Shown one piece after another: positions 1 through 64,000 of a stretch of DNA of 64,000 nucleotides; position 1 is the first letter of the stretch; each line of letters begins with the position of its first letter. The DNA is from Flavobacteriaceae bacterium (GTDB lineage Bacteria; Bacteroidota; Bacteroidia; Flavobacteriales; Flavobacteriaceae), in assembly GCA_023262185.1 (NCBI GenBank), contig JALRDO010000001.1:1-64000 (forward strand), written 5' to 3'. Position numbers and translations under genes: made by a program. The notes under the pieces are model-generated. The model was not told where the DNA came from, made no database searches, and was given only the letters and a program-made list of their open reading frames with translations.

Positions 1-82
1 GAGGGTAGGCGGATTGAGCCTTAGGGTAACTTAAGGCCTAGATAAATGATAGGGCACGACAGAATCCGGCTTATGACCTGCT

Positions 83-622
83 TTATTTTTTGAAGAAAGA
101 AAAGGCGCTTGAGCTGTAGGTTCGCACCTCTTCAAAGTGTTCAATTGCACTCAGATCATACTTGCTAAAATGCTCGGCCACCAAAATACCGTCTTCAATC
201 AACAAACCTCGCTCAAAAATACTGGTGATCACTTTTTCATAGCCTTCGACTCCTAATGCATAAGGCGGATCCATGAATATGAGATCAAAGCGTGAGGCCG
301 TTGACTGAATGAATCGATCGACTTTAGCACAGTGTACCTGTAATCCTTCAAGTCCTAACTCTTCAGCGGTTTTACTTATAAAGCTACATGCCACACGATC
401 CTGTTCTATAGCCGTTATGGATGTGCATCCACGGGAAGAAAATTCGAAACTTATATTTCCAGTACCGCTAAAAAGGTCGAGGACCTTGGTGTTTTGAAAT
501 GACACCCGGTTGTTCAATACGTTGAATAATCCTTCCTTAGCCATGTCGGTAGTCGGTCTAGCGGAAAGCTTTTTAGGGGCTACTAATTTTCGGCCTTTAT
601 GTACTCCTGAAATGATCCGCAT
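83..622 (-). CDS. rsmD: 16S rRNA (guanine(966)-N(2))-methyltransferase RsmD
   Basis: Predicted to methylate G966 of 16S rRNA during 30S assembly, using S-adenosylmethionine. The 179-residue length is normal for the family. Seen: N-terminal MRIISG start, the basic stretch KGRKL, the RPTTDMAKEGLFN substrate-binding region, SAM motif I VLDLFSGTGN at residues 47-56 and the catalytic motif IV DPPY at 118-121. The ATG lies 9 nt after the stop of the DUF3822 gene, so the two genes probably share a transcript, a pairing common in Bacteroidota. Assignment is firm; the exact target base rests on family knowledge. Confidence 0.95.
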   Translation of the reverse strand: MRIISGVHKGRKLVAPKKLSARPTTDMAKEGLFNVLNNRVSFQNTKVLDLFSGTGNISFEFSSRGCTSITAIEQDRVACSFISKTAEELGLEGLQVHCAKVDRFIQSTASRFDLIFMDPPYALGVEGYEKVITSIFERGLLIEDGILVAEHFSKYDLSAIEHFEEVRTYSSSAFSFFKK

Positions 623-631
623 GTTTTAGGG

Positions 632-1327
632 CTATAAAAACGGATAAATCTCGGTGATGTATTGTGCGTCTGAAGCCCAATCATTAATAGTCTTGAAGTT
701 TGAACGGCCCCATTGCGATCCATTTTCATAGCATATAATTGCGGCCTTTTCACTCTTGAATGAAGATCGAGTGTGCAATAGTTTGAGGTAATAACTGCAG
801 TCTAATTCGCCATGAATAGGAAACTGATTGTAAGAAATCAATTGATTTCCTTTATGAAAAACAACTTCAAAGTGCTCAGGATGAAAGATGGAGACAAAGC
901 GTAACCATTCTTTGTGAGGGCTTGCAAGGGCTCTGCGTACCAATTCGTAGCTACTATGGGTGATACTTATGTCAGACACCAGAGAAGCCAACTCCTTTTC
1001 AAGATTTTGATCTACTGCAAACACAACCATAATACCCATAGATTTCAAGGTTGAATAGGCGACGTGATTTGACTTGTGAAAGTGGTACTTTAAATAGTCT
1101 GCTGCTTGGTCAGGCCGAAACAATTCTTCGGGAACAAGCGTTGCTGGGGTAGTGTACACTAGCTTAGCAACGTGTTTCGTGTCTTGATTCTGAAGCCAAT
1201 TCTTGAGCGCTGCAAACTGTGTAAAACTCAAATGAGAGGTCGAATCTTTCTGTTTAAAAACAGAAAATCCATCGAGGTGAACCTGGATGGATAACTGTGT
1301 TTGATCTGATCCGACAGCGGAGCTCAA
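632..1327 (-). CDS. DUF3822 family protein
   Basis: A 231-residue cytoplasmic protein matching the Bacteroidota-specific DUF3822 family, whose known structure is an actin/Hsp70-like fold of unknown function. Recognisable features are the N-terminal QLSIQVHLDGFSVF strand pair and the central VVFHKGNQLISYNQF segment followed by YYLKLLH. It sits directly upstream of rsmD, as in many relatives, but no role in rRNA modification is proven. No ATG fits the N-terminus, so the start is taken as TTG at 1327, 10 nt after the stop of the upstream gene; an upstream ATT is conceivable. Family call is good, function unknown. Confidence 0.8.
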   Translation of the reverse strand: MSSAVGSDQTQLSIQVHLDGFSVFKQKDSTSHLSFTQFAALKNWLQNQDTKHVAKLVYTTPATLVPEELFRPDQAADYLKYHFHKSNHVAYSTLKSMGIMVVFAVDQNLEKELASLVSDISITHSSYELVRRALASPHKEWLRFVSIFHPEHFEVVFHKGNQLISYNQFPIHGELDCSYYLKLLHTRSSFKSEKAAIICYENGSQWGRSNFKTINDWASDAQYITEIYPFL

Positions 1328-1337
1328 TAAATCAGTA

Positions 1338-1997
1338 TTAATTAGCGTTCTTCTTCTTCTTCTTATCGTAGATAGAAGGCCAGTTACCAGATGTACTTAC
1401 TTCTGTCAAAGAACCAACTTTGATTGAAGTTCCGTTAACCTCTTCAATACTGGCATGCGCATTTTCTTTAGCAAGAAGATCTTGAGGCTGATCGTAAAGA
1501 ATAACATTCTTTTCAACTGAAACCTCGAAAACTGGAGCGTCAAAACCTTGCTTGTTCACAACATCAGCCTTCATGGTAAATTGCTCGTTGTTTTGAGCAA
1601 AAGGTACGCGTTGAAGTGTCATATATGCATTACTGCCTTTAAACAATGAATCCTTAACGGCTACTGTTCCGAGCGTATCTACTACAACAGTATCTACTTG
1701 CATATCGATTTTATAGACACGGTTGTAGCGCAGAAAAGAAGAATCTTTCTGCTGAGTCAAGGTGTAGTATCCGGTATCGATGAAAGAAATCAATGATTCA
1801 AAATCCTTAGCGTAAGTTCCATTAATGGTGCGATGCGCGACTTGGGCATCACGGATGTCTTTCATTTTTTCAATAACGGCTGAGAAGCGCTCCTCTTTCA
1901 CTTTATTGAAAGAGATAGGAGCCATTACAGACAGATAAATTAAGTAAGCAAGAACTCCTGAGACCACAAGAAGAACGTACTGGAGAACAGTTTTCAT
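1338..1997 (-). CDS. membrane-anchored conserved protein of unknown function
   Basis: 219 residues when begun at the ATG at 1997 (MKTVLQYVLLVV). A longer reading from TTG at 2027 is unlikely because that codon lies inside the promoter -7 box. One N-terminal transmembrane segment (about residues 5-25) is followed by a probably periplasmic domain with RDAQVAHRTINGTYAKDF near residue 50, reminiscent of pseudopilin-like proteins that keep a membrane anchor and a soluble alpha/beta part, but I cannot assign a family firmly. The C-terminus is strongly basic (KKKKK). It heads a short unit with the DUF3822 gene and rsmD. Function unknown. Confidence 0.75.
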   Translation of the reverse strand: MKTVLQYVLLVVSGVLAYLIYLSVMAPISFNKVKEERFSAVIEKMKDIRDAQVAHRTINGTYAKDFESLISFIDTGYYTLTQQKDSSFLRYNRVYKIDMQVDTVVVDTLGTVAVKDSLFKGSNAYMTLQRVPFAQNNEQFTMKADVVNKQGFDAPVFEVSVEKNVILYDQPQDLLAKENAHASIEEVNGTSIKVGSLTEVSTSGNWPSIYDKKKKKNAN

Positions 1998-2024
1998 CGT
2001 TTGGTTTTTTGTTTTGAATGTGAA

Positions 2025-2032
2025 CAAATCTA
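2025..2032 (-). promoter_or_regulatory. promoter -7 box (TAGATTTG) of the 1338-1997 gene
   Basis: On the minus strand TAGATTTG matches the Bacteroidota -7 consensus TAnnTTTG. A TTTA 18 nt upstream could serve as -33 element. Transcription would begin near 2020, giving a leader of about 20 nt before the ATG at 1997. Confidence 0.6.
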
Positions 2033-2098
2033 CAATTTTTTTTCAATCACTAAAGTTTTTAACCTTTAATGAAATGATGTGTATCTTCGACTCGTTTT

Positions 2099-3526
2099 AT
2101 GGCTTCAATCCCGCTTAAAATCTATAACTCTTTGGTCGAATCACTTTCATTCGAACCAACTGATTCACAGCGAAAAGCCTTTACAGAATTAGAGCGATTT
2201 ATTACTGAACCCAACCGAAAAAAGTTTTTCGTTTTAAAAGGGTATGCGGGTACAGGAAAGACTTCTTTGATCAAGGCACTCATACAGGTGTTAAAAAAAA
2301 GAGGCGGGCAGACCGTTCAAATCGCCCCAACGGGCAGGGCGGCAAAAGTGATCTCGAAGTATTCGGGATACCAAGCTTCTACGATTCACAAACTGTTGTA
2401 TTACCCTAAGCAGACTGCGGGCAAACCGCTTCAGTTTACCTTGGCTAAAAACAAATTTGTCGATACTTTATTTATCGTTGACGAGGCCTCAATGCTATCG
2501 GATAGAATGCCTGATAAAGGGTTATTTGCCAACGATTCATTGTTGCAGCACCTCTTTGAGTTTGTCTACAGCGGAAAGGGCTGTGCACTTTTACTAATTG
2601 GAGACGGTGCTCAGTTGCCTCCTATTTCTGAAATTCAGAGCATTGCTTTGAATGAAGTAGAACTGGCCCATCGATTTGATTTAAAGCCCTTTCATGCGAC
2701 CCTTACCGAGGTGGTGCGTCAAGCAGCAGAAAGTTCAATTCTTTCGAATGCTACTCATTTGAGAAATGCTATTATAGGACAAGAACCGTCGATTCGCTTT
2801 GATTTATCGGTTGCTGACGATGTGGTGCACATGAATGATGGAGCAGAATTGTTAGATGCGCTCGAGGACGCTTACAGAGAGGTAGGGCTTCAAGAAACAG
2901 CGATTATTGTGCGTTCGAACAAACGCGCTAACCTCTATAATAAAAACATAAGGCAGCGGATTTTACAACTCGACAATGAATTGAATGTTGGAGACACTTT
3001 AATGGTGGTGAAAAACAATTATTTCTGGTTGGCTGAATCAAAAGATGTCGCCTTTATCGCTAATGGAGATGCGGTTGAGGTTTTGCAGATATATGGGTAT
3101 AAAGAATTGTATGGATTCCGATTTGCTGAGGTTCAAGTCCGTTTATTAGATTACGAGATTGCGCCATTCGATACCGTCTTGCTTTTAGACGTTTTAGAGG
3201 CCGATCAACCTTCTCTTAGTTTTGAGGACGGCTCTAGACTGTATCAAAAGGTGGCTGAAGATTATGCGCATGAGAAATCAAACTACAAGCGGTATACGGG
3301 TATCAAAAACAACCCTCATTTCAATGCCTTACAGGTAAAGTATTCCTATGCAATTACCTGTCACAAGGCTCAAGGTGGGCAATGGAAGCGTGTTTTTGTT
3401 GAAAAACCTTACGCTCCTGAGGGTTTTGATACCGACCATTTAAAATGGCTTTACACCGCATTTACCCGGGCCTCAGAACGTCTCTACTTAATGGGTTTTG
3501 AAAAGGAGTATTTTTACGAACACTAA
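2099..3526 (+). CDS. RecD-like ATP-dependent DNA helicase (AAA_30/UvrD_C_2)
   Basis: 475-residue superfamily 1 helicase resembling the motor of RecD/Pif1-type enzymes, with no nuclease domain. Seen: Walker A GYAGTGKT at residues 48-55, Walker B FIVDEASML, motif III LLIGDGAQLPPI, and C-terminal motifs ITCHKAQGGQW and YTAFTRASERLYL typical of UvrD_C_2 domains. Probably acts in DNA repair or recombination; a partner RecB/RecC is not present here. The ATG at 2099 is divergent from the membrane-anchored gene across about 100 nt, and a near-consensus box TATCTTCG lies at 2082-2089. kdsB follows after 14 nt, so co-transcription is likely although the functions differ. Confidence 0.88.
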   Translation: MASIPLKIYNSLVESLSFEPTDSQRKAFTELERFITEPNRKKFFVLKGYAGTGKTSLIKALIQVLKKRGGQTVQIAPTGRAAKVISKYSGYQASTIHKLLYYPKQTAGKPLQFTLAKNKFVDTLFIVDEASMLSDRMPDKGLFANDSLLQHLFEFVYSGKGCALLLIGDGAQLPPISEIQSIALNEVELAHRFDLKPFHATLTEVVRQAAESSILSNATHLRNAIIGQEPSIRFDLSVADDVVHMNDGAELLDALEDAYREVGLQETAIIVRSNKRANLYNKNIRQRILQLDNELNVGDTLMVVKNNYFWLAESKDVAFIANGDAVEVLQIYGYKELYGFRFAEVQVRLLDYEIAPFDTVLLLDVLEADQPSLSFEDGSRLYQKVAEDYAHEKSNYKRYTGIKNNPHFNALQVKYSYAITCHKAQGGQWKRVFVEKPYAPEGFDTDHLKWLYTAFTRASERLYLMGFEKEYFYEH

Positions 3527-3540
3527 AATGCTCTAGAGCG

Positions 3541-4278
3541 ATGAGAACTATAGCTATGATTCCAGCCAGGCTGGCTTCAACACGTTTACCTGAGAAACTG
3601 ATTCGAGATTTGGGTGGAAAGCCGGTAATTGTTCGCACCTATGAGGCTGTCATGGATTCGGGCTTATTCGATGCGGTTTATGTTGTAACCGATAGCAAGA
3701 AAATTGAGACGTTACTTAAAGCAATTGGGGCTGAAGTGCTTTTCAGCACAACAGCTCATGCCACCGGAAGCGACCGATTGGCTGAAGCCGCACAGTCTAT
3801 TGAAGCGGATGTTATCATTAACGTTCAAGGAGACGAACCCTTTATCGATAAGGATAGTTTAAAGCGACTCATACAGGTTTTTGCAACAGATCTAAGGGGC
3901 GAGGTTGATCTTGCTTCTCTAATGACACCCTTGCAGGATGAAAAAGAGATTTTAAATCCGAACGTCGTTAAGGTGATTACGGATCTTAAAGGGAGAGCAC
4001 TGTATTTCTCTAGGGCAGCACTTCCTTTTCGTAGAGACCTGGATGCAGAAGTGACTTATTTCAAACACAAGGGAGTATACGCTTTTAGAAAAAAAGCACT
4101 CGTTGAATTTGCCAACTTACCTATAGGACCTTTAGAAAAAGTTGAGAGTATTGAGGCTATCCGATTTTTAGAGCATCAAAGAGTACTTCAAATGGTTGAA
4201 ACGCCCAATGACAGCATAGGTATAGATACAGAAGAAGATTTGCGACAAGCAAATGAAATTTTTAAGACTCTCTCATAG
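3541..4278 (+). CDS. kdsB: 3-deoxy-manno-octulosonate cytidylyltransferase
   Basis: Activates Kdo with CTP to give CMP-Kdo for lipopolysaccharide inner core synthesis in the cytoplasm. 245 residues, normal for KdsB. Seen: N-terminal nucleotide-binding MIPARLASTRLPEK, the INVQGDEPFID metal/sugar site, and YFSRAALPF plus KHKGVYAFRK in the second half. Presence of this gene together with the LptD-like protein elsewhere in the window supports a Gram-negative outer membrane with Kdo-containing LPS. The 3' end overlaps the convergent yebC gene by 17 nt (4262-4278). Confidence 0.96.
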   Translation: MRTIAMIPARLASTRLPEKLIRDLGGKPVIVRTYEAVMDSGLFDAVYVVTDSKKIETLLKAIGAEVLFSTTAHATGSDRLAEAAQSIEADVIINVQGDEPFIDKDSLKRLIQVFATDLRGEVDLASLMTPLQDEKEILNPNVVKVITDLKGRALYFSRAALPFRRDLDAEVTYFKHKGVYAFRKKALVEFANLPIGPLEKVESIEAIRFLEHQRVLQMVETPNDSIGIDTEEDLRQANEIFKTLS

Positions 4279-4975
4279 TGTGATACACGTTCTGGACGTC
4301 ATCATCCTCTTCAATTTTTTCGAGTAATTTTTCAATCTCAGCAGTCTGCTCTTCATTTAATTCTTTGGTGATCTGAGGAATGCGTTCAAAGCCTGAAGAC
4401 AATATCTCGATCCCTCGATGTTCTAATTCTTTTTGAAGGCTTCCGAAGGCCTCAAAAGGGGCATAGATTAAAATACCGTCTTCGTCTTCGAAGATTTCTT
4501 CGACTCCGAAGTCAATGAGGTCTAGTTCAAGCTCTTCGAGATCTATGTTTGCTGCTGAGATTCTGAAGTTACAGGTGTGATCAAAAAGGAATTCTACCGA
4601 GCCAGATGTGCCTAGGGTCCCACCGAGTTTATTGAAGTAACTTCTGATATTGGCAACGGTTCGGGTAGGGTTGTCTGTTGCGGTTTCAACCAAAATGGCG
4701 ATTCCGTGAGGGCCATATCCTTCGTACAACAACTCTTTATAATCGCCTTGAGATTTGTCAGAAGCTCTTTTAATGGCGCGTTCAACATTGTCTTTAGGCA
4801 TGTTTACTGCCTTGGCATTCTGAATAACTGCACGCAACCTTGCATTCGAATCTGGGTCCGGTCCGCCTTCTTTCACGGCCATCACAATGTCTTTTCCGAT
4901 GCGAGTAAAGGCTTTAGACATAGCTGCCCAGCGCTTCATTTTTCGCGCTTTTCTAAACTCAAACGCTCTTCCCAT
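4262..4975 (-). CDS. YebC/PmpR (TACO1) family protein
   Basis: 237 residues, full length for the family. Members are DNA-binding regulators in some bacteria and translation factors that relieve ribosome stalling in others; which applies here cannot be read from sequence. Seen: MGRAFEFRKARKMKRWAAMSKAFTR at the N-terminus (a Bacteroidota variant of the usual MAGHSKW), PDPDSNARLRAVIQNAKAVNMP, LYEGYGPHG, TDNPTRTV and an acidic C-terminal domain. It is the last gene of the minus-strand series that starts with thrA, 38 nt after the SDR gene, with a weak TATTTTTA box just upstream. Its last 17 nt overlap the end of kdsB. Confidence 0.92.
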   Translation of the reverse strand: MGRAFEFRKARKMKRWAAMSKAFTRIGKDIVMAVKEGGPDPDSNARLRAVIQNAKAVNMPKDNVERAIKRASDKSQGDYKELLYEGYGPHGIAILVETATDNPTRTVANIRSYFNKLGGTLGTSGSVEFLFDHTCNFRISAANIDLEELELDLIDFGVEEIFEDEDGILIYAPFEAFGSLQKELEHRGIEILSSGFERIPQITKELNEEQTAEIEKLLEKIEEDDDVQNVYHTMRES

Positions 4976-5013
4976 AGGGTCAAAAATTAGGTCGTAAAAA
5001 TAGCGAATTTCAA

Positions 5014-5841
5014 CTAAGACAACACCTCTAGATGATGATCTATAGCATCACTCACATTAAACTGCAGATGTTTGGGTAGTTTGTTGGTTTTGGGTAGTAC
5101 CGCTAAGTAGCGTATGTCATTAGTGGTGTACACTCGTTTATATATGGGATGGTGGTTTCCTAATTTAGCGACTAATGCTTTTATTAGGTCTTCATGCAGT
5201 ACGAGATCACTGCTTCCTAAGTGAACGATTCCGTTCTTATTTCGATTAATGCAGTAGTGTAATTGTTGCATCAGTTTGGCTGCATAGGTGACGTTTAACG
5301 AAAGGTTCGGAAATACCTCTATGGCTTGCTTCTCATGAATCCAATATTTCATCTCGTTCATGCGCGGTGAACCATTACCGAACACCATGGGTAGACGCGC
5401 AATCATCCACTGTTCTTTCGGTAAACGCATAACGGCATTTTCTATGTGAATTTGATACCGTCCGTAAGCGCTTTCTGAAAGTGTCTTGTCATTCTCATAA
5501 GAGGGAAACTTTGAGTAGGCATCGAATACATTTGCTGAGCTTAGCACTATAATTTTTATAGGATGCTGCTCGAGATGCTTGCAAAGGTGTTGATGCACTA
5601 TTTTGAGCACTTCTTTATCTCCTCGCATTGAAGAGATCACCAAATGAGGTTTTAGGTGGGATAGAAGGTCGATAAGATCATCACTTTCAGCAGCGTAACG
5701 ATAATACCTATGGTTGGTTTTGAATGTAGTGGCACTACAATACGTACCATAAGTGTCGTAAAAAGCGCTTAACTCTCTAAAGAGATGACTTCCGATAAAA
5801 CCACTTCCACCAAGAATTAAAATGCGCTTTTTTGGTGGCAT
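5014..5841 (-). CDS. NAD(P)-binding SDR/RmlD-like sugar-nucleotide protein, YxxxK altered to YxxxQ
   Basis: 275 residues with an extended-SDR Rossmann fold: ILILGGSGFIGSHL near the N-terminus, VLSSANVF in the middle, and RLPMVFGNGSPR in the substrate half. It looks most like dTDP-4-dehydrorhamnose reductase and related NAD-dependent epimerases. The usual catalytic YxxxK is here Y126-G-R-Y-Q130, the codon for residue 130 being CAA (5452-5454), so the catalytic lysine is missing and activity is doubtful. It starts 4 nt after the gcvT stop, within the minus-strand thr/gcvT series. Substrate unknown. Confidence 0.75.
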   Translation of the reverse strand: MPPKKRILILGGSGFIGSHLFRELSAFYDTYGTYCSATTFKTNHRYYRYAAESDDLIDLLSHLKPHLVISSMRGDKEVLKIVHQHLCKHLEQHPIKIIVLSSANVFDAYSKFPSYENDKTLSESAYGRYQIHIENAVMRLPKEQWMIARLPMVFGNGSPRMNEMKYWIHEKQAIEVFPNLSLNVTYAAKLMQQLHYCINRNKNGIVHLGSSDLVLHEDLIKALVAKLGNHHPIYKRVYTTNDIRYLAVLPKTNKLPKHLQFNVSDAIDHHLEVLS

Positions 5842-5845
5842 ACAA

Positions 5846-6916
5846 TCAGCTCAAAAAAGGAAGTTTAACGAGCTGAGCTTTAAGGGTCTTTGCCCTGACT
5901 TCAACCGCTATCTCATTACCAATATGAGCTTCTTTTGCACTGATGTATCCCAATCCAATACCATAGCCTAAGCTAGGTGATACCGTCCCTGAGGTGACAT
6001 GGCCTATAGGTTCGTCTTGAGCATTTTTTAAGAGGTATCCGTTGCGAGGAACCCCTTTTTCAAGCATTTTAAAGGCTACGAGTTTCTTTTGAAGCCCTTC
6101 TTCTTTTCGCTTTTGGAGCGCTTCGCTTCCGATAAAGGGTGTATTGAACTTGGTTACCCAACCTAGTCCTGCTTCTAGACCATTGGTTGTTTCATCTATA
6201 TCGTTTCCATAAAGACAATACCCCATTTCAAGTCTTAAGGTGTCTCTTGCGGCAAGACCAATAGGAGGAATATCCTTTGAGCGGATCAAATCCCAAAGGG
6301 CAGGGGCATCTTCATTGGCGCAATACAATTCAAACCCTCCTGCTCCAGTATATCCGGTTGCTGAAATCAATACAGATGAAATAGGACCAAAAGAGGCTTC
6401 AACAAAATGGTAAAAAGGAATCTCGTTTAGTTGAACCGAGGTGAATTCTTGAAGTAAAGAAGATGCTTCAGGCCCTTGAACGGCTAGAAGTGAAATCGTA
6501 TCAGACAGGTTTGTAAGTTCTGCTCCAATAGAGGAATTCGCTGCCTGTACATGAGCAAAATCTTTTTCGATATTGGCCGCATTCACAACCATTAAGTAAT
6601 CGTTCTCGGCTTTCATGTAAACGATAAGGTCGTCTACGACGTTTCCATCAGGAGTTGGCATGTAGTTGTACTGTGCTTTTCCGGGTACAAGTTTGCTGAT
6701 GTCATTGCTACACACGCGATCAAGAAATGTCTTTGCATCAGGCCCTTTCACGCTAAATTCACCCATGTGTGAGACGTCAAATACACCACAATTATTGCGC
6801 ACCTGATGGTGCTCTTCGTTGATTCCTGTATAAGAAACGGGCATCTCGAAACCGGCAAATGGAATCATCTTTGCATTCTCCTTAAGGTGCTGTTCGTGTA
6901 AGGCTACTTTTTTCAT
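5846..6916 (-). CDS. gcvT: glycine cleavage system T protein (aminomethyltransferase)
   Basis: Transfers the methylene group from aminomethylated H-protein to tetrahydrofolate and releases ammonia. 356 residues from the ATG at 6916 ([16 protein letters not shown]); an upstream GTG at 6931 would add only five atypical residues. Seen: [33 protein letters not shown] carrying the catalytic Asp, [19 protein letters not shown] and GLGYI near the end. GcvP and GcvH are not in the window. It lies 37 nt after thrC, so glycine and threonine metabolism may be co-expressed. Confidence 0.95.
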
Positions 6917-6953
6917 CGTCAAATTTTCCACAAAAATAAAAAGAAGAAACCCC

Positions 6954-8252
6954 TTATTGATTTAAGAGAAGCGTTTTAAGCTCTTGATAGTTCGAAAGCG
7001 CACCTTTTTTGCGCTTCTTATCTCGTAAAGCGGTAATAGCTTTAGGTTCTTCGATCTTAATTTCTAAAGCCTTTTCTACGGCGGCCGCAAACTTTATCGG
7101 GTGGGCAGTTTCGAGAAAAATTCCGAGCTCTTTTTCGGAATTAAGCCTTTCGTTTTCTAGACCTAAATAGGCTATTGCTCCATGTGGCTCAGCGGTGTAG
7201 CGATACTCCTTGTAAATGTGCTTGATGGCTTCAATCGTTTGAGTATCACTAAAGCTGCAGGCGTGCATGAATTGCTGAAGTTCTTCAGGTTCAAATAGCT
7301 CCTGTATGCGCACAAAATTAGAGGGATCACTTACATCCATAGCGTTCGAAAGGGTAGGGACTGTAGGTTGAGGATTGTATCCTTGCCCATCGAGATAGCG
7401 CACAACTGTATTGTTTGTATTGGTAGCGGTCACAAAACGCTTGAACGGTATTCCCATTTTATAGGCAAGCATTCCTGCACAGCTGTTACCAAAGTTTCCT
7501 GAAGGAACTGAGACGATAAGGTCACGCTTTTCGCCGGCCTCACGAAGACTGTGAAAAGTCTTTAAGTAATAGAGCATCTGTGGGAGCCAACGCGCCACAT
7601 TAATACTGTTGGCAGAAGTTAGATCGATCTGGCTTTTAAGTTCAGTATCAACAAAAGCTTGTTTGACTAAGCGCTGGCAGTCGTCAAAAGTTCCTTGTAC
7701 CGCCACTGCTTTAATGTTTCGGTGAAACGTAGTCATTTGCAGTTCTTGGACATCGCTGATTTTTTGATCGGGGTAAAGAATGACCACTTCGACGTTTTCA
7801 ACCCCTAGAAATCCATTCGCTACTGCGCCTCCTGTGTCTCCAGAAGTGGCTACTAACACTACCGTTTTTTTTGTTTTTTGATCCTTTTTGTGAAACAGCC
7901 CCAAGCACTCTGCCATAAAACGTGCACCGATATCTTTAAAGGCTAGGGTAGGACCGTGAAACAACTCAAGGGAAAGGTAATCTCCAACGGGAACCAGTGG
8001 GAGTTCGAAGTGAACTGTTTTTTGAATAATGGTTTTGAGTTCTTCAGGACTCATATCGTCTGAGACGAAGGGGTAAAGTGCTTCATAACTCAGGTCTTCG
8101 AAACTTCTATGGCTATTAGGGTCTAGATGTGAGGGATCAATTTTCGGAATCCGTTCAGGAAAATACAAAGAACGATCAGGAGCAAGCCCTTCTATGACGG
8201 CCTCGCGAAAAGATACTTTGTAGTCAGGATTTGAGAGACTATAAAATTTCAT
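6954..8252 (-). CDS. thrC: threonine synthase
   Basis: Converts O-phosphohomoserine to threonine, PLP-dependent. 432 residues from the ATG at 8252 (MKFYSLSNPDYKVSF). The open frame extends 56 codons further upstream, but that part overlaps thrB in another frame and does not resemble the family. Seen: PERIPKI, the PLP lysine in GPTLAFKDIGARF, VATSGDTGGAVANGF, the phosphate-binding VPSGNFGN, and the C-terminal KFAAAVEKAL. The start overlaps the end of thrB by 14 nt and is preceded by GGAG three bases upstream, one of the few Shine-Dalgarno-like sites here, so translation is probably coupled to thrB. Confidence 0.96.
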   Translation of the reverse strand: MKFYSLSNPDYKVSFREAVIEGLAPDRSLYFPERIPKIDPSHLDPNSHRSFEDLSYEALYPFVSDDMSPEELKTIIQKTVHFELPLVPVGDYLSLELFHGPTLAFKDIGARFMAECLGLFHKKDQKTKKTVVLVATSGDTGGAVANGFLGVENVEVVILYPDQKISDVQELQMTTFHRNIKAVAVQGTFDDCQRLVKQAFVDTELKSQIDLTSANSINVARWLPQMLYYLKTFHSLREAGEKRDLIVSVPSGNFGNSCAGMLAYKMGIPFKRFVTATNTNNTVVRYLDGQGYNPQPTVPTLSNAMDVSDPSNFVRIQELFEPEELQQFMHACSFSDTQTIEAIKHIYKEYRYTAEPHGAIAYLGLENERLNSEKELGIFLETAHPIKFAAAVEKALEIKIEEPKAITALRDKKRKKGALSNYQELKTLLLNQ

Positions 8253-9171
8253 GCGCTCCTTTTTGGTGAATTTGTCCCGAATAGATCTTGAATTCTTGAG
8301 CTTGATTCTGAGATAAGAAGATGTCGAACTGATCTGCAACCTCTTTGGCTTTTTGTGCTCCTTCACAGAGGGCAAAGACAGAGGGTCCTGATCCTGAGAT
8401 GCCGAAGGTAAATGCCCCATGCTTTAGTGCGATCTCCTTAAGGGGATCAAAATGAGGAATACTTGACCTTCTGACAGGCTCTGCAACATAATCGACTGCG
8501 CAATGCTTCATAAGGTCTAAGTTATTCGTAAGTAATCCAGCTGTAAATCCAGCTAACGAACTCCATTGGCTAACGGCAGTTTTTAATTGGATTTCTCGAG
8601 GTAAGCTGTTTCTAGAATCTGATGTTTTTATCTCAATGTGTTGGTGTGCCACCACGTAGAACAGATCGAGATCCGTGTCAAGGTGAACCACGCGATGGTT
8701 TTCTTGAGAGACGATAAGACAGAATTTTCCGAACAATGCAGGTGCAATGTTATCAGCATGACGCGCCCCACTAGCAATTTGTTCACCGTCTAAAGCAGAC
8801 GCTAAGAGTTGTTCCTCAGAGAATGTCGTTTCTAGCAACGCCTGAACACCTATTACGGCACCGACAGCACTTGCGGCACTGCTTCCAATGCCACTACCAG
8901 GCTTTATGCGCTTATCAATACTAATTTCAATTCCTATAGATGGATCGCCGTGTTTTTCTAAAAGAGAAGCCGCAGCAGCACAGGCAATATTTTTTTCAGG
9001 TGCAGTAGGAGTAGGATATCCGGTTAGCTCACCCAGATGAACTCCTGGTTGGCTTACACGTTTAAACACCATTAGATCAAACGCGTCTGATAAACAAAAG
9101 CCTAAAGCGTCAAAGCCGACATTTAGGTTGGAAACAGAGGCCGGACACCATACAGTACATTGATCTTTCAT
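8239..9171 (-). CDS. thrB: homoserine kinase
   Basis: GHMP-family kinase phosphorylating homoserine for threonine synthesis. 310 residues. Seen: N-terminal VWCPASVSNLNVGFDALG, ATP loop KPGSGIGSSAASA near residues 90-102, and the C-terminal motif FGISGSGPSVFALCEG. It begins 3 nt after the thrA stop and overlaps thrC by 14 nt, forming a tightly packed thrABC unit in pathway order. Confidence 0.96.
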   Translation of the reverse strand: MKDQCTVWCPASVSNLNVGFDALGFCLSDAFDLMVFKRVSQPGVHLGELTGYPTPTAPEKNIACAAAASLLEKHGDPSIGIEISIDKRIKPGSGIGSSAASAVGAVIGVQALLETTFSEEQLLASALDGEQIASGARHADNIAPALFGKFCLIVSQENHRVVHLDTDLDLFYVVAHQHIEIKTSDSRNSLPREIQLKTAVSQWSSLAGFTAGLLTNNLDLMKHCAVDYVAEPVRRSSIPHFDPLKEIALKHGAFTFGISGSGPSVFALCEGAQKAKEVADQFDIFLSQNQAQEFKIYSGQIHQKGAHEIL

Positions 9172-9174
9172 GGT

Positions 9175-11628
9175 TTAACGGTAATTACTTGCTCTAATGA
9201 TATCTCCAAATATTCCAGAAGCAGTTACATCTGCACCTGCACCTGCACCTTTGATAACCATAGGCTGTTTTTGGTAGCGATCGGTGTACAAGATTAGAAT
9301 ATTGTCACTTCCGCTTAAAGTGTAGTAGTCTGAAGTAGAGTCTACACCTTGTAATCCTACTTTAGCTTCTACGCTTTGATCCCCTAACACTTTTAGTTCA
9401 GCCACAAACTTCAATTTCTTTTGTTGCGCATTCGCGTCTTCATAGAGCGCCTTAAAATGTGCTTCATTTTCTTCTAAGAGCTGTAAGAATTCCGAAACGT
9501 CTGCTGTCTGCAGGGCACCTTGAGGGAGGAAGGCCTCAGTTGCAATATCTTCTAGCTCTAAGGCGTATCCGCTTTCACGAGCCAAGATGAGCAATTTGCG
9601 CTTTACATCGAGTCCGCTCAAATCTATACGCGGATCTGGTTCAGTGTACCCCCCTTGCATTGCAGCCTCAACGACAGATCTAAACGTAGTGCTACCGTCG
9701 TAAGTATCAAATATAAAGTTAAGGCTTCCTGAAAGTACAGCTACAATAGAGCGGATGCTATCACCCGAATCGATGAGATTTTTTAGGGTATCGATAATCG
9801 GCAAGCCAGCACCCACATTGGTCTCGTAATAAAATGGAACCTTTTGATCGATGCTTACTCGCTGTAAGGCTTGGTAATTACTGAGCGATGAAGAGCAGGC
9901 AATCTTGTTGCAGGTAACTAAACCGATTCCATTTTGCAACAATTCCATATAGCAGGCTGAAACATCGTGACTTGCAGTATTGTCAATGAGGATGCTATTG
10001 CGAAGATTGAGGGCTTTAATTCGTGCTATAAGCGCGCTAAGATTGGCTGGTTCTCCTTCTTCAAGATGTTTCTTCCATTTGCTAATTTCATGTCCTTGCT
10101 CATTGAAAGCCATCTTCTTAGAATTACTAATACCCACCACTCGAGCATCAATAGATAGTTTGTCAAGTAAATGCTGGTGTTGTAAATTGAGTATATTCAG
10201 AAGTCTAGAACCAACAGTGCCTACACCAACAACAAATAGATTAATCTGTTTGCGTTGCTTTTCAAAAAATCGTTCGTGAATAGTGTTTAACGCCTTTTTT
10301 ACGTTGATTTCATCTATCACGAAAGATATATTACGTTCAGATGACCCTTGTGCAATGGCTACGATGTTGATGTGATTCGCTCCTAGGCTACTGAAGAGCT
10401 TTCCACTAACCCCAGTATGGCTTTTCATGTTTTCACCAACAAGGGCCACGATACTCATTTGAGATTCAATGCGAAAGGGTTTCATTCTACCCGTTCCAAT
10501 CTCAGTTTCAAAGCGCTCGCTTAAGGCTTTCTGAGCGGTATCCGCATCTCCTGAATCTATGGCCACGCAAAGCGAATATTCTGAGGAGGCTTGGGTGATT
10601 AAGATGATATTGATATTGTGCTGAGAAAACGTTTCAAAGAACCTTGTGGTAAATCCTCTTTGACCGATAAGATCTGCGCCTTCAGCTGTAATTAGGGAAA
10701 TATTATTGAGATGACTTATGCCAATGACGGTCTCTTTGTTTGATATGAGATCGCTCGAGGTGATTAGTGATCCTTGGGCGGATGGATCAAAGGTGTTTTT
10801 GACCTTTAAAGGAATTTTCTTCTCAAATGCAGGCTGCACAGAGGGGGCATAGAGTACCTTGGCTCCGAAATGAGAGAGTTCAAGGGCCTCTTCGTATGAA
10901 AGCGTTTCTACGGGTTTCGCCTGGCGCACAAAGCGTGGATCGGCAGTATATATTCCACTTACATCGGTATAGATATACAACTCTTCAGCCGAAACCCCAT
11001 TGGCGATAAGGGCTGCACTGAAATCAGAACCCCCTCTGCCAAGTGTAGTAATTTCACCCTCTGGAGTTCTAGCCATAAAACCTGGCATTACCAGAACACC
11101 TTTTCTATCTTTAAGTCCTTGTAAAGCACCATAGGTAGCGGCATAATCTACCTTCACTCTTCGCCCCTCATGTTTTGCCGTGATATACTGGCTACTGTCT
11201 TCTAGGTTATTAGTAGTCCCTAAGGCGTTTAGATATCCGCTAATAACGGTAGAAGAGAGCGTTTCTCCGATAACCAGAATCTCATTAGAAAAAGCTTCAA
11301 TGGACTCAGATCCTTCATAAAGTGCCTTTGCACAATCTGAAAGTCTAGAAAGGATCTGTTGTACTGTTTCACGCGTTGAGGTATCTGCCTTCCAAAAAAA
11401 TAAATTTTCTTCGGTTCGCGCAGTAATTTGATCTAAGCCAGTGGTGTAGGTTGTGTTTTTGGCAATAGCTTCGTTTGTTAATTGCTGTAAGAGGTCGGTA
11501 ACCCCTCCGAAAGCCGACACTACAACGATTAGGGGAGATTGGGCAGCATGTGATGCTACAATAGAAGCCATTTGTTTAAGGGCCTCAGGATTTTTAACAG
11601 AGGTTCCTCCGAACTTAACAACGATCAT
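9175..11628 (-). CDS. thrA: bifunctional aspartokinase / homoserine dehydrogenase
   Basis: Fusion catalysing the first and third steps of the aspartate pathway. 817 residues, typical of ThrA. N-terminal aspartokinase (about 1-290) starts MIVVKFGGTSVKNPEA and contains ITTLGRGGSDFSA; a tandem ACT regulatory region (about 300-450) follows with QRGFTTRFFETFSQHNINI and GVSGKLFSSLGANHINI; the homoserine dehydrogenase part (about 460-817) starts LFVVGVGTVGSRLL and contains TNVGAGLPIIDTL and GGYTEPDPRIDLSG. The ACT domains suggest feedback inhibition by threonine, known for the family. First gene of the thrABC unit. Confidence 0.97.
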   Translation of the reverse strand: MIVVKFGGTSVKNPEALKQMASIVASHAAQSPLIVVVSAFGGVTDLLQQLTNEAIAKNTTYTTGLDQITARTEENLFFWKADTSTRETVQQILSRLSDCAKALYEGSESIEAFSNEILVIGETLSSTVISGYLNALGTTNNLEDSSQYITAKHEGRRVKVDYAATYGALQGLKDRKGVLVMPGFMARTPEGEITTLGRGGSDFSAALIANGVSAEELYIYTDVSGIYTADPRFVRQAKPVETLSYEEALELSHFGAKVLYAPSVQPAFEKKIPLKVKNTFDPSAQGSLITSSDLISNKETVIGISHLNNISLITAEGADLIGQRGFTTRFFETFSQHNINIILITQASSEYSLCVAIDSGDADTAQKALSERFETEIGTGRMKPFRIESQMSIVALVGENMKSHTGVSGKLFSSLGANHINIVAIAQGSSERNISFVIDEINVKKALNTIHERFFEKQRKQINLFVVGVGTVGSRLLNILNLQHQHLLDKLSIDARVVGISNSKKMAFNEQGHEISKWKKHLEEGEPANLSALIARIKALNLRNSILIDNTASHDVSACYMELLQNGIGLVTCNKIACSSSLSNYQALQRVSIDQKVPFYYETNVGAGLPIIDTLKNLIDSGDSIRSIVAVLSGSLNFIFDTYDGSTTFRSVVEAAMQGGYTEPDPRIDLSGLDVKRKLLILARESGYALELEDIATEAFLPQGALQTADVSEFLQLLEENEAHFKALYEDANAQQKKLKFVAELKVLGDQSVEAKVGLQGVDSTSDYYTLSGSDNILILYTDRYQKQPMVIKGAGAGADVTASGIFGDIIRASNYR

Positions 11629-11668
11629 GGGCTAGATTGTGATTTCGATTTAAGCGGCAAAAATTACT

Positions 11669-11752
11669 TTAAAAAGTAAAGAGCGCCCAAGAATGAACGC
11701 TCTTTTTAGTAATAAATCTCAGTTTTGTAACGAATGCTTTCAATCCGTGCAT
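11669..11752 (-). other. candidate 27-codon leader ORF / attenuator region upstream of thrA
   Basis: Between clpC and thrA a short ATG-started ORF (11752 to TAA at 11669) encodes 27 residues with three Thr and one Ile, and contains the hairpin described separately at 11678-11705. The arrangement recalls thr leader peptides, but Thr/Ile enrichment is weak and no consensus promoter is visible upstream. Simple read-through of a spacer is at least as likely. Confidence 0.2.
11678..11705 (-). terminator. hairpin terminator after clpC (or thr attenuator)
   Basis: AAAGAGCG (11678-11685) pairs perfectly with CGCTCTTT (11698-11705) around a 12-nt loop. On the minus strand it is followed by ACTTTTT, on the plus strand by TTT. 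It lies 60 nt past the clpC stop and 50 nt before the thrA start, so it probably ends clpC transcripts. Confidence 0.65.
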
Positions 11753-11764
11753 AAATCGCATGAT

Positions 11765-14323
11765 TTATGACTTTTTTTCACCGGCATCTTCTGTTTTTTG
11801 AGTTTTTGCAACAAGTTGAGATTTGTCTTCGGATAGATCCAATTCAATGGTATCCCCTTCGTTCAATCTACTATGGACAATTTCTTCAGCAAGCGTGTCT
11901 TCGATATATTTTTGAATGGCCCTCTTGAGTGGACGAGCCCCATATTGCTTATCGAACCCTTTTTCTGCTAAAAACTCTTGTGCTGCATCAGACAATTGAA
12001 TATGATAACCCAAATTCTCAATACGCGAGACTACCTTTTTGAGTTCAATCTGGATGATTTCGTTAATGTCTTCGCGCTCAAGTGCATTGAACACCACCAC
12101 GTCGTCAATACGATTGAGAAATTCAGGAGCGAATGCTTTTTTCAAGGCCTTTTCGATGACACCTTTGTTATAGTCATGTTCTTGAGCCTTTTTGGCGGCA
12201 GTGCCAAATCCAACACCTTGACCAAAATCTTTAATCTGTCGGGCCCCTATGTTAGAGGTCATAATGATGATGGTATTTCTGAAATCAACTTTACGGCCAA
12301 GACTGTCGGTTAAGAATCCGTCGTCCAGCACCTGAAGTAGCATGTTGAAAATATCCGGATGCGCCTTTTCAATCTCGTCGAGAAGAATAACAGCGTAAGG
12401 CTTTCTTCTCACCTTTTCGGTGAGTTGACCTCCTTCTTCGTATCCTACATATCCAGGAGGTGCACCAACTAGGCGAGACACGGCAAACTTCTCCATGTAT
12501 TCGCTCATGTCAATGCGAATAAGTGCTTCTTCACTGTCAAACAATTCTATAGCTAACACCTTAGCTAACTGTGTTTTACCTACACCTGTTTGACCTAAAA
12601 ATATAAATGATCCGATCGGTTTGTTCGGATCTTTTAAACCTGCGCGATTGCGCTGAATGGCTCTTGCTACTTTTTGAACGGCCTCGTTTTGGCCGATGAT
12701 TTTTGAGGAAATAATAGAAGGTAATTGGGCCAACTTCGAGCTTTCAGCCTGCGCAATTTTTGCCACAGGGATGCCGCTCATCATAGAGACCACATCAGCT
12801 ACGTTTTCTGCGGTTACCGTTTCTCTGTGAAGCTTGCTTTCTTCTTCCCAGGCCAACTGGGCATCTGCTAGGGCTTTTTCAACGCGTTTTTCATCGTCTC
12901 TGAGTTTAGCTGCTTCTTCGTACTTCTGTTTTTTCACCACTTCGTTCTTTAGAACTCTTGTGTCTTCAAGCTTTTTTTCTAGCTCGAGAATCTGTTCTGG
13001 AACGTTCATGTTAATAATATGAACCCGAGAACCTGCCTCGTCTAGAGCGTCAATAGCCTTGTCTGGCAAGAATCGATCACTGATGTAACGGTTCGTTAAG
13101 GTGACGCAGGCCTCTAAAGCCTCGTCGGTGTATATGACGTTGTGGTGATCTTCGTATCGTTCACGAATATTCTGTAAGATCTCTACGGTCTCTTCAATAG
13201 AGGTCGGAGAAACCATGACCTTTTGAAAGCGACGCTCTAGTGCTCCATCTTTTTCAATGTACTGCCTGTATTCGTCTAAGGTGGTTGCTCCGATGCATTG
13301 CACTTCGCCTCTGGCGAGCGCAGGCTTGAACATGTTTGAAGCATCTAGACTCCCTGTTGCTCCTCCGGCACCCACAATGGTATGAATCTCGTCTATGAAG
13401 AGAATAATGTCTTTGTTCTTCTCGAGTTCGTTCATCACAGCTTTCATGCGCTCCTCGAATTGTCCGCGGTACTTAGTTCCTGCAACTAAAGAGGCAAGAT
13501 CTAAAGTGATGACTCTCTTGTTATACAGAATACGCGAGACCTTTTTTTGAATAATGCGCAAGGCTAAACCTTCAGCAATGGCACTTTTACCCACACCGGG
13601 TTCTCCAATTAGGAGTGGGTTGTTTTTTTTACGTCGACTTAAAATTTGAGAAACCCGTTCGATTTCTTTTTCTCTCCCGACAACAGGATCAAGTTTATTT
13701 TCTTCTGCTAATTCGGTCAAATCGCGGCCGAAATTGTCGAGAACAGGGGTTTTAGATTTCTGTCCTTTTTTTGACGTGGCTTTAGCCTTAGAGCCTTCAC
13801 TACCTTCAGATTCTTCTCTGTCTTCTGAAGATTCGTGAAAGGTTTCGGCGGCAGGATTGTCAATAAAATCGTCATCTGAAGTAATCATTGACTTAAATTG
13901 CTCCTTGACACCATCGTAATCAATATTCATCTTTTGTAAGAGACGCGTCGTGGGGTCATTTTCATTTCTTAGAATGCACAGTAGTAAGTGAGCGGTATTA
14001 ATGGTGCTACTTTGAAAGAGCTTAGCCTCTAAGAACGTTGTTTTTAAAGCGCGCTCTGCCTGTCGCGTGAGCCTTAGGTTTTTCTTGTCTTGAATAGAAG
14101 AGGTTCCTTCAGGATTTGAAGGCGTAAGGATTTCTACCTTTCGCTTGAGGTGCTCAAGATCGATATCGAGCTGATCCAAAATAGAAATAGCTTTTCCGCT
14201 ACCATCTCTAAGGATTCCTAACAGCAAGTGCTCTGTTCCTATGAAATCATGTCCAAGACGAAGCGCTTCGTCTTTGCTAAATGAGAGCACTTCTTTTACT
14301 CTAGGTGAAAAATTATCGTCCAT
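11765..14323 (-). CDS. clpC: ATP-dependent Clp protease ATP-binding subunit ClpC
   Basis: Hsp100/AAA+ unfoldase that feeds proteins to ClpP. 852 residues. Seen: two Clp_N repeats (about 1-145, with [18 protein letters not shown] and [14 protein letters not shown]), first AAA+ module with [13 protein letters not shown] near residue 241, a UVR-type middle segment [21 protein letters not shown] near 450, and second AAA+ module with [12 protein letters not shown] near 577. The C-terminus is charged ([13 protein letters not shown]). The UVR insert marks ClpC rather than ClpA or ClpB. Divergent from gyrA across 190 nt; a TATTTTTA box precedes it. A ClpP partner is not in the window. Confidence 0.95.
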
Positions 14324-14513
14324 AGCGCCTTATTAAGTTCTAAAAATACTAAAACTATTTACCAACAAGACAATTTCTATGCCGGACTTATCCACCTGAC
14401 AGCATTTCAGTTTTGTTGATAAATTCTTAATTAAACCGGCTTGTAATTCATGATCTACCCTGTCATTATACCTAAATTGCCCTATTCAATAAATACCACA
14501 AAATTCAGTTGAG
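14324..14513. other. divergent spacer between clpC and gyrA
   Basis: 190 nt without an ORF. It holds a weak clpC-directed box (TATTTTTA on the minus strand near 14340-14350) and an AT-rich stretch before gyrA. The ends of the 14394-14440 region carry gccgg and ccggc, a loose inverted repeat. I see no exact TAnnTTTG box for gyrA and no recognisable heat-shock operator. Confidence 0.4.
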
Positions 14514-17039
14514 ATGAACGAAGGAGAGAAGCTGATTTCAATAAATATAGAAGATGAAATGAAGTCGGCCTACATCGATTACTCGATGTCGGTTATTGTG
14601 TCACGTGCCCTTCCTGATGTTAGAGATGGTCTAAAGCCTGTACACAGAAGAGTATTGTATGGAATGCATGATTTAGGGGTGCGGTCGACGAGTGCGTATA
14701 AAAAGTCTGCAAGAATTGTAGGAGAGGTACTCGGAAAGTATCACCCTCATGGAGATACCTCGGTTTACGACACTATGGTGCGTATGGCGCAGGAATGGTC
14801 TCTTCGCTACATGCTCGTAGATGGTCAAGGAAACTTCGGCTCGGTTGATGGTGATAGCCCTGCGGCTATGCGTTACACCGAGGCTCGGATGCGTAAGATT
14901 GCTGAAGAGATGTTATCAGACATCGACAAAGAAACGGTTGATTACCAGCTCAATTTTGACGATTCGCTTAAAGAACCCGTGGTGTTGCCTGCTCGAGTTC
15001 CGAATTTATTGGTTAACGGTGCAGCAGGTATTGCGGTGGGTATGGCCACCAACATGCCACCCCATAATCTTTCAGAGGTAGTCGACGGTACCATCAGTTA
15101 TATCAAAAACAGAGATATCAATATTGAAGAATTGATGCAGTACATCAAGGCACCAGACTTTCCGACAGGAGGTACCATTTATGGTTACGAAGGGGTAAAA
15201 GAAGCCTTCGAGACCGGAAGAGGTCGTGTGGTGATGCGTGGTAAAGCTGAAATTCAAGAAGTGCAAGGCAAAGAGGCCATTGTGGTCACCGAGATTCCTT
15301 ATCAGGTGAACAAGGCGGATATGATCAAGAAGACCTGGGATCTAGTCAACGATAAGAAAATTGAAGGTATTTCAGCGATTCGCGATGAGTCAGATCGTAA
15401 GGGAATGCGAGTAGTATATATTTTAAAAAGAGATGCGATTCCGAACATCGTGATGAACATGCTCTTCAAATACACAGCGCTACAAACTTCATTCAGTGTT
15501 AATAACATTGCACTTGTAAAAGGGCGTCCACAGCTCTTAAACCTCAAAGAGATGATTCACCATTTTGTCGAACATCGACATGAGGTGGTTATTCGTAGAT
15601 CTCAATTTGAATTAAATAAGGCCGAAGAGCGCGCTCACATTGTCGAAGGCCTCATTATTGCTTCAGACAATATAGACGAGGTGATAGCCATCATTAGAGG
15701 CTCTGCTAATGTCGATGAAGCACGTGAAAAGCTCATGAGTACTTTTAAGTTGTCAGAAGCGCAGTCGAAGGCTATAGTAGAGATGCGTTTGAGACAATTA
15801 ACCGGTCTTGAGCAAGATAAGCTGAGAGAAGAATTTGAACAGTTGCAAGCGACTATTAATGACTTGAAAGATATTCTCGCAAGAGAAGAGCGTCGCATGC
15901 AGATCATCATAGACGAATTAGAAGAAGTTAAAGCGAAGTACGGAGACGAAAGACGCTCTCAGATTGATTATGCCGGAGGTAGTTTTAGAATGGAAGATAT
16001 GATTCCGGATGAGCAGGTAGTGATTACTATTTCGCATGCGGGATATATCAAAAGAACTCCTTTGGCGGAATACAAAACTCAAAATCGCGGTGGAGTAGGC
16101 CAAAAGGCTTCAGCTACCAGAAATGAAGATTTCTTAGAGCACCTTTTCGTTGGAACCAACCACCAATACATGCTTTTCTTCACTCAAAATGGTAAGTGCT
16201 TCTGGCTTCGTGTTTATGAAATACCTGAAGGCTCTAGAACCTCTAAAGGAAGGGCGATTCAAAACCTTCTTCAAATTGAACCTGAAGACAAGATTAAAGC
16301 AGTAATCTGTACACAAGATCTTAAAGACGAGGATTATGTGAACAGTCACTATGTCATCATGGCTACAAAAAAAGGTGTTGTGAAAAAGACCTCTCTTGAG
16401 CAGTATTCTAGACCAAGACAAAGTGGTATCAACGCCATCACTGTCCGCGACGGAGACGAGTTGCTTGAAGTACGATTAACGACTGGATCAAGCCAAATTA
16501 TACTCGGACTAAAATCAGGGAAGGCTATTCGCTTTGAGGAAAGTAAAACGCGTCCAATGGGCAGAAATGCCTCTGGAGTACGCGGTGCGACCTTAGCAGA
16601 TGCCTCGGATGAAGTGGTAGGAATGGTTTCAGTGAACAATTTTGACGAGAACATTCTTGTGGTTTCAGAAAAGGGGTATGGAAAGCGCTCAGACCTTGAA
16701 GATTACCGAATCACTAACCGCGGTGGTAAAGGAGTAAAAACCATAACCATCAGTGAAAAAACGGGATCTTTAGTGGCTATCAAGTCAGTCACCGATGAAG
16801 ACGATTTAATGATCATTAATAAGTCAGGAGTCGCTATTAGGCTTCCTGTAGGTGATCTAAGGGTAATGGGGCGCGCTACTCAAGGGGTCAAGCTCATCAA
16901 TTTACGCAACGATGATAGTATCGCGGCGGTCGCAAAAGTGATGAAAGAAGAGGACGTAGATCAGGAAAACGAAATTCGTGATTTGCCAATAGTAGATTCT
17001 GAAGATTCTTCTGTTGGTAATGCGCCTGAAGAAGAGTAA
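14514..17039 (+). CDS. gyrA: DNA gyrase subunit A
   Basis: Type IIA topoisomerase subunit that cuts and rejoins DNA to introduce negative supercoils. 841 residues. Seen: [31 protein letters not shown] at the N-terminus, [19 protein letters not shown] forming the quinolone-resistance region (Thr-Ser where E. coli has Ser83-Ala84), [10 protein letters not shown] with the catalytic tyrosine, and C-terminal beta-pinwheel repeats including the GyrA-box-like [11 protein letters not shown]. The acidic tail ends in PEEE. gyrB is not adjacent. The TPR gene follows after 41 nt. Confidence 0.97.
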
Positions 17040-17080
17040 ATTGCAACCCTTAACGTAAAACAAGACACACCTTAACGATC

Positions 17081-18352
17081 ATGAAAAGAATAGTACTTTT
17101 CGCAATGGCCGCTGGAGCTACGCTTTCGGTCGCTGCTCAAAAAGATGAACTTAAAGAGGCTTCCAGAGCTTTTAAAAAAGGAGATGCAGCAGAAACGCTT
17201 GCTCAACTATCCCCACTTGAAGGGTCTATCAGCTCTGCTGAAGAAAAGTATCAAGGAGACTACTACTTGTTATTAGGAGACGCGTCATTGCAACTTGCAA
17301 AGGCGGGTGATTTAGAGCGCTACCAAGCAGCAATTTCGGCATACCAGTCATTGATCGCTATGGAAGAGGCTTCTGGGAAATCTAGATACACTGATCAAAT
17401 AGCCATGTCTTTGGCAGAAATCGCGAATGATTATGTAAATCTCGCGGTAGAGGATCAGAAAACCGAGAACTACGCAGGAGCGGCACAGAAGCTTTTTCAG
17501 AGCTATGCGTTAAGCCCAAGAGATACTATTTACTTGTATTACGCTGCAGGATCAGCGGTTAATGGAGGAGATTTTGGACAAGCTCTAGAGTATTACATCA
17601 AGCTTAGAGACATCAATTATGACGGAAGTGAGAAGCGCTATGGGGCCATTAACATTGAAACTTCAGAAATGGAGTACTTTGATAAGGCAACCCGTGACCT
17701 TTATGTAAAGGGAGGTACTCACAAAGATCCATCTGATGAGAATACACCTTCAAAGCGCTCTGAGGTTGTGAAAAATATCGCTCTGATCTATCAGCAACAA
17801 GGAAGAAATGATGAGGCGCTAGAAGCGTATGAGGTTGCACAGGCTCAAAATCCAGGAGACATTGCATTGCTCTTAAATAAGGCTAATCTGTATTATAATA
17901 TTGGTCAGCCAGAAAAGTTCAAGGAAATGATGAAAGATGCGATCGCTATTGATCCAAACAATCCTGATTTGCATTACAATATTGGGGTTATCAGTTCTGA
18001 GCAAGGAAATATTGAAGAGGCAAGAGCCGCCTACAAAAAGGCTATTGAGATCAATCCGACCTACATCAATGCGATACTCAACCTCTCTTCAACTTACGTA
18101 AATGAAGGGAATGCGTTGGTAGACGAGATGAATACACTAGCAATGTCTACTAAGCAGTCAGATTACGATAAGTACGATGCACTCAAAGAGAAAAAAGACA
18201 ATTTATTTAGAGAAAGTGCTGCGGTTTTAGAGGCTGCCCTTGAAAACCTTCCGAACAACAATGATCTGTTGACACAGTTAAGGAATCTTTACGGAGCACT
18301 TGGAGACAACGAAAACTTCAAGCGTATCTTAAGTCTTATGGAGCAATCATAA
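17081..18352 (+). CDS. exported TPR-repeat protein
   Basis: 423 residues with a signal peptide (MKRIVLFAMAAGATLSVAAQ, cleavage probably after AAQ). The mature part is helical with TPR units, clearest around residues 225-345: NIALIYQQQGRNDEALEAYE, ALLLNKANLYYNIGQPEKF and LHYNIGVISSEQGNIEEAR with AYKKAIEINPT. Likely a periplasmic or outer-membrane-associated scaffold; no enzymatic motif is visible. It follows gyrA in the same direction and ends before a strong terminator. Confidence 0.85.
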   Translation: MKRIVLFAMAAGATLSVAAQKDELKEASRAFKKGDAAETLAQLSPLEGSISSAEEKYQGDYYLLLGDASLQLAKAGDLERYQAAISAYQSLIAMEEASGKSRYTDQIAMSLAEIANDYVNLAVEDQKTENYAGAAQKLFQSYALSPRDTIYLYYAAGSAVNGGDFGQALEYYIKLRDINYDGSEKRYGAINIETSEMEYFDKATRDLYVKGGTHKDPSDENTPSKRSEVVKNIALIYQQQGRNDEALEAYEVAQAQNPGDIALLLNKANLYYNIGQPEKFKEMMKDAIAIDPNNPDLHYNIGVISSEQGNIEEARAAYKKAIEINPTYINAILNLSSTYVNEGNALVDEMNTLAMSTKQSDYDKYDALKEKKDNLFRESAAVLEAALENLPNNNDLLTQLRNLYGALGDNENFKRILSLMEQS

Positions 18353-18373
18353 GCACTTAAACGCGCTTAGCAT

Positions 18374-18408
18374 AGAAAAAACCCTCACTTTTAAGTGAGG
18401 GTTTTTTT
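18374..18408. terminator. bidirectional terminator between the TPR and NlpC genes
   Basis: AACCCTCACTT and AAGTGAGGGTT form a long perfect stem with flanking A and T runs (A run at 18376-18381, T run at 18402-18408), so it can end transcripts from both sides. It overlaps the last codon of the minus-strand NlpC/P60 gene. Confidence 0.9.
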
Positions 18409-19177
18409 ATTGAAGCGTTTTAATGACGCGAAGCGAGTGGGTATATTGGTTAAGGTCGGGGTTAAAGATGCCCGTGTGGTCTAACCGGTCGATGCGCACA
18501 CATCCGTGAGCGTGAATGATATAGTTGTTTGGGAGTACAAGACCAACGTGTATCAAATTCCCTTCATGGTCATCAAAGAATGCCAGATCTCCTGGTTGAC
18601 TTTCTTCAATAAACGAAAGAGTTTTTCCTTGATTGGACTGTGAGATAACATCGCGATCTAGAAATAGATGACATGTTTTATACACCATCTGTGTAAATCC
18701 GCTTGCGTCTATTCCAAATGGAGACCTGCCCCCGAGCATATAGGGTGCATATGTGTATTTCAGCGCTGTGTTCACAAGCTGCTCAGAAAGGGTTTTTCCT
18801 TCAACCTTAAAGCTGTCGTGGGAGACCTCTAGCTCGTGATTTATAAATTGGGTGGCGTCTAGTCTTGAACCTAATAACAAGGGTAGGGCACCGTGAACAC
18901 CGACAAGTGCATAATGCGTCAAGTTTTGATTGTAAACCGCTTTAGTGTAGTCTGAGAGGGCACGAAAGGCGTCAGGATCTAGAGCGGTAAATAGACCGTT
19001 TAAAATGTACCCTTCAGTTTGATCGTAGTGCAACTTGATTTTAGACCAAAATTTTTGGATTTCAACACATTCAAAATGGTCTCCGTAAAGCAACTGATTC
19101 ACGATACTACTCGCCTCGCTAGGTTCGCGGTACACATTAATAACACTAAGTGCGCAAATTCCGTACTGACTACTCAA
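18407..19177 (-). CDS. NlpC/P60 (C40) family protein with catalytic Cys replaced by Ala
   Basis: 256 residues. N-terminal bacterial SH3 segment (about 1-62: YGICALSVINVYREPSEAS, YDQTEGYI), a second SH3-like region, and a C-terminal NlpC/P60 fold (about 135-250). Family members are gamma-D-glutamyl-diamino acid endopeptidases acting on peptidoglycan peptides. The nucleophile motif normally reads GIDCSGF; here it is GIDA158SGF with a clear GCA codon at 18704-18706. The histidines remain (IHVGLVL, H210; IIHAHG, H222). The protein is therefore predicted not to be a peptidase and may bind peptidoglycan or muropeptides. No signal peptide is visible. Start taken as TTG at 19177; no ATG is available nearby. 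Confidence 0.85.
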   Translation of the reverse strand: MSSQYGICALSVINVYREPSEASSIVNQLLYGDHFECVEIQKFWSKIKLHYDQTEGYILNGLFTALDPDAFRALSDYTKAVYNQNLTHYALVGVHGALPLLLGSRLDATQFINHELEVSHDSFKVEGKTLSEQLVNTALKYTYAPYMLGGRSPFGIDASGFTQMVYKTCHLFLDRDVISQSNQGKTLSFIEESQPGDLAFFDDHEGNLIHVGLVLPNNYIIHAHGCVRIDRLDHTGIFNPDLNQYTHSLRVIKTLQ

Positions 19178-19254
19178 GACTTAAATCTAGTATCTCTAGC
19201 GAAAATACTAAAAAACAATATTTCCTATTTTTACCAGACCATGTAGCTTTATTT

Positions 19255-21297
19255 ATGTCTCGTCTTCTTGCCGATGCGCAGCGCCTGCGTTTCTTTCTTT
19301 TTTCAAGCTTACTTGTAGTTATTGCAGTTGCGCTTATTGTGTGGATTTTTCCGTCGCAACATGCCTTTAATTACGAATACACTCAGGGGCGTCCTTGGCG
19401 TTACGAGACCCTATATGCGCCTTTTGATTTTTCGATAAAAAAAACTGAGGATCAGTTAAAGGCAGAACGGGAGCGGACTGCAAAAGCTAAGGTGTTCTAT
19501 TTTGACCTTGCAGAGAAACTTTCTTCATACAAAGAAGAAATCACTTCTCTTTTGAGAATTCCCTCTAACACGGCATCCAATCGAAATCAAAAGCTTTTAG
19601 CGGATCAAATAATTCAAGTTCACTCATGGATCGATTCAATTCAGCAAGCGATTGTTTTTGGAGAAGAAATCGAATTCATAGAAAATGTTAAGCTGATCAA
19701 AGGCAATGAAGCTGTTGCAATAAGGCCTGAACATCTGGTTTCGATTACCCAGCATAAAGAAAATATTGCCTTATTATCTTCTTCGTTATTTACTGAATCC
19801 CAGCTAGAGCAGGTGAAAGAATTTATTCGTGGTGTATTACAAGTCAATGCCCGTTTAAATCAAACCCTAACGGATGCGGCCTTTAAAACACAATTAGAGC
19901 AAATCTCTTTAACCCGAGGTTTGGTTCCTGAAGGTTCTCTTATCGTTGCTAAAGGAGAGATCATAGAAGATGAAAATTTTCAAGTATTAGAGTCACTCAA
20001 ATACGAGTACCAGTCTTCTTCTATTGAAGCTTCAAACGGTATATTTATTGTGATTGCCTACGCTATCCTCGTTGCTATCGTATTGGTTTTGCTGATGCTT
20101 TATCTTAGAAAATACCGTCAAGACATCTTCGAGAACAGCAATCAATTAGTATTCTTATATACCAATATTGTGCTCATGGTATTCATTACCACGCTACTGG
20201 TTGAGATCGATGAGCGCTTCGTGTTCTTATCTCCCATGAGTATTCTACCCTTAGTGCTTAAGAATTTTTTCGATGCTCGGGTGGCTTTATTTGCGCATAT
20301 CATTACGGTTTTGATTATCGCTATGACCCTTTCAAACGCTTATGAGTTTGTGTTTTTACAAATCGTGGCAGGAGTGGTAGTTATGATTGGCTCAAACGAG
20401 CTACAGAAGCGCACAAACCTATTTGCTGCAGCCTTTCAGATTACTTTAGTCTACTTGATTTCTTACACCGCATTTCACGGCTTGAATCAAGGTGGATTAC
20501 TTACTATCGACTATCAGATATTACTTCTGTTCGTCTTGAACGGGATGATCACTTTATTTGCTCAGCCCTTGATTTATCTCTTTGAAAAGCTTTTCGGTTT
20601 AGTATCGGATGTTTCGCTTCTCGAGCTGTCTGATACCAATTCAAAACTGCTTAAAGAGTTAAGTGAAAAGGCGCCAGGTACATTTAATCATAGTCTTCAG
20701 GTGGCCAATTTATGCGAAGCCTCTGCTAATGCGGTTGGTGCTAACAGTCTTTTGCTTCGGGTAGGGGCGCTTTATCACGATATCGGAAAAATGGCTCAGC
20801 CCGAATTCTTCTCTGAGAATCAGATACTCGGAACTAATCCGCATGAAGATCTTGAACCGGTTGAGAGCGCCGAGATCATTAAAAGACATGTTATAAAAGG
20901 AATTGAGATCGCAAGAAAAAACAACATTCCGGATAGAATCATCGATTTCATCCGTACGCATCACGGAAACAGTCTCATTTATTTCTTCTACAAGAAAGAG
21001 CAAGAATTAAGTGGAGCAGCCGATGAAGAAGATTTTCGTTATCCCGGACCGACTCCTTTTTCAAAAGAAACAGCCATTCTAATGATGTGTGATGCCGTAG
21101 AGGCGGCTAGTAAAAGTCTCAATCAACCTACTTACGAGATGTTGGACGCATTTGTAGAGCGCATCATTGATACTCAGGTAGAAAACGGGCAATTTGATAC
21201 TGCTGCCATTACGCTTCAAGAGATTGAACAGATTAAAAAGGTTCTTAAAAAGAAGCTCACTAACATTTATCACGTTCGGGTAGAATATCCAGAATAA
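19255..21297 (+). CDS. 7TM-HD family cyclic dinucleotide phosphodiesterase (PgpH-like)
   Basis: 680 residues from the ATG at 19255; an open extension back to GTG at 19150 overlaps the divergent NlpC gene and is not family-like. Layout: one N-terminal membrane span (FFLFSSLLVVIAVALIVWIF), an extracytoplasmic 7TMR-HDED domain (about 60-280), seven transmembrane segments (about 285-480), and a cytoplasmic HD domain with FNHSLQVANL and YHDIGKMA near residue 507, then HHGNSLIYFFY. Family members such as PgpH hydrolyse cyclic di-AMP; this substrate is inferred by family. Stands alone before the tRNA cluster. Confidence 0.92.
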   Translation: MSRLLADAQRLRFFLFSSLLVVIAVALIVWIFPSQHAFNYEYTQGRPWRYETLYAPFDFSIKKTEDQLKAERERTAKAKVFYFDLAEKLSSYKEEITSLLRIPSNTASNRNQKLLADQIIQVHSWIDSIQQAIVFGEEIEFIENVKLIKGNEAVAIRPEHLVSITQHKENIALLSSSLFTESQLEQVKEFIRGVLQVNARLNQTLTDAAFKTQLEQISLTRGLVPEGSLIVAKGEIIEDENFQVLESLKYEYQSSSIEASNGIFIVIAYAILVAIVLVLLMLYLRKYRQDIFENSNQLVFLYTNIVLMVFITTLLVEIDERFVFLSPMSILPLVLKNFFDARVALFAHIITVLIIAMTLSNAYEFVFLQIVAGVVVMIGSNELQKRTNLFAAAFQITLVYLISYTAFHGLNQGGLLTIDYQILLLFVLNGMITLFAQPLIYLFEKLFGLVSDVSLLELSDTNSKLLKELSEKAPGTFNHSLQVANLCEASANAVGANSLLLRVGALYHDIGKMAQPEFFSENQILGTNPHEDLEPVESAEIIKRHVIKGIEIARKNNIPDRIIDFIRTHHGNSLIYFFYKKEQELSGAADEEDFRYPGPTPFSKETAILMMCDAVEAASKSLNQPTYEMLDAFVERIIDTQVENGQFDTAAITLQEIEQIKKVLKKKLTNIYHVRVEYPE

Positions 21298-21312
21298 ATT
21301 TGTGTTTAAATG

Positions 21313-21343
21313 TTGTGATACTCGAGGCTAAAAAGTATTTTTG
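21313..21343 (+). promoter_or_regulatory. promoter of the tRNA-Ser/tRNA-Pro unit
   Basis: TTG at 21313-21315 and TATTTTTG at 21336-21343, 20 nt apart, match the Bacteroidota -33/-7 consensus. The tRNA-Ser gene starts 40 nt further on. Confidence 0.7.
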
Positions 21344-21383
21344 CACCCGCCTTTATTCTTAAGAACGATTAAGACTAGGCAAA

Positions 21384-21467
21384 GGAGAGGTGCCGGAGTG
21401 GTAACGGAGCAGATTGCTAATCTGTCAGCGCGTAAGTGCTGCCTGGGTTCGAGTCCCAGTCTCTCCG
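21384..21467 (+). tRNA. tRNA-Ser (anticodon GCT)
   Basis: Acceptor GGAGAGG pairs with TCTCTCC (one G-T pair). Anticodon stem GCAGA/TCTGT encloses loop TTGCTAA, giving anticodon GCT. A long variable arm (cagcgcgtaagtgctg) is present as expected for class II tRNA-Ser, and the T arm contains GGTTCGAGTCC. CCA is not encoded. Confidence 0.97.
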
Positions 21468-21485
21468 CTGAAGACACTTTCTTTT

Positions 21486-21563
21486 CGGGGTGTAGCGTAG
21501 CCCGGTTATCGCGCCTGCTTTGGGAGCAGGAGGTCGCAGGTTCGAATCCTGCCACCCCGACCA
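21486..21563 (+). tRNA. tRNA-Pro (anticodon TGG), CCA encoded
   Basis: Acceptor CGGGGTG pairs with CACCCCG. Anticodon stem CCTGC/GCAGG encloses TTTGGGA, giving anticodon TGG. T loop GGTTCGAATCC. The 3' CCA is present at 21561-21563, unlike the other three tRNA genes in the window. It follows tRNA-Ser by 18 nt and probably shares its transcript. Confidence 0.97.
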
Positions 21564-21564
21564 G

Positions 21565-21687
21565 AAAAAAGCCCACAAACCAATTTAGGTTTGTGGGCTT
21601 TTCATTTGCACCCCGTGCCGAGTTGTACTCTAGCAAAGGGGCTCAAATGAAAAGACCTAGCCCGCAGAGCGGGCTGTGGGCTTTTTT
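21565..21687. repeat. nested inverted-repeat element downstream of tRNA-Pro
   Basis: Three levels of symmetry: an outer 13-bp pair (21565-21577 with 21675-21687), a middle 11-bp pair (CTTTTCATTTG 21598-21608 with CAAATGAAAAG 21644-21654, continued by CCCC/GGGG), and two local hairpins at 21571-21598 and 21659-21675 (AGCCCGC/GCGGGCT). No ORF of interest. Function unknown. Confidence 0.7.
21567..21602 (+). terminator. terminator after tRNA-Pro
   Basis: GCCCACAAACC (21571-21581) and GGTTTGTGGGC (21588-21598) form an 11-bp stem with a 6-nt loop, flanked by A and T runs. Directly follows tRNA-Pro and is also part of the larger nested inverted-repeat structure up to 21687. Confidence 0.9.
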
Positions 21688-21705
21688 CTGATTCGACTCC
21701 ACCTT

Positions 21706-21736
21706 CAGGATGCTTTGCGCAAGCAAAGCAATCCTG
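21706..21736. repeat. imperfect hairpin in tRNA-Pro/tRNA-Arg spacer
   Basis: CAGGATGCTTTGC (21706-21718) pairs with GCAAAGC plus ATCCTG (21723-21736) with one bulged A. No T run follows, so it is not an obvious terminator. Confidence 0.55.
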
Positions 21737-21775
21737 CCCGTCATTTAACGACTGATTTCTGTTATTAAAATCGAC

Positions 21776-21796
21776 TACTCCCCACAGTACTCCCCA
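21776..21796. repeat. two direct repeats TACTCCCCA upstream of tRNA-Arg
   Basis: The 9-mer occurs exactly at 21776-21784 and 21788-21796, 12 nt apart, in a gene-free stretch. Possible recombinase arm sites; see findings. Confidence 0.6.
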
Positions 21797-21818
21797 AATT
21801 GGGATTATTTAAAACTGT

Positions 21819-21848
21819 TTGACTTCGCCCGAATTAAATGTATCTTTG
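21819..21848 (+). promoter_or_regulatory. promoter of tRNA-Arg
   Basis: TTG at 21819-21821 and TATCTTTG at 21841-21848 with a 19-nt spacer, a full match to the Bacteroidota consensus. The tRNA begins 12 nt downstream. Confidence 0.8.
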
Positions 21849-21860
21849 CGCCTCTAAATC

Positions 21861-21934
21861 GGTCGCGTAGCTCAGCTGGATAGAGCATCTGCCTTCTAAG
21901 CAGACGGTCGCAGGTTCGAATCCTGCCGCGATCA
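21861..21934 (+). tRNA. tRNA-Arg (anticodon TCT)
   Basis: Acceptor GGTCGCG pairs with CGCGATC (one G-T pair). D arm AGCTCAGCTGGATAGAGC, anticodon stem TCTGC/GCAGA around CTTCTAA giving TCT, T arm GCAGGTTCGAATCCTGC. CCA is not encoded. Confidence 0.97.
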
Positions 21935-21949
21935 CTTAAGCATCAAGAA

Positions 21950-21976
21950 GGGTTAACCGCGGTTAGCCCTTTTTTT
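21950..21976 (+). terminator. terminator after tRNA-Arg
   Basis: GGGTTAACC and GGTTAGCCC pair over 9 bp (one G-T) with a 2-nt GC centre, followed by seven T. Ends the tRNA-Arg transcript. Confidence 0.88.
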
Positions 21977-22045
21977 ATGCGCTTTTCCTTAGAGTGCATT
22001 CATAGACTTTGACTGCAGCAAGTTACCAGTATTTAGTCTATAGAT

Positions 22046-22095
22046 TGACACAAAATGACTCAAAAAACAGGGTTTTGTGACACATTATTGACACA
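22046..22095. repeat. cluster of four TGACWCA direct repeats downstream of tRNA-Arg
   Basis: TGACACA at 22046, 22078 and 22089 and TGACTCA at 22056; the first two are tandem decamers (TGACACAAAA, TGACTCAAAA). The surrounding 250 nt (21977-22228) have no gene. Resembles an array of arm-type sites for a tyrosine recombinase, but no integrase is nearby. Confidence 0.5.
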
Positions 22096-22177
22096 TAACG
22101 TAAAATGAAGTTCCAGAGGATTTGAAATAAGGCTTAAGACAAAGTATTATCTAAAACTTCTTAACAAAGTAACTCTC

Positions 22178-22207
22178 AACTCATTGTATATTAATATATT
22201 ATGAGTT
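22178..22207. repeat. 30-bp near-perfect palindrome
   Basis: AACTCAT (22178-22184) and ATGAGTT (22201-22207) flank the fully symmetric TATATTAATATA (22187-22198); only two of fifteen base pairs fail. It lies 21 nt past the stop of the minus-strand 79-aa gene. It could be a weak terminator or protein-binding site. Confidence 0.6.
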
Positions 22208-22228
22208 AAATTATAATAAATGATTAGC

Positions 22229-22468
22229 TCAAACACTAAGCGTCTCATTCGGCTGATCTAATAAACCAAGTACAATGGCTAAAAGATCGTACCCGAAATA
22301 CTGAGCAACGAAGTAAGCTAAGGCAGCGAATGCCGCAAGTGCGAGAAGAAATCGCACTAAGATTCTAAGAGGAGTGAGGATAATCTTTAAAATCTTATAA
22401 ATCAAAAATACCGCAACCGCCGAACCGATTACAATGAGTGCTAATTGAAAGTAGTCAAGTGCTTGCAT
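22229..22468 (-). CDS. small two-span membrane protein, unknown function
   Basis: 79 residues starting MQALDYFQLALIVIGSAVAV. Two hydrophobic segments (about 8-28 and 38-58) separated by a short basic loop, then a segment ending DQPNETLSV. I do not recognise a family. It follows the THUMP-like methyltransferase by 19 nt and is the last gene of the tsaD series; downstream lies the palindrome at 22178-22207. Confidence 0.6.
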   Translation of the reverse strand: MQALDYFQLALIVIGSAVAVFLIYKILKIILTPLRILVRFLLALAAFAALAYFVAQYFGYDLLAIVLGLLDQPNETLSV

Positions 22469-22487
22469 AGGCAGTCACGAAGATACA

Positions 22488-23702
22488 TTAATTGTTCACT
22501 TTGGTGGCCCGTATGATGACTCCTGGTTTTGAATCAATAAGAAATAAGAAGTGATCAGGACTTTCTTTGATGTTATACCTTTTACGCACCTCTTCAGGGC
22601 GTTGCTTTTGATTCTTAACCTGGATGCTAAACGCTTCTCGGCTAAAACGTTTTAGGTTCTGTTTCGAATAGGGTAGTACCTCTTCGATTTTAAGTAATCG
22701 CGAAGGAAAAGTCGTCACAGGCTCCCTAGAAAACAGAAGTGAGGGGGTACTGGCAAATCCAATGTGAAGCCCAGGATGATCTTTAATCAGTTTTTCGGTA
22801 TAGCGCGATTTGATAAAAGCGGAAGGTAAGTCAATGATATACCTCGCCCCATCAAGACTCAATAAAGGGAGCGGTTTATTCTGAGTGCTTTCAAATGCGC
22901 TAGTAAATAACTGTTTTTCTTGATCTCTGTATAGAAATGCATGGACCAATGTAACCTCAGTTGAAGCTTTTAAAGGGTCTAGCCATAAGAGTAATTCTTT
23001 GAGTTCATTCTCTAATGAAACAAGATCGATGCGTACAAGGTGAGGAAGATATTTTTGGGAATAACTCAGGTCAATCATCGGAGAAACCTTGATAGCAACT
23101 AATCGCGCTTTTGAGATTAAGGATTCATAAAGCTCAAAGAGGTTAGGAGCGTAGTGCTCGAAACCGATCCTTCTCGTACCAGTTCGATCACGTCTATCCG
23201 GATCTAGGTAAATAAAGTCTACCGCAGGGGTGCGCTCTAAAAACTCTTCTGCTGTAGAAGCCTCAACCTGCACATGAGTACGTTGAAGTAGTTTCAAATT
23301 GTGGTTTAAAAGCGCATTGAGATGAGGGTCGCACTCTACAGACACGAAAGTGTCAAAAAGGTTGCTAAGTGCGGCAGAATCGACCCCAAATCCGGCCGTT
23401 AGATCAATAGCGCTTTGCAGCCTTCCAGAAAGAAGCTGCTGACATACCTCAGCCTTATAGGCAGCTGTAAATTGAGAACTCGACTGTTCAATGGCTCTTT
23501 TCGGAGGGTACACAATTCCTTTACGAACGGTCCAGTTGGGTAACTTTTTCTTTGCTTTAGATAACGCCTGTATCTGCTCAATGAGCTCAGCATTGGGCAC
23601 TCCTTCAAACATCGAAGGCTGAAAGGATAGTGCATCGAGATCAACGGCTGCCCCTTGATGAATATAATCCTGGACATCATCCGCGATAAGTCGAGGATTC
23701 AT
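22488..23702 (-). CDS. THUMP-like domain class I SAM-dependent methyltransferase
   Basis: 404 residues. The centre carries a class I methyltransferase fold: AIDLTAGFGVDSAALS as SAM motif I and FIYLDPDRRD as a motif IV-like segment. The C-terminal half matches the THUMP-like domain seen in a conserved Bacteroidota protein; the substrate (probably RNA) is not established. The last residues, PGVIIRATKVNN, close the fold. Its ATG directly abuts the AI-2E transporter stop codon, with no intervening base. Confidence 0.82.
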   Translation of the reverse strand: MNPRLIADDVQDYIHQGAAVDLDALSFQPSMFEGVPNAELIEQIQALSKAKKKLPNWTVRKGIVYPPKRAIEQSSSQFTAAYKAEVCQQLLSGRLQSAIDLTAGFGVDSAALSNLFDTFVSVECDPHLNALLNHNLKLLQRTHVQVEASTAEEFLERTPAVDFIYLDPDRRDRTGTRRIGFEHYAPNLFELYESLISKARLVAIKVSPMIDLSYSQKYLPHLVRIDLVSLENELKELLLWLDPLKASTEVTLVHAFLYRDQEKQLFTSAFESTQNKPLPLLSLDGARYIIDLPSAFIKSRYTEKLIKDHPGLHIGFASTPSLLFSREPVTTFPSRLLKIEEVLPYSKQNLKRFSREAFSIQVKNQKQRPEEVRKRYNIKESPDHFLFLIDSKPGVIIRATKVNN

Positions 23703-24803
23703 CTAGAGGTTTTTTGTGAGTTTTTCAACCCAATAGTTTTCTCGGTAAAAAACCTTCAAAATGACCTTTATACTCGTGTATAGCGGTACGGCGATGATGA
23801 GTCCTACAACACCAAAGAGCAATCCAGAACACAAAATCACTAGAAAGATTTCTATGGGATGAGACCTTACGCTTTTCGCATAGATAAAGGGTTGAGAGAA
23901 AAAGTTGTCAATGAGTTGTCCTACCACAACACCCCCGAGTACAAAAAGCAACTTTGGCAAGGTGACGGCCATGAAGTCTACATTTAAATCTCCTATTAAA
24001 GTCAGCAGCAGCATTAGCAAGGCGCCAATTAGCGGTCCGATGTATGGGATGATATTAAAAATGGCACATAAAAAAGCAATCGTGAAGGCATGTTGAACCC
24101 CACCAATTGCCAAGGCTATTGCGTACACCGTCAAAAGGATGGTTAGTTGAATGAGTATCCCGACAAAATATCGGCTTAACAGCTTTTCAATGCGATCGAT
24201 AGAGTCAAGTGTCATTTCTTCTTTGTGATCGGGAATTAAGGTAAGCACCCCTTTTCTGAAGAGTTGCTGATCCTTTAAAAAGAAAAAAGTAAGAAAGAGT
24301 ATAGAAAATACGCTTACACTGAAACTCCCAAATGCTGTGCCGATTTGTTCTATCAAACTAGGGATAAAATCAAGATTTAAGGTGCTTAGTAGTTTAGCTT
24401 GAAGTGGTGCCAGATCAAGTTTTTCACTTAAAAATGGCACATGCGAACTGATGGCTTCGGTGAGTTGGCCCACTGCGTCAAATGCACGATTTGACAAGTC
24501 TTCGACATTCAAAAGCGACAACTGTTCGCCCTGGGCAATAACCACGGGTACCAGAAGGCCAATAAGTCCGAAAAACACTAGAAGCTGGGCTGTTAAGGTG
24601 AGGGCGACTGCCAGCGTGTTAGGCACCTTTAAACCTCCTGTCAAAAGCTTGACTAAGGGCTTTCCAATGAGACTTAATACCGCAGCAATAATAACGTAGG
24701 CAATCACCTCGCGTACAAGGTAAATTCCATAAGCTAGGGCCGCTATTCCAACGAGTGTTAAAACACTCTTTACGATGGCTTTCGAAAGGTCTTGAGTGCT
24801 CAT
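23703..24803 (-). CDS. AI-2E family transporter (putative permease)
   Basis: 366 residues from the ATG at 24803 (MSTQDLSKAIVKSVL); the open frame continues 29 codons into rsmE but that part is not conserved. About eight membrane segments, with the family pattern of two N-terminal hairpin spans, a periplasmic helical region (about 110-190), then four to five C-terminal spans including IIPYIGPLIGALLMLLLTL and FFSQPFIYAKSVRSHPIEIFLVI. Family members export small molecules or ions; the ligand is unknown. Confidence 0.88.
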   Translation of the reverse strand: MSTQDLSKAIVKSVLTLVGIAALAYGIYLVREVIAYVIIAAVLSLIGKPLVKLLTGGLKVPNTLAVALTLTAQLLVFFGLIGLLVPVVIAQGEQLSLLNVEDLSNRAFDAVGQLTEAISSHVPFLSEKLDLAPLQAKLLSTLNLDFIPSLIEQIGTAFGSFSVSVFSILFLTFFFLKDQQLFRKGVLTLIPDHKEEMTLDSIDRIEKLLSRYFVGILIQLTILLTVYAIALAIGGVQHAFTIAFLCAIFNIIPYIGPLIGALLMLLLTLIGDLNVDFMAVTLPKLLFVLGGVVVGQLIDNFFSQPFIYAKSVRSHPIEIFLVILCSGLLFGVVGLIIAVPLYTSIKVILKVFYRENYWVEKLTKNL

Positions 24804-24810
24804 AAATTGG

Positions 24811-25527
24811 TTATTCTGAAAGTTGTGCACATAAAATACGATTAATCGCGACGATTGCAGCAGTTTCGGTGCGTAATCGTTGTTCTCCAAGGGAGAAAAA
24901 CTCTGCCTTTTGCTGTTTAGCCAATAAAACCTCGTTTCTGCTAAAATCGCCCTCAGGACCTATCATGATGTGATAATCGTTATAGTTTCTAGCGGTGAAA
25001 AACAAATCCTTCTTTTGAGGTTCTTCGTAACAATGTCCCATCAATACAGTTTCTTCATCATGAGCCATTAAATAGTCTGATACAGACTGTAAGGGATGGA
25101 GTTCTGGGATAAACGCGTTTAAAGATTGCTTAAAGGCACTTTGCAGGGTGCGTTCTGCGCGCTCTTGGTTGAATTTATTTTTCTCGCAGTGATCGCTTAA
25201 CAGGGGTGTGATCGAGGCTACCCCGAGTTCGGTAGCCTTTTCGAGACACCATGCAAATCGGTCGTTGCTTTTCAAAAGGGCTAAGGCTAGATGTAAACGA
25301 AAAGGAGGTAGAGATTCTCTCGAGTGAACTTGAACAGCTAACTCGCATCTTTTACTATTGGCATCTATGATTATAGCCTCAAAGAGGTCTCCAAGGCCAT
25401 TACCCAATTCTATACGATCGCCTTCTTTCTTTCTGAGTACGCGCACAAGGTGTTTGCTTTCAAAAGGGTCAAGGATATATGAGAATTGATCGACCTTTAG
25501 GTCGGGTGCGTAGAAACGTTGACTCAT
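24811..25527 (-). CDS. rsmE: 16S rRNA (uracil(1498)-N(3))-methyltransferase RsmE
   Basis: SPOUT-class methyltransferase modifying U1498 of 16S rRNA. 238 residues. Seen: N-terminal RFYAPDL, HLVRVLRKKEGDRIELGNG, ALLKSNDRFAWCLEKATELGV, and the knot motifs IGPEGDFSRNEVLLA and SLGEQRLRTETAAIVA. Its ATG overlaps the tsaD stop in an ATGA of 4 nt. Confidence 0.95.
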   Translation of the reverse strand: MSQRFYAPDLKVDQFSYILDPFESKHLVRVLRKKEGDRIELGNGLGDLFEAIIIDANSKRCELAVQVHSRESLPPFRLHLALALLKSNDRFAWCLEKATELGVASITPLLSDHCEKNKFNQERAERTLQSAFKQSLNAFIPELHPLQSVSDYLMAHDEETVLMGHCYEEPQKKDLFFTARNYNDYHIMIGPEGDFSRNEVLLAKQQKAEFFSLGEQRLRTETAAIVAINRILCAQLSE

Positions 25528-26555
25528 GACTGTACAGCATAACGCGCCTCCGCCTGAACAGATAAATCTGCAAAGTCAGAGACTAAATATTTGAAGTATC
25601 CTGATATACCAATCATCGCGGCATTATCGGTGCAATAGGAGAGTTCTGGTACAAAAAGTTGAACATTTTTTCTTTGGGCGAGAGCGGTTAACGCCATTCG
25701 AATTCCAGAATTGGCAGCCACACCTCCGCCGATGGCAATTTGACCAATACCTGTTTCGTGTAGCGCTAGTTCTAGTTTTTGAACCAGTATTTCTGTAATG
25801 GTGTACTGAAGAGAGGCCGCCAAATCTGCTTTGTTCATTTCAACAAAATGAGAGTCTTTCTTCATTTCTTGAGTCACCACTCTTATGAATTGAGTTTTAA
25901 GTCCGCTAAAACTGAAATCAAGACCAGAAACGTTCGGTATGCTAAAGGAGAATGCATTTGGGTTTCCAAGAGCAGCAAGCTTGTCAATTTGAGGGCCGCC
26001 TGGGTACTCAAATCCGAGCACCTTTGCCGATTTATCAAAGCATTCTCCGACAGCATCGTCTAAGGTTTGACCTAACAATTCAAATTGATCTGGGGCATTG
26101 ACCCGTACAATCTGAGTATGTCCTCCACTTATTGTCAAAGCTAGAAACGGAAACTTAGGGGTCTCAGGGTGGGCTTCAGCGATGAAATGTGCTAAAATAT
26201 GGCCTTGCATATGATTTACCTCGATTAAAGGAATCGCTAAAGCTTGGGCCAATGATTTCGCAAAGGAGACGCCGACTAACAGGGATCCTAAAAGTCCTGG
26301 CCCTTTTGTAAATGCGATTGCTGAGAGGTCATTTTTCGCGATATTTGCCTCGTTTAGGGCCTCATTCACAACCGCTACAATGTGTTGCTGATGAGCCCGA
26401 GATGCTAACTCTGGTACTACACCTCCATAAAGCGCATGCATTTGTTGGGTGGCAACACAGTTTGAAAGCATTTGAGTGCCTCTTAAAACAGCAGCAGAAG
26501 TATCGTCGCAAGACGATTCAATTGCCAATATTAATGGATGTTCTCCAGTGCTCAT
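25524..26555 (-). CDS. tsaD: tRNA N6-adenosine threonylcarbamoyltransferase TsaD
   Basis: Transfers the threonylcarbamoyl group to A37 of tRNAs reading ANN codons, with TsaB, TsaC and TsaE. 343 residues. Seen: LAIESSCDDTSAAVL, metal-binding histidines in MQGHILAHF, LTISGGHTQIV, FSFSGLKTQFI and IGGGVAANSGIR. The N-terminal ATG is only 27 nt from the divergent tamB start. Confidence 0.96.
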   Translation of the reverse strand: MSTGEHPLILAIESSCDDTSAAVLRGTQMLSNCVATQQMHALYGGVVPELASRAHQQHIVAVVNEALNEANIAKNDLSAIAFTKGPGLLGSLLVGVSFAKSLAQALAIPLIEVNHMQGHILAHFIAEAHPETPKFPFLALTISGGHTQIVRVNAPDQFELLGQTLDDAVGECFDKSAKVLGFEYPGGPQIDKLAALGNPNAFSFSIPNVSGLDFSFSGLKTQFIRVVTQEMKKDSHFVEMNKADLAASLQYTITEILVQKLELALHETGIGQIAIGGGVAANSGIRMALTALAQRKNVQLFVPELSYCTDNAAMIGISGYFKYLVSDFADLSVQAEARYAVQS

Positions 26556-26560
26556 AGATG

Positions 26561-26568
26561 CAAAGATA
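26561..26568 (-). promoter_or_regulatory. promoter -7 box (TATCTTTG) of tsaD
   Basis: Exact TAnnTTTG on the minus strand, ending 5 nt before the tsaD ATG, which would make the mRNA leaderless or nearly so. No clear -33 TTG at normal spacing. Confidence 0.55.
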
Positions 26569-26582
26569 ACGGCTATTAAACA

Positions 26583-29500
26583 ATGAGAAAAAGACTCTTT
26601 TTAGGACTGCGTATACTGCTCGGCCTTCTTGTGGGACTTTTCTTAATCACCTTAGTTGCATCAACCCCTAAGGTTCAAAATTATTTAGCGCAGCGATTCA
26701 TTTCGCAACTCACCACCCAATACGGTATAGATCTTTCTGTCGATGCGGTTCGCGTAAATCCACTGGCATTCAACGCCACTCTTCAACATCTTTTGATTCC
26801 GGATCACAAAGGAGATACCCTGATTTATATCCGGTCACTCAGTAGCCGTTTTCGATCTCTAAAAGCATTGTATGCCTCGGCTTCTCAAAGTCAGTACAGA
26901 CTTGGCGAAACTCTGGTGAATATTAAAACGCACTCGGGTGATTCTTTGTCTAACCTACAAATGTATTTGAATGAATTGCCAAAAGGTTCGGGGAATGCTT
27001 TTGGTGCAGAACGCATAAGAACAGGAGCGCTTAAGGTTAGATATATCGACGACTCAATTGGGGAGGCACACACCTTAGATTTTAAAAAAATTGACATTCA
27101 AAATTTGCGCTTGGGGTCGAAGCAAGTCTCAGGTGAATTCGAATTGGCTGGCCATTATGAAAAGAATAATTTGCTGGTTGAGCCCGATTTTAGCCTTGAG
27201 GGTAAGTTTGAAACCCATGAGGGAGTAGCGCTCGGATCACTGATTACCTTACGCGCTAAAGACGAAGCCATTGAACTAGATTCGCTCACCTACGATTTCA
27301 ATTCAGGGAGATGGAAATTTAAGGTAGAAGATGCATTTATGACCGGGCAGCGATTAAAAGCCCTTGGTTTAAGTGTCACTAATGTTCCATCTGTATATTG
27401 GAGTGGAGTACTAACTCTTCATGGGGGTAAACTTGAAGCCCAAAACCTTGCCTTGCAATGGGGTGAGAGTACAGCTGTATTAGACGCTTCATTAAACTTT
27501 AACGTGCCGGGTAACTCGTATCGATTGAATTTTACAGATATCGCGGCATATTGGAAAGATATAAAGGGGTACAGATCGATACTCAAAACTGAGGGAGTGC
27601 AACGTCTAAATATGGCTTCTACAGTGCCATGGAGAGGAGCGTTAGACCTAGAAAATAACTCGCAAGTATTTTCTTTAAAAGGCTACTTTGATATTTCAGA
27701 GGCGCATCTTTCAATAAGCTATGAAAGAAATAAGAAAGTAGAAGTTTTAAGAGGAGGACTCTCAAAAGTGCCTATTGAATGGTTCTTGCCAGGGACTAAA
27801 CAGCTGCTTACTACCTCATTTGAGGCTCAACGAATGACCTCGCAACCTTTCGTGATTGATGGTTCACTTGAATCGCTTAGTTGGCCAGGTAACAAACAGT
27901 TGAAAGCGGTTGATTATTCGATAGTACTCAACCCTAACCAGTACGATATCGCACTGAAGAGTGCTGTCAAAGGCCAGAATTTCACGACAAATTTCACACT
28001 AGAACGTTTGAATAATTCATGGTCCATTGTGGGAAGCGCCGATTTTAGAAGATTCGATGTGCTCTTATCAGATACACCTAGTACTGCAGCGGTTTTGAGT
28101 ACGGGGGCAGACTTCTCGGTTTGGGGGAGTTCATGGGTTGATATACAAGGATCTATTTCTCTTGATGGTTTGCGCTTTTATACTTCTTCTCAAGAAGTGA
28201 TTGAAGTAGGAAGTGTGCAAATGAGTTTAACTGTCGACCAAGAAAAAGACCATTTATTCAAGGTAGTTTCTGAAGATTTTGTCAACCTTTTAGTCTCTGG
28301 AAACTACCACCTATTTGACTGGCAAACGGCTTTAAGTGAACTTCGATTGCCGGATAATTTCGAATTAGATGCCGATATACAAACGGGAACGCGATGGATT
28401 GATTTGATCGAAGGCTCAACGGTTTTGCCTGAAATTACGGGTTATTTGAGGTATTCTAAGGGGCTTTTTAAATCAGACATTCGTCTTTCACGATTTCGTT
28501 ATGACGCTTTCGATTTGAAAGAATTGCACGGATTTACCGATGGTGCAGGAAACTTCGTTATTGAAGCAGAGTCATTGAATTCACCGTTTTTTGATCTTTC
28601 CTCTATACGCACAGACATTGGCGCTTCAAGCTTGTCGCTAATGGCTTCTACTGCTGGAGAAACTCCCGATCAATTTGCCTTTAATTTCAGCTGGAATAGA
28701 CCCTCTGATGATCACATTAAGCTTTACATCGAGCCTTCAAGCTTCACCTTAAAGCAATACGAATGGGGTATTGATAAGTCCTCTGAAATTGACCTCGATA
28801 TTGTTCATAAGAGTGTCACCTTTAACCGGTTAGATTTAAGGACGGTAGACGACGGTTATTTAGCGTTGCAAGGGGGATATCAGGACAATGAGAATTACAC
28901 CTTTAGCTTAGAACTCGAAAATGCACCCTTAGAAACTATAACTCCAGAAATTAAGAATCTAGAGATAAAGGGGGGGGCTACTGGTTCTTTACAATTTAAA
29001 CGACAGAATGGTAGATACGATCCGCGCTTTAATTTGAGTATTGAGGATTTAGTGGTGAATTCTAAATTTGTTGGTTTTTTCAATGGGGTAGTCAACGGAA
29101 GCAGTAATGCCGATGTATTTACACTTCAAGCAGACATCTTAAATACCGGTACTCCTACACTAGAATTATCTGGAATACTCAATCAAACAGATAACGGCCA
29201 ATTTACACTAGACGCAGATGCGCGTTTTTCTCAATTTGACATCTCGCCGTTTTCAGCCCTCGGAACCACTACTTTTTCTGATTTAAGAGGTTTGGCATCA
29301 GGGGTTGTGAGCTTAACCAATACCTTAGATTCGCCTGAGCTTTTGGGTGAACTCGTGCTTGATTCATCTGGATTGAGATTTCCGTATTTAGGAGTGGATT
29401 TTGATGTTGTGGATCGACCTACTATCCGACTGAACAGAAACAGTTTCTATTTTGACCACTTTCGGTTGAAAGACACCTCTTTTCAAACAGAGATTGAAAT

Positions 29501-30812
29501 AGATGGATTTATTCAACATTCGGGATTGAAGAATTTTGAATTTGACCTTGGAGTTGCTACTCTGAGTGAGTCTTCATTAGTATTAAAAACCGAAGCCTCG
29601 GAAGACGCGCTGTATTACGGGACAGGATTTGTTTCAGGAACAGGTAGCATAAAAGGGACCCCTTCCTCAACCGTGGTACAAGTAGATGCCGTAACAAAAA
29701 AGGGGAGTAGTTTGATAATTCCTTTGAATTCAGACACAGTAGATTTTAGTGATGATTTGGTTCGTTTTGTCAACAGTGAACCTATTGCAGAAGTGCAGCG
29801 ATCATTTACCCCAATAGAGACGCAAAAAGGAATCAGTTTAGATTTCAATTTGGTAGTTACTCCAGAAGCAATGGTTGAGGTGATAGTCGATCGTGAATCT
29901 GGATCAAAATTAAGGGGTAATGGTGCCGGCCTATTTCGCCTTCAAGTAGCTCCGGGAGATGAGTTCAATATTTTTGGTGAATATGCGCTCGCTTCTGGAA
30001 CCTATGATTATCGATTTGGAGGTTTAATAGACAAAGGTTTTAGTCTGGCTCCAGGGGGTAATCTGATCTGGAACGGTGATCCGTACGATGCAGACATCAA
30101 CCTAGAGGCTGTATACAGTTTGAGTGCCAACCCGGCGCCACTACTAGACTCTAGCTCCTTTCCTAGACCAGTACAAACCGATGTAGTGATTCAGTTAGGC
30201 GGAAAACTCCTTAATCCAACCATTGATTTCTCGCTGCGCTTTCCGACACTTAATTCAGTGGTGAGAAGCGAGATAGAATACCGCTTACAAGACCGTTCAA
30301 CGCTAGAAAGAAACGTTTTTTTCCTTTTGGCTCAGGGCAATTTTGTAAACGAGCAAATGGGGCTTTCTCAGCAAGCGCTTACCGGAAACCTGCTGCAATC
30401 GGCTTCAGGATTGCTAGAAGAGGTCTTAGGGGCTTCAGAAGTCTTAGATTTAGGGTTGTCTTACGAGCAGGGATATAGAAATCCAAATGCAAACGTCGCA
30501 ATTGAAGACCGTATTGGCGTTACGCTGAGTACTCAATTAGGTAATCGCTTGATGTTCAACGGTAAATTAGGCGTACCAGTGGGTCGGGTGACTGAGACCG
30601 TAGTAGCGGGCGATGTTGAGTTACAACTCATTTTAAACGAAGAAGGTACGCTGAGCGCAAAGATCTTTAACCGAGAGAATACTTTAAGCCAGTTTTTGGC
30701 AAGTATACCCGGATATACCCAAGGTATTGGCCTGAGTTACCAGGTAGACTTTGATAATTTTAAAGATTTGATAAGAAGGGTATTAAAATCGACAAACACT
30801 ACCGAAGAATAA
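26583..30812 (+). CDS. TamB-like translocation/assembly protein (DUF490)
   Basis: 1409 residues. A single N-terminal membrane anchor (LGLRILLGLLVGLFLITLVAS) precedes a very long region rich in beta strands, as in AsmA/TamB-type proteins that bridge inner and outer membranes and are linked to outer-membrane protein assembly and lipid transport. The C-terminal TamB domain is recognisable by DINLEAVYSL, a LLNPTIDFSLRFPT segment, RNVFFLLAQGNFV and late strands VTLSTQLGNRLMFNG. TamA is not in the window. Transcribed divergently from tsaD. Confidence 0.88.
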   Translation: MRKRLFLGLRILLGLLVGLFLITLVASTPKVQNYLAQRFISQLTTQYGIDLSVDAVRVNPLAFNATLQHLLIPDHKGDTLIYIRSLSSRFRSLKALYASASQSQYRLGETLVNIKTHSGDSLSNLQMYLNELPKGSGNAFGAERIRTGALKVRYIDDSIGEAHTLDFKKIDIQNLRLGSKQVSGEFELAGHYEKNNLLVEPDFSLEGKFETHEGVALGSLITLRAKDEAIELDSLTYDFNSGRWKFKVEDAFMTGQRLKALGLSVTNVPSVYWSGVLTLHGGKLEAQNLALQWGESTAVLDASLNFNVPGNSYRLNFTDIAAYWKDIKGYRSILKTEGVQRLNMASTVPWRGALDLENNSQVFSLKGYFDISEAHLSISYERNKKVEVLRGGLSKVPIEWFLPGTKQLLTTSFEAQRMTSQPFVIDGSLESLSWPGNKQLKAVDYSIVLNPNQYDIALKSAVKGQNFTTNFTLERLNNSWSIVGSADFRRFDVLLSDTPSTAAVLSTGADFSVWGSSWVDIQGSISLDGLRFYTSSQEVIEVGSVQMSLTVDQEKDHLFKVVSEDFVNLLVSGNYHLFDWQTALSELRLPDNFELDADIQTGTRWIDLIEGSTVLPEITGYLRYSKGLFKSDIRLSRFRYDAFDLKELHGFTDGAGNFVIEAESLNSPFFDLSSIRTDIGASSLSLMASTAGETPDQFAFNFSWNRPSDDHIKLYIEPSSFTLKQYEWGIDKSSEIDLDIVHKSVTFNRLDLRTVDDGYLALQGGYQDNENYTFSLELENAPLETITPEIKNLEIKGGATGSLQFKRQNGRYDPRFNLSIEDLVVNSKFVGFFNGVVNGSSNADVFTLQADILNTGTPTLELSGILNQTDNGQFTLDADARFSQFDISPFSALGTTTFSDLRGLASGVVSLTNTLDSPELLGELVLDSSGLRFPYLGVDFDVVDRPTIRLNRNSFYFDHFRLKDTSFQTEIEIDGFIQHSGLKNFEFDLGVATLSESSLVLKTEASEDALYYGTGFVSGTGSIKGTPSSTVVQVDAVTKKGSSLIIPLNSDTVDFSDDLVRFVNSEPIAEVQRSFTPIETQKGISLDFNLVVTPEAMVEVIVDRESGSKLRGNGAGLFRLQVAPGDEFNIFGEYALASGTYDYRFGGLIDKGFSLAPGGNLIWNGDPYDADINLEAVYSLSANPAPLLDSSSFPRPVQTDVVIQLGGKLLNPTIDFSLRFPTLNSVVRSEIEYRLQDRSTLERNVFFLLAQGNFVNEQMGLSQQALTGNLLQSASGLLEEVLGASEVLDLGLSYEQGYRNPNANVAIEDRIGVTLSTQLGNRLMFNGKLGVPVGRVTETVVAGDVELQLILNEEGTLSAKIFNRENTLSQFLASIPGYTQGIGLSYQVDFDNFKDLIRRVLKSTNTTEE

Positions 30813-30823
30813 ACACTATTTCT

Positions 30824-30831
30824 TAGATTTG
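30824..30831 (+). promoter_or_regulatory. promoter -7 box (TAGATTTG) of pfkA
   Basis: Exact TAnnTTTG, ending 13 nt before the pfkA ATG in the 32-nt tamB-pfkA spacer. No good -33 element seen. Confidence 0.5.
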
Positions 30832-30844
30832 GCGCGTTAAGCTT

Positions 30845-31831
30845 ATGAATCAATCAATAAAACGAATCGGAGTACTCACCTCAGGTGGGGATTCTCCAGG
30901 AATGAACGCTGCAATTCGCTCTGTTGTCAGAACTACTATGTTCCATGGGCTAGAGTGTACAGCCATATACAGAGGCTATCAAGGCCTTATCGAAGGTGAT
31001 TTTGAGGACTTCACTGCGAGAAGCGTTAATAATATTATCAATAAAGGAGGTACTATCCTTAAATCAGCGCGCTGCGAGCAGTTCAGAGAGAAAGAAGGAA
31101 GAGCTACTGCTTTTCAGCAGGCGAAGAATGCCGGTATCGATGCCTTGGTGGTAATTGGAGGTAACGGATCTCTCACAGGTGCGTTAAAATTGAATCAAGA
31201 ATTTGGATTGCCTATCATTGGAATTCCGGGTACCATCGATAACGATATTTTAGGAACAGATTACACTATTGGTTTTGACACCGCTATTAACACGGTGGTA
31301 GAAGCTATTGATAAGATTCGTGATACAGCCAGTTCACACAACCGTCTTTTCTTTGTTGAAGTGATGGGCCGCGATGTAGGCCTAGTGGCCTTAAACAGTG
31401 GTGTGGGTGCTGGTGCAGAAGAAATCTTAATTCCAGAACAAAACTTAGGCTTAGAGCGACTATTAGATTCATTGAAGCGCAGTAAAGCTTCAGGAAAATC
31501 TTCAAGTATAGTTGTTGTTGCCGAGGGAGATAAAACGGGTAAAAACGTTTTTGAACTCAAAGAATACGTTGAAACTCACCTTCCAATTTACGATGTAAGA
31601 GTCTCAGTTTTGGGGCACATGCAGCGTGGAGGTAGCCCGACCTGCTTTGACCGTGTACTTGCGAGCCGCATGGGGGTTAAAGCTGTAGAGTCTTTACTTG
31701 AAGGTAAGTCAAATTTCATGGTGGGGGTAGAGTCGAATAAAATGATTCTGACACCAATCGAGAAGGCCATTAGCGGACTAAGCGAAATAGACGAAGAACT
31801 TATCCGGGTATCGGATATCATGAGTATTTAA
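30845..31831 (+). CDS. pfkA: ATP-dependent 6-phosphofructokinase
   Basis: Phosphorylates fructose 6-phosphate to the 1,6-bisphosphate in glycolysis. 328 residues. Seen: LTSGGDSPGMNAAIRSVVR, YRGYQGLIEGD, IGGNGSLTGA, the catalytic GIPGTIDNDI with GTDYTIGFDTA, VEVMGRDVGLVAL and LGHMQRGGSPTCFDR. The Gly after the first GGDS motif region fits ATP-using enzymes. gap follows after 22 nt, so both glycolytic genes are probably co-transcribed. Confidence 0.96.
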   Translation: MNQSIKRIGVLTSGGDSPGMNAAIRSVVRTTMFHGLECTAIYRGYQGLIEGDFEDFTARSVNNIINKGGTILKSARCEQFREKEGRATAFQQAKNAGIDALVVIGGNGSLTGALKLNQEFGLPIIGIPGTIDNDILGTDYTIGFDTAINTVVEAIDKIRDTASSHNRLFFVEVMGRDVGLVALNSGVGAGAEEILIPEQNLGLERLLDSLKRSKASGKSSSIVVVAEGDKTGKNVFELKEYVETHLPIYDVRVSVLGHMQRGGSPTCFDRVLASRMGVKAVESLLEGKSNFMVGVESNKMILTPIEKAISGLSEIDEELIRVSDIMSI

Positions 31832-31838
31832 TCACTAA

Positions 31839-32855
<1,017 letters not shown>

Positions 32856-32868
32856 TTTCTGGAATAAA

Positions 32869-33720
32869 ATGATTCTCGTTGTAGATAGTGGGGCGACTAA
32901 ATCAGATTGGATCGCCCTGAACCCTGATGGTAGCGAGTTTTTCGCTACTCAGACGCTTGGGCTTTCTCCAGAAGTACTTACGCGAGAAGTGATTGAAGAT
33001 CGCCTTGCGAACAACTTTGAAATCTCGAAGCACAGACAAAAAGTAACGCAACTCTATTTCTACGGAGCAGGCTGCGGTACAGATCGCATGAAACGCTTTC
33101 TTACAGAGATTTTTAAAGCTTTTTTTCCGAAGGCTAAGGTCGATGTGAAAGAAGATACCTATGCAGCTATTTATGCGACTACCCAGATTGGTAAGCAGGG
33201 TATTGTGTGTATTTTAGGTACTGGGTCGAACTGTTCGTATTACGACGGACATCAGCCCTTTCAAAAAGTAGTTTCATTGGGGTACATCTTAATGGACGAT
33301 GCTAGCGGGAATTACTTTGGCAGAAAATTATTGAGAGACTTGTATTTTCACAAGATTCCTCAAGATTTGGCCCTACGCTTCTCTAAAGAATACGATTTAG
33401 AGGCGGATACCATTAAAGAACACTTGTACAAGCAACCAAACCCCAATACGTATTTAGCCACCTTTGCTCGGTTTCTAATCGAAAATAAGGAGCATAGCTA
33501 CTGCAAAGGTGTGATTATGAAAGGTTTACAACAATTTGTAAACAATTACATTATGCAGTTTGAATTGGCTACTAAGGTTCCATGTCATTTCGTCGGAAGC
33601 ATTGCTTATTTCTTAAAAGATGAGCTGCAACAAGTGCTTCATAACAATGACCTGGTAATGGGAAATGTGCAACGCCGCCCTATTGAAGGTCTAGTAGAGT
33701 TTCACAAGAGCATGATATAA
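32869..33720 (+). CDS. BadF/BadG/BcrA/BcrD-type ATPase, N-acetylglucosamine kinase-like
   Basis: 283 residues of the actin/ASKHA fold. Seen: phosphate-1 loop LVVDSGATKSDW at the N-terminus, VCILGTGSNCSYYDG near residues 122-136, DDASGNYFGRKLLRD, and GSIAYFLKDEL near the C-terminus. In Bacteroidota this family is usually annotated as N-acetylglucosamine kinase or BadF-type ATPase; sugar-kinase activity is an inference. It follows gap by 13 nt, consistent with feeding amino sugars into glycolysis. Confidence 0.82.
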   Translation: MILVVDSGATKSDWIALNPDGSEFFATQTLGLSPEVLTREVIEDRLANNFEISKHRQKVTQLYFYGAGCGTDRMKRFLTEIFKAFFPKAKVDVKEDTYAAIYATTQIGKQGIVCILGTGSNCSYYDGHQPFQKVVSLGYILMDDASGNYFGRKLLRDLYFHKIPQDLALRFSKEYDLEADTIKEHLYKQPNPNTYLATFARFLIENKEHSYCKGVIMKGLQQFVNNYIMQFELATKVPCHFVGSIAYFLKDELQQVLHNNDLVMGNVQRRPIEGLVEFHKSMI

Positions 33721-33737
33721 CCTGTGTAGCGCACTGA

Positions 33738-34121
33738 CTAGCGCATAGCAATCACACTTATCTCGACATTTGCGCCTTTGGGCAAGGCAGAGACTGCAAC
33801 CGTTTCTCTGGCTGGCGCTGTGCATCCCTCAAAAAAGCTACCGTAAACCTCGTTAACGGTAGCAAAATCACCCATACTGGTTAAGAATATACTGCTCTTA
33901 ACGATGTGGTCTATACGGAATCCAGCCTCAGCCAAAATGTTTTTTATGTTTTCAAGGCATTGACGCGTTTCTTTAACACGATCTCCTTCTATAAGTTCAC
34001 CGGTTGCAGGATCAATGGGGATTTGACCCGAAACGAAAAGCGTATTCTGATGAAGGATCGCCTGATTGTAGGGGCCGATGGCTGCTGGCGCTTTTTCTGT
34101 AAATATGGCTTGTTTAGACAT
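33738..34121 (-). CDS. RidA family reactive intermediate/imine deaminase
   Basis: 127 residues, full length. RidA proteins hydrolyse 2-aminoacrylate and related imines released by PLP enzymes. Seen: APAAIGPYNQAI, LFVSGQIPIDPATGEL, the conserved Arg in CTAPARETVAVSALP and a C-terminal EISVIAM. Lies 11 nt after the LptD-like gene on the same strand and is convergent with the BadF-type gene. Confidence 0.93.
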   Translation of the reverse strand: MSKQAIFTEKAPAAIGPYNQAILHQNTLFVSGQIPIDPATGELIEGDRVKETRQCLENIKNILAEAGFRIDHIVKSSIFLTSMGDFATVNEVYGSFFEGCTAPARETVAVSALPKGANVEISVIAMR

Positions 34122-34132
34122 AGGTGTGTAAT

Positions 34133-36901
34133 TTAACGATTAAAATTACGCTGACTGCGACTTTCCCATTTCAGGTCTGAGAGCATAGCACTCTTGATCC
34201 CAATAAAGAAATCCCAACGGGCATTTTGGCCAAAGGGTACCCAATTAAATCTTAAGTCAAAACTTTTAAGGTCACGCTTGAAACCAATCTGAGTGAGGTT
34301 AAACCCTTGGTTTTTAAAATCATAACCTGATGAGACTCTGAGTTTCCAAGCAGGGGTGAGATCTATGTTTCCTGAAAACATCAGTGAGGCACTTGTAATT
34401 TCTTTTTCGTCTTGAAGGTTAGAGTAGCTACTATTGAACTGAAGGTTTAAGCTCCATGGAATGCGGTTGACATAAAAGGTGTTGTTTTCAGAATCCTCTT
34501 CTCCTTCTTTTTGGTTTGCTGCATAGCGCTCTTCGCCAGGAAAATTATCAGTTAATCCAAAACCAAATAGGTCGTTATCCGCTCCTCCGGATTGTGCTCT
34601 ATAATCGCCGTCATAACCTTGATTGTTGCTTCTTGAACCTTGCTGAGATTCGTCGGTTCTGGGTTTGAAGGTTTCGTTCGATAACGCATAACTGAAATTC
34701 AGACTCGCTCTAGTGAGTTTGGCGAGTTTGCCGCTTTGTGCGATATGAAACGTATTGATGCGCGTACCGTCAGCCGTAGTGATAAAAGGATCTAAAGTTC
34801 CACTCATATTCACACTCATTTCTTGATTGAAAAGTGCGGTTGCTGCATTAAAGCTAACGGGGCTCAGTCGTAAAGAGTCCGCTTCAAGATTGTAGGCACT
34901 AGAGAAATTTAGGTTACTGAGTAGTGGAATTTTTCTAGGTTCAGTTTTTGTAGAGTCTTTTGAGGCCATCTTAGCTTCTAGCGTGTTCTGAAGTCCGAAC
35001 GATAGACTATTCGATTTACCAAGACTCGGAGATCCATTGAGTGTACCTTCGAACCTTGAATAACTTACCTCTTGTCCGTCAAGGTTCGTATATGTATCGT
35101 AGTAGCGTTCAAAAGAGGGCCCAAAACTCCATCCAATAGAGGGTCTAGCAACGTGTCGAATAGCTTGCAATTTATTGCCCTCTTTAAAGGTGTAAGTTCC
35201 GTATACTGTAGTTCCTATGGAGCTAGATACACCGTAGCGATTAAAGCGATCAAAGCCTCTAACGGTATCTAAAACAACTTCACGACTAACGTCTGCATTC
35301 GGATCTTGCCCTCGCGTGAAGGTTTCAAAGCTCCATAGATCTTCATAGTTAGCGCCCATCGATACACTCAAAAACTTGGCCAGTTTGAAATTGGTACTTA
35401 AGGGGATATTGTGGCGAGCTCCGACCTTGGCATCGTCAAACATCTTAGAGGTTAAGAACAGCGAATCAGTCGTTCTAATCCGGTTTTCAAATCTAGAGGT
35501 GTATTGAAGGTTGATATTTTGAATAAGGCCTTTTTTGATGCCTTCTCGTTTCGCGAATGGAAAAATACGTTCCATATTCACCTGAGCCGTGGGTAATGTG
35601 AGGTTGATTTCTTCAGTATTTGTATTCTGGTTGTGCGTGGCACTGAGGTTTAGGTTGACCGAAGGATAAGCCGGAAATGTCTTAGAATACGTGATCGAAG
35701 AAGAGAGGTTGTTGTTTTGAGTCAGCGCAAGGTTCTGTTGGTTTGCAGAGTTTCTAAAGTATTTACTGCTTCCGATATTGACCGAGGCCGCGAAACGAGA
35801 ATCCGGACTAGCCTTGGGGTCTTGCGAATGGGATATCTGAAGGTTAAAAATGCTATTGCGGCTATAATCCGCAAATCCCTTCTGAGAAGTAATGAGATTC
35901 TCAAACCTCAGGTTTACATTTCCTCTATACCTGTAACGCATGGTGTATACCGATTGCGCTCTAAAGCCATAGCTACCATTGGTAAAATAGTCTCCTGTAA
36001 GATTGAGATCGACATAGTCGCTAATTGGAAAGTAGTATCCGCCATTTTGAACCGAGTACCCACGTTGTGGGTCATTGGTGATGGTCGGAAAGATAAGTCC
36101 TCCAGATCTTCCGCTGGTTAAGGGGAATATGGCGAACGGAAGTGCAATGGGAGTAGGCACATCAACCAAATACATATTTGAAAAACCTGCGATAATTCTC
36201 TTTCCTGGAATGAATTTGGCTTTGCGCACTTTGATGTAGTAGTCAGGGTCGATCGAGTCTAAAGCGGTTGTCAATTTTCCTTGGCTGAAATAGAATACCG
36301 AATCGTTTTCTTTCTTCGTTTTTTCGGTAACCACTTTCATGGTTTCTCCTCCACCCATACCACCAATTCCAGCTCCTTGTTCAGTGCGAGAATTGAAAAT
36401 CAAGGCCTTTTGAGAGGTAATGTTATAGCGGATAGAGTCGGGTATGACCTCGTTTTGACCTTGAGTGAATTCAGGAGTTTGACTCTTTTCTCCTTTCGAA
36501 TCGACAAATCGCCCCGCTAAAATTTCATTATGTAAATAATCGATGGCGATAATACCCGCAGTGAGTTTGGTATCGGTATAATCGATTGAAGCTTCGTTAG
36601 AGAGATAGATCTTCTTTTGAGTTTGACTGATGGTAACCGAGTCTTTCGCGCTGTACTTAATAAGGCTCTCAAGCTTTGAAGAAATAGCAACATTGGTCTT
36701 TTTCTTCTTAGTAGCCACAAGAGAATCGAGAAGTTGCTGCTTTTCGGCTGAAACCTGAGGGAGTTCAAAACCTTTTGGAAGTTCTGTATACAGCCCTTTA
36801 GTCTTGGGTGACACTGTAATCGAGTCTTGTTGACCGAATATCACGCTGGGCTGAAGCAAGCACCCCATTAAGAGCACAAAGTAGATTTGCCTGAACTCCA
36901 A
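34133..36901 (-). CDS. LptD-like LPS assembly outer-membrane protein (OstA)
   Basis: 922 residues. Signal peptide at the N-terminus (IYFVLLMGCLLQPSVIFGQ), an OstA-like periplasmic region with SNEASIDYTDTKLTAGIIAIDY and DSKGEKSQTPEF, then a long beta-barrel half rich in aromatic strands (for instance YFTNGSYGFRAQSVYTMRY). Bacteroidota use such proteins in place of classical LptD to insert LPS into the outer membrane. TTG at 36901 is taken as start because it precedes the signal peptide; an internal ATG at residue 12 would cut it. Several loops are Asn/Gly rich. Confidence 0.82.
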   Translation of the reverse strand: MEFRQIYFVLLMGCLLQPSVIFGQQDSITVSPKTKGLYTELPKGFELPQVSAEKQQLLDSLVATKKKKTNVAISSKLESLIKYSAKDSVTISQTQKKIYLSNEASIDYTDTKLTAGIIAIDYLHNEILAGRFVDSKGEKSQTPEFTQGQNEVIPDSIRYNITSQKALIFNSRTEQGAGIGGMGGGETMKVVTEKTKKENDSVFYFSQGKLTTALDSIDPDYYIKVRKAKFIPGKRIIAGFSNMYLVDVPTPIALPFAIFPLTSGRSGGLIFPTITNDPQRGYSVQNGGYYFPISDYVDLNLTGDYFTNGSYGFRAQSVYTMRYRYRGNVNLRFENLITSQKGFADYSRNSIFNLQISHSQDPKASPDSRFAASVNIGSSKYFRNSANQQNLALTQNNNLSSSITYSKTFPAYPSVNLNLSATHNQNTNTEEINLTLPTAQVNMERIFPFAKREGIKKGLIQNINLQYTSRFENRIRTTDSLFLTSKMFDDAKVGARHNIPLSTNFKLAKFLSVSMGANYEDLWSFETFTRGQDPNADVSREVVLDTVRGFDRFNRYGVSSSIGTTVYGTYTFKEGNKLQAIRHVARPSIGWSFGPSFERYYDTYTNLDGQEVSYSRFEGTLNGSPSLGKSNSLSFGLQNTLEAKMASKDSTKTEPRKIPLLSNLNFSSAYNLEADSLRLSPVSFNAATALFNQEMSVNMSGTLDPFITTADGTRINTFHIAQSGKLAKLTRASLNFSYALSNETFKPRTDESQQGSRSNNQGYDGDYRAQSGGADNDLFGFGLTDNFPGEERYAANQKEGEEDSENNTFYVNRIPWSLNLQFNSSYSNLQDEKEITSASLMFSGNIDLTPAWKLRVSSGYDFKNQGFNLTQIGFKRDLKSFDLRFNWVPFGQNARWDFFIGIKSAMLSDLKWESRSQRNFNR

Positions 36902-36924
36902 TACGAAAGCCTTGGTTTTACTGA

Positions 36925-36941
36925 GTTTAAAGCGTTTAAAC
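36925..36941. repeat. small palindromic site in the lptD leader
   Basis: TTTAAA GCG TTTAAA with flanking G and C, between the -7 box and the lptD start. Possible operator or coincidence in AT-rich DNA. Confidence 0.3.
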
Positions 36942-36947
36942 CTGGGT

Positions 36948-36955
36948 CAAACTTA
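36948..36955 (-). promoter_or_regulatory. promoter -7 box (TAAGTTTG) of the LptD-like gene
   Basis: Exact TAnnTTTG on the minus strand, 46 nt upstream of the TTG start in the divergent spacer with the amidase gene. No clear -33 TTG. Confidence 0.5.
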
Positions 36956-37022
36956 CGTAATATTTGTGGTAACTCTCTGTGATTGCTTAATTTTACAATA
37001 CATCGATTACTTCTATTAATAC

Positions 37023-38018
37023 GTGATTAAGACCATTATTAAGACTGTTTTTTACCTCTGTATGCTCTCTGCCTCTATACTTCAGGCACAGACAGAACAG
37101 AATTTCACGGTATTTATTGATCCTGGTCATGGCGGAAAAGACCCAGGAAATATGCATAATGGCTATGTCGAGAAAAAGATTACGCTTGCCATTGCGCTAA
37201 AACTTGGAAAACTACTCGCAAAAGAAGAAGGTATTACGGTACATTATTCACGTAAGGACGATCGTTCGGTTAATTTATATGCTAGAGGCCCTATGGCGAA
37301 TCGTGTTGGGGCAGATGTCTTTGTTTCTATTCACTGTGATGCACATACTTCTTCGGCCTATGGTGCAGGGACCTTTGTGTTAGGCTTGCATCGTGCCGAT
37401 AAAAACCTAGCAGTTGCTCAACGCGAGAATGCTGCTATGTATCAAGAAGATAATTATCAATCCAATTACCAAGGCCTCACCAATGTTATTGGCTTAAGCG
37501 CAATTCAAGAAGAAAATCTTGATCAGAGCATAAAACTCGCAGCTTATGTGCAACAAGAGATGGTTGCAACTGCAAAGCGCAGAGATAGGTTGGTAAAACA
37601 AGCGGGTTTTGTGGTGTTATATGAGACTATCATGCCTTCGATACTTGTAGAAACAGGTTTTTTATCTAATGCAAATGAGGGGGAATTTTTGAACTCTGAC
37701 AAGGGGCAAGAAAGCATTGCGAAAGCCATGGCAAATGCGATTCTCAAATACAGAGATGAGTTTGCTATGAACTCTCTAATGATTGGTCCTGCTCCCGGAA
37801 AAGAAGTATTTAGTGTGCAGCTTTTTGCTACTGACAAAACACATTCGAGTACGGCATCTGTTTTTAAGGGTTTAAAACCCGTATGGTATGAAGAGAAAGA
37901 TGGTTTAAAGCGTTATTTTTACGGAGAGGCAACCTCTCAAGCTTCTGCGAATGATCTTAAAATAAGAGCTGTTCAAAAAGGTTTCAAGGACGCTTTTGTA
38001 GTAAAGAAAATGCGCTAA
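37023..38018 (+). CDS. N-acetylmuramoyl-L-alanine amidase (Amidase_3)
   Basis: 331 residues. Zinc amidase that cleaves the bond between MurNAc and L-Ala in peptidoglycan. GTG start at 37023 gives a proper signal peptide (MIKTIIKTVFYLCMLSASILQA). Catalytic domain: FIDPGHGGKDPG with a zinc His, the second zinc ligand Glu in GYVEKKIT, VSIHCDAHT, and catalytic Glu in LVETGFLSN. The C-terminal about 80 residues (EVFSVQLFATDKT to the end) look like a SPOR-type peptidoglycan-binding domain. Ten nt ahead of the MCE gene. Confidence 0.93.
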   Translation: MIKTIIKTVFYLCMLSASILQAQTEQNFTVFIDPGHGGKDPGNMHNGYVEKKITLAIALKLGKLLAKEEGITVHYSRKDDRSVNLYARGPMANRVGADVFVSIHCDAHTSSAYGAGTFVLGLHRADKNLAVAQRENAAMYQEDNYQSNYQGLTNVIGLSAIQEENLDQSIKLAAYVQQEMVATAKRRDRLVKQAGFVVLYETIMPSILVETGFLSNANEGEFLNSDKGQESIAKAMANAILKYRDEFAMNSLMIGPAPGKEVFSVQLFATDKTHSSTASVFKGLKPVWYEEKDGLKRYFYGEATSQASANDLKIRAVQKGFKDAFVVKKMR

Positions 38019-38027
38019 TCGTAGCTT

Positions 38028-39008
38028 ATGAAAAAGAAATTTTCCCTGACTCTTTCAAATGAATTAAAGGCCGGAATTGTGGTGTTGGCTGGTGTATTCG
38101 CCCTAATTATGGGGTTCAGTTATTTGAAGTCAACCTCAATCTTTGGTCCTTCAAAGACCTTATACGCTGTGTATGACAACGTGGGAGGGCTTCAAACAGG
38201 CACAACGGTCAGTCTAAACGGCTATGCGGTGGGAACGGTTGACGCTATCGATTTTTTAACGTCTGGCAAGTTGTTAGTCAGTTTTACCCTTTTGACAGAT
38301 TATGCTTTTTCTAAGAATTCTATAGCCCAGCTTTATGATACTTCTGTATTAGGAGGAAAGGGGCTTCAAATTGTAGTGGCAAATGATGATGCTAGACCTG
38401 TTCAATCAGGAGACACTTTGCCAGCTGGTGTTGAGGTTGGAATGCTTAACAAGGTAGAGACCATTCTTGACCCCTTAGAGCAAAAGGTGAGTCAGGCACT
38501 CATTGAGACAGAAATATTGGTGAGAGGGCTAAACGAGGTTTTAGATGAAGAGACTCAACGGAATTTGCGCACTACTTTAGGTCAATTAAGTGAAACCTCT
38601 GTTGCTTTGAATGCGGCAACCGCTTCGTTTAGGAATATTTTAAAAGAAAACGCGGCAGCAATAGATACCACATTGCAAAGCACAGCAAAGCTTTCAAGAA
38701 GTCTCGCCGAGGCAACTAGTGGAATGGAATCTGAGGCTTTAACCATTTCAATTACAAGGCTCAATGCCTCGCTTTTGGCCTTAGAATCATTTTTAAATGG
38801 CTTAAATGCAGGTGAGGGGTCTTTGGGTCAATTGACCACAGATCAAGCCTTGTATTCAAGTCTAGTTTCAAACCTTGAGCAACTCGAGTTGTTGTTGCAA
38901 GACATGCGACTGAATCCAAAACGTTATTTGTCGGTTTCTGTTTTTGGAAAGAAACAAAAGGAGTATGTGTTACCGAATGAAGATCCTGCTGACACCAAAA
39001 AACAATAG
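38028..39008 (+). CDS. MCE/MlaD family lipid-transport protein
   Basis: 326 residues. One N-terminal membrane span (about 12-32, AGIVVLAGVFALIMGFSYL) followed by an MCE domain (about 38-120: YAVYDNVGGLQTGTTVSLNGYAVG, LYDTSVLGGKGLQIV) and a long helical C-terminal region (about 145-300) that may oligomerise. MCE proteins carry phospholipids between membranes. The ATP-binding and permease partners (MlaE/MlaF) are not in this window. Confidence 0.88.
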   Translation: MKKKFSLTLSNELKAGIVVLAGVFALIMGFSYLKSTSIFGPSKTLYAVYDNVGGLQTGTTVSLNGYAVGTVDAIDFLTSGKLLVSFTLLTDYAFSKNSIAQLYDTSVLGGKGLQIVVANDDARPVQSGDTLPAGVEVGMLNKVETILDPLEQKVSQALIETEILVRGLNEVLDEETQRNLRTTLGQLSETSVALNAATASFRNILKENAAAIDTTLQSTAKLSRSLAEATSGMESEALTISITRLNASLLALESFLNGLNAGEGSLGQLTTDQALYSSLVSNLEQLELLLQDMRLNPKRYLSVSVFGKKQKEYVLPNEDPADTKKQ

Positions 39009-39013
39009 GTTAA

Positions 39014-39160
39014 ATGGGAATTCAGCAACTCCTCTTCTCTGCCATTTTACTTTTGGGTTTAGGTTTATTTGCCTTCAATGTTAAGCGATTGATGCTTAGC
39101 ATCCGCCAAGGAAAGCCTTTGGGTGATGTTGACCGAAAAAAGAGAGAACATTTGCGATGA
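39014..39160 (+). CDS. 48-aa membrane segment, N-terminal piece of the split Fe-S reductase subunit
   Basis: Short ORF starting ATG at 39014, 5 nt after the MCE stop. It encodes a single membrane span (LLFSAILLLGLGLFAFNVKR) followed by a basic tail ending in KKREHLR. In most Bacteroidota homologues known to me this segment is the start of the following (Fe-S)-binding membrane protein, in one frame. Here it ends in TGA at 39158-39160 and overlaps the next ATG by 4 nt (ATGA). Confidence 0.65.
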   Translation: MGIQQLLFSAILLLGLGLFAFNVKRLMLSIRQGKPLGDVDRKKREHLR

Positions 39161-40302
39161 TACGATTGGCCTTTGGCCAACAGAAGATGCAGCGAAACTT
39201 ACTAGTTGGGGTGTTGCATCTAGTGGTTTATTTAGGATTTCTCATTATAAACATAGAGCTCATAGAAATTATCATCGATGGTGTTTTTGGTACCCATCGT
39301 GCACTTTCATTTTTAGGGGCTGGCTACAACCTAGCTATTGCGTTATTCGAGCTTTTTGCTTTCGCAGTGATTGTGTCAGTGGTGGTTTTTTGGATCCGTC
39401 GTAACCTGATGCACATCAAAAGATTTAGGAGTGCTGAACTTAAAGGTTGGCCAAAACTTGATGCCAATCTCATCTTGATCATAGAACTGGTGTTGATGTT
39501 TCTGTTTCTTGGAATGAATGCTGCAGATTATGCACTTCAACTTCGAGAAGTTGCTCACTATAGCTCAGCTGGAGCTTTCCCTATAAGTGGATGGATTGCT
39601 CCTGTTTTTAATAATTGGCCAGAAGCTAAAGTCATTGCATTTGGAAGGGGAATGTGGTGGGCTCATATCATAGGTATACTAGGATTTTTGAATTACCTCT
39701 ATTATTCAAAACACCTCCATATATTATTAGCTTTTCCGAATACCTTTTATGCTTCTCTAGAACCGAAGGGAAAATTTGAGAATAATGCTACTGTAACTCG
39801 TGAGGTTAAAGCCATGCTTGCTATGGAGGCAGCAGACCCTAATCAGGAGATTGAGCGCTTTGGAGCAAAAGATGTTACAGATTTGACCTGGGTTCAGCTA
39901 ATGAATGCCTATAGCTGTACCGAATGCGGACGTTGTACTGCAGCATGTCCGGCCAACCAAACCGGAAAGCTATTGTCGCCGCGGAAAATAATGATGGATA
40001 CTCGAGATCGTGCCACCGAGATCATTACATCTAAAGGACTAAAAGACCTAGCAGATCATACGTTGTTAGATCACTACATTTCTAGAGAAGAGCTTTGGGC
40101 TTGCACGAGTTGCAATGCATGCGTGGAGGCCTGTCCCATAGGTATTGATCCCTTATCTATCATCATGAAAATGAGACAATACATAGTCATGGAAGAGTCA
40201 ACGGCACCAGGCGATCTGAATGCTATGATGACAAATATTGAGAACAATGGTGCTCCCTGGGCATTCAATGCTCAAGACCGATTAAACTGGGTTTCAGATT
40301 AA
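39157..40302 (+). CDS. membrane (Fe-S)-binding protein, HdrC/NarI-like electron transfer subunit
   Basis: 381 residues. N-terminal part has about four membrane spans (starting LLVGVLHLVVYLGFLIINIELIEI) like a NarI/b-type cytochrome membrane domain; the C-terminal part carries two 4Fe-4S motifs, CTECGRCTAACPANQ near residue 253 and CTSCNACVEACPIGI near 315. It resembles heterodisulfide-reductase C / GlpC-like subunits and should shuttle electrons at the membrane to the CCG-domain partner encoded 10 nt downstream. Substrate unknown. See the 48-aa ORF just upstream for its separated N-terminus. Confidence 0.88.
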   Translation: MIRLAFGQQKMQRNLLVGVLHLVVYLGFLIINIELIEIIIDGVFGTHRALSFLGAGYNLAIALFELFAFAVIVSVVVFWIRRNLMHIKRFRSAELKGWPKLDANLILIIELVLMFLFLGMNAADYALQLREVAHYSSAGAFPISGWIAPVFNNWPEAKVIAFGRGMWWAHIIGILGFLNYLYYSKHLHILLAFPNTFYASLEPKGKFENNATVTREVKAMLAMEAADPNQEIERFGAKDVTDLTWVQLMNAYSCTECGRCTAACPANQTGKLLSPRKIMMDTRDRATEIITSKGLKDLADHTLLDHYISREELWACTSCNACVEACPIGIDPLSIIMKMRQYIVMEESTAPGDLNAMMTNIENNGAPWAFNAQDRLNWVSD

Positions 40303-40312
40303 ACTATGAGCC

Positions 40313-41095
40313 ATGAGTGAGTTAAAAATCAAAACAATGGCAGAATTCCTTGCCGAAGGCCAAGTCCCAGAGGTGCTTTTCTGGGTGGGTTGTGCTGGGA
40401 GTTTTGACGATAGGGCAAAAAAGGTAACAAAGGCTTTTGCCAAGTTGTTACAGAATGCCAAGGTGTCTTTTGCTGTTTTGGGTAAAGAAGAATCGTGCAC
40501 TGGAGACCCGGCGAAGCGCTCTGGAAACGAGTTTTTATTTCAGATGCAAGCCATGGCTAATATTGAGGTGCTTAATGCCTACGAGATCAAAACTATAGTA
40601 ACCACATGCCCTCATTGTTTCAATACTTTAAAAAACGAATACCCATCGCTTGGAGGACAATATTTAGTGCTGCATCACACTCAATTTCTCAAGCAGCTTA
40701 TTGAAAATGGACGTTTAAGCGTATCCGGTGGATCTTTTAAAGGTAAACGTATAACTTACCACGACCCATGTTACCTCGGTCGTGCCAATGAAATTTACCA
40801 GGCTCCAAGAGCCTTGATTGCTAAGCTAGACGCTGAATTAGTTGAAATGAAGCGTTGTAAACGCGATGCGTTGTGCTGTGGAGCTGGAGGCGCACAGATG
40901 TTTAAAGAACCTGAAAAAGGAAACAAAGACATTAATATCGAGCGCGCAGCTGAAGCACTAGAAACAAATGCTGATATTGTGGCAGCGGCCTGTCCGTTTT
41001 GCAATACGATGATGAATGACGGAATTACCCAACAAAACGGCTCCACAGTCGTTAAAGACCTAGCTCAATTGATTGCTGAAGCAAAAGACCTTTAA
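40313..41095 (+). CDS. (Fe-S)-binding CCG-domain protein (HdrB/GlpC/LutA-like)
   Basis: 260 residues, no membrane span. Two CCG-type cysteine clusters: VTTCPHCFNTLKNEYP with the later YHDPCYLGR, and the C-terminal KRDALCCGAGGAQMF followed by AAACPFCNTMM. Such domains bind 4Fe-4S centres in heterodisulfide reductases and lactate or glycolate oxidases. Adjacent to the membrane Fe-S subunit in one operon, so the two probably form a complex. Redox partner unknown. Confidence 0.9.
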   Translation: MSELKIKTMAEFLAEGQVPEVLFWVGCAGSFDDRAKKVTKAFAKLLQNAKVSFAVLGKEESCTGDPAKRSGNEFLFQMQAMANIEVLNAYEIKTIVTTCPHCFNTLKNEYPSLGGQYLVLHHTQFLKQLIENGRLSVSGGSFKGKRITYHDPCYLGRANEIYQAPRALIAKLDAELVEMKRCKRDALCCGAGGAQMFKEPEKGNKDINIERAAEALETNADIVAAACPFCNTMMNDGITQQNGSTVVKDLAQLIAEAKDL

Positions 41096-41097
41096 TC

Positions 41098-41580
41098 ATG
41101 TACGTACCCTTTGAAGAGTTGGCAGAAGATGCCAGAATCTGGATCTATCCGTCTGATACTCCTTTTAAAGAGGAGGATATGGAAAGCTTAGAACAGCGAT
41201 TGGAAGAATTCATCAGTCAATGGACTGTGCATAACAAAGCCTTGAAGGCTTCGTTCACAATCCCTTACAGAAGGTTTGTAGTGCTGGCCGTGGATACTGA
41301 ATTTAATCAGGTTTCTGGCTGTTCTATCGATAGCTCAGTTCGATTTATTCAAGAATTGGAACAAGAATTTTCAAAGGTGCTTTTAGATAAGATGAAAGTC
41401 ACTTTTAAGCAAGGGGAGTATCTGGTTCACAAGGATCTCAAAGATTTTAAGGCACTTGTGAAGAGTAAATCGGTAAGTCCAGATACCATTGTTTTTAATA
41501 ATTTGATTACCACAAAATCAGAAATGGATTCCCATTGGGAGGTGCCCGCTAAAGAAAGCTGGCATCAACGTTATTTTTAA
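41098..41580 (+). CDS. conserved Bacteroidota protein of unknown function (not an ABC ATPase)
   Basis: 160 residues beginning MYVPFEELAEDARIWIYPSD. Homologues in Flavobacteriales are often labelled 'ABC transporter ATPase', but there is no Walker A, Walker B or signature motif here. The sequence is soluble, mixed alpha/beta and without Cys pairs. It starts 2 nt after the CCG protein stop and is followed after 1 nt by the NagZ fusion, so it belongs to this operon. Conserved blocks are IPYRRFVVLAVDTEFNQVSGC and PDTIVFNNLITTKSE. Function unknown. Confidence 0.8.
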   Translation: MYVPFEELAEDARIWIYPSDTPFKEEDMESLEQRLEEFISQWTVHNKALKASFTIPYRRFVVLAVDTEFNQVSGCSIDSSVRFIQELEQEFSKVLLDKMKVTFKQGEYLVHKDLKDFKALVKSKSVSPDTIVFNNLITTKSEMDSHWEVPAKESWHQRYF

Positions 41581-41581
41581 T

Positions 41582-44485
41582 ATGAGAACTATTCTAATCA
41601 GCTTAGCGATGCTCGTGTCGAGTATAGCCATCTCTCAACATAAACACAAAGATCCCCTTCAGGCAGCCGATGCTAAGGCGCAATTAGAATGGGTAAACGC
41701 GACTTACGAATCTCTAAGTTTAGAGGAACGTATTGGTCAATTGATTTTTGTTTTCACTGATTCAAAAGGAAATCCGACTGAAAAGGAGAAGATTAGTGCA
41801 ATGATCGAGGATTACGGTATTGGAGGTCTTTTATTCTCAGTAGGCGATCCGCTTACACAGCTTCAACTTACGAATCATTACCAAGCCCTTTCACCCACCA
41901 AACTAATGGTTACTATGGATGCGGAATGGGGGCTTTCAATGCGTCTCAAGGATGCCTTTTCGTTTCCGTATAACATGACTTTGGGAGCTGTCGAAGACGA
42001 ACAACTTGTTTATAGAGTAGGAGAGCGCTTAGGTGCTCATTCTAAACGTGTTGGAGTGCATATGAACTATGCTCCTGTGGCAGATATTAATACTGATCCA
42101 AGAAACCCTATTATAGGCAATCGCTCTTTCGGAAGTGATTCAGATCGCGTTGGGCGCCTGGCGGTCGCCTTGGCAAGAGGTATGCAAAGCCAAGGAGTTT
42201 TGGGTTCTGCCAAGCATTTTCCGGGTCATGGAGATACGGCCACAGATTCACATGTAAACTTGCCTGTCATTGAAGCCGACTATAAGCGTTTGCAAAATGA
42301 AGAATTGGTTCCTTTTAAGGCCCTTATAAACGAAGGTATTGCCTCAGTTATGGTGGCTCATATTGCCTTAGAGGCTATTACTGGAGATCTTCAATCTCCG
42401 GCATCGCTCTCTCCAAAGGTAACTACAGGTCTTCTTCAAGAAGATCTAGGTTATAGTGGTCTTGTCATCACAGACGCCCTAAATATGAAAGGAGTGAGTA
42501 AATACATTGACCCTGATCACGTGGCTCTTGAAGCCTTTAAAGCAGGAGCCGATATCCTTTTGTATCCAGAAGATGTGGCTGCTTCGATAGCCGTATTAAA
42601 AGAGGCCTATGAGCGTGGTAGTCTTAGCGAAGACCGATTAGCACATTCTGTCAAGAAAATTCTAAAGGCAAAATACCTGGTGGGGCTTCATCAATTTGAG
42701 CCTTTAAAAGAAGCAGATTTATTAGATGACTTGAATGCCTTAGAAGACCACATGTTAAGTGAAGAACTCTATGAGGCTGCCATTACCACTGTTCAAAACG
42801 AAAACGAACTCTTGCCTTTATCTACAAGCCTTAGCTATGGATTTTTGGCCATAGGTGAGCAGGCAAATAAAGCGGATGTTTTTCTTGAAACCCTTCAGAG
42901 GTATGCACAGATTAAAGTAATAGACACTGAAACTTCATTTAATGACTCAGCCTTTGATGCCATTATCGTAGGGCATTTCGGTAATACCGATACGCCATGG
43001 AAAAACAGTAAGCTTAGTCCTGAGTTGTGGGATAAGGTTTATGCGGTATCTGATAAAAAGACTCCTGTAGTTTTAGTTCATTTTGGCACCCCCTATACCT
43101 TACTTGAAACCCAATGGGAGAAAGCTCCTGAATCCGTGGTAATAGCCTATCAAAATAGAGAAGAGGCTCAAAGATCGGCTGCACAAGTGGTATTCGGTGC
43201 TTTGCCCAGTATAGGAACGCTTCCTGTTGAGATTTTGAAAAATGGAGAACTACTTGAATCCATCCGCTTAAATGATCTTCCGCTATTGAGTTATTCAGAG
43301 ATTCCTGAAAGAGAAGGCTTGTCTTCTAAGCAACTTAAACGGGTTGATGCATTATTGGACACAATAGTTTCTCAAGGAATGAGTCCTGGGGGTCAGCTGG
43401 TCGTTGCGCGCAATGCAAAGGTCATCTACGAAAGGAATTTCGGATACCACACCTACCAACAGCAACGGCCTGTTCGATGGAATTCTATCTACGATGTTGC
43501 TTCAGTAACCAAAATTGCTGCAACGCTACCCTTATTTATGCATAAGACAGAGGTTGGAGAAGTCTCATTGTCAGATCGCTTTAAGGATTGGATCGATGAA
43601 TTAAAAGATAAGCCGATCGGAGAGGTCAACCTCATTGCTGCGCTTTCGCACAATGCACGACTTCCGGCCTGGATTCCTTTTTATAAAGAAACACTTGACG
43701 ATCAGGAACAGCCACTTCAGACCTTATACGCACGGACTTTTTCTGAGGAGTATCCCACTCAGGTTGCAGATTCTTTATTTCTCATCAAAGATTACCAAAA
43801 GAAGATTTTCGATACCATTTTCAACGTTGCCTTAGAATCAAAGCAATACCGTTACAGCGATTTACCTTATTACATTATAGCGCGTTACCTCAATAAGGAG
43901 ATGGATCCTTTTGAACAGCAGATCGAACGCTTTTTGTACAAGCCTTTAGGGGCGACAATGACGGGCTATCATCCGCTTCAGCGTTTTGACAAGAAGGCAA
44001 TTGTGCCTAGTGAAATCGACAGGTATTTCAGACAAGACACCATTCAAGGCTTTGTACATGATATGGGCGCTGCTATGCTGGGCGGAGTCAGTGGGCACGC
44101 TGGTCTATTTAGTAATGCCAATGATATCACTAAGATCATGCAGATGTTCTTACAAGGGGGGGTCTATGGTAGTAAACGCTTTTTAAGTACAGAGACTATT
44201 CGTCGCTTCAACACCTGTTATTACTGCAATAGCGAAAATAGAAGGGGAGTAGGATTTGACAAGCCACAATTAGAGGGCAGGGGTTCTACCTGCGGATGTG
44301 TTTCACACCAATCTTTTGGACATTTAGGATTTACAGGAATTTATGCCTGGGCCGACCCTGAAACTCAAATCACCATGGTCTTTTTATCGAACAGGACGTA
44401 TCCGACTATGGATAATAATCTATTGGGCAAAACCGACATGCGTACTCGAATTCAGCAGGCGGTATTTGATTCAAGGCTTTACTAG
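41582..44485 (+). CDS. beta-N-acetylglucosaminidase (GH3) fused to a beta-lactamase-fold serine hydrolase domain
   Basis: 967 residues with signal peptide (MRTILISLAMLVSSIAIS). GH3 domain (about 40-365): KHFPGHGDTATDSH at 211-224 is the NagZ-type motif with the catalytic dyad, and D298 in VITDALNMKG fits the nucleophile. A linker/second domain (about 390-565) follows. The C-terminal part (about 580-967) has a class C beta-lactamase/penicillin-binding fold: S641-V-T-K644, YSDLPYY as YxN-like motif, and GHLGFTG near the end. Probably cleaves muropeptide sugars and possibly amide or ester bonds in the periplasm. Fits with the amidase encoded upstream. Confidence 0.88.
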   Translation: MRTILISLAMLVSSIAISQHKHKDPLQAADAKAQLEWVNATYESLSLEERIGQLIFVFTDSKGNPTEKEKISAMIEDYGIGGLLFSVGDPLTQLQLTNHYQALSPTKLMVTMDAEWGLSMRLKDAFSFPYNMTLGAVEDEQLVYRVGERLGAHSKRVGVHMNYAPVADINTDPRNPIIGNRSFGSDSDRVGRLAVALARGMQSQGVLGSAKHFPGHGDTATDSHVNLPVIEADYKRLQNEELVPFKALINEGIASVMVAHIALEAITGDLQSPASLSPKVTTGLLQEDLGYSGLVITDALNMKGVSKYIDPDHVALEAFKAGADILLYPEDVAASIAVLKEAYERGSLSEDRLAHSVKKILKAKYLVGLHQFEPLKEADLLDDLNALEDHMLSEELYEAAITTVQNENELLPLSTSLSYGFLAIGEQANKADVFLETLQRYAQIKVIDTETSFNDSAFDAIIVGHFGNTDTPWKNSKLSPELWDKVYAVSDKKTPVVLVHFGTPYTLLETQWEKAPESVVIAYQNREEAQRSAAQVVFGALPSIGTLPVEILKNGELLESIRLNDLPLLSYSEIPEREGLSSKQLKRVDALLDTIVSQGMSPGGQLVVARNAKVIYERNFGYHTYQQQRPVRWNSIYDVASVTKIAATLPLFMHKTEVGEVSLSDRFKDWIDELKDKPIGEVNLIAALSHNARLPAWIPFYKETLDDQEQPLQTLYARTFSEEYPTQVADSLFLIKDYQKKIFDTIFNVALESKQYRYSDLPYYIIARYLNKEMDPFEQQIERFLYKPLGATMTGYHPLQRFDKKAIVPSEIDRYFRQDTIQGFVHDMGAAMLGGVSGHAGLFSNANDITKIMQMFLQGGVYGSKRFLSTETIRRFNTCYYCNSENRRGVGFDKPQLEGRGSTCGCVSHQSFGHLGFTGIYAWADPETQITMVFLSNRTYPTMDNNLLGKTDMRTRIQQAVFDSRLY

Positions 44486-44498
44486 GAGTTTGAAATGG

Positions 44499-44506
44499 TA
44501 TCTTTG
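44499..44506 (+). promoter_or_regulatory. promoter -7 box (TATCTTTG) of bshA
   Basis: Exact TAnnTTTG starting 13 nt after the NagZ-fusion stop and ending 17 nt before the bshA ATG. No -33 TTG at usual spacing. Confidence 0.5.
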
Positions 44507-44523
44507 CCTAAAATGGTCCGCTC

Positions 44524-45669
44524 ATGAAAATTGCTATAGTATGTTATCCCACCTTCGGTGGTAGCGGTGTTGTAGCGACAGAGTTAGGAATGGCACTAGC
44601 CAAGGTCGGACATGAGATTCATTTTATCACCTACAGCCAACCGGTTCGACTAGCCTTACTCGAAAAGAACATTTTTTACCATGAAGTGGATGTGCCTGAG
44701 TACCCCTTATTCAAGCATCAACCCTACGATTTAGCCTTATCAAGCAAGCTCGTTGACACGATTAAGGCCTATGGGATCGAACTCTTACACGTTCATTATG
44801 CCATTCCACATGCTTACGCAGGGTATATGGCCAAAAAGATGCTCAAAGAAGAGGGTATTTATATTCCGATGATTACCACTTTGCACGGAACGGATATTAC
44901 ACTCGTTGGCAGCCACCCTTTCTATCGTACGGCGGTCGCCTTTAGTATCAATAAATCCGATCGGGTTACCGCGGTATCGGAGAGCCTTAGGCAAACAACC
45001 TTTGAGATGTTTGATATTTATCGTGAGATTGAAGTGGTTCCGAACTTTATAGATGTGCAGCGCTATGAAGAGCGTGCAGCCGAGCCTTGTGATCGTTCAT
45101 TAATGGCTTTGCAGTCAGAGACCATTTTTACCCACGTCAGTAATTTTAGAGCGGTAAAAAGAGTGGAAGACGTAGTTGAGATTTTTGCTCGAGTAAACGC
45201 AAAGCATCCTTCAGTGCTGATCATGGTTGGAGAAGGCCCAGAACGAATCAAGGCAGAACGTTTGGCTAAAGATCGTGGAGTATACACTAAAGTGAAGTTC
45301 TTAGGAAATAGCGTTGAAATTGACAAGGTGCTCTGCATGACCGATATTTTCTTGTTGCCCTCATCAGAAGAAAGCTTTGGTTTGGCTGCTTTAGAGGCTA
45401 TGGCTAATAAGACCGCAGTTATTTCATCTAATGCGGGTGGACTCCCCGAGGTCAATATACACGGTGAAACCGGTTATGTGTGTACTATTGGAGACGTAGA
45501 CGCCATGAGCCGCTATGCCTTAGAGTTGACAGAGGATACGGATAAATTGCTTCAATTCAAGAAGAATGCATTGAAAGCAGCCAAGCGGTTTGACCTACCG
45601 GTAATTGTTCCGCTATATGAGCGTTTGTATGAGAGTGCTTACGCCTCTCGCCACAAAAATCAAGATTAA
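44524..45669 (+). CDS. bshA: N-acetyl-alpha-D-glucosaminyl L-malate synthase BshA
   Basis: GT4-family glycosyltransferase joining GlcNAc from UDP-GlcNAc to L-malate, the first step of bacillithiol synthesis. 381 residues. Seen: N-terminal MKIAIVCYPTFGGSGVVATELG typical of BshA, LHVHYAIPHAYAGYMA, TTLHGTDITLVGSHPFY, VPNFIDVQRY, and the C-terminal sugar-nucleotide site LPSSEESFGLAALEAMA. bshB and bshC are not in the window. Convergent with the epimerase, with a 1-nt gap. Confidence 0.95.
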   Translation: MKIAIVCYPTFGGSGVVATELGMALAKVGHEIHFITYSQPVRLALLEKNIFYHEVDVPEYPLFKHQPYDLALSSKLVDTIKAYGIELLHVHYAIPHAYAGYMAKKMLKEEGIYIPMITTLHGTDITLVGSHPFYRTAVAFSINKSDRVTAVSESLRQTTFEMFDIYREIEVVPNFIDVQRYEERAAEPCDRSLMALQSETIFTHVSNFRAVKRVEDVVEIFARVNAKHPSVLIMVGEGPERIKAERLAKDRGVYTKVKFLGNSVEIDKVLCMTDIFLLPSSEESFGLAALEAMANKTAVISSNAGGLPEVNIHGETGYVCTIGDVDAMSRYALELTEDTDKLLQFKKNALKAAKRFDLPVIVPLYERLYESAYASRHKNQD

Positions 45670-45670
45670 A

Positions 45671-46684
45671 TTAACCGATTCGGTGCTCGAGATACCATTT
45701 GGCGAACCGCTTTAGGCCTTCATCTATAGAAGTATTTGGGGCGTATCCATAGTCTTGCTCTAGAGCGCTTACATCAGCATAAGTTTGGCTGACATCACCA
45801 GGTTGCATAGGCAAGTATTCTTTTACCGCGGTTTTACCCAGATGCTGTTCTAAGGTCGATATGAAATCCATCAAAGTCTCAGTCTTGTGATTTCCAATAT
45901 TGTATATTTTGTACGTATCTCTTTTACCAATGGGCTGCTCAATAATACGCTGAACACCCTCGACAATGTCGTCGATGTAGGTAAAATCTCTTCGCATTTC
46001 ACCTTGATTAAAGACTTTAATTGGTTCACCCTTTAAGATCGCCTTGGTAAAGAGGTAGTAGGCCATGTCAGGTCTACCCCATGGTCCATAAACCGTAAAA
46101 AAGCGTAACCCTGTGGTGTTAATCGCATACAAATGACTGTAGGTGTGCGCCATAAGCTCATTCGCTTTCTTTGTGGCTGCGTATAGGCTGATAGGATGGT
46201 CTACCCGTTGGTCTACCTTAAAGGGTACCTCTTTGGTCTCTCCATAAACGCTAGAACTACTGGCGTATATGAAGTGATCAACCTTATGGTGACGTAAGGC
46301 CTCTAAAAGGTTGCCGAAGGCTACCAAATTACTTTGAATATAAACACCAGGGTTTTTAATGCTATAGCGAACTCCTGCCTGAGCAGCTAAGTGACACACC
46401 TTGTCGAAAGTAGTGCGCTTAAATAGTTTTTCTACAGCTGTGTTGTCAGCTAGATCTACCTTTACAAAGCTGAAATTCGGATAAAGCTCAGAGCTGCATT
46501 CTAATCCGTCAAGGGAGGCGTCTACTTCAGAAACCCCAAGGTCTTTCAGACGCGCATATTTCAAGTCAACCGAATAATAGTCGTTTATCGAATCAACTCC
46601 TATTACGCGATGGTTGGCTTTAAGAAGACTCTTACTAAGATGATATCCGATAAAACCCGCTGCCCCTGTAACTAATATAGTCAT
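45671..46684 (-). CDS. UDP-glucuronate 4-epimerase-like NAD-dependent epimerase
   Basis: 337 residues, extended SDR. Seen: ILVTGAAGFIGYHLSKSLL, the DSINDYYSVDLKYARL region characteristic of UDP-glucuronate epimerases, SSVYG, catalytic YAATKKANELMAH (YxxxK intact) and TVYGPWGRPDMAYYLFT. Should convert UDP-glucuronate to UDP-galacturonate for surface polysaccharide or LPS. It starts 2 nt after the stop of the UDP-glucose dehydrogenase gene, which makes its substrate. Confidence 0.92.
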   Translation of the reverse strand: MTILVTGAAGFIGYHLSKSLLKANHRVIGVDSINDYYSVDLKYARLKDLGVSEVDASLDGLECSSELYPNFSFVKVDLADNTAVEKLFKRTTFDKVCHLAAQAGVRYSIKNPGVYIQSNLVAFGNLLEALRHHKVDHFIYASSSSVYGETKEVPFKVDQRVDHPISLYAATKKANELMAHTYSHLYAINTTGLRFFTVYGPWGRPDMAYYLFTKAILKGEPIKVFNQGEMRRDFTYIDDIVEGVQRIIEQPIGKRDTYKIYNIGNHKTETLMDFISTLEQHLGKTAVKEYLPMQPGDVSQTYADVSALEQDYGYAPNTSIDEGLKRFAKWYLEHRIG

Positions 46685-46686
46685 TG

Positions 46687-48081
46687 CTATTCTCCGAGTT
46701 TATAGGTCTTAAATCCGATACGATCTAAAGCGGCTTTATCGATAATTCTTCTTCCGTCAAATACAAATGCCGGTTTCAACATCTGCGCGTAGATCTTCTC
46801 GTAATTGAGCGTTTTAAACTGGTCCCATTCGGTCATAATGGCAACAGCGTGCGCTTCTTCTGCAGCCTGATAAGGGTCGCTAAGCACCTTTAGATAACGT
46901 TCGTTCTCTTCTTCAGTACGTGTACCTAGTCTGTTGAGGTCAGTAAGCATTTGAGCTTTACTGACTTTAGGGTCGTACACATAAATCTCTGCCTTCTCTT
47001 CAATGAGCGCATCCGCTACGTATATCGCGGCAGATTCTCTAGTGTCGTTGGTGTCTTTCTTAAAGGCCCATCCGTAAAAGGTGATTTTTTTGCCAGAAAC
47101 GGTGTTGTAGAGGGTTTGAATGATGTGATTTACAAAGCGTCTTTTCTGATAGTCATTCATTAGAACTACCTGCTCCCAATAGGCTGCTACCTCGTCTAGA
47201 CCATAACTTTTGGCGATGTAAACAAGGTTGAGAATATCTTTTTGAAAACAAGATCCACCGAAGCCGACAGAGGCTTTCAAAAATTTTGGTCCGATTCTAC
47301 TGTCATACCCAATGGCTTTAGCAACCTCGTCTACATTGGCATCGGTCTTTTCGCATAGTGCAGAAATCGCATTGATTGAAGAAACGCGTTGTGCCAAGAA
47401 GGCATTAGCGACAAGTTTCGATAATTCAGAAGACCACACATTGGTCTGAAGAATACGCTCTTTGGGTAACCAGTGTTCGTATATAGCAGAGAGCGCGTTT
47501 TTCGCTTCCTTACCGCTGGGGGTATCGTCGCCTCCAATAAGTACGCGATCGGCTTCAAGTAAATCGGTTATAGCCGTTCCTTCTGCTAAAAACTCAGGAT
47601 TCGATAAGATTTCGAAATGAACACCGCTACTAGTATTATCAAGAATGTTTTTGATGGCTTGCGCCGTTCTGACGGGCAGGGTAGACTTTTCTACTACAAT
47701 TTTATCGGTCTTTGAAGCTTTAGCAATGGTACGTGCCGAAAGCTCGATGTATTTTAAATTAGCTGCTTGCCCTTTGCCTTTACCATAGGTCTTAGTCGGA
47801 GTGTTCACTGAGATAAAAATCATATCAGCTTCTTCTATAGCTCCTTCAACGTCAGTAGAGAAAAAGAGGTTTTTACCTCGAGATTTTTCAACGAGTTCAG
47901 CTAATCCAGGCTCATAAACAGGTAATTGCTCTAAGTCACTATCGTTCCAGCGCGCTATACGCTCTAGATTTATGTCTACAACGGTAACTTTTATTTCAGG
48001 GCATTTGTGGGCTATAACGGTCATCGTTGGGCCGCCAACGTATCCGGCGCCGATGCAGCATATAGTCTTGATTTCTTTCAT
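46687..48081 (-). CDS. UDP-glucose 6-dehydrogenase
   Basis: Oxidises UDP-glucose to UDP-glucuronate with two NAD+. 464 residues, of the longer type resembling eukaryotic UGDH. Seen: [50 protein letters not shown], the catalytic Cys in [12 protein letters not shown] and [19 protein letters not shown]. Pairs with the downstream epimerase as a two-gene supply of uronic acid sugars. Confidence 0.95.
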
Positions 48082-48195
48082 TAGGGTTGTTTGAAGCCTT
48101 AAAATTACTTAAAAATGCCCGTTGAGAGGTATTCACCTTAAAGCCCCAGTTTTATAATTTGTTTTGAATACTGTCTTGTGAGTGCTTGACCGCAG

Positions 48196-49422
48196 CTATT
48201 TGGATGTTAAAAGGGAGTCATTCTCATTGTTCATGCGTTGGGCTATTACCACTGCTGAGGCTACCGTTAAAAGGCCAACGGATAGAACAGCCGTGTCTAT
48301 ACTATATCGATCTGCAATCCATCCGGTTAAAATAGCGCCAAAGGCGTATCCCAAATCTCTCCACAAGCGAAAGATTCCAAGACTGCTTGGACGTTGTATG
48401 GGGTCTGTATTATCTGCTATTGCTGCCATAAAATTTGGATAAACGATAGCGGTACCAACACCCATTGCACAACTGACAAGTGCAAAACTAGTAGGGCTTG
48501 AGGAAATTAAAAGACCTAAAATCGAGAATCCCTGAATGAGCATTCCCCAAAATAGTAAACGTTTTTTAAGCATGTGATCTCCAAGCTTTCCGGTGATCAG
48601 TTGTCCAAGACCCCATACCATGGGATAAATGGCGACTATTTTTCCGATTTGAGCAAGCTCAAACCCTTTGCTCGCCAGTAGTAATGGAAAAATCCCCCAA
48701 ACCATAGCATCATTTAGGTTATTGATTAAGCCTGCTTGGGTAATGCTTCCTAGGTTCGGATGCTGCCAAGTGGTAGCTGAAAATACATGTGACATTGGCT
48801 TAGCTTTTGAACGGTCTTGCTCCACTTCGATATATCCCTTGGTGTCTCTTACAAACCATAAACTCAGGAGCAAGCCTACAAGTGAAAACCCTATCCCGAG
48901 ATAAAAAGGATAGGGGCGTATACCGTATTTACCTGCGATAACCCCGGTAAGTAAAGCTGCTAATCCGACCGAAATATACCCTATGGATTCGTTGATCCCC
49001 ATCGCAAAGCCTCTGTTTTTTGGTCCAACGAGATCAATCTTCATGATTACAGTGCTGCTCCAGGTTAAGCCCTGATTAATCCCCAGTAAGATGTTGGCCC
49101 CGATGATCCAATTCCAATTCGGAGCGTAGATAAGGAGAAAGGGGACTGGTAGTGCAATGATCCAACCAACAACGAGTAGGCGCTTACGACCGTAACGGTT
49201 CGAATAGAGGCCTGTAAATAAGTTGCTGAAGGCTTTGGTTATGCCAAAAACGACAATAAAAGAGAGTAATGCTGATTTTGCGGTGATATTAAATTCAGAC
49301 ACCGCTAATTCAGGAATGATACTGCGCTCGATTCCTATCATGCCTCCTACAAACCCATTAACCAATACGAGTAGAAGAAATTGGTTTAAATTCTCACGTA
49401 AACCCTGTTGGTAGCTATTCAT
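48196..49422 (-). CDS. MFS transporter
   Basis: 408 residues with about 12 predicted membrane spans. Motif A-like SNRYGRKRLLVVG lies between spans 2 and 3, and GINESIGYISVG and a second-half LITGKLGDHMLKKRLL repeat support the family. The substrate cannot be read; drug or metabolite export is typical for this subgroup. The gene is 27 nt downstream of mnmE, so it may be co-transcribed. Confidence 0.88.
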   Translation of the reverse strand: MNSYQQGLRENLNQFLLLVLVNGFVGGMIGIERSIIPELAVSEFNITAKSALLSFIVVFGITKAFSNLFTGLYSNRYGRKRLLVVGWIIALPVPFLLIYAPNWNWIIGANILLGINQGLTWSSTVIMKIDLVGPKNRGFAMGINESIGYISVGLAALLTGVIAGKYGIRPYPFYLGIGFSLVGLLLSLWFVRDTKGYIEVEQDRSKAKPMSHVFSATTWQHPNLGSITQAGLINNLNDAMVWGIFPLLLASKGFELAQIGKIVAIYPMVWGLGQLITGKLGDHMLKKRLLFWGMLIQGFSILGLLISSSPTSFALVSCAMGVGTAIVYPNFMAAIADNTDPIQRPSSLGIFRLWRDLGYAFGAILTGWIADRYSIDTAVLSVGLLTVASAVVIAQRMNNENDSLLTSK

Positions 49423-49449
49423 GCCGAGGCTTTCAAAAGTATTGAGGGA

Positions 49450-50820
49450 TTATTTTCCGATACAGAAGCTCGAAAAGATGGATCCTAGTATGTCGTCGTT
49501 TGTGACTACCCCTGTAATCTCTCCGAGGTGGTGAATGATGCTCCTTAAGGGTATGGCTAGCAGATCTTGACTCGCCCCGTTTTCTAATTCTTCCTCTATT
49601 GTGTAGATTTCATTCAATGCAGATTGAAGCGATTTAAAATGCCTGCTATTGGTCAATATAGTGGAGTTCCCAGGAGTTGTGCCTTCTAATACCCGTGTCG
49701 ATATTCGTTCTTTTAGCGACTCCATGTTTTGGCCTTCTTTAGCGGAAATTTCAATGCGCTCGTATCGGCTCAAGTTTGCTATATCTATGTTTTTAGAGAG
49801 GTCGCTTTTATTTAAAACAATTAAGGTGCGTTCTGGGGTCAAGATTTCGGGTTCGAGTGTCAGGGCTTCGGTATTTGGATCCGATGCATCGATCACATAA
49901 ACGATTAAATGGGCGTTTTGGGCACGTTCAATACTGCGCTCTATTCCCATTTTTTCTACTTGGTTTGAGGTATTGCGTATTCCCGCCGTGTCGATGAGTC
50001 TGAAACGAATTCCATTCAGGGTTAAGAAATCTTCGACGGTATCTCTAGTGGTACCTGCCTCATCACTTACTAAAGCCCTTTCTTCGTTTAATAACGAATT
50101 GAGTAAGGTAGATTTTCCGGCATTAGGAGCGCCTATAATAGCGATCGGAATACCCTGTTTGATCACATTACCTAAAGCGAATGAATCGAGCAGCTGTTTG
50201 ATGTTTTCTTTTAATGTTTTCAGGAGTTCTTTTAGGCTCGAATAGTCTGCAAACTCGACGTCTTCTCCTGAAAAATCAAGTTCTAATTCAATCATTGAAG
50301 CAAAGTGAAGAAGCTGCGCTCTTATGTTGCTCAGGCTGGTGGCGAATCCTCCGCGCATTTGTTCTAATGCTATACGGTGTTCGGCAGCACTTTCAGATGC
50401 GATAAGATCTGCAACAGCCTCGGCCTCAGAAAGCTTCATTTTGCCGTTTTTAAAGGCCCTAAAGGTAAATTCTCCGGGTTGAGCAACTCGACAGGTGTTA
50501 GAGGCAACGAATAGATTTAGAATCTGCTGTTGTATGTAGATAGATCCGTGACAGGCAATTTCTACAACGTTTTCGCCGGTATAAGATCTGGGAGCTCTAA
50601 ATACACTTACTAAAACTTCGTCAACAATCCTCTTCTTATCGTAAAGATCCCCCAGATGAATGCTGTGTGAGGCTGCTTCTGTGAGCGGGGTTTTAGAGCG
50701 CGGCTTAAAATGGCGGTCTGTAAGGGTGATGGCATCATCGCCTGAAATTCTTATGACCGCAATGGCACCTACACCTTGGGCTGTAGCTAAAGCAATGATG
50801 GTATCTTGAGCACCATTCAT
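49450..50820 (-). CDS. mnmE: tRNA modification GTPase MnmE (TrmE)
   Basis: With MnmG forms the 5-carboxymethylaminomethyl (or aminomethyl) group on U34 of certain tRNAs. 456 residues. Seen: N-terminal tetrahydrofolate-binding domain (DTIIALATAQGVGAIAVIRISG, PRSYTGENVVEIACHG), inserted G domain with G1 GAPNAGKSTLLN near residue 231, TTRD, DTAGIR and NKSD, and the terminal CIGK with the conserved cysteine. 10 nt downstream of dnaN. Confidence 0.96.
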   Translation of the reverse strand: MNGAQDTIIALATAQGVGAIAVIRISGDDAITLTDRHFKPRSKTPLTEAASHSIHLGDLYDKKRIVDEVLVSVFRAPRSYTGENVVEIACHGSIYIQQQILNLFVASNTCRVAQPGEFTFRAFKNGKMKLSEAEAVADLIASESAAEHRIALEQMRGGFATSLSNIRAQLLHFASMIELELDFSGEDVEFADYSSLKELLKTLKENIKQLLDSFALGNVIKQGIPIAIIGAPNAGKSTLLNSLLNEERALVSDEAGTTRDTVEDFLTLNGIRFRLIDTAGIRNTSNQVEKMGIERSIERAQNAHLIVYVIDASDPNTEALTLEPEILTPERTLIVLNKSDLSKNIDIANLSRYERIEISAKEGQNMESLKERISTRVLEGTTPGNSTILTNSRHFKSLQSALNEIYTIEEELENGASQDLLAIPLRSIIHHLGEITGVVTNDDILGSIFSSFCIGK

Positions 50821-50830
50821 TTAGAACGTT

Positions 50831-51949
50831 CTAGGCGTTGAGCATTACCGGCATCACAAGCATGGTGATTTGCTCTCCTGGATCAAGATGATCTAATGGT
50901 GTCAATAATCCCGCGCGATTTGGGAGACTCATGGAAAGTTGCACTTCGTCACAATCTAAAGCGCTTAGCATTTCACTCAAGAACCTTGAATTAAATCCGA
51001 TTTGAAGGTCATCTCCTTGATAAGTACAGTTCAGGCGTTCATCTGCCTTGTTACTGTAGTCAACATCTTCTGCAGAAATTTGGATTTCTGCTCCTGCCAT
51101 TTTGAGACGTATTTGATGGGTAGTGCGATTAGAGAAAATAGAAACTCTTCGCACCGAACTCAAAAATTGAGTTCTTGAAACGCTAAGGATGTTGGGATTT
51201 TCTTTAGGAATTACCGCTTCATAGTTGGGGTATTTCCCGTCGATAAGACGACTGATAATCTCAATGTTGTCAAAAGAGAAGCTTGCATTATTCTCATTAT
51301 AGGTCAATGAGACTTCAGCTTCACTACCTGCCAAAATTCCTTTAAGGAGATTTAGCGGTTTTTTAGGCATAATAAACTCTGCTTGAGCAGAAGCCTGAAT
51401 ATCAGATCTCTCGTATTTCACCAACTTATGTGCATCTGTCGCTACAAAAGTGACACCGTTAGGGGTGCACTGAAAGAAAACACCACTCATCACCGGTCTG
51501 AGATCGTCGTTTCCGGCTGCAAAAAGCGTCTTGCTAATGGCAGTCGCAAGGATGTCACCTTGTAGTTTTATAGAAGAAGAAGCGTCTAAAGCAATAGGCT
51601 TTGGAAAATCCTCTCCAGATACACTAGCTAATGCGTACTTACCATTTGAAGCACTAATTTCAACCGTACCGTTGTCTTCTAAAACAAAGGTTAGAGGTTG
51701 CTCCGGAAAAGTTTTAAGCATATCTAATAGAAGTTTCGCAGGAAGTGCGATCACCCCCTTATCGGTAGAACTTACTTCTATATTCGCTGATATGGTTGTC
51801 TCTAAATCTGAGGCGATTAAACGCAGCTGATTTTCACTTAAATCAAAAAGAACATGATCTAAAATCGGTAGAGTGTTATTGGTTGCAATAACGCCTCCTA
51901 AAATCTGGAGGTACTCCTTTAAATAGGTACTAGAAACTATAAACTTCAT
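50831..51949 (-). CDS. dnaN: DNA polymerase III subunit beta (sliding clamp)
   Basis: Ring-shaped processivity clamp for DNA polymerase III. 372 residues in three repeated domains. Seen: MKFIVSSTYLKEYLQILGGVIATNNTLPIL start region, FVATDAHKLVKYER in the middle, RLIDGKYPNYEAVIP and a C-terminal ending PGEQITMLVMPVMLNA typical of Bacteroidota clamps. Not linked to dnaA here, so the region is not a canonical origin cluster. Confidence 0.96.
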   Translation of the reverse strand: MKFIVSSTYLKEYLQILGGVIATNNTLPILDHVLFDLSENQLRLIASDLETTISANIEVSSTDKGVIALPAKLLLDMLKTFPEQPLTFVLEDNGTVEISASNGKYALASVSGEDFPKPIALDASSSIKLQGDILATAISKTLFAAGNDDLRPVMSGVFFQCTPNGVTFVATDAHKLVKYERSDIQASAQAEFIMPKKPLNLLKGILAGSEAEVSLTYNENNASFSFDNIEIISRLIDGKYPNYEAVIPKENPNILSVSRTQFLSSVRRVSIFSNRTTHQIRLKMAGAEIQISAEDVDYSNKADERLNCTYQGDDLQIGFNSRFLSEMLSALDCDEVQLSMSLPNRAGLLTPLDHLDPGEQITMLVMPVMLNA

Positions 51950-51953
51950 AACA

Positions 51954-51961
51954 CAAATATA
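51954..51961 (-). promoter_or_regulatory. promoter -7 box (TATATTTG) of dnaN
   Basis: Exact TAnnTTTG on the minus strand, ending 4 nt before the dnaN ATG. The transcript would start at or next to the initiation codon. No TTG at -33. Confidence 0.55.
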
Positions 51962-51985
51962 TCCTAATTCGTTTCTTTTTTTCTG

Positions 51986-52831
51986 CTACTGAGAATCAGT
52001 TATAAACAAGAGGTCAACACGTGTACCCAACTCAAGACCTAATAACGAAACCACCGACCCAGTTACCTGAGGAATAGATCCATAAACTGATAGTTGTAAA
52101 TGGTTACTTGAATTGAAAAGGGCCAATAATTCACCTTCTGCGGCATTTCTTTTCTTAGTGGATTTGATCAATTTGGCAGCAAATGACTGGAAGCTGTTTT
52201 CAATTCCTTGTATCGAGTGGGTTCGTGCTTTAATTACAATTGATCGGTCATTGCGACGGACCTCTACATCTTCTTTTTTGATGTTAGTTACTGCATTACC
52301 GAAATGGTCGATATAGATTACTTCTCCTTCAATACGACCCGCATCTTCAGAGAGTCGTGCTTGACGAGACTGAAGTTGAATAATTTCGTCTGTCTCGCCG
52401 CCCAAAATAGATAATGCCCCTCCATTAGCGAGGTGTGCTGCTGCTCGCGTAAGGACATCTAATTCGTGAAATCCTGAAAGGAGCTTAAAAGCTTCAATAA
52501 TCCTAATTTCTTCAATGGCCTCTGAAGAGACGATTTCAGGAATGATTCCATTATCTGGAGCAATGAGAAAGCGCTTGTGGGCCACTACCACAATGAATCT
52601 ATTTATGGGAATCAGCGTGTTGTTCAATGCAACTAGGTGTACGCTTCCCTCTGGGAAATCTAGATAGGTAGATCGGACTAAATACGCAGCGGCAGTTATG
52701 TTAAAATGGTCTACCTCATTAGAGATATCAACAACCGTACTTTCGGGTGCGAATTTTAGTAGTGCTGCTTTGATTCGGGCGACGTAATGATCTTTGGTTC
52801 CAAAGTCTGAGGTGAGAGTAATGACGCCCAT
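51986..52831 (-). CDS. SAM hydroxide adenosyltransferase (DUF62 family)
   Basis: 281 residues. Family enzymes split S-adenosylmethionine to adenosine and methionine with water. Seen: ITLTSDFGTKDHYVARIKAAL, VDISNEVDHFNITAAAYLV, APDNGIIPEI and YIDHFGNAVTNIK. Physiological role is unclear. Precedes dnaN by 36 nt and is divergent from phoH. Confidence 0.9.
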   Translation of the reverse strand: MGVITLTSDFGTKDHYVARIKAALLKFAPESTVVDISNEVDHFNITAAAYLVRSTYLDFPEGSVHLVALNNTLIPINRFIVVVAHKRFLIAPDNGIIPEIVSSEAIEEIRIIEAFKLLSGFHELDVLTRAAAHLANGGALSILGGETDEIIQLQSRQARLSEDAGRIEGEVIYIDHFGNAVTNIKKEDVEVRRNDRSIVIKARTHSIQGIENSFQSFAAKLIKSTKKRNAAEGELLALFNSSNHLQLSVYGSIPQVTGSVVSLLGLELGTRVDLLFITDSQ

Positions 52832-52874
52832 TCAATTGTTGATACTTTTGTCCATGGCCAAGAGGTATTTTGGC

Positions 52875-52882
52875 TATGTTTG
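52875..52882 (+). promoter_or_regulatory. promoter -7 box (TATGTTTG) of phoH
   Basis: Exact TAnnTTTG in the 80-nt divergent spacer, 29 nt before the phoH TTG start. TTTTG ends 24 nt upstream, longer than the usual spacer. Confidence 0.5.
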
Positions 52883-52911
52883 TTTGTAGGTAAAATTAGT
52901 GAAAAGATATT

Positions 52912-53874
52912 TTGAACGAACTTCTTATTGAGCTCACTGATATTAGTGCGCAAGACTTTTTTGGTCTAGAGAATGAAACGGTAAGTCTTTTAAAGAAATA
53001 CTACCCCAAACTCAAAATAGTAGCACGCGGCAATAAGCTTAAAGTTTATGGTGATGAGGAAGAGCTCGAAACATTTGATGCTCACTTTGATCAGTTAACA
53101 TCGCATTTTGCCAAATACAATAAACTTGACGAGAATAATATTGAGCGTATCCTAAGTGGTGAAAACAATGGCTATGACGGCAGTGCATCAGGTACATCAG
53201 TAGATGATTTGATTTTAGTACATGGGGTAAACGGACGCAAGATTAAAGCGCAGACCCTAAATCAGAAGCGATTGGTGGAGGCAGTGCTTAAAAATGATAT
53301 GGTCTTTGCTATTGGCCCTGCAGGTACTGGTAAGACCTATACAGGTGTAGCAATGGCAGTAAGAGCGCTCAAAGAAAAGCAAGTACGACGCATTATATTA
53401 ACCCGTCCGGCGGTAGAGGCAGGAGAAAACTTAGGTTTTCTGCCAGGCGACCTGAAAGAGAAACTTGATCCTTACATGCAACCGCTATATGATGCGTTGC
53501 GTGATATGATACCTCCTGAGAAATTACAGAATTACATAGAAACAGGCGTGATTCAAATAGCCCCAATGGCGTTTATGCGTGGACGTACCCTTGACGATGC
53601 CTTTGTAATTCTTGATGAGGCGCAGAACACCACACACGCGCAGATGAAGATGTTCTTGACGCGTATGGGAAAAAATGCAAAGTTCTTACTCACGGGAGAT
53701 CCCGGACAAATTGACTTGCCAAGGAGGGTGATTTCGGGATTAAAAGAAGCACTCTTGGTGCTTAATAAGATTGAAGGAATTTCAATTATATACCTCGACG
53801 ACAAAGATGTTATACGCCATCGACTCGTGAAGAAAGTAATCGATGCTTATAAGAATATTGAGCATCAAAACTAA
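52912..53874 (+). CDS. PhoH family ATPase
   Basis: 320 residues. N-terminal KH-like region (about 1-60) with LKIVARGNKLKVYGDEEELE, then the PhoH P-loop domain: GPAGTGKT at 135-142, RPAVEAGENLGFLPGDL, and Walker B VILDEAQNTTHAQMK. PhoH proteins are ATP-hydrolysing RNA-interacting proteins, often linked to RNA processing. The start codon is TTG; the sequence MNELLIELTDIS following it is the normal N-terminus in relatives. purC follows after 6 nt. Confidence 0.92.
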   Translation: MNELLIELTDISAQDFFGLENETVSLLKKYYPKLKIVARGNKLKVYGDEEELETFDAHFDQLTSHFAKYNKLDENNIERILSGENNGYDGSASGTSVDDLILVHGVNGRKIKAQTLNQKRLVEAVLKNDMVFAIGPAGTGKTYTGVAMAVRALKEKQVRRIILTRPAVEAGENLGFLPGDLKEKLDPYMQPLYDALRDMIPPEKLQNYIETGVIQIAPMAFMRGRTLDDAFVILDEAQNTTHAQMKMFLTRMGKNAKFLLTGDPGQIDLPRRVISGLKEALLVLNKIEGISIIYLDDKDVIRHRLVKKVIDAYKNIEHQN

Positions 53875-53880
53875 AGATTT

Positions 53881-54840
53881 ATGAAGGCTGTTAATACCCT
53901 GATGCACACTGATTTTTCATTTAAAGGTCAGCAATCGGTATACCGTGGTAAGGTTAGGGAAGTATATACACTCGAAAACGATTTACTCGTAATGGTCGCC
54001 ACAGACCGTTTATCTGCTTTTGATGTCGTAATGCCAAAGGGCATTCCTTACAAGGGACAGATTCTAAATCAGATAGCGACAAAAATGCTCAATTATACCT
54101 CGGATAGTGTTCCTAATTGGCTTATCGCGTCACCCGATCCGAATGTAGCTATAGGAAAGGCTTGTGAGCCAGTGAAAATTGAAATGGTGATTCGTGGCTA
54201 TTTAGCCGGTCATGCGGCAAGAGAATATGCTGCGGGTAAGCGTAGCTTATGTGGAGTAGAAATGCCAAATGGAATGGGTGAGAACGATGCATTTGAAAGG
54301 CCAATAATCACTCCAGCAACCAAAGCTGAGCAAGGGGAGCATGACGAAGACATCTCTGTAGAGGGTATATTAGAACGCGGCCTAGTGTCTGAGGATGATT
54401 ATCGCACTCTTGAACGCTACACACGTCTTCTTTTTAAAAAAGGGAGCACCCTTGCAAAAGAAGCAGGTTTGATTTTAGTTGATACGAAGTATGAATTCGG
54501 ACGCACGGCTGATGGAGAACTCGTGCTCATTGATGAAGTGCATACCCCTGATTCTTCGCGGTATTTTTATGCCGATACCTATGAGGAACTTCAGCGTAAA
54601 GGGGAGCCTCAAAAGCAACTTTCAAAAGAATTTGTGCGCAGATGGCTCATTGAGCATGGCTTTCAGGGTAAGCCAGGCCAAACGGTTCCTGAAATGTCGG
54701 ATAGCTACATCGAAGGAGTTTCGAATAGATATATAGAATTGTACGAGGCTATACTTCAAGAAAGCTTTGACAAGGCAGATACCTCAGACCTTCATCATAG
54801 GATTGAGAAAAATGTGAATAACTTCTTATCCAACTATTAG
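53881..54840 (+). CDS. purC: phosphoribosylaminoimidazolesuccinocarboxamide synthase (SAICAR synthetase)
   Basis: Ligates aspartate to CAIR in purine synthesis. 319 residues. Seen: [89 protein letters not shown], and [15 protein letters not shown]. This is the longer Bacteroidota/eukaryote-like form. No other pur genes are here. Confidence 0.96.
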
Positions 54841-54940
54841 GCTATCTTATTCATCTACAGGAATTTATTTTTTAGATTTTTCTGACGAATCTCTTTAATT
54901 CTCAGATAAATAGCTTTCTTTTGCAGTAGATTTTTAAATT

Positions 54941-55132
54941 ATGAATGGTACAGTAAAATTTTTCAATGAAACCAAAGGTTTTGGTTTTATCACTAATGAC
55001 GAAACTGGCGAAGACGTTTTCGTTCACGTAACTGCTTTAAAAGGCCTAACTATTAAAGAAGGGGACGCTGTTTCTTACAGCGAAGAGCAAGGTAAAAAAG
55101 GTCTTCAAGCTGCGAATATAGAAATGCTATAA
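54941..55132 (+). CDS. cold-shock domain protein (CspA family)
   Basis: 63 residues, one complete cold-shock domain that binds single-stranded nucleic acid. Seen: [17 protein letters not shown] with RNP1 KGFGFI at 12-17 and RNP2 DVFVHV at 25-30. The upstream 100 nt to purC are AU-rich, with no exact TAnnTTTG box; a strong terminator follows. Confidence 0.95.
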
Positions 55133-55155
55133 ACGACAAAATATATTTGCTTAAC

Positions 55156-55187
55156 AAAAGGCAGTCCTCAACGGGCTGCCTTTTTTG
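55156..55187 (+). terminator. terminator of the cold-shock gene
   Basis: AAAAGGCAG and CTGCCTTTT pair over 9 bp around an 11-nt loop (tcctcaacggg, itself partly paired), followed by a T run. 24 nt past the csp stop. Confidence 0.88.
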
Positions 55188-55198
55188 TTTCACGATCT

Positions 55199-55222
55199 CT
55201 GCGCACCGCTAGCTACTTTTTT
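55199..55222. repeat. 24-bp direct repeat, copy A
   Basis: First copy of a 24-bp element beginning CTGCGCACCGCTAG and ending in a T run; copy B at 55304-55327 differs at one position. The run continues to nine T here. Confidence 0.75.
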
Positions 55223-55230
55223 TTTGAATT

Positions 55231-55257
55231 ATCACTCACCCTATTTGGGTGAGCGAT
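55231..55257. repeat. hairpin CTCACCC/GGGTGAG
   Basis: CTCACCC (55235-55241) pairs with GGGTGAG (55247-55253) around TATTT, extended by ATC/GAT after one mismatch. No T run follows directly, so not an obvious terminator. Confidence 0.7.
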
Positions 55258-55294
55258 GAGTCCCTGTGGGGGAAGCTTACAACAAAAGCAACCA

Positions 55295-55327
55295 CTAGCT
55301 GTGCTGCGCACCGCTAGCCACTTTTTT
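55295..55327 (+). terminator. terminator-like hairpin containing repeat copy B
   Basis: CTAGC-GTGC and GCAC-GCTAG pair (one T/C mismatch) around tgc at 55295-55317, followed four bases later by six T (55322-55327). It includes repeat copy B at 55304-55327. Confidence 0.5.
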
Positions 55328-55374
55328 ATTTACAGAAAGATTCGAGCAAGCTCAACCTTTCTGTAAATAAAAAA
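55322..55374. repeat. long hairpin with 18-bp arms
   Basis: 55322-55339 and 55357-55374 are perfect reverse complements (inner part TTTATTTACAGAAAG). An inner GAGC/GCTC adds a second stem at 55344-55353. Could act as a terminator in either direction. Confidence 0.75.
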
Positions 55375-55400
55375 CCACCTTGTTCTTCGAACAAAGTGGT
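55366..55400 (-). terminator. terminator of tRNA-Met
   Basis: On the minus strand ACCACTTTGTTC and GAACAAGGTGGT pair (one mismatch) around GAA at 55374-55400, followed by TTTTTTATT. Directly downstream of tRNA-Met. Confidence 0.8.
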
Positions 55401-55411
55401 TGCTTTTGTTG

Positions 55412-55485
55412 TAGCGAGGGGGGGAATTGAACCCCCGACCTCAGGGTTATGAATCCTGCGCTCTAACCGCCTGAGCTACCTCGCC
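55412..55485 (-). tRNA. tRNA-Met (anticodon CAT)
   Basis: Minus strand: acceptor GGCGAGG with CCTCGCT (G-T at the first pair), D arm AGCTCAGGCGGTTAGAGC, anticodon loop TTCATAA giving CAT within CAGGA/CCCTG, T arm GGGGGTTCAATTCCCCC. CCA not encoded. The G1-U72 pair and D-arm suggest the elongator type; initiator or CAT-modified Ile identities are less likely. Confidence 0.92.
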
Positions 55486-55506
55486 TCACGGTTTCTAAAG
55501 TGGCTG

Positions 55507-55514
55507 CAAATATA
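55507..55514 (-). promoter_or_regulatory. promoter -7 box (TATATTTG) of tRNA-Met
   Basis: Exact TAnnTTTG on the minus strand, 21 nt upstream of the tRNA 5' end. No -33 TTG seen. Confidence 0.6.
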
Positions 55515-55575
55515 AAGAGTAATTTTTTTAATCTCTACTTTTTGGTTAATTTGCTCAAATGCCTAATGCTAGATT

Positions 55576-55962
55576 ATGAGCGCTAAGACGAAGTTTGAGA
55601 TGGAATTTGTTTTTCAGGCATCTCCACAACTATTATATCAATATATTTCTACGGCTTCAGGTCTCTCTGAATGGTACGCTGATAATGTAAACTCAAGAAG
55701 TGAGAAGTTTACCTTCATTTGGGATGAAAATGAAGAGGAGGCCATATTACTAAAAAAGAAGTCCGATCAATACGTGCGCTTTCAATGGAGTCATGCAGAT
55801 AGTCCTGAGGAGTATTTCGAATTGCGTATTGTAGTCGATGAGATTACAAAGGATGTGTCTCTCTTTGTAACCGATTTTGCTGAGGAGGATGAAGTCGAAG
55901 AGACCAAAATGCTTTGGGAAAATCAAATTGATGACCTTAAGCAAGTGCTAGGTTCTGCATAA
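55576..55962 (+). CDS. START-like domain protein (Bacteroidota AHSA1-type)
   Basis: 128 residues. Matches the small START-like family widespread in Bacteroidota: FEMEFVFQASPQLLYQYISTASGLSEWYADNVNSR followed by FTFIWD and KKSDQYVRFQW. The fold forms a hydrophobic ligand cavity; ligand unknown. The acidic second half (ASPEEYFEL region, AEEDEVEETK) is typical. The class-IV aminotransferase-like gene follows after 16 nt. Confidence 0.88.
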   Translation: MSAKTKFEMEFVFQASPQLLYQYISTASGLSEWYADNVNSRSEKFTFIWDENEEEAILLKKKSDQYVRFQWSHADSPEEYFELRIVVDEITKDVSLFVTDFAEEDEVEETKMLWENQIDDLKQVLGSA

Positions 55963-55978
55963 AAACCTCTTATCACTT

Positions 55979-56782
55979 ATGGTGTTAAACGTAAATGGGT
56001 TCTTGATTTCTGAATCAGACCCTTACTTTTCTTTTTCCCAGTTTATTTCCAGTTCTTCAGTAACCGTAGAAGAACGAATTTTCTTCGATTCAGAACAGTG
56101 CAAGGACTTTGAACGCCATTACTTTGGTATTATGACTGCTATGCGTATTTATAAGCGGCGCATTCCCATGGAGTATACTCCTGAATTTATTGAAGAAGAG
56201 ATAAAAAAGACCATAGTGGCAAATAAGTTTGCCGGAAAGGTCCTCGTTCATTTTTACGCTTCCCTTTCTGAGAGTCAAACTCCTTTATTTCTTGTGGCTT
56301 TAGAGCTTTTGAAAGCTAATCATTGGACAAAAAGATCAATGGAAGAGATAGATCTTTTTAAAGAATTTTATTGGTCTGACGATTTTTTGAGTGGGGTAAA
56401 AACACCTTCTTCGCCTATTCATAGTGTTGCGCAGGCTTATTGTACTGATCACGGATTCGAAGACTGTTTTATTCTTAATGCTCGTAAGGAGGTTGTGATG
56501 ACTTTAAACGGCTTTGTATTTCTGCGCTTTGGTAATACCCTTAAAACCCCTTCTGAAAAATCAGGGGTGTATAGGGAGACCTTAAGGGGGAGCTTTATTG
56601 AATCGATTAAAGGGATAGAAGAATATACCCTAGAAGAAACTGAAATGAACCCCTTTGATGTGCAACGAGCAGACGAGCTGATCATTATAAGTCCTCACAA
56701 AGGATTGATAGGGGTAGAGCGTTTTAGAAAAACAACTTATTCTCCTAAAGCAGTAGATGCTATCGCCGCTGTACTTCACTAA
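55979..56782 (+). CDS. aminotransferase class IV-like protein with degenerate active site
   Basis: 267 residues. Overall alignment to Bacteroidota class IV PLP enzymes is recognisable (VNGFLI start, ERHYFGIMTAMRIYKRRIPMEYT, HGFEDCFILNARKEVV). The candidate PLP lysine K141 in KTPSSPIHSV is kept. However, the N-terminal RGFLYGDGVFET block of the family is replaced by YFSFSQFISSSS, and the Glu that normally contacts the PLP ring nitrogen (VVEALNGN context) is Met174 in VVMTLNGF. Activity is therefore doubtful. Sits after the START-like gene, its usual neighbour. Confidence 0.75.
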   Translation: MVLNVNGFLISESDPYFSFSQFISSSSVTVEERIFFDSEQCKDFERHYFGIMTAMRIYKRRIPMEYTPEFIEEEIKKTIVANKFAGKVLVHFYASLSESQTPLFLVALELLKANHWTKRSMEEIDLFKEFYWSDDFLSGVKTPSSPIHSVAQAYCTDHGFEDCFILNARKEVVMTLNGFVFLRFGNTLKTPSEKSGVYRETLRGSFIESIKGIEEYTLEETEMNPFDVQRADELIIISPHKGLIGVERFRKTTYSPKAVDAIAAVLH

Positions 56783-56799
56783 AAGATAAGTTTAGAGCA

Positions 56800-56826
56800 A
56801 AAAAAAGCGCCTTTAAGGCGCTTTAA
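56800..56826. terminator. bidirectional terminator between the aminotransferase-like gene and hup
   Basis: AAAGCGCC and GGCGCTTT pair over at least 8 bp around TTTAA, with an A run upstream (56799-56806) and T-rich sequence after. Serves the convergent genes on both sides. Confidence 0.85.
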
Positions 56827-56847
56827 TTTCAACTTTTTATGGTTGTA

Positions 56848-57120
56848 TTAGTTTACTGCAGATGATAATTCAGCTCCTGCTTTAAACTTCACTACATTTT
56901 TAGCAGCGATCTTGATCGTTGCACCAGTTTGTGGGTTTCTTCCTTCTCTTGCACTTCTTTTAGATACAGACCAAGATCCGAAACCTACTAAAGAAACACG
57001 TCCTCCTTTTTTCAAAGATCCTTCGATGTTTCCTAAGAAAGATTCTAATGCTTTTTTTGCAGCAGCTTTTGTGATACCTGCATCAGCAGCCATTGCATCG
57101 ATTAATTCAGTTTTGTTCAT
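56848..57120 (-). CDS. HU family DNA-binding protein
   Basis: 90 residues. Nucleoid protein that bends DNA as a dimer. Seen: MNKTELIDAMAADAGITKAAAKKALESF, LVGFGSWSV and the DNA-arm region REGRNPQTGATIKI, ending VVKFKAGAELSSAVN. Own transcription unit with promoter and shared terminator. Confidence 0.96.
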   Translation of the reverse strand: MNKTELIDAMAADAGITKAAAKKALESFLGNIEGSLKKGGRVSLVGFGSWSVSKRSAREGRNPQTGATIKIAAKNVVKFKAGAELSSAVN

Positions 57121-57159
57121 AGTAAATTAATTTTAAGGGTTATTGTTTGATAACGCAAT

Positions 57160-57167
57160 CAAATATA
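57160..57167 (-). promoter_or_regulatory. promoter -7 box (TATATTTG) of the HU gene
   Basis: Exact TAnnTTTG on the minus strand, 39 nt before the ATG. No -33 TTG at canonical distance. Confidence 0.6.
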
Positions 57168-57276
57168 GTCGGAAATCCCTGCAAATGGCCTATTTACGGG
57201 GCTTTTACATCTATTTTGTTAATAAGTTTAATGGTTTATTAACATTTCTTGCCCTAAAAACGGACTTTTTGAGCCC

Positions 57277-58227
57277 TTAAAATAGTTTAATACCTTGATT
57301 TAAGTGATGTCCGTTGAGAAAATCCTTAACAAAAACAGCTTTTTTTGCCGGAAACTGCCATTTAAGAATCTCAATTGAGCCTTGGTTTAAACCCAAAAAG
57401 ACTTTTCCGTCTTCTTCAATTAATGCGTGCTTCTTTATGTTTTGTTTTGATGACTCTTGCGCCTTATAGATCTTAATGGATACCTCTGTTTCGCCATCTT
57501 TCAATAGGGCGTGTGCCCCGGGGTAAGGATCTAGACTTCTGATCAAAGCGCAAAAACCAGAAGGTGATAGGTTGAGGTCAATTCGCGTATTTTCTTTGGT
57601 GAGCTTAGGAGCCTCTTTTAGGGGTTTAGAGGTGTCTTGGATAAGCGGTGTGAGTTTGCTTTGGGCTAATCCTTCTATAGTTTTTGTTATGAGTTTTGGT
57701 CCCAACTCCATGAGGCGGTCATGGAGTGCTTCAGCATTATCTATAGGGGTGATCATGCATTTAGTTTGTAACAAGATTGCACCGGTATCTATGTGTTCGT
57801 CTATTAAAAAGGTACTTAATCCTGTTTCTGACTCCTGGTTCCTCAAGGCCCATTGAATGGGTGCTGCCCCTCTGTAATTCGGTAAAAGAGAAGCGTGTAG
57901 GTTAAAAGTACCCAGGCTAGTCGCTTCCCAAATAATCTTCGGTAACATTCTAAAGGCAACTACTACTGCACAATCAATTTCAAATTCTCGATACCTTTTA
58001 ACAAATGCTTCGGCCTTTAGATTTTCTGGTTGCTCTACAGTTAGTTTGTGCTCTAAGGCTATTTGTTTGACTGCAGAAGACTGTACTTTCTTACCGCGTC
58101 CTGCAGGTCGGTCTGGAGCCGTGATTACCACGGAAATAGTATATCCTTCAGTGATAAGAAAATTCAACTGATGGGCTGCAAACTCTGGAGTACCGAAAAA
58201 TGCGATTTTTAACGCTTTGGAATTCAT
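57277..58227 (-). CDS. fmt: methionyl-tRNA formyltransferase
   Basis: Formylates the initiator Met-tRNA. 316 residues. Seen: IAFFGTPEFAAHQLNFLI, the tetrahydrofolate site NLHASLLPNYRGAAPIQWAL, and DTGAILLQTK, then the C-terminal OB-like domain with RSLDPYPGAHALL. Its ATG overlaps the recQ stop by 4 nt (ATGA). Confidence 0.96.
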   Translation of the reverse strand: MNSKALKIAFFGTPEFAAHQLNFLITEGYTISVVITAPDRPAGRGKKVQSSAVKQIALEHKLTVEQPENLKAEAFVKRYREFEIDCAVVVAFRMLPKIIWEATSLGTFNLHASLLPNYRGAAPIQWALRNQESETGLSTFLIDEHIDTGAILLQTKCMITPIDNAEALHDRLMELGPKLITKTIEGLAQSKLTPLIQDTSKPLKEAPKLTKENTRIDLNLSPSGFCALIRSLDPYPGAHALLKDGETEVSIKIYKAQESSKQNIKKHALIEEDGKVFLGLNQGSIEILKWQFPAKKAVFVKDFLNGHHLNQGIKLF

Positions 58228-60056
58228 CTAGAATAGAATTTAGCCTCATTGGTTACACCGATTAATCCCTCGGATTCTAGTTCGCTTAGGTGCGATCTAA
58301 TGTCTTGAGGACTGCATTCAAAGGTACTAATGAAGTCTGAAAAGCTTCTTGGTGTAGAACAAAATCTCAGAAGATCTTCATGTTTAAGAGATGATCTTGT
58401 GCAGACATCACAAATCCCGCATTCCTCTGATTGTTGACCAAAATGTTCAGCAATCAACTGCATGGCACATTGGCTTTGATTTTCGAGAAACTCTTGCATT
58501 TTGTTCGCGTGTTCTTGACGCAATTCCATGTAGGGTTGGTGATGTGTTCTTAGCAACTTCTTTACTAATTGATCTTCACGCGGAACGGTCCAATGAATGG
58601 TATAAATATCAGTAGTTGAATCCAATTTTATCTTTGCTCGTTTAGCGGCAGACTCAGCGGCCCTTAACATTTTTGAAGAGCTAAATCGATATCTAAATGT
58701 TGAACTTTTACTTTCGTGAAACTTTTTTGATAGCTTTCTGAAAAGCAAATCATCGTCTGCTTGATCCAATGAGCCGAAACGAGAGGGTTCAAAAGTTATA
58801 AACCACTCTTTTCTGTTGGTCTCTCCAAATTGTAGAATGCCATATTTTTCAAGAGATCGAATACCTAGATACCATTCCCTTGGTTTTATTCCAGCCTTAC
58901 GTGCACTTTCTGCCAGTCCTAAGCTGTAGGTTTGATCCGGAAGTTCTCCTGAGGCTATTTGAAAAAGCCCCACCAATTTCTTGTAGATTTCATAGAGTTG
59001 ATCAACGGTAGGATGCAATGCAAGTGCGGTTTCAGTAAATTTTGAAATGGGCTCTTCTTCGGAGATTAATACTGCCGTTGCGCTCTTTTGATCCCGACCA
59101 GCACGTCCGATCTCTTGATAGTATTGTTCTAGACTTTCAGGAATATCGTAATGAACCACTAATCTTACATCTTGTCTATCGATTCCCATTCCGAAGGCGC
59201 TAGTGCAAACCATGATAGGGTGCGCGGCTGTAGTGAAATACTTCAGACGCTTTGATTTTTCTTCAGGACTTAGTCCTGCGTGATAATACGAGCAATCATA
59301 ACTCTCTTTTTTTAACTGTTGGCTTAATTTTTCTGCTTTAGAACGACTTCTGACATAGATCAAAATGCACTTTTGAAGATTTCGTTTTAAGGTGATGTTT
59401 AATAAGAGGTCCTTATCGACGTGATAATGCCTTTGAATAGTGAGTGCTGAACGGGCTACGGGACCTATAAATTCTTGTACATCATCGAGGAGTAAGTTCA
59501 TATGAATACCCTCAATTACTTTGGGTGTTGCTGTCGCTGTTAGCGCGAGTATAGGCAGTTTATCCATCTGAGCCCTAAACGTTCCTATTGACCGATAAGA
59601 AGGTCTAAAGTCATGTCCCCATTTTGATATACAGTGTGCTTCATCTACAGCCAAAAACGAGAGCTCAATTTGCGCTAGGCGTTCATTGACGATAGGGTTT
59701 TGAAGACGCTCTGGGGCAATAAAGACAATTTTATAATTGCCATAGCTGATATTGTCTAGGCGTTGTATCAGACTTTCTTCGCTCATAGGTCCGTACAATC
59801 CCATGGCCTTAATCCCTTTTGTCTTTAACTCTAATAGCTGATCTTCCATAAGCGCGATCAGAGGTGAAACCACCAAACAAACTCCCGGCAGCAGTAATGC
59901 AGGAAGCTGATAACAAAGAGACTTTCCAGCGCCCGTTGACAATACAGCCAGGGTGTCTTTCTTTTTTAATACGGATTGAATGATCTCAGACTGCAGCGGT
60001 CTTAATTGATCAAAACCCCAATATTTTATTAAGGTGTCTTGGATTTCTTGAATCAA
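58224..60056 (-). CDS. recQ: ATP-dependent DNA helicase RecQ
   Basis: 610 residues. 3'-5' helicase for recombination and replication restart. Seen: LSTGAGKSLCYQLPALL (Walker A), DEAHCISKWGHDFRPSY, ALTATATP, GMGIDRQDVRLVVHYDIP and QEIGRAGRDQ. The RecQ zinc site C-x15-C-x2-C-x2-C is visible in the C-terminal third (CAMQLIAEHF then CGICDVC), followed by a winged-helix-like end. There is no HRDC domain, as in the shorter RecQ form of the phylum. The start is TTG at 60056, overlapping the ATPase stop in TTGA. Confidence 0.93.
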   Translation of the reverse strand: MIQEIQDTLIKYWGFDQLRPLQSEIIQSVLKKKDTLAVLSTGAGKSLCYQLPALLLPGVCLVVSPLIALMEDQLLELKTKGIKAMGLYGPMSEESLIQRLDNISYGNYKIVFIAPERLQNPIVNERLAQIELSFLAVDEAHCISKWGHDFRPSYRSIGTFRAQMDKLPILALTATATPKVIEGIHMNLLLDDVQEFIGPVARSALTIQRHYHVDKDLLLNITLKRNLQKCILIYVRSRSKAEKLSQQLKKESYDCSYYHAGLSPEEKSKRLKYFTTAAHPIMVCTSAFGMGIDRQDVRLVVHYDIPESLEQYYQEIGRAGRDQKSATAVLISEEEPISKFTETALALHPTVDQLYEIYKKLVGLFQIASGELPDQTYSLGLAESARKAGIKPREWYLGIRSLEKYGILQFGETNRKEWFITFEPSRFGSLDQADDDLLFRKLSKKFHESKSSTFRYRFSSSKMLRAAESAAKRAKIKLDSTTDIYTIHWTVPREDQLVKKLLRTHHQPYMELRQEHANKMQEFLENQSQCAMQLIAEHFGQQSEECGICDVCTRSSLKHEDLLRFCSTPRSFSDFISTFECSPQDIRSHLSELESEGLIGVTNEAKFYSR

Positions 60057-60604
60057 CGCATCAGGTGTTTTTCTATAAACGCAACCCGCTCATCAACGGT
60101 TCCGACAGGTACAGTGATAGGCGTGTATCCAAGGCAAGTATAGTGTTCTTTTAAGGTTGTATTCAAGTTTAAAACGTCTTTAAACGTTTCTAAGCGTTCT
60201 GAATCCTTTTGGTAAATCTCTTCCCAAGGATCAAAGTAAAACAAGAGGTCGTACCTGAATTGTTTGCAGTAAGACTTAAAGTATTCAGGAGGAATTTGAT
60301 TAAAAAAGTCCATGTAAGCAACTACATCAATCAAAGAACGGTCGTAAAAAGAGTGCGGTGCAGGGGTTGAATGAAAAAAATCCTGAAGCCTGGCAAAAAA
60401 GAGTCGCTCATTGAAATCTACATAATCGTCAAGTGCCTCAAGAGGATTGCGGTAGTTTTCTTTTTGCTTTGAAATGAGCAGTTCTTGAGTCAATTCTCTA
60501 ATTACCTCATGGAAGACATTATGACCACGTGCTTCGAGAGCAGAAATGACCGTTGATTTTCCGCTTCCAGGGGCGCCGCTAATCAGTATTCTTTTATGGC
60601 TCAT
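60053..60604 (-). CDS. AAA family (NadR/Ttd14-like) nucleotide-binding ATPase
   Basis: 183 residues. P-loop ISGAPGSGKSTVISALEARG near residues 8-27, then DRSLIDVVAYMDFF and YDLLFYFDPWEEIYQKDSER, which recall NadR-like or AAA_28 kinases. A kinase for a nucleoside or similar small molecule is possible; substrate unknown. First gene of the ATPase-recQ-fmt chain, each junction being a 4-nt overlap. Divergent from the DUF493 gene. Confidence 0.8.
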   Translation of the reverse strand: MSHKRILISGAPGSGKSTVISALEARGHNVFHEVIRELTQELLISKQKENYRNPLEALDDYVDFNERLFFARLQDFFHSTPAPHSFYDRSLIDVVAYMDFFNQIPPEYFKSYCKQFRYDLLFYFDPWEEIYQKDSERLETFKDVLNLNTTLKEHYTCLGYTPITVPVGTVDERVAFIEKHLMR

Positions 60605-60615
60605 GTCAAAGACTG

Positions 60616-60623
60616 TATCTTTG
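60616..60623 (+). promoter_or_regulatory. promoter -7 box (TATCTTTG) of the DUF493 gene
   Basis: Exact TAnnTTTG in the 34-nt divergent spacer, 15 nt before the ATG at 60639. No clear -33 element. Confidence 0.55.
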
Positions 60624-60638
60624 ACAAAAATACACCGA

Positions 60639-60926
60639 ATGAGCGCTTCAAAGGAAGACGAATTTTATTCCAACCTTAAACAAAAGCTGAACGATCAAAC
60701 TGCATGGCCTTCAATTTACCTGTTTAAATTCATTGTAAAAGTGAATGAAGAAAAGGTTGAGGCCTTGACAAAGGTTTTTGAAAAAGAAAAAAACGACATC
60801 ACATTAAAGCCATCAAGTGCTGGAAAATATGTGAGTTTCAGTGTAAAGACAATGATGCTTAATGCCGATTCGGTTATTGCGAAATACAAAGAGGTAGGAA
60901 AAATAGAGGGGGTTATAGCCCTTTAA
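60639..60926 (+). CDS. DUF493 family protein
   Basis: 95 residues from the ATG at 60639 (MSASKEDEFYSNLKQKL). The open frame extends upstream but would run through the divergent ATPase start and promoter. Matches the small ferredoxin-like DUF493 (YbeD-like) family: WPSIYLFKFIVKVNEEKVEAL, KYVSFSVKTMMLNADSVIAKYKEV. Possible regulatory (ACT-like) role; function unknown. Heads a plus-strand group with the DUF4290 gene and murA. Confidence 0.85.
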   Translation: MSASKEDEFYSNLKQKLNDQTAWPSIYLFKFIVKVNEEKVEALTKVFEKEKNDITLKPSSAGKYVSFSVKTMMLNADSVIAKYKEVGKIEGVIAL

Positions 60927-60953
60927 CTCATTTCAATACCTTAATTTACCCCC

Positions 60954-61607
60954 ATGAATTTAGAAGCTTTAGAACACCTGCAATACAACACATCACGCTC
61001 TCAATTAATTATTCCTGAGAACGGAAGACATTTTCAAAAGATGATAGACCAGGCCCTTGAGGTTCAGGCCCGTGATGAACGAAATAAAATGGCTCATGCG
61101 ATTGTCAGTGTAATGGGTAATATGCATCCGCATTTAAGAGATGTGCCTGATTTTCAACACAAATTATGGGATCAGCTATTTATTATGTCTGATTTTAAGC
61201 TGGATGTAGACGCTCCGTTCCCTAAACCCTCAAAAGAAGAGCTTAGTCAAAAGCCTGAAGCGCTTCCTTACCCTCAAAACTTTCCGAAATACCGTTTTTA
61301 CGGAAATAATATCAAGCGGATGATTGATATAGCCGTAGAATGGGAAGAATCAGATAAGCGCGAAGCTTTAGCTCTAGCTATTGCTAATCACATGAAAAAG
61401 TGTTACCTAAACTGGAATAAAGACACGGTTGAGGACACGGTAATCTTTGAACACCTTTTTGAACTAAGTGAAGGGAAGCTTAACTTGAAAAATCAAAAAG
61501 AGGCGCTGACTGAAATTGAAGACATTTTGAGATTCGCGAACCAAAAACATCAGAAATCTAATTATTCGAAAAAGAACAATCGTTCTAACCGAAATAAAAA
61601 GAAGTAA
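60954..61607 (+). CDS. DUF4290 family protein
   Basis: 217 residues. Matches the Bacteroidota-specific DUF4290 family (LQYNTSRSQLIIPENGRHFQKMIDQAL, DERNKMAHAIVSVMGNMHPHLRD, HKLWDQLFIMSDF). The last 25 residues are strongly basic (SNYSKKNNRSNRNKKK), suggesting nucleic-acid or membrane contact. Lies 5 nt before murA, a common neighbourhood in Bacteroidota. Function unknown. Confidence 0.85.
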   Translation: MNLEALEHLQYNTSRSQLIIPENGRHFQKMIDQALEVQARDERNKMAHAIVSVMGNMHPHLRDVPDFQHKLWDQLFIMSDFKLDVDAPFPKPSKEELSQKPEALPYPQNFPKYRFYGNNIKRMIDIAVEWEESDKREALALAIANHMKKCYLNWNKDTVEDTVIFEHLFELSEGKLNLKNQKEALTEIEDILRFANQKHQKSNYSKKNNRSNRNKKK

Positions 61608-61612
61608 GCCGC

Positions 61613-62923
61613 ATGGGTAGTTTCGTTATCGAAGGAGGTCACCGATTAAGAGGTGAAGTGATTCCTCAGGGAGCCAAAAACGAAGCGCTTCAGATTATTT
61701 GCGCGGTACTTTTGACCGATGAACAGGTAGTCATTGAGAATATTCCGCAGATCATTGATGTTATGCGCCTTATAGACATCCTGAAACAATTAGGAGTGAA
61801 GGTTGAGCAAATCGATGAGCACACCTTTGCATTTGATACCTCAGGTGCTTCTCCAGATTATTTGTTTTCTGAAGGATTTAAAAAAGAAGCGGCAGGATTA
61901 CGTGGCTCGATCATGCTAGTAGGTCCAATGCTCGCGCGTTTTGGTAAGGGGTACATTCCAAAGCCCGGAGGAGACAAGATCGGAAGAAGACGATTAGACA
62001 CCCATTTTGAGGGGTTCATGAAATTGGGGGCGCAATTTAGGTATAACGATGAAGAAGATTTTTACGGAGTAGAAGCAACTCGCCTTACAGGTACATATAT
62101 GTTGCTTGATGAGGCCTCAGTAACAGGTACTGCAAATATTATAATGGCCGCGGTCTTAGCAGAGGGTGATACTGTAATATACAACGCTGCTTGCGAGCCC
62201 TACATACAGCAATTGTGTAAGATGCTTATCGCAATGGGAGCGCAAATTGAAGGGGTGGGATCAAATCTTATTACGGTTCACGGTGTTGATAGGCTTCATG
62301 GAACCACTCATAGACTGTTGTCTGATATGGTTGAGGTGGGCTCATGGATCGGACTTGCAGCGGTGACACAGTCAGAAATAAAGATCAAAAATGTAGGATG
62401 GGATCATCTAGGCCAGCTTCCGCGTGTTTTTGAACGCCTAGGCGTAAAACTTATTAAAGAAGGAGATGATCTAATTGTACCCGCTCATTTAGACGGGTAT
62501 GAGGTGCAATCCTTTATCGACGGATCTTTGATGACTATTTCAGACGCCCCTTGGCCAGGCTTAACTCCAGATATTTTAAGTGTGCTTCTCGTGGTCGCGA
62601 CTCAGGCGAAGGGGTCTGTGCTTATCCATCAAAAAATGTTCGAAAGCAGATTGTTCTTTGTAGATAAGCTTATCGATATGGGGGCTCAAATTATTCTTTG
62701 CGATCCGCATCGCGCGACTGTAATTGGCCAGAATTTTAGTACTCCACTTAGAGCCACTCAATTGAGTTCACCCGATATTAGAGCGGGTATGGCGTTGCTT
62801 ATAGCTGCGCTTTCGGCAAAAGGCACCTCTGTCATTCATAATATTGAGCAAATAGATAGAGGTTATCAATTTATTGAAGACCGACTTAAGCAACTAGGTG
62901 CTGTGATTGAAAGAAGGGCTTAA
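61613..62923 (+). CDS. murA: UDP-N-acetylglucosamine 1-carboxyvinyltransferase
   Basis: Adds enolpyruvate from PEP to UDP-GlcNAc, the first committed step of peptidoglycan synthesis. 436 residues. Seen: GAKNEAL with K22-N23, GSIMLVGPMLARFGKG, and the loop KPGGD121KIGRRRLD. In E. coli the corresponding residue is Cys115, target of fosfomycin; the Asp form is active but insensitive, as known for Asp variants. Downstream: TDILSVLLV-like region (TPDILSVLLVVATQ) and SSPDIRAGMALLIAALSA. Last gene of the DUF493-DUF4290-murA unit. Confidence 0.96.
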   Translation: MGSFVIEGGHRLRGEVIPQGAKNEALQIICAVLLTDEQVVIENIPQIIDVMRLIDILKQLGVKVEQIDEHTFAFDTSGASPDYLFSEGFKKEAAGLRGSIMLVGPMLARFGKGYIPKPGGDKIGRRRLDTHFEGFMKLGAQFRYNDEEDFYGVEATRLTGTYMLLDEASVTGTANIIMAAVLAEGDTVIYNAACEPYIQQLCKMLIAMGAQIEGVGSNLITVHGVDRLHGTTHRLLSDMVEVGSWIGLAAVTQSEIKIKNVGWDHLGQLPRVFERLGVKLIKEGDDLIVPAHLDGYEVQSFIDGSLMTISDAPWPGLTPDILSVLLVVATQAKGSVLIHQKMFESRLFFVDKLIDMGAQIILCDPHRATVIGQNFSTPLRATQLSSPDIRAGMALLIAALSAKGTSVIHNIEQIDRGYQFIEDRLKQLGAVIERRA

Positions 62924-62924
62924 C

Positions 62925-63356
62925 TTATAGGGCCGAATCAAGTAATATTTCTCGAACCACTCCGAAATAATCGGTGGTTAGTTTGCTGGATTTTTCAAAA
63001 GCTTTAGAGGCCTCGAAAAAACGGTCGATCTGTCCTAGTTTGTGCTGAGCAGAAAGGCGAAGGTTACCGTAATCATAAAACGCCATGCTCCAACGATCAA
63101 AAATGCGGTCTTCACGTTCTTCTGTTCTTAAAACGGTTACATTTTGGTGTCTCTGATCTGACTCGATCGCATTAAACAAGCTAATAACGTTAGGTTTTTC
63201 TCCTTCAAGTAACTGCAGAAATTTTCTATCGTGGTACAATAGACAGCCCGTGATGTGATGCTCGGCATTAAAGTCTCTTGCGTCGCTGAGCATTTTATAA
63301 ATGTCAGAATCAATAAAACTCTCCTTGGCTACCGAGCGATAGATTAAGGAAAACAT
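62925..63356 (-). CDS. BLUF-domain blue-light sensor protein
   Basis: 143 residues, a stand-alone short BLUF protein. The flavin-binding set is complete: Y6 in SLIYRSV, N30 in FNAEHHITGCLLY, Q48 in FLQLLEGE and W89-S-M91 in RWSMAF, fitting the known Tyr/Asn/Gln/Trp/Met pattern with a 2-residue offset to PixD. A C-terminal helical extension (about 100-143) may mediate partner or oligomer contacts. Output is unknown; no EAL or GGDEF domain is attached. Convergent with murA, with a 1-nt gap. Confidence 0.88.
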   Translation of the reverse strand: MFSLIYRSVAKESFIDSDIYKMLSDARDFNAEHHITGCLLYHDRKFLQLLEGEKPNVISLFNAIESDQRHQNVTVLRTEEREDRIFDRWSMAFYDYGNLRLSAQHKLGQIDRFFEASKAFEKSSKLTTDYFGVVREILLDSAL

Positions 63357-63375
63357 ATGGTCTTGGTTGCTTTCC

Positions 63376-63403
63376 TAAAGTTAGCTAATTAATTGATTTT
63401 CAA
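63376..63403 (-). promoter_or_regulatory. possible promoter of the BLUF gene
   Basis: On the minus strand TTG (63401-63403) and TAACTTTA (63376-63383), 17 nt apart, resemble the Bacteroidota -33/-7 pattern with one mismatch. The position within 20 nt of the ATG at 63356 fits. Weak. Confidence 0.35.
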
Positions 63404-64000
63404 CTAATTTGATTTGGTAATTTGATATATCCGTCTGGGTATTGTGCAAAACGTCCGCGGCCCGCGCCATGAACGTGCTCAGCGGTAGGCCAAGGCCATC
63501 CACCAAATTCAGTTCGCCTATAGTTTTGGATGACTTGTTCTATTTCTTGAGAGGTATTCATTACAAAAGGCCCGTATTTAGCAACGGGTTCACCAATGGG
63601 TTTACCTTGCATAAGGATAAAATAAACCGGACTTTCAGAACAGTTTATAATGGTCAATTTTTCTTGCTCTTCAATAAACACTCCGGTTCCTTCCTTAAAC
63701 GCTTGTTCGTTGATTTCAGAGCTTCCTTTGTATTGATACAAGGCACGATTTAACGGTCCATCGGTGCCAGGCAATTGAAGGGTAGCCCCCGGATCGAGGA
63801 TGTACTGTACTAACTGCATATGATTGCGGTGATCTGCTGCCCATGAATTGGGAGGACACATGGATTGCTTGTGTTCATCAATTTTCCCATAGATAAGGCG
63901 AGTAAATACCCCGTTGGTCTTCCATTGAGGAATTTCATCTGCCCATATCATTTCGAAATGCGCATCTACCTGTTTAGAACGTGCAGGCAAATTCAGCCAT
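63400..64000 (-). CDS. pirin family protein (5' end beyond window)
   Basis: About 200 residues seen; the N-terminal cupin half lies past the right edge. The frame reads on through WLNLPARSKQVDAHF up to the window end, so the apparent TTG start at 63990 is not the true start. Seen: WADEIPQWKT, LPGTDGPLNRALYQY, LMQGKPIGEPVAKYGPFVMNT and the C-terminal FGGWPWPTAEHVHG. Bacterial pirins are cupin proteins; some are quercetin dioxygenases. The metal-binding N-terminal motif is outside the view. Confidence 0.88.
   Translation of the reverse strand, partial: WLNLPARSKQVDAHFEMIWADEIPQWKTNGVFTRLIYGKIDEHKQSMCPPNSWAADHRNHMQLVQYILDPGATLQLPGTDGPLNRALYQYKGSSEINEQAFKEGTGVFIEEQEKLTIINCSESPVYFILMQGKPIGEPVAKYGPFVMNTSQEIEQVIQNYRRTEFGGWPWPTAEHVHGAGRGRFAQYPDGYIKLPNQIS

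Follow-up and report, generated by a model that had tools for sequence, protein, structure and literature searches.

The catalytic nucleophile of a widespread NlpC/P60 protein, encoded in the flavobacterial DNA analysed here (a stretch of 64,000 nucleotides, referred to as the window), has been lost in the window's genus and in many separate lineages, as comparison of the orthologous sequences documents, and judged by their substitution pattern the Cys-less copies evolve under purifying selection and do not decay. The explanation we favour, and hold to be fairly probable, is that the window protein is a non-hydrolytic orthologue (a pseudoenzyme) of the YkfC/dipeptidyl-peptidase VI (DPP VI) type, probably located in the cytosol, whose ancestor had two jobs: a peptidase job that could be replaced and another one that has been kept.

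Gene and catalytic position

The features of the gene and its neighbours are compiled in Table 1. The open reading frame is free of internal stops, and its product was found to pass the curated cut-off of the NlpC/P60 family PF00877 (53.8 bits, cut-off 23). Regarding the hallmarks of a C40 peptidase, both active-site histidines are present (His210 and His222) and the catalytic Cys is replaced by Ala158. This replacement, the resulting motif GIDASGF and the GCA codon had been pointed out by the first-pass annotation and were confirmed from the sequence. Going from a Cys to an Ala codon takes two base changes or more; Ser, which occupies the site in two species of the genus, would be a one-step intermediate, the path from Cys via Ser to Ala being the shortest. 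Within the genome from which the window derives (1.64 Mb, 87 contigs, 93.8% completeness), the window gene is the only NlpC/P60 match.

Table 1. Coordinates of the NlpC/P60 gene, its key residues and its neighbours within the window
Feature	Position	Strand	Details and basis
Cys-less NlpC/P60 gene, YkfC/DPP VI-type	18407..19177	(-)	256 aa, TTG start; ORF, Pfam and fold
First SH3b domain, residues 15-59	19001..19135	(-)	Pfam SH3_16, E 1.2e-7
NlpC/P60 domain, residues 145-235	18473..18745	(-)	Pfam NLPC_P60, E 2.1e-14
Codon 158 (GCA, Ala), nucleophile position	18704..18706	(-)	Sequence; motif GIDASGF
His210 (YkfC His291), invariant	18548..18550	(-)	306/306 distinct orthologues
His222 (YkfC His303), invariant	18512..18514	(-)	306/306 distinct orthologues
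Asp176 (YkfC Asp256), retained here	18650..18652	(-)	Asp in 211/233 Cys and 12/72 Cys-less proteins
Thr54, Tyr in Cys proteins; probable YkfC Tyr118 position (motif-level)	19016..19018	(-)	Tyr in 93% of Cys and 6/72 Cys-less proteins
Leu148, Trp in Cys proteins (YkfC Trp228)	18734..18736	(-)	Trp in 223/233 Cys and 31/72 Cys-less proteins
Convergent TPR protein	17081..18352	(+)	Pfam TPR repeats; same cluster adjoins the gene in 214 loci (lower bound)
Divergent 7TM-HD membrane protein, PgpH-like	19255..21297 (start set by eye)	(+)	Pfam 7TM-7TMR_HD and HD; adjoins the gene in 187 loci (lower bound)

Loss of the nucleophile across Flavobacteriales

Of eleven genomes of the genus, including that of the window, ten are readable at the site and all of these possess Ala or Ser (motifs GIDASGF, GIDADGF, GVDSSGF and GVDASGF), the eleventh (G010) being a fragment of approximately residues 3-110 which stops short of the site. 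Since Ala or Ser is found in all ten readable congeners, neither chance nor a read error explains the replacement, in line with the earlier judgement that a read error was unlikely. To the question whether Ala is fixed in a clade, raised at the same time, the answer is that the absence of Cys is common to all ten, the actual state being Ala or Ser.

Throughout the family the gene was identified to be near-universal and single-copy: at a threshold of E 1e-40, 280 of 299 genomes gave exactly one match, mostly among the same neighbours, and a mix-up of paralogues was rejected on these grounds. From 318 loci read, 306 distinct proteins were obtained upon merging 12 identical ones, and column 158 of these holds Cys in 233, Ala in 47, Ser in 18, Gly in 4, Asn in 3 and Asp in 1. 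Cys is hence absent from 73 of 306, with Ala (47/73) as the commonest replacement and Ser following (18/73); all pocket and tree counts given below use 72 Cys-less proteins, as the fragment L010, though still among the 306, was left out of them. In the codon tally, two of the 233 Cys rows gave a wrong codon, which was attributed to script indexing.

The best maximum-likelihood tree (305 rows, active-site columns removed) requires no fewer than 24 switches between Cys and not-Cys, and the same number was obtained when further pocket columns were omitted. Well-supported branches provide 10 independent Cys/not-Cys contrasts and, assuming that Cys is never regained, the Cys-less rows fall into 29 separate clades, of which the one containing the window's genus has 15 rows. 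Among the family genomes having the gene, 59 of the 208 read were Cys-less, whereby low scorers were favoured for reading and the 72 of 280 left unread are mostly high scorers; the sample is thus non-random, one draw having been limited to the 80 best among 543 relatives. Among order-level loci outside the family, 3 of 21 read lack Cys (L271, L273, L281). As a practical consequence the automatic label 'C40 peptidase' can mislead: 280 family genomes have the gene, 208 of these were read, and no fewer than 59 carry a Cys-less copy.

Purifying selection on the Cys-less copies

Pairwise dN/dS values (Nei-Gojobori) were determined for pairs at 85-97% identity; saturation removed one of the 9 Cys-less and 25 of the 84 Cys pairs, leaving 8 and 59, respectively. 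The Cys-less pairs range from 0.032 to 0.095 (median 0.067), as compared to a median of 0.047 for the Cys pairs. Two isolates furthermore have Cys-less copies, namely Croceivirga radicis with Ala and Flagellimonas hymeniacidonis with Ser, and so do single-contig genomes, e.g., G065 and G089. An origin of the Cys-less state in a sequencing or assembly error, or in a decaying pseudogene, could appeal to the fragmented and incomplete genome from which the window derives; considering the readable congeners, the isolates, the single-contig genomes and the low dN/dS, it is excluded for practical purposes and was rated as extremely improbable. The complete reading frame together with the low dN/dS of the Cys-less pairs likewise bears out the earlier statement that the gene is no truncated pseudogene. 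Elsewhere in the sample, the orthologue at locus L215 (G131:C2) is broken up into two partial matches that overlap and contain stops, possibly a real pseudogene or a frameshift.

Fold, active site and substrate pocket

The AlphaFold2 model of the window protein (90-row alignment) reached a mean pLDDT of 96.2 and a pTM of 0.92, and structural comparison revealed matches to DPP VI (4r0k; Z 25.0, 247 residues aligned, rmsd 3.0 Å) and to Bacillus cereus YkfC (3h41; Z 24.9, 240 residues aligned, 2.8 Å). As modelled, the protein adopts the full-length YkfC/DPP VI fold, so that the fold is indeed intact, as had been supposed, and the claimed retention of the catalytic-site histidines holds for every distinct orthologue (Table 1). 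For B. cereus YkfC, the published report describes a catalytic triad of Cys238-His291-His303 and ligand-side residues which include Tyr118, Asp256, Ser239, Ser257, Tyr226 and Trp228 (PMC2954226). At the equivalent places the window protein has A158, H210 and H222, and T54, D176, S159, V177, Y146 and L148, respectively, whereby the equivalences for residues 146-222 derive from the alignment to 3h41 and that of Y54 with Tyr118 was assigned at motif level. The window protein thus has in common with the C40 members DPP VI (BT_1314) and YkfC the full-length fold and the active-site Asp-Arg-His-His, but differs in its Ala at the nucleophile position and in Thr54 and Leu148, where Cys-type relatives have Tyr and Trp.

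The Cys-less orthologues as a group turned out to have lost most of the pocket. Tyr54 is kept in 6, Tyr146 in 33, Trp148 in 31, Ser159 in 35 and Asp176 in 12 of 72 proteins, and the complete set of five survives in 205 of 233 Cys as compared to 2 of 72 Cys-less proteins. The subfamily's Asp256 equivalent, present in the window protein, is gone in 60 of its 72 Cys-less relatives. Asp157, His210 and His222 are kept in 72 of 72 Cys-less proteins and Arg175 in 71. Twelve columns combine a conservation of at least 90% among Cys proteins with a drop of more than 0.2 among their Cys-less counterparts (14, 23, 24, 54, 146-148, 158, 159, 176, 177 and 203), and at least 7 of these are pocket or nucleophile positions. 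The window protein represents a milder pocket case: Tyr146, Ser159 and Asp176 are still there, and only positions 54 (Thr) and 148 (Leu) of the five deviate. In 10 pairs on the starred branches, co-loss with Cys was assessed for the residues Asp176 (6.1 versus 0.7, median p 0.07), Ser159 (4.0 versus 0, median p 0.125), Trp148 (3.4 versus 0.7, median p 0.375) and Tyr146 (4.6 versus 0.2, median p 0.125), which are those among the listed residues for which figures were obtained; these results run counter to our reading. Separately, 18 of the 233 Cys proteins possess three or fewer of the five pocket residues (e.g., L094, L095, L241 and L248) and look as if they were en route to the loss of Cys.

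A replacement cysteine common to the 72 Cys-less proteins was not found, the commonest gain being Cys54 in 20 of them, and two contain no cysteine whatever. Column 54 is Cys in only 6 of 233 Cys proteins; that Cys54 might be a moved nucleophile was considered and rejected, its distribution being too patchy. The non-catalytic half of the first-pass description 'non-catalytic muropeptide-binding protein' is therefore supported by the sequences, with Cys gone and no shared replacement for it, and the muropeptide-binding half is weakened, since the pocket residues are largely lost along with Cys; the Cys-less proteins may bind a ligand other than a murein peptide.

With the start codons chosen, 289 of 305 orthologues have at most four residues ahead of the YGIC motif, which leaves little room for a signal peptide, and on the basis of this short N-terminus the window protein is probably devoid of one and cytosolic.

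Genes that accompany the loss

A second NlpC/P60 protein of approximately 400 aa with SH3 domains (the long paralogue) was identified in 52 of 299 family genomes. Twenty copies were fetched and 18 aligned, leaving out L336, at whose place stops are found, and L339; in all 18 aligned copies the catalytic Cys is invariant, and most copies have, as assessed by eye, a hydrophobic N-terminus with a lipobox-like Cys. In 3 of the 20 fetched stretches a YkfB-like epimerase adjoins the long paralogue. Among the 59 Cys-less genomes, 31 possess the long paralogue and 46 a YkfB-type epimerase; for the 149 Cys genomes the numbers are 16 and 34, respectively. Genome size is not a covariate in these counts, and 99 of the 118 genomes with an epimerase match were kept as YkfB-type at E values up to 1e-80, a threshold chosen post hoc. 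In 80 genomes picked by their known Cys state, an epimerase match was found in 36 of 40 Cys-less and 6 of 40 Cys genomes.

A reversible two-trait Markov model, likewise without genome size as covariate, yielded a Cys-loss rate of 2.8 with and 0.05 without the long paralogue (p 1.7e-4) and of 1.9 with and 0.04 without the epimerase (p 1.1e-5), and none of 60 simulations of unlinked traits reached either p value. Independent pairs pointed in the same direction without being significant in any set-up: with 19 pairs the figures were 4.4 versus 0.6 for the long paralogue and 5.2 versus 3.1 for the epimerase, and other set-ups gave 5.9-6.3 versus 1.3-2.5 with median p values of 0.13-0.34, which counts against the replacement idea proposed below.

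The association extends to genomes whose short gene still encodes Cys, as the pocket is damaged in 12 of 16 of these with and in 10 of 133 without the long paralogue; proteins that either lack Cys or are badly eroded, with fewer than four of the five pocket residues left, occur in 40 of 47 genomes with and 33 of 161 without it. Three 99%-complete genomes devoid of the short gene (G112, G167, G184) all carry the long paralogue. Taken from these comparative counts, a link between the loss of Cys and the replacement genes is likely. Neither gene was found in 11 of the 59 Cys-less genomes, that of the window included, which likewise speaks against replacement, and within the window's genus a replacement route is not found today. 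The genome of the window does possess an epimerase-like gene next to a DUF1611 gene (L320:459-2541), which we take to be DgcA-like. As an explanation for the window's genus this epimerase was rejected, weaker matches, taken as the same type, being present in Cys genomes as well.

Proposed explanation and its alternatives

That Cys was lost repeatedly and the protein nevertheless kept hints at a second job which does not involve cutting. The ancestral protein would accordingly have fulfilled two jobs, the first being the cutting of murein peptides by means of Cys and the pocket, and the second presumably requiring the folded protein with its Asp157-Arg175-His210-His222 cluster but not Cys. The Cys-bearing, lipoprotein-like long paralogue may cut murein peptides, probably outside the cytosol, and the dipeptide released would then pass to the YkfB-type epimerase. 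Once such another route for murein peptides was present, the peptidase job of the short protein would have become dispensable, allowing the pocket and Cys to drift under retention of the second job. Our best guess for the latter is a binding or scaffold role involving a partner or a small ligand other than the canonical tripeptide.

Three further readings were considered. According to one, the His-His-Asp-Arg centre has an ancient, Cys-independent activity and binds or converts a small cytosolic molecule in Cys and Cys-less forms alike, the peptidase activity being optional; we regard this as improbable. The idea that the protein is still an enzyme, nucleophile-free or Ser-based, with the same centre activating water or accepting another substrate, gains from the strict retention of His210, His222 and Asp157 in Cys-less proteins whose adjoining pocket residues drift, and from the 18 proteins with Ser at the site, but is hard to reconcile with Ala being the most frequent replacement and with the missing conserved substitute cysteine, and was thus judged unlikely. 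A muropeptide-binding sensor or regulator, holding the same ligand in the same pocket without Cys and signalling cell-wall turnover by its occupancy, would be compatible with the retained fold, Asp157, Arg175 and both histidines, with the Tyr146, Ser159 and Asp176 of the window protein and with the precedent of RipD, described as a non-catalytic NlpC/P60 protein that binds peptidoglycan (PMC12067865). As most substrate-holding residues are gone from the Cys-less orthologues, this possibility too was considered rather doubtful.

For the two-job explanation, which thus remains the preferred one, the loss of a nucleophile in many lineages under purifying selection amounts to a separation-of-function experiment repeated by nature. 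The second function of a widespread 'peptidase' becomes testable within one genus by means of culturable species that differ at the site, with Cys in Flagellimonas sp. 389 and Ser in F. hymeniacidonis.

Comparison with known systems

Within the open-licence PMC literature (titles and starts of abstracts), a report of this Cys loss was not found. Non-catalytic NlpC/P60 proteins as such are already known, i.e., from RipD (Rv1566c) of mycobacteria, which like the window protein is described as having Ala in place of Cys (PMC12067865) and whose structure (4jxb) is matched by our model with a Z of 12.6. The RipD triad is, according to the same source, changed altogether to Ala-Ser-Glu (PMC12067865), whereas both histidines are invariant in the window family; the SH3b domains of the window protein are a further difference. 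An assignment to the RipD type was consequently rejected, the score against NF033743 (NCBIfam RipD) being 14.1 bits at a cut-off of 215 and both histidines being kept. What appears new relative to RipD, as far as the sequences indicate, is the combination of invariant histidines with repeated loss in a single-copy orthologue, accompanied by a probable replacement.

The YkfC of Chlamydia trachomatis is reported as an NlpC/P60 homologue of Bacillus YkfC; in contrast to what is proposed for the window protein, it acts on peptides derived from peptidoglycan and is a target of cysteine protease inhibitors (PMC9928106). The nearest evolutionary analogue we came across is the fungal Dis3L2/Ssd1 pseudonucleases, for which the source states that activity was lost at least four times and that a conserved second function is thought to be present (PMC8097288). 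The pattern of repeated loss is the same; fold and organisms are unrelated, and the second function is partly known there.

Genomic neighbourhood

The surroundings of the gene are conserved, also for Cys-less copies, which is a further point against decay; as some loci are short, every neighbour count is to be read as a minimum. In at least 268 loci (208 Cys, 60 Cys-less) a thiolase with a median length of 392 aa lies directly upstream at a median gap of 21 bp, and in L014 (L014:305-1477) it was identified by Pfam Thiolase_N and Thiolase_C; this arrangement suggests that the thiolase and NlpC/P60 genes form an operon. Near relatives of the window (L001 and L003-L007) lack the thiolase at this position, and the window's genome has a single thiolase, located elsewhere. 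Despite its conservation the thiolase was hence dropped as key to the function. An inverted repeat noticed by eye near 18380-18402 was considered as a shared terminator and abandoned, as the scan did not list it. Elsewhere in the window, positions 21384-21935 hold three tRNA genes (Ser, Pro and Arg), the short open reading frames there being probably spurious.
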